Shown here: one piece after another, positions 1 to 20,831 of the stretch | Position numbering within the stretch: position 1 is the stretch's first letter | Layout: each line of letters opens with the position of its first letter | Source of the DNA: a virus | IMG/VR virus record: IMGVR_UViG_3300049927_000048 | Location: 1 to 20,831 of that record | Direction: 5' to 3' (one strand) | DNA: 20,831 nucleotides | Notes under the pieces: model-generated | Databases searched by the model: none | What the model was told of the DNA's origin: nothing | Seen by the model: the letters and a program-made list of their open reading frames with translations, nothing else | Program-made: the position numbers and the translations under genes

Positions 1-174
1 GGTGTTCGACAAGCCGTCCTCAATGGTTGGCGGCTCGCGGCCCATGAGCTTGCAGAAGGTCTCATAGTCCGTCGCGTCGCGCAGGGTCTTGAAGCGCCTC
101 TTCTTGCCCAGCTTGGGCGCCTCGCCCACGAATGAGCCCGTGAGCTTGCCTTGTCGTTTGTCAGCGTAGGCCAT
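1..174 (-). CDS. Tyrosine-type integrase, N-terminal part (runs off left edge)
   Basis: Only the first 58 codons lie in the window; the gene continues past position 1. The visible protein begins MAYADKRQGKLTGSFVGE and goes on with a basic stretch (GKKRRFKTLRDATDYETF) and GREPPT. This resembles the N-terminal arm-binding region of phage tyrosine recombinases, where an MAYADKR-x-GKLTG opening is followed by a strand-rich, basic domain. The catalytic R-H-R-Y residues would lie outside the window, so the assignment rests on this opening alone. The start is supported by a strong GAGGAGG site six to seven bases before the ATG. It is the last visible gene of the minus-strand unit with the MarR-like regulator, which fits control of integration by that regulator. 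An unknown basic phage protein remains possible. Confidence 0.6.
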   Translation of the reverse strand, partial: MAYADKRQGKLTGSFVGEAPKLGKKRRFKTLRDATDYETFCKLMGREPPTIEDGLSNT

Positions 175-193
175 CAGTCCTCCTCTCGAAAAG

Positions 194-331
194 TCAGTGT
201 GTGCAGCCGGCAATGTAAAACACGCCGCCGACTGTGAACCCTTGATCCACGCCCTGGCATTGGCGTGATGTGCCTGCCGCTACAGCCACCATCGCCAGGG
301 TGACAGCTATGGCCAGGATAACGTCCTTCAT
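194..331 (-). CDS. Tiny exported or membrane-anchored protein, 45 aa
   Basis: The protein opens with MKDVILAIAVTLAMVAVAA, a typical signal peptide or single membrane segment (residues 3-20). About 25 polar residues with two cysteines follow (C25 and C43 by my count), ending AGCTH. No family is recognised. Its ATG overlaps the stop of the upstream regulator gene as ATGA, and there is no independent ribosome binding site, so translation is probably coupled. It ends 20 bases before the integrase start. Small signal-bearing proteins are common in phage accessory regions; a role at the membrane is inference. Confidence 0.6.
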   Translation of the reverse strand: MKDVILAIAVTLAMVAVAAGTSRQCQGVDQGFTVGGVFYIAGCTH

Positions 332-762
332 GTGTGCGGTATGGTCTTGAGCGCGCGGACAATCTTGTTCATCAGTGCCTTGCCGATAGGAGTGATCCTG
401 GCGTGGTGTCGGCGCAGGTCCTTGCGGTCCCGCTCTTGGGTGACAAGGCCGAAGCCCTCCTCACCTGCTCGGTTCCTGTCGCCGATGTCGAGTAGATGGC
501 GCGTCATTACTGTGGGGCTGACACCTGCAGATGCAGCGTACTCAGTGACCCCCAGGCCTTCCTCGGTCGCCACCTGCAGGAACGTGTAGACGTACTGCAG
601 AGGCATTGTGGAGCGTAGGTCGCGGAACGGTTCAAGCGCCAGCATAAGAGCACGAGCGAAGCGCTTCTCTTCCTCGGTTAGCGTTGGCTTGAAGTCAGAT
701 GGCATAGTCTTGGCCCCTTGAGCCTCTGTAGGCTGTGGCTGCGTCTCGGTCGTGAACACCAT
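328..762 (-). CDS. MarR-like winged-helix transcriptional regulator, 144 aa
   Basis: Residues about 54-96 form helices ending in a helix-turn-helix (EGLGVTEYAASAGVSPTVMTRHL). A wing follows: GLVTQERDRKDLRRHHARIT (residues 105-124), with the D-x-K-D-x-R-R pattern that matches the MarR wing and the following 'LT..G' helix (ITPIGKALMNKIV). MarR proteins bind palindromic operators as dimers and often repress their own operon. A palindrome, TGTTCC-N6-GGAACA, sits in the promoter at the head of this unit. The ATG at 762 has an AGGGAGG site; a second ATG at residue 20 is preceded by AAGGGG and could also be used. The first 20 residues look disordered. The downstream partners are a tiny membrane protein and the integrase, so control of lysogeny or excision is the most likely job (inference). 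Confidence 0.75.
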   Translation of the reverse strand: MVFTTETQPQPTEAQGAKTMPSDFKPTLTEEEKRFARALMLALEPFRDLRSTMPLQYVYTFLQVATEEGLGVTEYAASAGVSPTVMTRHLLDIGDRNRAGEEGFGLVTQERDRKDLRRHHARITPIGKALMNKIVRALKTIPHT

Positions 763-776
763 AGTTGTTCCCTCCC

Positions 777-899
777 TTACGCGTGGTTGATGATGAGGAG
801 GAACGCCAGCGTGCCCAGGAAGAGCGCGCTAGCGGTAGCTTCTAGTGAGACGGCGACCCACGCCGCCACAGCAATCAAAGAGACCGCAATTGTTATCAT
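777..899 (-). CDS. Tiny hydrophobic membrane protein, 40 aa
   Basis: The protein is almost wholly hydrophobic: MITIAVSLIAVAAWVAVSL, then EATAS, then ALFLGTLAFLLIINHA. That gives two short membrane segments joined by a small polar turn, or one segment plus an amphipathic piece. No family is recognised. The ATG is preceded by CAGGAG at a good distance. It is the first gene after the candidate TTGACA promoter and ends 15 bases before the MarR-like gene. It could act as a membrane partner or leader gene for the regulator. A holin or superinfection-exclusion peptide is possible but unsupported. Confidence 0.6.
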   Translation of the reverse strand: MITIAVSLIAVAAWVAVSLEATASALFLGTLAFLLIINHA

Positions 900-924
900 A
901 TGTAATTACTCCTGCAACGGCCTA

Positions 925-942
925 TGTTCCATAAACGGAACA
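925..942. promoter_or_regulatory. Operator-like inverted repeat TGTTCC-N6-GGAACA
   Basis: The two 6-base arms are perfect inverted repeats with a 6-base spacer (ATAAAC). The site overlaps the -10 region and part of the spacer of the candidate minus-strand promoter at 930-958. A bound dimer there would block RNA polymerase. The MarR-like protein encoded by the second gene of this transcript is the obvious candidate ligand. The site is not a LexA box of the usual Gram-negative types. Confidence 0.5.
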
Positions 943-958
943 CGGTGCCTAATGTCAA
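930..958 (-). promoter_or_regulatory. Sigma70-like promoter for the regulator/integrase unit
   Basis: On the minus strand a perfect -35 box TTGACA (958-953) is followed after 17 bases by TTTATG (935-930), a poor -10 box. The weak -10 overlaps the operator arms. The expected start point lies about 25 bases before the ATG at 899, leaving a short leader that contains the CAGGAG site. The -35 box overlaps the stop codon of the 120-residue gene upstream. Confidence 0.45.
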
Positions 959-1317
959 CCTGTCCTGAGTTGTGCCACATTACCTAAACCGTTTTCCTGC
1001 AATACCTGGGCTACCCTATCAGCGTCTAGCACCAAGCAACCAAGCAGGTCTTCAGTCTCGAAAGGCACCAGAAAAAGACGATTATTCCAGTGGAGTAGAG
1101 CGGGCTCGATGCCTTCCATAAGTATCGACACCAGCCCGGTTTCGGGGTCCACGAAGTCAATGAAACCCTTGGTACCAGCTGATATCTGGCCATACGGCGT
1201 TTCGAAGTCCTTCACCAGTCTGGCTCTTATTCCGACTGTTGGTCCTGATGTCTCCTCTTTGTTTACAAAACACGAAACAGCTTGAAGTCTTGAGTTCAAT
1301 AGAAAAGTTGGCCGCAT
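955..1317 (-). CDS. Hypothetical phage protein with a KDFETPYG / PFETEDLL core, 120 aa
   Basis: From residue about 28 the protein reads as a compact beta-rich domain: VGIRARLVKDFETPYGQISA, then GTKGFIDFVDPETG, then LVSILMEGIEPALLHWNN and RLFLVPFETEDLL. I recall small phage proteins of this shape (a strand-rich fold with an acidic 'FETEDL' end), but none with a known function. The first 27 residues look unlike the rest and come from a locally AT-rich stretch. The ATG at 1317 lacks a good ribosome binding site. A strong GAGGAG lies at 1248-1253 but no in-frame ATG, GTG or TTG follows it at the right distance, so the true start is uncertain. The stop overlaps the next unit's -35 box. Confidence 0.55.
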   Translation of the reverse strand: MRPTFLLNSRLQAVSCFVNKEETSGPTVGIRARLVKDFETPYGQISAGTKGFIDFVDPETGLVSILMEGIEPALLHWNNRLFLVPFETEDLLGCLVLDADRVAQVLQENGLGNVAQLRTG

Positions 1318-1490
1318 TCCAATTACCCCAGATATGGAAACAAGTTGCCATAGTGCAAAACGTTCCCGGTTGTCGCTTGTTCTCCCTCACGCACTCAACG
1401 CCAACACGAAGTGACAGTCAATTAAACTTCCGTAATTCTACGCATTTTCGTCACACTTACGCCTTTCTGTTACCTGTTGAGCACAGGTTG
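1318..1490. other. Gene-free stretch with a short hairpin
   Basis: No open frame here looks like a gene on either strand. The stretch is lower in GC than its surroundings. At 1472-1488 ACCTGT-N5-ACAGGT forms a perfect 6-bp inverted repeat just after the stop of the 68-residue gene (minus direction). It has no T run behind it on either side, so it is a poor intrinsic terminator and may be an operator or an mRNA-end hairpin. CAGGTT occurs twice in tandem at 1484-1497. Confidence 0.4.
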
Positions 1491-1697
1491 TCAGGTTTCC
1501 CAATCACGCGCGATCAGACACGCGCCCATCCAGGCCCGATCAGACGACGCGTACTCGCCACGTGTCTCCGATGGCCGGCGAGGCCGCGCAGGCAGGACCA
1601 CGAGCCAGCCCGTGTTGTCCTCGTTAGAGATGACCTGGAAGCCTTTGCGCATTGCGTCGCCAATGAGCAGCAGTCGTGCCTTGTCAGAGATTGCCAT
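1491..1697 (-). CDS. Small hypothetical phage protein, 68 aa
   Basis: No family is recognised. The first half (MAISDKARLLLIGDAMRKGF, then QVISNEDNTGWLVVLPARP) has a helix followed by strands and looks like a folded small domain. The C-terminal 25 residues are polar. The start is supported by GGAGGAC placed just before the ATG, and by the TAATG overlap with the stop of the 63-residue gene upstream. It is the last of six minus-strand genes linked this way. Confidence 0.55.
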   Translation of the reverse strand: MAISDKARLLLIGDAMRKGFQVISNEDNTGWLVVLPARPRRPSETRGEYASSDRAWMGACLIARDWET

Positions 1698-1888
1698 TAG
1701 TCCTCCAGTGTTAAGTCTTTACGCGCCCACGCGGCGAACGTAGCCAGTCGGCAGCTGCAGCCGTGGTAGTCGTTACCTCCGATGTGATCCGTGTAGATCA
1801 CCATCCAATCGCTTACGGAGTTCACTGTCCGCATCTGCCCCTTGCCGTTGGTGTAGGTGTGGTTCCAAATGATTGCGGCCTGTCGCAT
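1697..1888 (-). CDS. Small hypothetical phage protein, 63 aa
   Basis: The sequence is rich in Trp, Tyr and His (WNHTYTNGKGQMRTVNSV, SDWMVIYTDHIGGNDYHG) and has a CSC pair near residue 45. No family is recognised. The ATG follows GGAGGAGGAC, and the start codon overlaps the stop of the 77-residue gene as TAATG. Its last residues (TLED) are encoded by the ribosome binding site of the next gene. Confidence 0.5.
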   Translation of the reverse strand: MRQAAIIWNHTYTNGKGQMRTVNSVSDWMVIYTDHIGGNDYHGCSCRLATFAAWARKDLTLED

Positions 1889-2121
1889 TAGTCCTCCTCC
1901 ACGTCAGCCAGATCGAACAGCAGCGCCTCGAAGCTATCAGCATGCGTATAGAAGCCACGCTCATGCAGAAGCAGCAGGATGTTGGCGCACAAAGGCAGCT
2001 GCAGCGCAGGCGGATAAGCCTTGATGCACCTTTCGACACCAATGCGGTCCATGGGTTCACTGCGGCACCAATGGTGCGCCAGCGTGGAAGCAGCGTTGCG
2101 GATATCAGCACGTTTCACCAT
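1888..2121 (-). CDS. Small hypothetical phage protein, 77 aa
   Basis: The protein is mostly helical and acidic at the C-terminus (LLLLHERGFYTHADSFEALL, then FDLADVEED). There are two cysteines and a His-rich patch (HHWCRSEPMD). No family is recognised. The ATG is preceded by GGGAGGG at a wide but workable distance. The C-terminal EED is encoded by the GAGGAGGAC ribosome binding site of the following gene. Confidence 0.55.
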   Translation of the reverse strand: MVKRADIRNAASTLAHHWCRSEPMDRIGVERCIKAYPPALQLPLCANILLLLHERGFYTHADSFEALLFDLADVEED

Positions 2122-2126
2122 GGCTA

Positions 2127-2339
2127 TCAGCCCTCCCCGTTGACTAAATCGCGGTAGTTTCCCAGAGCGTCACAGGCCGCAGCGGCTGCCTCGTATCGCT
2201 TGCGCTGCAGCTGGATGTCAGAGGCGAACACGGTGGAACGCGGCGCCCCGTAGGCCTCCATTAGCCGGCGGAGCTGTGTCCATTCCCAATCGCGCGCGGT
2301 GCGCATGTCGGCGTATATGGTGTTGAGTTGTGGCGACAT
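2127..2339 (-). CDS. Small helical hypothetical protein, 70 aa
   Basis: The frame is open upstream to 2474, but I place the start at the internal ATG at 2339. It has GGGGAGG ten bases before it, and the longer form would overlap the whole 47-residue membrane protein gene in another frame. The protein (MSPQLNTIYADMRTARDWEW, with a later IQLQRKRYEAAAAACDALG) is predicted to be mainly helical, possibly a short coiled coil. No family is recognised. The C-terminal NGEG is the translation of the next gene's ribosome binding site. Confidence 0.6.
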   Translation of the reverse strand: MSPQLNTIYADMRTARDWEWTQLRRLMEAYGAPRSTVFASDIQLQRKRYEAAAAACDALGNYRDLVNGEG

Positions 2340-2344
2340 AGGTC

Positions 2345-2488
2345 TCAGGCCTCCCCTGTGTAGCGTTGCCCCGCTGGCGTGATGTACAGCTGCCCGAATA
2401 GGATGATTGCGAAACCAGCGCAGAGCGCGGACACCACGGGACCAAGGGGAGCTAAGGTTTCGTAGGTGCGGCATTGCATCGCGAACAT
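2345..2488 (-). CDS. Tiny single-pass membrane protein, 47 aa
   Basis: This gene is missed by simple length cut-offs. The ATG at 2488 follows GGGGAGGGC, which is also the end of the upstream gene. Residues about 13-34 (APLGPVVSALCAGFAIILFG) form one membrane segment, followed by a short polar tail ending TGEA. Two cysteines are present. No family is recognised. Position and spacing match its neighbours exactly: the stop lies 6 bases before the next ATG. That is the main support for it being real. Confidence 0.55.
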   Translation of the reverse strand: MFAMQCRTYETLAPLGPVVSALCAGFAIILFGQLYITPAGQRYTGEA

Positions 2489-2492
2489 GCGA

Positions 2493-2771
2493 TCAGCCCT
2501 CCCCGCGTTGGCCGGGCATGATCCCGCAATTAAAATCAGCCGTGTCCCTCACGTGTTTCTTGCGGTCCTCCTCTTTGAGGAACGCCACGGCGAGAACCAC
2601 GGTCTTGACCTTGGGATGCTTGGCTTTGTAAGCGCGGTACAGCTGCTCACCGCTCCAGTTGTGATCAGCGTCCTGCAGCGCTTGGCGCATGCCTTTCGGG
2701 AGCTTGTCGTAAACAGCCATTGAGCTTTGACGGACGCTGCCTGATCCGGTGTAATTGCCTCGGTCGCTCAT
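2493..2771 (-). CDS. Hypothetical phage protein with a YDKLP-x-GMRQAL motif, 92 aa
   Basis: After about 17 polar residues comes a helical domain: MAVYDKLPKGMRQALQDADH, NWSGEQLYRAYKAKHPKVK, then VLAVAFLKEEDRKKH. The pattern 'YDxLPxxxRxxLxxAxxxWS' resembles a small uncharacterised protein family of about this size. I recall a DUF6525-like shape but could not check it. A second ATG at residue 18 is a possible start. AAAGGG precedes the ATG used here. It is the first gene of the six-gene cluster and has a repeated element (2794-2812) 23 bases upstream. Confidence 0.6.
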   Translation of the reverse strand: MSDRGNYTGSGSVRQSSMAVYDKLPKGMRQALQDADHNWSGEQLYRAYKAKHPKVKTVVLAVAFLKEEDRKKHVRDTADFNCGIMPGQRGEG

Positions 2772-2793
2772 AGGTTACCCTTTCGGTTGATAG

Positions 2794-2812
2794 TGCGAGT
2801 TGTGCTGCAATT
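2794..2812 (-). repeat. Repeated element, copy A
   Basis: On the plus strand this reads TGCGAGTTGTGCTGCAATT. It matches copy B at 3558-3576 at 16 of 19 positions. It lies in the short gap before the 92-residue gene, overlapping the stop codon of the cysteine-rich gene. A promoter or operator role is inferred from its position only. Confidence 0.5.
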
Positions 2813-3545
2813 ACGCAGCGTTGAACGCGTTGACTTTGCCAGCCGCACCATGGGCGAGGATGGCGATATTGATCTTGGCCTTAGCGCTAGTGCCCCCACA
2901 TGCCTTGCACGCGCTGCAGCTGGTCTTAGCGCCAGCCTCTTTGGACGCGGGGCACGATATCTCACGGGGCAACATACGGTCACCCGTGCGCATCACGCGG
3001 AACGTGCGCCAACCCTGTGCAGATGCTAACTCTTGCTCGAAAGCGTCGTCACATGACGCCATGCACACGTCACGCAAATCGTCACACGTGCGCCATTGAT
3101 GCGTATAGCCCGTATGTCCCGCAGTGAGCCGAACGAGCGCGCGCCACACGTGCACCGGAACAGCTGCAGGGTCGCCGTATGAGCCAAGGCGCAACATTTT
3201 GCCTTCAAGCAAATGTGCTGCAGCGTCCTCGCGATAGGTCGGATAGAGACCACGTTGCGCGCTCTTCCACACTACCAGCGGCGCTTGAAAGACCGTCACG
3301 TAGCAAGAGCGGTTCTTGCCAGTCCCGTCACCACGGTGCACGCATGATCCGCAGATAGCGCTATCGGCACCAGTCTTGACCGCATCAATTGGCGACATGT
3401 CGTCGCGTAAAATCCACGTCTGCACCTCTGCGCCCGTCTTGGTATTGCGCGAACCCTTGGCGATCCCCGTGGCAATGGCGATGATTGGTGAACCGTCCAA
3501 CATGGAAGGTCCGCGATAGAACACGAAACCGTTGACTTTGGTCAT
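2811..3545 (-). CDS. Cysteine-rich phage protein of unknown function, 244 aa
   Basis: The protein starts MTKVNGFVFYRGPSMLDGSP and carries ten cysteines in three groups: C65-x2-C68 with C81; C154, C161 and C165; and C198 with C210-x2-C213-x2-C216. This layout suggests bound zinc or an iron-sulphur cluster. Other landmarks are LRLGSYGDPAAVP (about 118-130) and GYTHQWR. I recognise it as a widespread phage family without assigned function, possibly the one called DUF7227; the name is from memory. The R-x-GSYGDP feature recalls radical-SAM-like phage proteins, which is a weak analogy. The frame is open to 3668, but conserved sequence begins at M42 of that longer form, so I start at 3545. The ribosome binding site there (AAGG) is modest. 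Confidence 0.7.
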   Translation of the reverse strand: MTKVNGFVFYRGPSMLDGSPIIAIATGIAKGSRNTKTGAEVQTWILRDDMSPIDAVKTGADSAICGSCVHRGDGTGKNRSCYVTVFQAPLVVWKSAQRGLYPTYREDAAAHLLEGKMLRLGSYGDPAAVPVHVWRALVRLTAGHTGYTHQWRTCDDLRDVCMASCDDAFEQELASAQGWRTFRVMRTGDRMLPREISCPASKEAGAKTSCSACKACGGTSAKAKINIAILAHGAAGKVNAFNAA

Positions 3546-3557
3546 TTGGTAAAACCT

Positions 3558-3576
3558 TGTGATTTGTGCTGTAATT
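3558..3576 (-). repeat. Repeated element, copy B
   Basis: On the plus strand this reads TGTGATTTGTGCTGTAATT, matching copy A at 2794-2812 at 16 of 19 positions. It lies 12 bases upstream of the cysteine-rich gene's ATG, in a gap without any gene. Confidence 0.5.
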
Positions 3577-3592
3577 GGGCGCAGTAATGGCG

Positions 3593-3763
3593 TTAGACGT
3601 ATTCGACGAAATACGACCCGTGCGCCGCGTAGATTTCCGCAAGCATCAAGCCATCGTTCGAAATGCATTGCGTCGCGTTGATAGCCGTGAAGCCTTGCGC
3701 GAGAAGGTAGCTAACGAGCGCGTAGAGAGTGGCGAAGTGAGTTTGCAGCATTGTATTCCCCAT
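3593..3763 (-). CDS. Small hypothetical phage protein, 56 aa
   Basis: The C-terminal part of a longer open frame reads like a genuine small protein: TMLQTHFATLYALVSYLLAQ, GFTAINATQCISNDG, then LMLAEIYAAHGSYFVEYV. A helix is followed by two strands. The longer frame (to 4210) overlaps the 63-residue gene and is low in plausible structure, so I use the ATG at 3763; the ATG at 3751 is equally possible. Neither has a strong ribosome binding site. No family is recognised. Confidence 0.45.
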   Translation of the reverse strand: MGNTMLQTHFATLYALVSYLLAQGFTAINATQCISNDGLMLAEIYAAHGSYFVEYV

Positions 3764-3801
3764 GTGTCCCGAGGTGCCCCATGGCTCCCCTAATGCCTTA
3801 G

Positions 3802-3826
3802 GCCCGGTATCCTTTCGGAGCCGGGC
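3802..3826. other. GC-rich hairpin with GAAA loop on the minus strand
   Basis: On the minus strand GCCCGG-C-TCC-GAAA-GGA-TA-CCGGGC folds into a 6+3 bp stem with an internal bulge and a GAAA tetraloop. It stands between the 63- and 56-residue genes. No T run follows, so it is more likely an mRNA-stabilising or processing hairpin than an intrinsic terminator. Next to it is a GT dinucleotide run of six units (3834-3846). Confidence 0.4.
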
Positions 3827-3849
3827 GCAAGACGTGTGTGTGTGTGGGA

Positions 3850-4041
3850 TCAGCGCTTGGCGCGCCCCTTGAGAAGCGCGTGTATTGCCTTGCCCTCGCG
3901 CTTGCCGATACGCTTTCCCGAGCGATTGGATGCAGCGATTGCCTTGTCGACGGCTGCAGCCGAATAGCGTGGCGCGGTCTTGGGCAAGTGCACGCCTAGG
4001 AACGGGTTGGGAAGCGCGTTTAGCTTGTCGATGGTTGTCAT
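3850..4041 (-). CDS. Small basic hypothetical protein, 63 aa
   Basis: The protein is strongly basic in its second half (SAAAVDKAIAASNRSGKRIG, then KREGKAIHALLKGRAKR). This suggests binding to nucleic acid or to another phage protein, though no domain is recognised. The N-terminal part contains a short hydrophobic, Pro-containing stretch (LPNPFLGVHLPKTAPRYS). TAGGAG lies about ten bases before the ATG. The gene is followed by the GC-rich hairpin. Confidence 0.6.
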   Translation of the reverse strand: MTTIDKLNALPNPFLGVHLPKTAPRYSAAAVDKAIAASNRSGKRIGKREGKAIHALLKGRAKR

Positions 4042-4061
4042 GGTCGTATGCTCCTATGGGT

Positions 4062-4220
4062 TCAGTTGTTGCCGTAGAGAAGGTCAAGGACGCGTAGGTA
4101 TTCGTCGAATTGTTCTGCGGTTGCTGCGTCTTCGAAGGTGCGAGCAAAGCTTGCGGCGCGGCCGGGAACGCCCTCGACGTCAAGGCTGTGTAATTCGATG
4201 GCTGCATCACGTCCGGTCAT
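4062..4220 (-). CDS. Small acidic hypothetical protein, 52 aa
   Basis: The C-terminal half (RTFEDAATAEQFDEYLRVLD, LLYGNN) looks like a real helical acidic segment. The start is unsure. ATG at 4220 has GGAG six bases before it, and I use that. ATGs at 4238, 4295 and 4340 would give longer forms without a good ribosome binding site. No family is recognised. It ends about 20 bases before the start of the basic 63-residue gene and is probably the first gene of the left arm. Confidence 0.45.
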   Translation of the reverse strand: MTGRDAAIELHSLDVEGVPGRAASFARTFEDAATAEQFDEYLRVLDLLYGNN

Positions 4221-4298
4221 TAGGTGCTCCGTGGTCATGGGTTGCTCGGTGTCAACGTATCTAGCGCACGTTCCGATGGGTTGCGCAACGGTCATGTG

Positions 4299-4315
4299 TG
4301 CGATTTGTGCCGTTT
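4299..4315 (-). repeat. Repeated element, copy C (partial)
   Basis: On the plus strand TGCGATTTGTGCCGT matches the first 15 positions of copies A and B with one change from their shared sequence. It lies upstream of the 52-residue gene. The match stops after 15 bases, so this copy is less secure. Confidence 0.35.
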
Positions 4316-4455
4316 CATGGCTGGTATGCGTGTAGGACATAGTGGGGCCGTGGGAAGCCCGTGGATACGCGTGAACTCGGGAGCACCCTAGGTAGCCCTA
4401 AGGGTACGCAAACGCATGGACGGGGCGCGCTGCTAAGCCTAAGGCCGATACGCCA

Positions 4456-4484
4456 TATAAGGGCCGAACGTCCCAATCGGTCAA
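4456..4484 (-). promoter_or_regulatory. Candidate minus-strand promoter of the left arm
   Basis: On the minus strand TTGACC (4484-4479) is followed after 17 bases by CTTATA (4461-4456); with a 19-base spacer the -10 would be TATATG. A separate perfect TATAAT lies at 4497-4492 but has no -35 partner. Either would direct transcription into the small left-arm genes. The match is only moderate. Confidence 0.3.
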
Positions 4485-4541
4485 AGACTGAATTATATAC
4501 TGATCCGCATATTAATCGCGAATACTTGCTGTGACCTTCAC

Positions 4542-4577
4542 GCTACCGTAGCGCCCACAGGGTAGCACCATGGCTAC
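4542..4577. repeat. Paired inverted repeats GCTAC/GTAGC
   Basis: Four 5-base arms occur in the order GCTAC, GTAGC, GTAGC, GCTAC. The first pair is separated by one base and the second by six. They can form two small hairpins, or the outer and inner arms can pair across. Possible binding sites for a recombinase or regulator; no direct evidence. Confidence 0.3.
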
Positions 4578-4715
4578 ACACGGACCCCAGGCGCACCCTA
4601 TGCATGCACGTCCATCGGTTATGTGAACCGCTAGAACACCAGCACAGACAAGGCCTTAGGCGTTGCGCGGGGATACATGCGGGGTATTTGGGTCCCCTTT
4701 GGTCGACCGGACCCT

Positions 4716-4749
4716 ATTTTGACGCGCAATGGCGCGCCGGCTTCAAAAT
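4716..4749. repeat. Imperfect inverted repeat ATTTTGA-CGCGC ... GCGCG ... TCAAAAT
   Basis: Outer arms ATTTTGA (4716-4722) and TCAAAAT (4743-4749) are perfect; inner arms CGCGC (4723-4727) and GCGCG (4732-4736) are also perfect, with a 4-base loop. A 6-base bulge lies on the right side. Just to its left, GGGTCC and GGACCC (4690-4713) form another stem followed by TATTTT on the plus strand, which is a weak terminator-like shape. Confidence 0.35.
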
Positions 4750-4951
4750 CCGGGCTTAAAGGCCGCCGCCGCTGCCGGGCTCACGACTGGTGTGTGCGGA
4801 GATTAGGGACCGTATTCGCCGCAGGTTACTTGGGTCCCATAGTAGCCACAAAGTATTCGTGTGGGTCCCATCTGGATACCTTTTCTCGCTCGGCATCGGG
4901 AGCCCCCAGGTACCATTGTGGCCGAATTGGACGCCAAAATAGCTCTTATCG

Positions 4952-4973
4952 TTTAATATCAATGCTTTAGAGG
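4952..4973 (+). promoter_or_regulatory. AT-rich motif before the tail fibre gene
   Basis: TTTAATATCAATGCTTTAGAGG stands 59 bases before the tail fibre ATG, counted from its first base. A similar string, TTTAATCCAATAGAGAG, begins 54 bases before the ATG of the next plus-strand gene (6165-6181). These are the heads of the two plus-strand units, so the shared string is a candidate late-promoter element. No matching -35 box is seen. Confidence 0.25.
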
Positions 4974-5010
4974 TTGCGACCCACCCACCAATACACAGAG
5001 AGGCCGATTG

Positions 5011-6045
5011 ATGTCTCTCGATTTTGCCACATTCAGTGGAACCCACGAATACTTTGGAACTACTCAGTTGCCCTTAGAGACCGCGACCCTAATCAAGGAC
5101 CTCGTTACGTCCAACCCGGCCGCTTCGGACCCACTGAGCGCGTCCGACGACCACATGAGGCTGATCAAGTCAGTCCTCAAGACCCAATTCCCCAATCTCC
5201 TGGCGGCCATCACCGCGAGCGACGTCGACCTCAACGCGACCACCGCGATACGCTCGGGCACCGTCCCATATCTGTTCCCACTTGGCACTGTCTTGCTCCC
5301 TGGTGTCACACCGGTTGGCGACACGGACACGGGCCTATGGAGCCCTGGAGCCAATCAGCTCTCGGCGTCTGTCGGAGGCGTTCGCGCTATCGGCATTGCA
5401 GCTGACAAGAGCGTCACGTTCGATGGCGCAGTGAACGTCACAGGCCTCATCAACGGACCCGGGAGCACGATCATCGGCGGCATGATCATGTGGCTCACTG
5501 ACACCCTGCCGACCACTGGTGGCACGTGGTGCTGGGCCAACGGCGGAACGCTCTCGCGCACTGGCAACGGTGCTGCGCTGCTTGCTGCCTGGGGTGGCAC
5601 GATGCCCTATGGCACCGGAGACGGCTCGACGACGTTCAACGTCATCAACATGCAAGAGGTCACGCCGGTCGGTAAGTCGACCATGGGTGGCGCCTCTTCG
5701 CCGGGTCTGCTCAACTCAATTGGCGCTGGCCTCAAGGCGGTCCTCGGTGGCCTCTTCGGCTCCGACACGAACACCCTGACCGTTCCGCAGCTCCCTGCGC
5801 ATACGCACGCCAACACGCTCTCTGATCCGGGGCACGCTCACAACACTGATCCTGTGACAGGTAAGCTAAACGGAGGCTCGTTCGGGCAAACGTCCGGCAC
5901 CAACTTGGCGGTTACCGCAGGTGCACTGGCCACATCGACCAACACCACTGGCGTCACGATCAACAACGCCAGCGTCGGCTCAGGCACTGCTGTGAACAAC
6001 GTTATGCCATCGCGCGCCGTGAACTTCATCATCAGGATTGGCTGA
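5011..6045 (+). CDS. Tail fibre / tail collar-domain protein, 344 aa
   Basis: Residues about 29-63 (KDLVTSNPAASDPLSASDDH, then the IKSVLKTQFPNL helix) match a segment common at the virion-attached end of phage tail fibres. Residues 104-126 (DTDTGLWSPGANQLSASVGG) match another recurrent fibre motif. Residues about 157-225 are a phage tail collar domain (GGMIMWL to MQEVTPVGKSTMGG). Near the end are two His-x-His pairs, HTH (264-266) and HAH (275-277), of the kind that bind metal ions in fibre tips. The end, NVMPSRAVNFIIRI, is also typical. The protein should recognise the host surface. The ATG at 5011 follows AGAGAGG; an in-frame TTG directly before it is unlikely to be used. It is flanked by non-coding DNA on both sides, so it may be an exchangeable cassette. 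Confidence 0.88.
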   Translation: MSLDFATFSGTHEYFGTTQLPLETATLIKDLVTSNPAASDPLSASDDHMRLIKSVLKTQFPNLLAAITASDVDLNATTAIRSGTVPYLFPLGTVLLPGVTPVGDTDTGLWSPGANQLSASVGGVRAIGIAADKSVTFDGAVNVTGLINGPGSTIIGGMIMWLTDTLPTTGGTWCWANGGTLSRTGNGAALLAAWGGTMPYGTGDGSTTFNVINMQEVTPVGKSTMGGASSPGLLNSIGAGLKAVLGGLFGSDTNTLTVPQLPAHTHANTLSDPGHAHNTDPVTGKLNGGSFGQTSGTNLAVTAGALATSTNTTGVTINNASVGSGTAVNNVMPSRAVNFIIRIG

Positions 6046-6059
6046 TTTGAGGGGGTAAG

Positions 6060-6107
6060 GGGGAGTACCTAGGTATCTTAGGTACCCCTCAGGACCCTAA
6101 GGCTTTT
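6060..6107 (+). terminator. Terminator-like hairpin after the tail fibre gene
   Basis: Bases 6060-6071 pair with 6079-6090 (ten Watson-Crick pairs, one G-T and one mismatch) around a 7-base loop. A short T run (6104-6107) follows only after 13 further bases. The stem is strong, but the distance to the T run is not standard for an intrinsic terminator, so a processing site is an alternative. Confidence 0.35.
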
Positions 6108-6178
6108 ACATCAGTCGCCTCACGTGACCTTCGGACCCAAAGTCCCACTCATTGTGAAAATATATTTAATCCAATAGA

Positions 6179-6213
6179 GAGAACTCTCAGGTTCTCCTTA
6201 GTATACTTAGGAG
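6179..6213 (+). promoter_or_regulatory. Mutually exclusive hairpins over a ribosome binding site
   Basis: GAGAAC (6179-6184) pairs with GTTCTC (6191-6196). CTCCT (6194-6198) pairs with AGGAG (6209-6213), which is the ribosome binding site of the gene at 6219. The two stems share bases 6194-6196, so only one can form at a time. The second stem also has AGTATACT in its middle, giving a near-palindrome of 20 bases. This is the layout of a translational switch. Confidence 0.45.
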
Positions 6214-6218
6214 ACCTA

Positions 6219-7856
6219 ATGCCTATTGAGCATCTTCGCAATCTAGCGAAGTATGGTGTCATCAACGACGTTGATCCATATGATCTAGCTCCAGAGGCTT
6301 TCTCTGCTGGTGTCAATATCAGGTTTCGCAACGGTAAGATCACAGGCGCTCCTGTGTTCCGAGGTGTGTTGAACCTAGGTACCACTGATCCTCGTTTCAC
6401 CTTCTCATCTAATCCTACTTCAGGCTTAGACCTCCTCTTTGTCGGTTACCTCAACGGGACTGTGTCTCGTATCACTGGTACCACTGAGACCCCTTATTCA
6501 ATCTCCGGCTATACGCCTTCTTCGGTGGAAGCTACGTGGACTAGCGCAACGCTTGCCAACGTAACCTACGTAAACCGTAGTGACCGAGCCCCCTGGTACG
6601 TCAGGGCCTCTGATGCGCTATTCCAGAACCTTGGTGTAGTTAGCGGTGCGCCTGCATCCTGGGACAGCACGTGGTCCGCAGCTCTCATGCGTACGTGCAC
6701 GGGCACCCTCGTGGCTCTCAACGTTACCAAGGGCGCTGTGAACTCACCGACGATGGTGAAGACCTCCAGCATCCCGCTCGCCGGCACCATCCCAGCCTCC
6801 TGGGACCCCAGCGTACCCAACACGCTCGCCTCGGAGAACATCCTGGCTGAGCTGCAGGGCGCCATCACTGACGCCTGCAACCTGGGCAACGACCTAATCA
6901 TCTACGGCTTCAAGCAAGCCTACCACATGTTCGCTAACGGCCAGACGAGCGTCTTCACTTACGACCCGCTTCCATTCCAAAAAGGGTCTCTGAACGCCAA
7001 CTGCTCAATTGAGATGGACGGGAAGAACATCGTGTTCGGTCCCGATGACATTTGGGAACATGATGGCACTTCTGAGAAGTCCATCTGCGACCAACGCACG
7101 CGGGACTACATCTACGGCTCGCTCAACCTATCCAAGTCCAACCGATGCTTCGCAAGCCACAACGCTAAGCTCAAGGAAATCACGTTCGCCTATGTCTCTG
7201 GCGACCAGCTGGTCAACTTCATTGGCGTGGAAGGCTGCAATAGACAAGCGGTGTGGAATTACGCCAACGACACCTGGACCTACGACGACCTCCCGTTCGT
7301 GTTCTCGGCTTGCTCGGCCAACCTGAGCAACCCGGTGACCTACGCGAGCGTATCCGGTGCCTATGACACCTTCGGCGGATCGTACCAAGACCAAGAAGAT
7401 GGCTTCAAGCGCAACGTCGTGTACGTAGGCGCGCTCAACGCGACCTACAGCCTATCGACTACGCTCTACGCGTTCGACGTGTTTGGCCAAGGCTCGACTG
7501 TGGCCTACCCTGTTGTGCCTGCAGCTACCGGAGTTCGATATCTTGAAAGAGACGGCATCGACCTCGACGAGCTGAACCTAGATTTACGCGGCTCCAAGAC
7601 GCTGGCTTCGCTCTGGCCTCAGGCCCGCTTGGGCTCAGGTGCTGCAAACCTCATGATAGACGTGGGCGCTTCCGACACCTTCAACGTACCCGCGACGTTC
7701 ATCGGCTACCAGCCCTACAACGGCGTCGACCTCAACAAGCTCGACTACGGCGCTGCAGGACGGTGGCTATCCATGCGCATAAAGTTTGCGGACTACAAGG
7801 AATTGACCATCGCCGGCTTCGACCTCGACATCAGAACAACGGCTAAGCGGGGCTAA
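6219..7856 (+). CDS. Virion hub/stopper-like structural protein (P22 gp10 type), 545 aa
   Basis: The N-terminus (KYGVINDVDPYDLAPEAFSA, then GVNIRFRNGKITGAP) matches the opening of large podovirus structural proteins related to P22 gp10. Those form the beta-rich tail hub that plugs the portal channel. The rest is rich in strands and aromatic residues, compatible with a propeller-like fold, and ends LTIAGFDLDIRTTAKRG. Its length is a little above the 472 residues of P22 gp10. The ATG has AGGAG five bases upstream, inside a hairpin. Codon use changes within the gene: roughly the first 120 codons have many T-ending codons, while later ones end mainly in C. The stop overlaps the next start as TAATG. 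Confidence 0.7.
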   Translation: MPIEHLRNLAKYGVINDVDPYDLAPEAFSAGVNIRFRNGKITGAPVFRGVLNLGTTDPRFTFSSNPTSGLDLLFVGYLNGTVSRITGTTETPYSISGYTPSSVEATWTSATLANVTYVNRSDRAPWYVRASDALFQNLGVVSGAPASWDSTWSAALMRTCTGTLVALNVTKGAVNSPTMVKTSSIPLAGTIPASWDPSVPNTLASENILAELQGAITDACNLGNDLIIYGFKQAYHMFANGQTSVFTYDPLPFQKGSLNANCSIEMDGKNIVFGPDDIWEHDGTSEKSICDQRTRDYIYGSLNLSKSNRCFASHNAKLKEITFAYVSGDQLVNFIGVEGCNRQAVWNYANDTWTYDDLPFVFSACSANLSNPVTYASVSGAYDTFGGSYQDQEDGFKRNVVYVGALNATYSLSTTLYAFDVFGQGSTVAYPVVPAATGVRYLERDGIDLDELNLDLRGSKTLASLWPQARLGSGAANLMIDVGASDTFNVPATFIGYQPYNGVDLNKLDYGAAGRWLSMRIKFADYKELTIAGFDLDIRTTAKRG

Positions 7857-8038
7857 TGGCGACGCACACTGATACACAGAAGCTTATGGGCTACAACGCC
7901 CAGAGCTACCCTAGCATCGAAGGCGGTGTCCAGAAGTTCATCACCAATGAGCTTCAGAAGATACAGAACTCCATCAATCAAATCGTGGCCGTGATGAAGC
8001 TCTTAGAGGCGCGCATGAACACCAACGGGCTCACATGA
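7856..8038 (+). CDS. Small helical structural-operon protein, 60 aa
   Basis: Residues about 24-54 (GGVQKFITNELQKIQNSINQ, IVAVMKLLEARMN) form an amphipathic helix with a heptad-like pattern, so it probably makes a short coiled coil. No membrane segment is present. It is coupled on both sides: TAATG at its start and ATGA at its end. A minor virion or assembly role is likely from its place between the hub protein and the ejection proteins, but no family is recognised. Confidence 0.6.
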   Translation: MATHTDTQKLMGYNAQSYPSIEGGVQKFITNELQKIQNSINQIVAVMKLLEARMNTNGLT

Positions 8039-8463
8039 GCGGCATTCTTTATCGCCGCCCCGAGATGGAGCCTGAAGACGTCTACGCGCGCAATGCGCCC
8101 TTCGTCAAAGGCACTCCATCGTCCTACAGCACCTCCCTTGCTCCTGTGGAGGAGCAGATGTTCAGGTCTTGGGTTGGCAAGAACAAGGTGCCGTTCGATC
8201 CCAACTCGACGGACCCGCAGAACGACTACGACATGCGAGGGTTCTTTCGTGGCCTCACCAGTGGCGATCCAAAAGCGCTGTCTGCTATCGACCCTAACGA
8301 CACGCAGATGCACTACCCCGACTACTGGAAGACGCCGTATCACGAGACGTTCTCCAATCAGAGCCAGTGGGCCACACCGAACGCTCCTTCTTGGGACGCT
8401 CAGGACAAGTTGATAGGACCCAACGGTCGCATAATCTTCGATGACAGACGAAACGCCAACTGA
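8035..8463 (+). CDS. Conserved podovirus structural-operon protein, 142 aa
   Basis: The sequence has the landmarks of a small phage protein seen next to virion genes: an SLAPVEEQMFRSWVGKNKVP segment, then QNDYDMRGFFRGLTSGDPK, then the PDYWKTPYHETFSNQSQWA stretch, rich in Pro, Tyr and Asn. The combination 'E-x-x-F-x-x-W ... DYD-x-RG-F-x-x-G ... P-D-x-(F/W)KKP-x-H-x-TFS-x-x-S-x-(Y/W)' is familiar from many podoviruses, but the function is unknown to me. It starts inside the stop of the 60-residue gene (ATGA) and overlaps the next gene by 23 bases. Confidence 0.65.
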   Translation: MSGILYRRPEMEPEDVYARNAPFVKGTPSSYSTSLAPVEEQMFRSWVGKNKVPFDPNSTDPQNDYDMRGFFRGLTSGDPKALSAIDPNDTQMHYPDYWKTPYHETFSNQSQWATPNAPSWDAQDKLIGPNGRIIFDDRRNAN

Positions 8464-8776
8464 CTTCACCTTCCACGCTCGACACACGCACGACACTCCA
8501 GACTTTACGTTCGAACTAGACGAGTACCGAAGGGCACCCAACGAGCAGAGGCTCTTGGCGCACATCGCTGTGCACCAATGGACCCCTTCGGTCCTCAAGA
8601 AGATACTCCACGAGTGGCGAACGCTCCGCAAATGCGTGACTGCGCCAATCTTCGTCACCCCAAAGGACGACGACGAGAAGTGGATCAAGTTCGTACAGCT
8701 TCTAGGCTTCAGGCCTCTCAACAAAGTCATGTGCAACGACGGCGTCGAGCGCAACATTTTCATTCACATAGTTTAG
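8441..8776 (+). CDS. Small phage protein, possibly GNAT-like, 111 aa
   Basis: After a polar, His-rich start, the core reads RLLAHIAVHQWTPSVLKKIL, HEWRTLRKCVTAPIFV, then DEKWIKFVQLLGFRPLNKVM and CNDGVERNIFIHIV. The 'F-x-x-LLGF ... GVERxIF' end recalls GNAT-type phage proteins, where a late helix is followed by a GF turn and a final strand. The acetyl-CoA-binding loop is not evident, so any enzyme activity is doubtful. It begins within the previous gene, without a clear ribosome binding site. Confidence 0.5.
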   Translation: MTDETPTDFTFHARHTHDTPDFTFELDEYRRAPNEQRLLAHIAVHQWTPSVLKKILHEWRTLRKCVTAPIFVTPKDDDEKWIKFVQLLGFRPLNKVMCNDGVERNIFIHIV

Positions 8777-8783
8777 GAACCCG

Positions 8784-9956
8784 ATGGGCTCGTCTACACA
8801 ACAAACACAACAGTCCTCTCAGACGACCCCCTGGGCTCCTCAAGCCGGGGCTCTGACCTCTGCCTTCACGAACGCTGGAACGGCGTACGACAAGGCATCG
8901 CAGGCGGTCGCTCCGACCGATTTCACTGCACAGTTCACTCCCGACCAGCTTAAGACGTTCCAGCAGATGCTGGGCTACAGCGGTAATTCGGCGGTACCAG
9001 ACGCGGCAGGCAACGCCAGCACGGCTATGACCGGCGCCGGCTCCACGGCGACCCAGGGTGCCCTTTCGGGCCTCGGGTCCTATGATCCGACCAAGCTGAA
9101 CAACACTGGCTCGCTCATCGACAGCGCTAATCAGTTCGTCGCTGGTCAGGACATCAACGGCCAAGTCGCCAACTCTATGCTCCCTGCCCTGCAGCAGGCG
9201 CGCGACGTCACCATGCCCGGCATCGAGCAGAACGCTGCTATGACCGGCAACACCAACAGCACCCGTACGGGCATCGCTGATGGTCTGGTGCAACGCGGCC
9301 TCGCTGAACAGGCGCAGAACCTTGGCGCTACCCTTCGTAACAACTCGTTCAACACGGGCCTCCAGCTCGCCTCGTCGAACGCGAACAGCAACAACACCCT
9401 AGGTCTTGGTGCGCTCACTGGCGCCGCGAGCGCCGGCACGAACGCCGTCAATTCTGGTGTCAACGCAGGCTCCTCCTCGATCAACGATCAGGGCAACCTG
9501 TACTCGCTGGCTAACAGTGCTGGCGCAGGAGAGCAAGCGGCCGATCAGGCCAAGCTAACCAACGAGCAGCAGCAGTTCCAGTCGCAGACGCAGTCCCCCT
9601 ACGCTGCTCTCAACGGCCTCATGTCGATCATCGGCTCCAACAACTGGGGCGGCAACACCACCGGCACCTCGACGACAACTAAGACGCCAAGCGCATGGGA
9701 CGTCATCGGCGGTCTACTATCCGCTGGTGGGCAAGCCGCTGGAGCCGCCGCGAAGTTCTCCGACCGACGCGTAAAGACCAACATCAAACGTGTTGGCACG
9801 CTGGACAACGGGCTTCCTGTCTACACCTACCAGTACATCGGAAACGAAACCGTACACATGGGACTTATGGCTCAGGAAGTCGAACTGCTTCACCCTGAAG
9901 CTGTCGAAGAAATCCACGGCATCAAGGCAGTCCACTACGATAAGGCTGTCCTGTAA
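8784..9956 (+). CDS. Ejection-type virion protein with S74-like C-terminal chaperone segment, 390 aa
   Basis: Residues 1-320 are low in charge and rich in Gly, Ala, Ser, Asn and Gln, as in internal or ejected virion proteins of podoviruses. Residues about 325-390 are a short version of the intramolecular chaperone (peptidase S74) domain: KFSDRRVKTNIKRVG, then YTYQYIG, then HMGLMAQEVELLHPEAVEEI and YDKAVL. S326 and K331 stand five residues apart, as the Ser/Lys pair does in self-cleaving endosialidase-type domains. The domain is only about 65 residues long, so it may not cleave. TAGGAAC precedes the ATG. It is the first of three consecutive large virion genes; the next begins at its stop codon (TAATGA). 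Confidence 0.7.
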   Translation: MGSSTQQTQQSSQTTPWAPQAGALTSAFTNAGTAYDKASQAVAPTDFTAQFTPDQLKTFQQMLGYSGNSAVPDAAGNASTAMTGAGSTATQGALSGLGSYDPTKLNNTGSLIDSANQFVAGQDINGQVANSMLPALQQARDVTMPGIEQNAAMTGNTNSTRTGIADGLVQRGLAEQAQNLGATLRNNSFNTGLQLASSNANSNNTLGLGALTGAASAGTNAVNSGVNAGSSSINDQGNLYSLANSAGAGEQAADQAKLTNEQQQFQSQTQSPYAALNGLMSIIGSNNWGGNTTGTSTTTKTPSAWDVIGGLLSAGGQAAGAAAKFSDRRVKTNIKRVGTLDNGLPVYTYQYIGNETVHMGLMAQEVELLHPEAVEEIHGIKAVHYDKAVL

Positions 9957-11263
9957 TGAACGATCAATACCGCAACGCCATTGGATCAGTAGAGAGCAGC
10001 AACAACTACGGTGCTATTGGTCCCGAGACTGACGACGGCGACCGAGCTTATGGCCGCTATCAGGTCATGGGCGAAAACATCCCAGAGTGGACCAAGCAAC
10101 ACCTGGGTGTCGAAATGACCCCAGAGCAATTCCTTGCAGACAAGGCAGCTCAGGACAAGGTGTTCGATGGTGTCACCAGTGGCTACTACAAGAAATACGG
10201 CAACGTCGACGACGTCACGTCCTCGTGGTTCAGCGGACGCCCTAAGGCTGAAGCTGGAGACGCCAGCGACGGCTACAACACCACGCCGCAGTACCTAGCC
10301 AAGGTCAACAAGCTCCTTGGTACGACGGCTGCAGTCACTCCACCGCCGGCTTCTGGCGAAGATGGCGCGGGTGCGCTTAGCGCTAACAGCACGCTCGGCT
10401 CGGGGGCGCTTTTCAACGCCCAAGACGCCGGGGCGCCAAACAAGCTTGACATTTTAGGTCAAGGGCTCACCGGAATTGGCGCATCACTGGCTGGTATTTC
10501 ATCGCCTGAGCACCAGAATGCAATAAATCAACAGCTGGCACTTATGAAGAAGGTCGCTGCCGACAACGGCTCGTGGTCTGTTCACGTAATGCCCAACGGA
10601 CAGTCCATGCTGGTCAACAGCAAGGGCAAGGTAGTCCCGATGCCCGGCAACTACGCCAAGGTCGAGAAGGACGCTGGCGAAGAAGAGACCAAGAAGCTTG
10701 AAGCCAAGGGCGCGTACGAAAAGTACAACGACACCCAGGACGCCGACGCGAAAGCGGCTGAGGCGCAGGCCAACGTGGCCAATCTCCGCAAGGCCGTGAT
10801 GAACCCCGACGTCACCTTTGGTGGCGCAGGTGGTGCAACAGCAACCGCAAAGAACCTGATGTACAGCCTCGGCATGGACCCCAAGGGTCTCACCGACACG
10901 CAGGCCGTAGAACGTATCGCCACGCAGATGCAGCTCTCAAGAGGCAAGCAGCTATCAGGCGCCATCTCGAACTACGAAGACCAGCTGATGAGCAAGGCTA
11001 ACGGCCTCGGGCTAGACAAGAGCCGCGAGAGCAACATTGCCGCGCTCGACGCGCTGGATGCGCTCCACGCACACACGCGTACGCTCGCCGCCGCTTCTCG
11101 CAAGTACAAGGCTGAGAATGGCACGCTCGACGGCGGTTGGGATACCTACCGATCAACGTTCGCTCCACCGGACGCCGCGCCGGCACAAGCTGCACCGCCT
11201 GCATCCCTGCTCGCCCCTGGCGCACTCCCCAAGGGTGTCCGTGGCATCAAGGTAATCCAATAA
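9956..11263 (+). CDS. Virion-associated lytic transglycosylase (ejection protein), 435 aa
   Basis: Residues 1-120 resemble a soluble lytic transglycosylase domain. They include the IGSVESSNNYGAIGP segment with E13 as the likely catalytic acid, the AYGRYQVMGENIPEW motif (compare G-x-YQ), and a later SSWFSGRPKAEAGD segment. Such domains open peptidoglycan locally during DNA entry. Residues about 225-285 are charged and helical (EEETKKLEAKGAYEKYNDTQ), likely a coiled coil. The C-terminus is Ala/Pro-rich. By position and composition it should be the counterpart of one of the P22 or T7 ejection proteins. It overlaps the preceding gene at TAATGA and ends 18 bases before the next start. Confidence 0.75.
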   Translation: MNDQYRNAIGSVESSNNYGAIGPETDDGDRAYGRYQVMGENIPEWTKQHLGVEMTPEQFLADKAAQDKVFDGVTSGYYKKYGNVDDVTSSWFSGRPKAEAGDASDGYNTTPQYLAKVNKLLGTTAAVTPPPASGEDGAGALSANSTLGSGALFNAQDAGAPNKLDILGQGLTGIGASLAGISSPEHQNAINQQLALMKKVAADNGSWSVHVMPNGQSMLVNSKGKVVPMPGNYAKVEKDAGEEETKKLEAKGAYEKYNDTQDADAKAAEAQANVANLRKAVMNPDVTFGGAGGATATAKNLMYSLGMDPKGLTDTQAVERIATQMQLSRGKQLSGAISNYEDQLMSKANGLGLDKSRESNIAALDALDALHAHTRTLAAASRKYKAENGTLDGGWDTYRSTFAPPDAAPAQAAPPASLLAPGALPKGVRGIKVIQ

Positions 11264-11281
11264 CCAACAAGGAACGGCTCT

Positions 11282-14173
11282 GTGCCCGTATTTGAACTAG
11301 AACTCGATGACGGACGTAAGCTCCACATCGACGCAGACAGCCAAGAGGCTGCGCTGGCGGGCTACAAGCACTTCCAGGAAACGGAAGGGGCTCCAAAGGC
11401 TCCTTCCGGCTTTCTTGCTGGCGCCGCTCACGGTGCGGAAGACCTCGTGCACGGTGACGCTGCGACACTGAAGTCATTCGCTGGTGTAGGCAACGGCGCC
11501 CCGGCTCCTGACGCAAACTACGTCCCCGCCAACATCACTAACGGGTCAGTAAACCCGCTGACGTGGAACTACTCCCAAATCCCGCAGAAGGTCGCCGAGA
11601 ACGCCCCTGGCCTAGGTCAGGACGTCGTCGCCGGCACCGTGGCCGCAAAGGCTGCGAAGTCTGCAGGTATCGGCCTCAAGGGCTCCGCGCTCGCGGGCCT
11701 CATTGGTGGCCTTGGTTCAGCTTGGACCCGCTCCGCTGGCGATACCGCTAAATCGGTCGCTGTCAACCGTACTGGTGACAGCAATGCAGAACCTGCAACC
11801 CAAGACCTCGTCCGTGGTGGTGTAACTGCTGCGGCTGCCGCGCTACCTGCTGCTATCCCAGCTACACGCTTCATCCCTGGCCTGAACAAGGTCACCGCCG
11901 TGGGCGGCGCAGGAGTGCTCGATGCCATCAAGAAGTATCTCGCTACGACCGCTACGGGAGCGGGAGGCGCTGCGGCGTCTGACGCAATCACCCAGGCCGG
12001 AACGACCGGGACCATTGACCCTTCCCGCACGCTTGAAGCTGCGGCAGGTGGCCTCGTTACAGGTGGTACACTGGCTGCGCCACGAGGGCTTGCTGACGCC
12101 AAGGGTGCCGTAGGCCTCCGACAGTTTGGAGGCGACAATCTTGAAGCAACTAAGAATTACGCGACCCGCCTGCAGACCGCAGGTGAAGCAAGTGGCCTAG
12201 GCAACACCTTCGGCGGTGGTAAGGCTGACGCAGCCGCGCACGCGACCGTCAAGGCCGACATCCAGAACGAACTACGCGACGCAGCGTCAAACGTCCGCAA
12301 GCAAGTCCAGCTGAGCCCCGAGGCCGACAACGCCTTACAGCGCGCTCAGAACGGCGAGAACATCACGCCGCAGGACCTCGCACACATCGACGCCGCCACT
12401 GCAGGCGCCCCTGATGGCGCTAATGCTGCCCACCTTGCCAGAACCATGCAAGTGGCCCAGATGGCTGAAGGCCGTGGCTCCTACAGCAAGGACGGCTGGT
12501 CCGGTGGCGTCTCTGGCGCGATGGACAAGCAGCTTGGGTTCTTGCTGAACCCGATGCGCCTAGCGGCTGGATCGGTAGCGACAGGCCTCGGCATGCAACT
12601 ACTTGGCGTCAGCAACCCCGCGTTCGCATTGAGCGCGGCCGGTGGCTACGGCGCCGCCCGCACGCTTGACAGCCTGACTGGTGCGCGCTCTCCCGCCAAG
12701 ATGTTCGCCGAACGCTTCGCGGATCAGCAGAACGCTGCCCTGCGCATGCCACAGACACAGCCGCCTGCAGCTCCTGGCTCCCCGCCCGGTGCTCCAGGTC
12801 CGGCGCAACCGTGGGGTCCGGTGCCTCCGCTACAGACGGGTCCGACAGGTCCTGCGGTGCCTCCTCCTGGCGCCCCTAGTCCTGCGCAAGCGTCCCCTTG
12901 GGGACCGAGGCCTCCTATGACCGGCCCGACTGGCCCGAGTGTACCGCCTCCGGCTCCTCCGGCTCCCGCAGCTCCCCAGGCTCCCGCTATCAACCCGATG
13001 GCGCTAGCGATGCTGAAGCAGAAGCTCAAGGCTGGCCTACCCGCCGAGACCGCGCCTGTTGCGCCGGCACCCGAGCCTGCTCCTCAGACACCCGCTATCT
13101 CTCCGCTGGCGCTGCAGATGCTCAAGCAGAAACTCAAGGCAGGATTACCTCCTCAAGCTGAACCACAGGCTGCTCCGGCTCCTGCGGCTCCGATTGTTAA
13201 TCCCAGCCCGGCGGCTCCAGCTCTACCCGGCCCAGACGCTCTTCTACAGTCCGCCCGCGACGCACAGAAGGTGCCAACGGACGTCTCGAAGAACTCTAAG
13301 CTCCTGATGGCCGGCTTGGCCAAGGTAGCGAAGATGAAATCGGCTGCTGAATCTGCTCAGGTGAAACCTCCGAACGAAATCCCCCAGATGCGTGAAATAC
13401 CTTCTGATTGGAAGTTCGAAGTCACACCTAGACGGGCGCACATGATGGAGGACGCACCTTCGGAACGGGTAGTCACGCTGCACACTGCTGATGGCAAGCC
13501 TGCTTACGAAGCTACACTCATCAATCACGATGATGGTTACGCTATCTCTCCAGTTCATAACGTATCTGGAGGCGTAGTCAAAGGCTTCGGTCCTGCGCTC
13601 TACACTAAGATGGCTCAGTGGGCTGCATCCCAAGGCAAGAAGCTTTACACAGGTGCCTCCGAAAGCACCAGCTACGAAGCTCAGAAAGTTCAAGAGAAGC
13701 TGCGCTCAGCTGGAATGTTGGAAGACGTTCCAGGAAAAGATTACTCAGCTGTGAAAGCAGTCCCAGATAAATCCACAGCGCCTGCGTCGAAGATCACGAA
13801 GAAGGCTAACGGCAAGGTAGAAAGCACTGCCCAGGCGCCCGCAGCCGATGGTCCATTCGAGCCGCTGCCTGAGAACCTGCTCTACCCGCCCGACATCTCC
13901 GCAAAGGCCTACGCCGCTCGTGAGGCCGGCGAGTACGGCATACGGAGCCCTAAGTACATGCTTAAGGCCGAGCACACCGCACAGCAGCGTATCGACGCCG
14001 CAACCGAAGTTAAGTCTCAGCATCCGCAGTACAAGCACGCGGTCGACGGACTGGTGCGCCAGTTGCACCGCATCGGCAGCAACCCTGTCGAAGTCAACAA
14101 AGCTGTCAACCACTACGCCAGTCTGTTGCCTCCTGAGGCCGGAAAGGCCTTGAAGGACGCATTCGGAAAATGA
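11282..14173 (+). CDS. Large ejection-type virion protein with Pro-rich linker and inserted GNAT-like domain, 963 aa
   Basis: The start is GTG, with AAGGAAC before it. The N-terminus (FELELDDGRKLHIDADSQEA) is a small strand-rich domain. Residues about 40-280 are Gly/Ala-rich with helices that could insert into membranes. Residues about 490-650 are a Pro-rich linker containing two kinds of tandem repeat. Residues about 695-835 look like a GNAT-type domain (VVKGFGPALYTKMAQWAASQ followed by SYEAQKVQEKLRSAGML), written in codons unlike those around it. Residues about 850-963 form a helical end (EVNKAVNHYASLLPPEAGKA). The last base of the stop is shared with the next start (ATGA). It is probably carried in the capsid and ejected with the DNA; no catalytic role is shown. 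Confidence 0.65.
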   Translation: MPVFELELDDGRKLHIDADSQEAALAGYKHFQETEGAPKAPSGFLAGAAHGAEDLVHGDAATLKSFAGVGNGAPAPDANYVPANITNGSVNPLTWNYSQIPQKVAENAPGLGQDVVAGTVAAKAAKSAGIGLKGSALAGLIGGLGSAWTRSAGDTAKSVAVNRTGDSNAEPATQDLVRGGVTAAAAALPAAIPATRFIPGLNKVTAVGGAGVLDAIKKYLATTATGAGGAAASDAITQAGTTGTIDPSRTLEAAAGGLVTGGTLAAPRGLADAKGAVGLRQFGGDNLEATKNYATRLQTAGEASGLGNTFGGGKADAAAHATVKADIQNELRDAASNVRKQVQLSPEADNALQRAQNGENITPQDLAHIDAATAGAPDGANAAHLARTMQVAQMAEGRGSYSKDGWSGGVSGAMDKQLGFLLNPMRLAAGSVATGLGMQLLGVSNPAFALSAAGGYGAARTLDSLTGARSPAKMFAERFADQQNAALRMPQTQPPAAPGSPPGAPGPAQPWGPVPPLQTGPTGPAVPPPGAPSPAQASPWGPRPPMTGPTGPSVPPPAPPAPAAPQAPAINPMALAMLKQKLKAGLPAETAPVAPAPEPAPQTPAISPLALQMLKQKLKAGLPPQAEPQAAPAPAAPIVNPSPAAPALPGPDALLQSARDAQKVPTDVSKNSKLLMAGLAKVAKMKSAAESAQVKPPNEIPQMREIPSDWKFEVTPRRAHMMEDAPSERVVTLHTADGKPAYEATLINHDDGYAISPVHNVSGGVVKGFGPALYTKMAQWAASQGKKLYTGASESTSYEAQKVQEKLRSAGMLEDVPGKDYSAVKAVPDKSTAPASKITKKANGKVESTAQAPAADGPFEPLPENLLYPPDISAKAYAAREAGEYGIRSPKYMLKAEHTAQQRIDAATEVKSQHPQYKHAVDGLVRQLHRIGSNPVEVNKAVNHYASLLPPEAGKALKDAFGK
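12809..12979 (+). repeat. Tandem coding repeat, Pro/Gly-rich, about 87-base unit
   Basis: Two units starting at 12809 and 12896 (residues 510 and 539) encode PWGPVPPLQTGPTGPAVPPP and PWGPRPPMTGPTGPSVPPP. They belong to the flexible linker of the 963-residue virion protein. The second unit decays into APPAPAAPQ. Confidence 0.6.
12986..13153 (+). repeat. Coding repeat, MLKQKLKAGLP helix, 108-base period
   Basis: Residues 569-588 (AINPMALAMLKQKLKAGLPA) recur at 605-624 (AISPLALQMLKQKLKAGLPP). The two 60-base copies (12986-13045 and 13094-13153) are separated by a Pro-rich spacer. Each copy is a short amphipathic basic helix inside the linker. Confidence 0.65.
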
Positions 14174-14730
14174 CCGAGAAGAAAGTGAGGGGGCCTCGAA
14201 AGAAGTCCCCTCGCACTCCTACGAAGCACAAACCCGGCGCGGGAGACCGCCTACGGGAGCTTTGGAAGACCCCAGAGTTTCGCGAGAAGATGCGACAGCG
14301 CGATTTAGACCGCGAGGCTGCGCGCAAACTCAATCCCCATAAATATAATCGCGCTGGTGTCCCTGACGGGATGCGCAAGCGCGACGCCGTCCCCTTGTGG
14401 GAGCAGGCGAACAAACTAGCAGATAGGTTTATCAATATCATGAAAGACGTAGGCGAACTGCCTAAGGACGAAGTCGTAGTTGTTACGGTTGGCGACGAGC
14501 ATCACGAAGTATCCGTCCCGACGAACGACAGCGGCAAGGCCGAGGCGGCCCTGCGTGAAGCCTTTGTGCTCGCTGTGGGACCCTCCACCCAGCAGATCAA
14601 AATCCAAGCCATCAACACCGTGCTCAACTTCACCAAGTCGAAGCCTGAGAGCAAGTCGAAGCTGACGCTGAACAAAGCGGAAGACTTCCTCGACGAGGTT
14701 GCGAAGAGCATGAGCGATGGAGCTAACTGA
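14170..14730 (+). CDS. terS: Terminase small subunit-like protein, 186 aa
   Basis: The N-terminus is very basic (MTEKKVRGPRKKSPRTPTKH), followed by RLRELWKTPEFREKMRQRDL and an NPHKYNRAGVPDGMRK segment. A helical middle and end follow (KAEAALREAFVLAVGPSTQQ, then KIQAINTVLNFTKSKPESKS), and the protein ends with KAEDFLDEVAKSM. The basic start suits recognition of packaging sites in DNA; the helices suit ring assembly. The assignment depends mainly on its place directly before the large subunit, whose start lies 14 bases inside this gene, and on a general likeness to podovirus small subunits. It begins at the ATGA overlap with the ejection protein gene. Confidence 0.65.
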   Translation: MTEKKVRGPRKKSPRTPTKHKPGAGDRLRELWKTPEFREKMRQRDLDREAARKLNPHKYNRAGVPDGMRKRDAVPLWEQANKLADRFINIMKDVGELPKDEVVVVTVGDEHHEVSVPTNDSGKAEAALREAFVLAVGPSTQQIKIQAINTVLNFTKSKPESKSKLTLNKAEDFLDEVAKSMSDGAN

Positions 14731-16363
14731 GGCGCAGCTCGCGGCTCGTAAGCGTCTCTTAGAAGATTTCGAGTTCTACGCTCGACACTGCGTCAAGATC
14801 AGGACGAAGGAAGGCACGATTGTCTCCCTCGTTCTGAACCGTGTGCAGAAACGCTTCGTCAAGGCCATCATCGACCAGATGGCACGCACAGGCCGCGTCC
14901 GCATGGTGGTGCTCAAAGCCCGCCAGCAAGGCCTCTCCACCGTCATCTCCGCATGGCAATACTGGTGGCTGTCACAACGCAAGGCCCAAAAGGGTCTCGT
15001 TATGGCCCACGAAGCCGAGAGCACTCAAACGCTCTTCGACATGTACAAGAGGGTCCATGAGAACGTCCCAGATATTGTCAGACCTGGTACAAAGTATTCT
15101 TCCCGAACTGAACTTGTGTTTGACAAGCTCGACACAGGTCTTCGAGTTGCAACTGCAGGCGGACGGGGAGTTGCGCGTGGTGAAACACTCACCGTCGCAC
15201 ATCTATCTGAAGTCGCCTTCTGGCCAGTAGCGTTCGCTAACACCAACTTCAACGGCCTCGTGCAGGCAATCCCCGACGTCGATGGCACCGCCATCTTCTT
15301 GGAGAGCACTGCGCAAGGTATGACCGGCAAATTCCGCGAGATGTGGGTTTCCGCCGAGCAAGGCAGGAGTGGCTACGAGCCGTTCTTCTCTCCCTGGTTC
15401 GAAAGCGACGAGTACCGACAAAAAGCACCTGCTGACTTCCAGCGCACGCCCGAAGAAGAAGACCTGATCAAGGCCTTCTCACACCTCGGGCTTACCAGCG
15501 ATGACCAACTTGAATGGCGTCGTCGCAAGGTTGCTACGAACGGGCTAGACCTGTTCAGACAAGAATACCCTGGCACGGCTGAAGAAGCATTCTTGAGCAC
15601 TGGCCGACCTATCTTCAACAACGACTACGTCCAAGAGCGTGTCCGCACTCCGAAGCAGCCCATCGCACTGATGGCCGTTGAGGAAGCCTACGACCCCAAG
15701 ACCCAACGGCCCCTGCCTCTACACGTGATCCGCAAGAACCCTCGTGGCGAACTGAAAGTCTACCGCAAGGTCGATCCTAAAGAGAGCTACGTGATCGGCG
15801 CCGACGTTGGCATGGGCATCCGTGGTGGTGTGCATGGCCGCAAGGACGGTGACCCATCGGTCGCCCAAATCCTCGACAGCCAGATGCGGCAGGTCGCCGT
15901 ATGGCGTGGCCTGTGTCACCCTGACGTGTTCGCAAAGATACTGCAGGCTCTTGGCTTCCACTACAACAGCGCGCTAATCGCTCCCGAACGTAACAACCAC
16001 GGTCTCGTGACCTGCGTTGCTCTGCGCGACCTGGACTATCCATACATCTACACCGACCAAGTCGAAGGCACACTGGATCAGCAGAAGGACACGATCAACA
16101 TCGGGTTCTTCACCAGCGAGCGTACCAAGCCTCTCATCATTGACAGCCTACGTGCCCGCGACCGCGAGCGTGAGATTGAGATCAACGACGAGACGACGCT
16201 GAAGGAAATGCTCACCTTCGTTGTTACCGAGAGCGGCAAGATGGAAGCCGAAGCGGGACAGCACGACGACTGTGTCATGGCGTTAGCCATCGCATCGTAC
16301 ATCCACGAGGGCAAATGGACGCCCGTGGAGTTCACCGACGATTTCTATACCGAAGCAATTTAA
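14717..16363 (+). CDS. terL: Terminase large subunit (ATPase and nuclease), 548 aa
   Basis: This is the DNA-packaging motor. ATPase part: a Walker A-like loop KARQQGLST (residues 67-75), a hydrophobic strand ending in an acidic pair, LTVAHLSEVAF (about 158-168, E165 as the Walker B acid), and the coupling motif IFLESTAQG (193-201). Nuclease part: acidic residues at GADVG (D363), APERNN (E424) and HDDCVMALA (D517/D518), the usual RNase H-like layout. The length is normal. Codons at roughly 15060-15235 end in A or T more often than those on both sides, covering the stretch up to Walker B; this may be a mosaic patch. It overlaps terS by 14 bases and the portal follows eight bases after the stop. 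Confidence 0.92.
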   Translation: MELTEAQLAARKRLLEDFEFYARHCVKIRTKEGTIVSLVLNRVQKRFVKAIIDQMARTGRVRMVVLKARQQGLSTVISAWQYWWLSQRKAQKGLVMAHEAESTQTLFDMYKRVHENVPDIVRPGTKYSSRTELVFDKLDTGLRVATAGGRGVARGETLTVAHLSEVAFWPVAFANTNFNGLVQAIPDVDGTAIFLESTAQGMTGKFREMWVSAEQGRSGYEPFFSPWFESDEYRQKAPADFQRTPEEEDLIKAFSHLGLTSDDQLEWRRRKVATNGLDLFRQEYPGTAEEAFLSTGRPIFNNDYVQERVRTPKQPIALMAVEEAYDPKTQRPLPLHVIRKNPRGELKVYRKVDPKESYVIGADVGMGIRGGVHGRKDGDPSVAQILDSQMRQVAVWRGLCHPDVFAKILQALGFHYNSALIAPERNNHGLVTCVALRDLDYPYIYTDQVEGTLDQQKDTINIGFFTSERTKPLIIDSLRARDREREIEINDETTLKEMLTFVVTESGKMEAEAGQHDDCVMALAIASYIHEGKWTPVEFTDDFYTEAI

Positions 16364-16371
16364 GGACACTG

Positions 16372-18414
16372 ATGGCTAAAAAGCCAGCTATTCTCACTGA
16401 CGAGGACATCCTCGCAAAGGTGGGCGCGAAGGCCACCAACAGCGTTAGCTGGTTCGATAGCCGCCTCTCGAAAGAGCGTGAACGCGTCACCCGCTACCTG
16501 AACGGCGACCTCCCCAAGCGTACCTCCGAAGGCTCCTCGTCCTACGTGTCGAGCGACGTCTACGACAGCGTCGAAATGATGCGAGCGCAGTTGCTTGAGG
16601 TGTTCGCTGGTGGCGACCACATCGCCCAGTTCGATCCTGATCAGGACATGAACGCTGATGCGTGCCGTGTCGCTACCGAGTACGCCTCCTACGTCATCTT
16701 CCGGCAGAATGAAGGTTACAACATCTTCAATAGCGTCATCTACGACGGGCTCACATCCCGCGCAGGCGTAGCTAAAATCTACTGGGAGAAGAAGGCCGAC
16801 TACAGCGAAGAGACATTCGAAGGTCTATCCCACGACGACGCTCATGCGCTCGCCTCGCAGGAAGACGTCGACGAGTTCGACGGCACCGAGGACCCGGCCA
16901 CAGGCACCTTCAGCGGCACGCTTGTCCGCAAGAAGGACTGCTCCAAGTGCCGCATCATCGAGATGGCGCCCGAGGAGTTCCTGATCGAACCTTTGGCCAC
17001 CAGCATTCCCGTCGCTACCTACTGCGGCCACCGCACGCCTAAGACCAAGGCTGAGCTAGTGGACATGGGCTACGACAAGAAGATGGTCATGGCCATACCA
17101 AGTGATGAAGCCAAGGAGCTGCAGTTCAGCCCCGAGGTCCTCGCGCGCACCCGGCCCACGCATTCGAACGACGCTCTCGACAATCCTATCCAGGACGAAC
17201 TCGAATACGTTGTCTTCTACGAGAGCTACGTGCGTATGCAGATCGACAGCACCAAGGGTGTGCGTCTCTACAAAATCTGTCACGCCGGCAACACCATCCT
17301 CGACAAGGAAGAGGTCGATAAGGCCCCCTTCTTGGCCTACATTCCGCTTCCGATCCCGCACGTCTTCTACGGCAACAACTACGCCGCACGCGTCATCCAT
17401 ACGCAGAACGCCAACACGGTCCTCTTCCGTGGCGTGCTGGACCACACCGCTATCACGACGAACCCTCGTTACCTTGTGGTCAACGGCGGCCTGATGAACC
17501 CCCGCGAGTTGCTAGACAACCGCCTTGGTGGTGCCGTCAACGTCCGCCGGCCTGACAGCGTCGTTCCGATGCCGCAGAACCCGCTGAACTCATACGTCTT
17601 CCAGACTATGAACCTGCTGGACACCAAGAACGAAAAGTCCACAGGCATCTCTGCACTCTCGCAGGGCCTGAACAAGGACGCCATCTCCACGCAGAACTCT
17701 AAGGGTCTCGTGGACAACATGATGAAGGCGTCCTCTGGGCGTCAGAAGATCATGGCCCGCAACTTCGCCTACAACTTCCTCGTCCCGCTCATGATCGAAG
17801 TCATCCGACTTACCATCTTGAACGAGGACAAGCAGAAGGTGATCGAAGTCGCTGGTGGACCAATAGCCATCAACGTTGCTGACTGGACCGAACGCAAGAC
17901 TTGCACGGTCTCGGCTCACCTCGGGTATGGAGAGAAGGACACCGCAGCAGCCGAGCTGACGCAGGGCTACGAAATGATGGCCAAGGACCAAGGTCTCGGC
18001 AACATGTTCGGTGGCAAGCAGCGTTACGAGATGCTGCACGACGTTGCGAAGCTCAAGGGCTTCACTCGGTTCTCCGCGTATCTGGACCCGAATGCACCGC
18101 CTCCGCAGCCCGATCCTCTCAAGGTTCGCGAGCTGGACATCAGGGACAAGGTCGCTCAGGCGGCTCTCGGTGGCCTCAACATCAAGCAGCAGGACGCCTC
18201 GCGTCTCTACGCTCTCGACCAGTCCAAGCTCGAACAGCACGGACAGGAGATGTCTCTCAAGGCTCTCGATCACGACCGCACACACGACCGTCAGGACGCA
18301 GAGACTACTGCGCGTATCCAGACTGCCAACGAGCAGCTCAAAATCGAGCACAAGCTTGCAGACAACGCCAAGGCCAAGTTGGCCGTGTCCGCGTCAGCTA
18401 ACCCGAGGCCCTAA
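16372..18414 (+). CDS. Portal protein (P22/SU10 type), 680 aa
   Basis: Twelve copies of this protein form the DNA channel at one capsid vertex. The segment SSYVSSDVYDSVEMMRAQLL, then EVFAGGDHIAQFDP, near residues 56-90, is typical of P22-type portals. So are the later FYGNNYAARVIHTQNANTVL (about 336-360) and NPRYLVVNGGLMNP regions. The C-terminal 70 residues are a charged helix (EQHGQEMSLKALDHDRTHDR), fitting the crown or barrel. The frame is open to 16315, but I use the ATG at 16372, which has TAAGGA before it and does not cut into terL. Size is close to the P22 portal (725 residues). The stop overlaps the next start (TAATG). Confidence 0.88.
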   Translation: MAKKPAILTDEDILAKVGAKATNSVSWFDSRLSKERERVTRYLNGDLPKRTSEGSSSYVSSDVYDSVEMMRAQLLEVFAGGDHIAQFDPDQDMNADACRVATEYASYVIFRQNEGYNIFNSVIYDGLTSRAGVAKIYWEKKADYSEETFEGLSHDDAHALASQEDVDEFDGTEDPATGTFSGTLVRKKDCSKCRIIEMAPEEFLIEPLATSIPVATYCGHRTPKTKAELVDMGYDKKMVMAIPSDEAKELQFSPEVLARTRPTHSNDALDNPIQDELEYVVFYESYVRMQIDSTKGVRLYKICHAGNTILDKEEVDKAPFLAYIPLPIPHVFYGNNYAARVIHTQNANTVLFRGVLDHTAITTNPRYLVVNGGLMNPRELLDNRLGGAVNVRRPDSVVPMPQNPLNSYVFQTMNLLDTKNEKSTGISALSQGLNKDAISTQNSKGLVDNMMKASSGRQKIMARNFAYNFLVPLMIEVIRLTILNEDKQKVIEVAGGPIAINVADWTERKTCTVSAHLGYGEKDTAAAELTQGYEMMAKDQGLGNMFGGKQRYEMLHDVAKLKGFTRFSAYLDPNAPPPQPDPLKVRELDIRDKVAQAALGGLNIKQQDASRLYALDQSKLEQHGQEMSLKALDHDRTHDRQDAETTARIQTANEQLKIEHKLADNAKAKLAVSASANPRP

Positions 18415-18947
18415 TGTACCCACAGCTGTTCAATATGACCGCGCAGGCGGCTCAACGGCTATCACCGATGCTCTCGCGCCTTCTAGCGCGCGGGGGCTCA
18501 TTCGCGTCACCGACGTGGAAGACAGGTCAAATCGACTTCCCAGGTGTGCATGCGACGCCGCAGGTTCCTCTCGACCCGAACATGCCGCGCCCTCCCACAT
18601 CTACGGACAACACAAGCACACCGCCGAACTATTCTGTGCCCTCGTTGCCCAGTTGGGTGACAGGGGCTCAGCATTTCATGCCTTCACAGGCGCCTACGCA
18701 AGCACCTGCACCACAGCCTGCCCAGCAGCCCTCACCGGCTCCGCAGTCCGTGCCAATGCCGATGCCACGACCCGATCAAGCACCCGCCCCACAGCAGCCC
18801 GACACAGGCTTCTTCGCTCGCAACGCTGCAATGATGCGTGATCCGAGCACGGGGCAATTCATCGATCCCTCAGCAGCCCAGTCCGTTCGCGGGCCGGACC
18901 TCATCAACAAGATGATGGCGTATCTGCACAATAAGGACATGGGTTGA
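18414..18947 (+). CDS. Pro/Gln-rich protein after the portal gene, 177 aa
   Basis: Residues about 1-30 are helical (MYPQLFNMTAQAAQRLSPML). Residues about 60-130 are low complexity, rich in Pro, Gln and Ala (PAPQPAQQPSPAPQSVPMPM). The C-terminus (TGFFARNAAMMRDPSTGQFI, then GPDLINKMMAYLHNK) is again ordered. No family is recognised. A flexible linker with ordered ends suggests a bridging or assembly factor used with the portal or scaffold, which is inference. TAATG coupling with the portal gene supports the start. Confidence 0.6.
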   Translation: MYPQLFNMTAQAAQRLSPMLSRLLARGGSFASPTWKTGQIDFPGVHATPQVPLDPNMPRPPTSTDNTSTPPNYSVPSLPSWVTGAQHFMPSQAPTQAPAPQPAQQPSPAPQSVPMPMPRPDQAPAPQQPDTGFFARNAAMMRDPSTGQFIDPSAAQSVRGPDLINKMMAYLHNKDMG

Positions 18948-19240
18948 ACGACGATATGATCTTGGAGCTAGGAGTGTTCTCAAAGGACCTCCTAGCCTCC
19001 GAGGCTTTCCAAGCGCTGACACAGCTCTACTCACAGCAGTGTGCAGCCGACATCCTCAATACAAAACCGCACGAGACGAAAGCCCGAGAGCAAATCTACG
19101 CCTCGTACCAAGGCTTCGAAGGCTTCCTGGCGCTCGCCAAGAAGTTTGCCGAGACCGGCGAAACTCTCACTGCACCAACCGAAACAGAGGACACCACGGA
19201 TGATCCGCGTGTCCACGACATTTATGACGGAATGAACTGA
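18944..19240 (+). CDS. Small acidic helical protein before scaffold, 98 aa
   Basis: The likely start is TTG at 18944, which shares bases with the TGA of the Pro-rich gene and has AAGGA eight bases before it; an ATG at 18956 is the alternative. The protein is helical (LELGVFSKDLLASEAFQALT, then AREQIYASYQGFEGFLALAK) and ends in an acidic tail (TETEDTTDDPRVHDIYDGMN). No family is recognised. Small proteins of this type beside scaffold genes may help capsid assembly. Confidence 0.6.
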   Translation: MNDDMILELGVFSKDLLASEAFQALTQLYSQQCAADILNTKPHETKAREQIYASYQGFEGFLALAKKFAETGETLTAPTETEDTTDDPRVHDIYDGMN

Positions 19241-19242
19241 CC

Positions 19243-20283
19243 ATGTCATCCACCCATCTGGGCGATGCTGCTAATGACTACCCTGATGCGATTGAAGGCG
19301 ACGACGCCGCTATCGCAGCTTTCTTCCCGGCCGACGACGACGCTTCCAAAAAGAAGCCATCTGAAAAAGCCAAGCCTAAAGACGAACCCGAAGAGCAAGA
19401 CGAAGCCGACGAAGACGAAGCCGAAGACCAGTCCGACGAAAGTCCAGACGAAGACGGCGACGAGAACGAAGGTGATGACGACGAAGGCAAAGAGACGAAG
19501 GACAAGAAGTACGCTGACGACAGCGACGAAACCTACGTCAAGATCAAGGTTGGCGACGAGACCCACGAGGTTAAAGTCAACGACCTGAAGCGCCTGTTCG
19601 GTCAAGAGGCTTCTCTCACCCGCAACTCCCAAGAGGTCGCTGAGCAGCGCAAGCAAGTCGAGCAGAACACCGCGAAGAACATCGCGGCCTATGACGTCAT
19701 GCTCAAGCGCGTGTCTGAGCGAGCCCAGCAGTACAGGGACCTCCCCTGGACGCAGCTGATGAAAGACCCGAACGTTCCCGCCGACCAGCTTCAGGCTCTG
19801 CAGGCCGAAGCACAGAAGGCGTTCGAAGACGAGGGCTTCATCAAGAACGAACTCGACGGCTTCATGTCGAAGGTCCAAGAGACGCAGAAGGTTGAGCGCG
19901 CGAAGGCTGCTCAGGTCTGCATCAAGGCACTGACGACAACCGACAGCCCCCATCACATCAAGGACTGGAGCGAAGCGGTCTACAACGACCTGCGTACGTT
20001 CGGTACCGAGATGGGCTTGGATAAGGAGATGGTCAATGGCCTCACCGATCCTGGCGCTTTCAAAATTCTCCACATGGCCATGCAGTTCAAGCGTGGCGCG
20101 ACGCAGGTCGTGACCAAGAAGGTCAACAAGACCCCGACGAAGATTGTGAAGAACTCTGCTGCTACCCCGACCGCTCGGGGCACCAAGGCCACCGCTGACG
20201 CAAAGGCTGCTGTGAAGCAGGCCGCGAAGTCCGGCGACCGTAAGGACGCGGAAGACGCATTCTTCGCCCTCATGGGCGATTGA
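19243..20283 (+). CDS. Capsid scaffolding protein, 346 aa
   Basis: The protein has the charge layout typical of phage scaffolds. Residues about 17-95 are extremely acidic (DEADEDEAEDQSDESPDEDG). The middle is long and helical (RNSQEVAEQRKQVEQNTAKN, later QLQALQAEAQKAFEDEG), likely a coiled coil. The C-terminal region is basic (TKKVNKTPTKIVKN, KAAVKQAAKSGDRKDAEDAF) and would contact the capsid protein. A small VKIKVGDETHEVKVNDLKRL motif (about 99-118) recurs in scaffolds of this kind. It sits directly before the major capsid gene. The ribosome binding site is weak. No protease motif is seen. Confidence 0.82.
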   Translation: MSSTHLGDAANDYPDAIEGDDAAIAAFFPADDDASKKKPSEKAKPKDEPEEQDEADEDEAEDQSDESPDEDGDENEGDDDEGKETKDKKYADDSDETYVKIKVGDETHEVKVNDLKRLFGQEASLTRNSQEVAEQRKQVEQNTAKNIAAYDVMLKRVSERAQQYRDLPWTQLMKDPNVPADQLQALQAEAQKAFEDEGFIKNELDGFMSKVQETQKVERAKAAQVCIKALTTTDSPHHIKDWSEAVYNDLRTFGTEMGLDKEMVNGLTDPGAFKILHMAMQFKRGATQVVTKKVNKTPTKIVKNSAATPTARGTKATADAKAAVKQAAKSGDRKDAEDAFFALMGD

Positions 20284-20323
20284 TACCAACACCAAACTTT
20301 TTTAGAGAGACTTTTTACTACCT
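20284..20323 (+). promoter_or_regulatory. T-rich leader of the capsid gene
   Basis: The 40-base gap holds two T runs, ACTTTTTTA and ACTTTTTAC, flanking AGAGAG. There is no clear ribosome binding site at the normal distance: the GAGAG is about 14 bases from the ATG. An AT-rich unpaired leader can raise translation of a highly expressed capsid gene; a promoter here is also possible. Confidence 0.3.
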
Positions 20324-20831
20324 ATGGCTACCTATCAGACCTTCCAGATGGTCGGCATCAAAGAGAGCATCGCCGACGTCATCACCAACCTCTCCCCGCG
20401 CAAGACGCCCTTCCAGAGCGCCATCGGCAACGAAAAGGTGACCCAGCCCCTGTTCCAGTGGCAGGAAGACAGCCTGCGCGCCGTCGCGACCAACGCTGCG
20501 GTCGAAGGCGCGGACGCGTCCTTCATCACGGCGGTCCCGACCGTCATGCGCAATAACTTCACGCAAATCTTCACCGAAAGCGTGCAGGTTGCTGACCGTG
20601 CGGACATCGTGTCCACCTACGGCCGCAAGCGCGAAATGGCCTACCAGATGGCGAAGTCTGCCGCTCAGGTAAAGCGCGACTTCGAAAACGCCCTCGTTGG
20701 CAACGCCCAGGCGAAGGCCTCGGGTTCGGCTGCCGTTGCGTCCACCCTGGCTTCGGTCCAGGTGCAGCTCGATCCGTCTACCGTGTCCTACGCTGGCGCG
20801 GCGACCAACCTGACGGAAGCTGTACTCGTTG
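20324..20831 (+). CDS. Major capsid protein (SU10/DUF5309-like), N-terminal 169 residues
   Basis: The gene is cut by the window end. The visible part opens MATYQTFQMVGIKESIADVI and continues with SPRKTPFQSAIGNEKVTQPL, FQWQEDSLRAVATNAAVEGA and TYGRKREMAYQMAKSAAQVK. This string of motifs (S-P-x-KTPF, FQWQ-x-DSLR, VEGADAS, TYGR-x-x-E-x-AYQ-x-AK) is that of the HK97-fold major capsid family found in SU10-like and related podoviruses (DUF5309). Hundreds of copies build the head. It directly follows the scaffold gene, as expected. The start is the only reasonable ATG. Confidence 0.85.
   Translation, partial: MATYQTFQMVGIKESIADVITNLSPRKTPFQSAIGNEKVTQPLFQWQEDSLRAVATNAAVEGADASFITAVPTVMRNNFTQIFTESVQVADRADIVSTYGRKREMAYQMAKSAAQVKRDFENALVGNAQAKASGSAAVASTLASVQVQLDPSTVSYAGAATNLTEAVLV

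Follow-up and report, generated by a model that had tools for sequence, protein, structure and literature searches.

A MarR-like regulator gene and a conserved candidate operator in the putative lysogeny operon of temperate podoviruses encoding a T7-like RNA polymerase

INTRODUCTION

For temperate phages that encode a T7-like RNA polymerase, lysogeny is believed to be regulated by a MarR-type protein, and no operator sequence is named in the literature that we found. In Pseudomonas phage LUZ100, a MarR-like gene lies directly upstream of a tyrosine integrase gene, followed by a T7-like RNA polymerase gene, and a single host promoter co-transcribes marR and int (PMC10134795). Lysogeny control has been proposed there, and a published hypothesis, relayed in the LUZ100 paper, holds that MarR controls both lysogeny and the RNA polymerase (PMC10134795, citing Boeckman 2022); the strings 'operator' and 'palindrom' do not occur in the main text of that paper. 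In the Rhizobium phages RHEph01 and vB_RleA_TRX32-1 (genus Paadamvirus) and the Pelagibacter phage HTVC019P, marR likewise adjoins int, together with the RNA polymerase gene; TRX32-1 was induced from a lysogen, and tRNA-gene integration is reported for the Paadamvirus and HTVC019P groups. The annotated phages in which marR adjoins int further include RHEph21, YIMV22061, and Pasto, the labels of some being different, and in cyanophage P-SSP2 a MarR-like gene (gp0.7) lies ahead of the RNA polymerase gene.

The present study concerns a 20.8-kb virus record from IMG/VR, the whole of which is hereafter called the window, and its relatives. An earlier note on this DNA had read one end of it as a self-contained regulator, operator, and integrase unit forming a lysogeny or excision switch. 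Considering the results below, we propose, with a probability of roughly two in three, that this segment serves a temperate podovirus as its lysogeny operon, in which a MarR-like dimer binds GTTCC-N6-GGAAC and represses its own transcription.

RESULTS

The promoter, the palindrome, and the order of four open reading frames (ORFs) claimed in the earlier note were all present on the minus strand (Table 1), and each of the two −10 options matched the consensus at 3/6 positions. The ORF of the 45-aa peptide matched phrog_22098 (E = 5e-4). The integrase fragment of the window alone matched no family, and its N-terminus resembled the full-length integrase of the relative L002; marR lies directly upstream of a tyrosine integrase gene on the same strand, of which the window contains the start and the relatives the full length. 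A scan for sigma70-like promoters on the same strand found none by its criteria inside the unit, the stretch between marR and int included, which favours a single operon. The tight packing of the genes is in line with the inclusion of the integrase in the same unit, and nothing pointed to separate int transcription. The unit was, however, less self-contained than had been claimed: it would belong, as a terminal part, to a longer region of marR, int, and RNA polymerase, the polymerase part of which would lie beyond the contig end. The window ends within int and contains no RNA polymerase match.

Table 1 Coordinates of features in the window and its relatives
Feature	Record	Position	Strand	Remarks
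Integrase start, 58 aa	Window	1..174	minus	Behind AGGAGGA; cut by contig end at base 1
45-aa peptide	Window	194..331	minus	N-terminal signal or membrane segment; ATG overlaps marR stop
MarR-like winged-helix regulator, 144 aa	Window	328..762	minus	Conserved part starts near Met20
40-aa hydrophobic peptide	Window	777..899 (899-777)	minus	With Shine-Dalgarno; probable two-helix membrane hairpin
Candidate operator	Window	925..942 (942-925)	minus	TGTTCC-GTTTAT-GGAACA; perfect palindrome covering −10
Weak −10	Window	930..936	minus	Spacer of 16 nt for GTTTAT (936-931), 17 nt for TTTATG (935-930)
−35 box	Window	953..958 (958-953)	minus	Perfect TTGACA; overlaps TGA stop of 120-aa gene
120-aa gene	Window	955..1317	minus	Upstream of promoter; weak DUF4314 similarity; conserved neighbour
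SU10/phiM5-type head genes	Window	16318-18414, 19243-20283, 20324-20830
XRE-type (HTH_3) regulator	L002	5773-6183		Between marR and int
Small lipoprotein	L002	5381-5653
Small lipoprotein	L005	about 5363-5565
Aromatic/basic small ORF	L021	3030-3185
Aromatic/basic small ORF	L025	2147-2314
Aromatic/basic small ORF	L023	5847-6134
Aromatic/basic small ORF	L037	3214-3342
Prophage (L067/L068)	Bradyrhizobium sp. BR 10289, contig C60	101340-146841

The regulator matched phrog_9665, annotated as 'transcriptional regulator' (E = 4.7e-19), and no Pfam family. PF01047 was weakly matched by four of ten regulator relatives (best E 0.0084), and because the window regulator matched no curated MarR profile in Pfam, the name is kept at MarR-like. 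Searched against the PDB, a profile of the ten relatives hit chains of the MarR family for the most part, with a best E of 0.0025. The AlphaFold2 model of the regulator contained a winged-helix core (pLDDT 85.6, pTM 0.72), and the 50 PDB matches listed in a structure search with Foldseek were all MarR-type regulators (lowest E 9e-5, with TM about 0.5), the best named match among viral models being Gp0.7 of cyanophage P-SSP2. According to the model and these matches, the window regulator has a MarR-type fold, in agreement with the MarR-like label of the earlier note. Typical MarR proteins dimerise through the N- and C-terminal helices alpha1, alpha5, and alpha6; the model, a monomer, has one C-terminal helix (125-139), alpha6 being absent. 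Relatives of the regulator in IMG/VR showed 59-79% identity at first and 45-60% in a later search.

The candidate operator TGTTCC-N6-GGAACA occurs as a single exact copy across the whole window. In the 45 nt behind the −35 box, an equally good palindrome arose in 1.7% of shuffles; the palindrome by itself is thus weak evidence, and its weight comes from conservation. When promoter regions were anchored on TTGACA, this box was kept at the same promoter position in L002, L003, and L004, followed by GTTCC-N5-GGAAC in L002, GTTCC-TATAGT-GGAAC in L003, and GTTCC-TATACA-GGAAC in L004, the spacers TATAGT and TATACA being themselves the −10. The distance from TTGACA to the palindrome was equal in the window, L003, and L004, and 5 nt shorter in L002. 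Conservation of the palindrome in relatives, which had been suggested as a check, was thus found at the same promoter in these three loci, which represent the nearest relatives that have the region. In a de novo inverted-repeat search (5-bp arms, gap 4-8, up to 1.2 kb upstream of marR), GTTCC was the sole arm common to all five loci whose regulator has the recognition helix PTVMTRHLL (the window and L002-L005), and at gaps 5-6 none of 400 block shuffles gave any arm in at least four of the five. The arm lay at the promoter in four of these loci; L005 is the exception, its exact palindrome being located 825 bp upstream of marR, within another gene and at no recognised promoter. Six loci with other recognition helices (L030-L032, L034, L035, and L049) all lacked the shared GTTCC arm. 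At the marR promoter of the integrated prophage described below, a lone GTTCC half-site accompanied an altered recognition helix, SSSMTRNLL, which at the sequence level is in line with co-variation of operator and helix, short of proof.

When whole contigs were scanned, G001-G004 and the window each carried one exact operator copy, and G005, the contig of which begins inside marR, carried none. The exact pattern TTGACA-N11-GTTCC-N6-GGAAC had 12 matches in IMG/VR, of which two were the marR promoters of L003 and L004 and ten were chance-like on inspection by eye. A host regulator might bind the palindrome while the MarR-like protein works elsewhere, given that the site is short and that binding of MarR to it is a prediction. 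However, the palindrome tracks the recognition helix, being present in 5/5 PTVMTRHLL loci against 0/6 others, and has no further copies in the phage genomes, and we regard a host regulator as quite improbable. Binding by the MarR-like dimer is preferred.

The order marR, small genes, integrase, and T7-like RNA polymerase was found in L002-L004, L006, L030-L032, L034, and L035; the RNA polymerase of L005 is split across the contig ends, and the L049 record also has one. All seven long relative records searched contained a T7-like RNA polymerase. A gene with HTH_3 (CI/Cro-type) was absent from eight of nine lineage records, namely the window and G002-G004, G006, G007, G010, and G011, among which the window and G002 are fragments. 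The sole record with such a gene was G001 (locus L002), the nearest relative of the window, in which an XRE-type regulator is encoded between marR and int. The earlier suggestion that MarR stands in for the CI/Cro pair is in line with eight of the nine records. Exact direct terminal repeats were present at the contig ends of G001 and G003 (about 127 and 387 bp, respectively), which are thus probably complete, circularly mapped genomes despite their 'linear' class.

The MarR-like protein might instead be an early transcription-takeover factor, either an activator or a redirector of transcription from host to phage, with the palindrome marking activation or simple feedback. The marR and RNA polymerase genes of HTVC022P are highly expressed early in infection, and the MarR of P-SSP7 has been considered a contributor to the redirection of transcription (PMC12753301); furthermore, P-SSP2 has a marR homologue with no integrase candidate found beside it. 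However, a palindrome over the −10 is placed as a repressor site would be, not an activator site, marR stays coupled to int in this lineage, and the sole exact site lies at its own promoter. Such a takeover role is therefore considered unlikely, and autorepression of a lysogeny operon is retained as the preferred explanation.

In most relatives, the gap between int and the RNA polymerase gene contained a −35 of TTGT or TTGACA type, separated by about 16 nt from a −10 of TATA type, and a GC-rich hairpin ending in a T-run. Palindromes were centred on the −10 of this putative RNA polymerase promoter in L003, L004, and L006, and a shorter one in L032. Those behind int in L003, L004, and L006 were GCTCCCTATACGGAGC, CGCTTCCTATAAGAAGCG, and GAGTGCCTATAGACACTC, respectively, with arms that vary between phages. 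A second MarR operator at this promoter found no support, as none of these palindromes has GTTCC arms and even the best-scoring matches did not outdo shuffles (P 0.21-0.90). The element was also rejected as a repeated phage-polymerase promoter, being absent among the best 25 repeats listed in self-comparisons of G001, G003, and G004 (24-nt windows, 20 identical).

Scanning genomes with the MarR alignment gave no match; the RNA polymerase alignment led to one integrated relative, in Bradyrhizobium sp. BR 10289. This prophage comprises 45,459 bp bounded by a 43-bp core at attL and attR. The start of the RNA polymerase gene adjoins the host genes and the attL core, and marR-int lies about 43 kb away at the opposite end. 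This core corresponds to the 5' half of tRNA-Trp(CCA). An intact tRNA-Trp, detected by ARAGORN, abuts the int stop codon with 0 nt between them; ORFs named by eye as secE and nusG come next, and the attL side keeps only the 5' half of the tRNA and the host upstream DNA. No further tRNA-Trp was detected in the BR 10289 assembly, the next tRNA match being tRNA-Met, and one other anticodon-pattern site in the assembly was no tRNA. Islander lists a displaced 5' fragment in just 159 of 3919 tDNA islands (PMC4383910). In the free relatives, 5' tRNA halves followed int by 14-20 nt, tRNA-Ser-like in L003 and L004 and tRNA-Cys-like in L005 and L006 (isotype by reading); L002 has a reversed 3' part of a tRNA, read as tRNA-Ser, and no tRNA-like piece was recognised in L049. 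At the attP of these free relatives, ARAGORN recognised no full tRNA, as expected where half tRNAs are present, and Rfam tRNA scores were below gathering.

The prophage also bears on whether MarR has a silencing role. MarR may merely trim the expression of int and the membrane peptide, with integration setting lysogeny by detaching the RNA polymerase gene, without a classical immunity repressor; this overlaps our best explanation and differs in that MarR would take no part in silencing. The presence of a single exact operator in each complete genome accords with such trimming, as does the placement of the prophage RNA polymerase gene, beside the attL core, and marR-int at opposite ends. However, a sigma70-like TTGTAT-N16-TATACG, followed by a short terminator-like hairpin, lies between the attL core and the RNA polymerase gene, suggesting that something should still hold the polymerase down. 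Trimming is therefore a possible account, less probable than an operon in which MarR contributes to silencing.

The very hydrophobic peptide of 37-40 aa encoded ahead of marR has a glutamate at residue 19 or 20 in all ten homologues compared (the window, L002-L005, L031, L034, L035, L049, and L067), and between L003 and L004 its dN was 0.22 and its dS 0.67. The 40-aa ORF of the window thus probably encodes a phage membrane microprotein with an invariant glutamate, which appears to be new here. In L002, L005, and the prophage operon (L067), a lipoprotein takes the place of the 45-aa peptide between marR and int. This small lipoprotein is conserved, with a lipobox followed by a READD..C.KI..ERND.RP-like stretch, and is unrelated to the 45-aa signal peptide of the window; it is possibly a superinfection-exclusion protein. 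Judging from their position in a putative lysogeny operon, the membrane peptide and the lipoprotein or signal peptide might act in superinfection exclusion or in controlling MarR at the membrane. Directly upstream of marR in annotated phages is another small ORF with a recurring aromatic/basic pattern (Table 1), perhaps a family of its own.

The portal protein of the window matched PF23899 (4.6e-154), and its virion genes also matched the SU10-type families phrog_1328 (head) and phrog_3927 (scaffold). The long relative records with RNA polymerase carry the same portal type, so that a T7-like RNA polymerase and lysogeny module is joined to an SU10/phiM5-type head in a mosaic seen over the window, G001, G003, G004, G006, G007, G010, G011, and G012. 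The T7-like RNA polymerase was absent from both head relatives tested (phiM5 and MW202481), and the SU10-type portal from all three marR phages tested (RHEph01, LUZ100, and YIMV22061). The T7-type portal PF12236, a mark of Autographiviridae, matched 0/9 relatives in a search run without a positive control, and the lineage is not assigned to that family here.

DISCUSSION

We propose the following scenario for the lysogeny operon. Transcription would proceed from the promoter through the membrane microprotein, marR, the small exported peptide, and the integrase. A MarR-like dimer on GTTCC-N6-GGAAC over its own −10 would block host RNA polymerase, and the whole operon, including the integrase, would be kept at a self-limited level by autorepression. 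In the circular phage genome, attP would separate int from the T7-like RNA polymerase gene located downstream. Integration there would sever the polymerase gene from the operon and from all upstream early promoters, helping the lytic programme to stay silent. Given a single exact site per genome, the chief target of MarR may be its own operon, and silencing may depend largely on the architecture. The lysogeny or excision switch of the earlier note gains from the finding of a relative as an integrated prophage, but a switch in which one repressor silences the lytic genes is a conjecture, given the single exact site per complete genome and an operator at the RNA polymerase promoter that is statistically unsupported. 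The sensing of a small molecule or of membrane state, suggested in that note, is likewise conjectural. Points against our explanation are the weak −10 of the window, the L005 palindrome away from the promoter, the extra XRE-type regulator in L002, the model without a second C-terminal helix, and the lack of a demonstrable operator at the RNA polymerase promoter.

The gene order in the prophage suggests, tentatively and with odds against it, that the MarR-autoregulated operon supplies a single-copy essential host tRNA placed behind int, with integration cutting the RNA polymerase gene from upstream promoters. A promoter within the prophage end could alternatively be the source of tRNA transcription. 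If the operon does supply the tRNA, repressor feedback would set its supply, tying host survival to a transcribed prophage, and should transcription follow the layout seen around tRNA-Trp, an operon of the prophage would, unusually, be in charge of an essential host RNA. The exact conserved candidate operator, the host genus with an integrated copy, and the clean architecture of this lineage make the role of a phage MarR directly testable.

Compared with the window lineage, LUZ100 has about 30% MarR identity, a tRNA-Leu between marR and int, a different small upstream ORF, and a T7-like genome organisation with no SU10-type portal match. RHEph01, TRX32-1, and HTVC019P differ in being classed as Autographiviridae and in having an unrelated upstream peptide, RHEph01 also being without an SU10-type portal, and the GTTCC palindrome was not among the repeats listed for RHEph01 and HTVC019P. 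P-SSP2 gp0.7, the closest named viral fold match, shows 26% identity, with no integrase candidate found adjoining. The Sinorhizobium phage phiM5 and the LUZ24-like and SU10-like podoviruses share the portal family at roughly 23-29% identity, whereas phiM5 is without a T7-like RNA polymerase and its regulator is annotated as P22 c2-like. Operons of marR and int are already known from LUZ100, RHEph01, and HTVC019P, and the window refines the switch proposed for T7-like temperate phages; judging from sequence, the candidate operator, the invariant-glutamate microprotein, the non-T7 head, and the tRNA-Trp reconstituted behind the prophage int appear to be new here.
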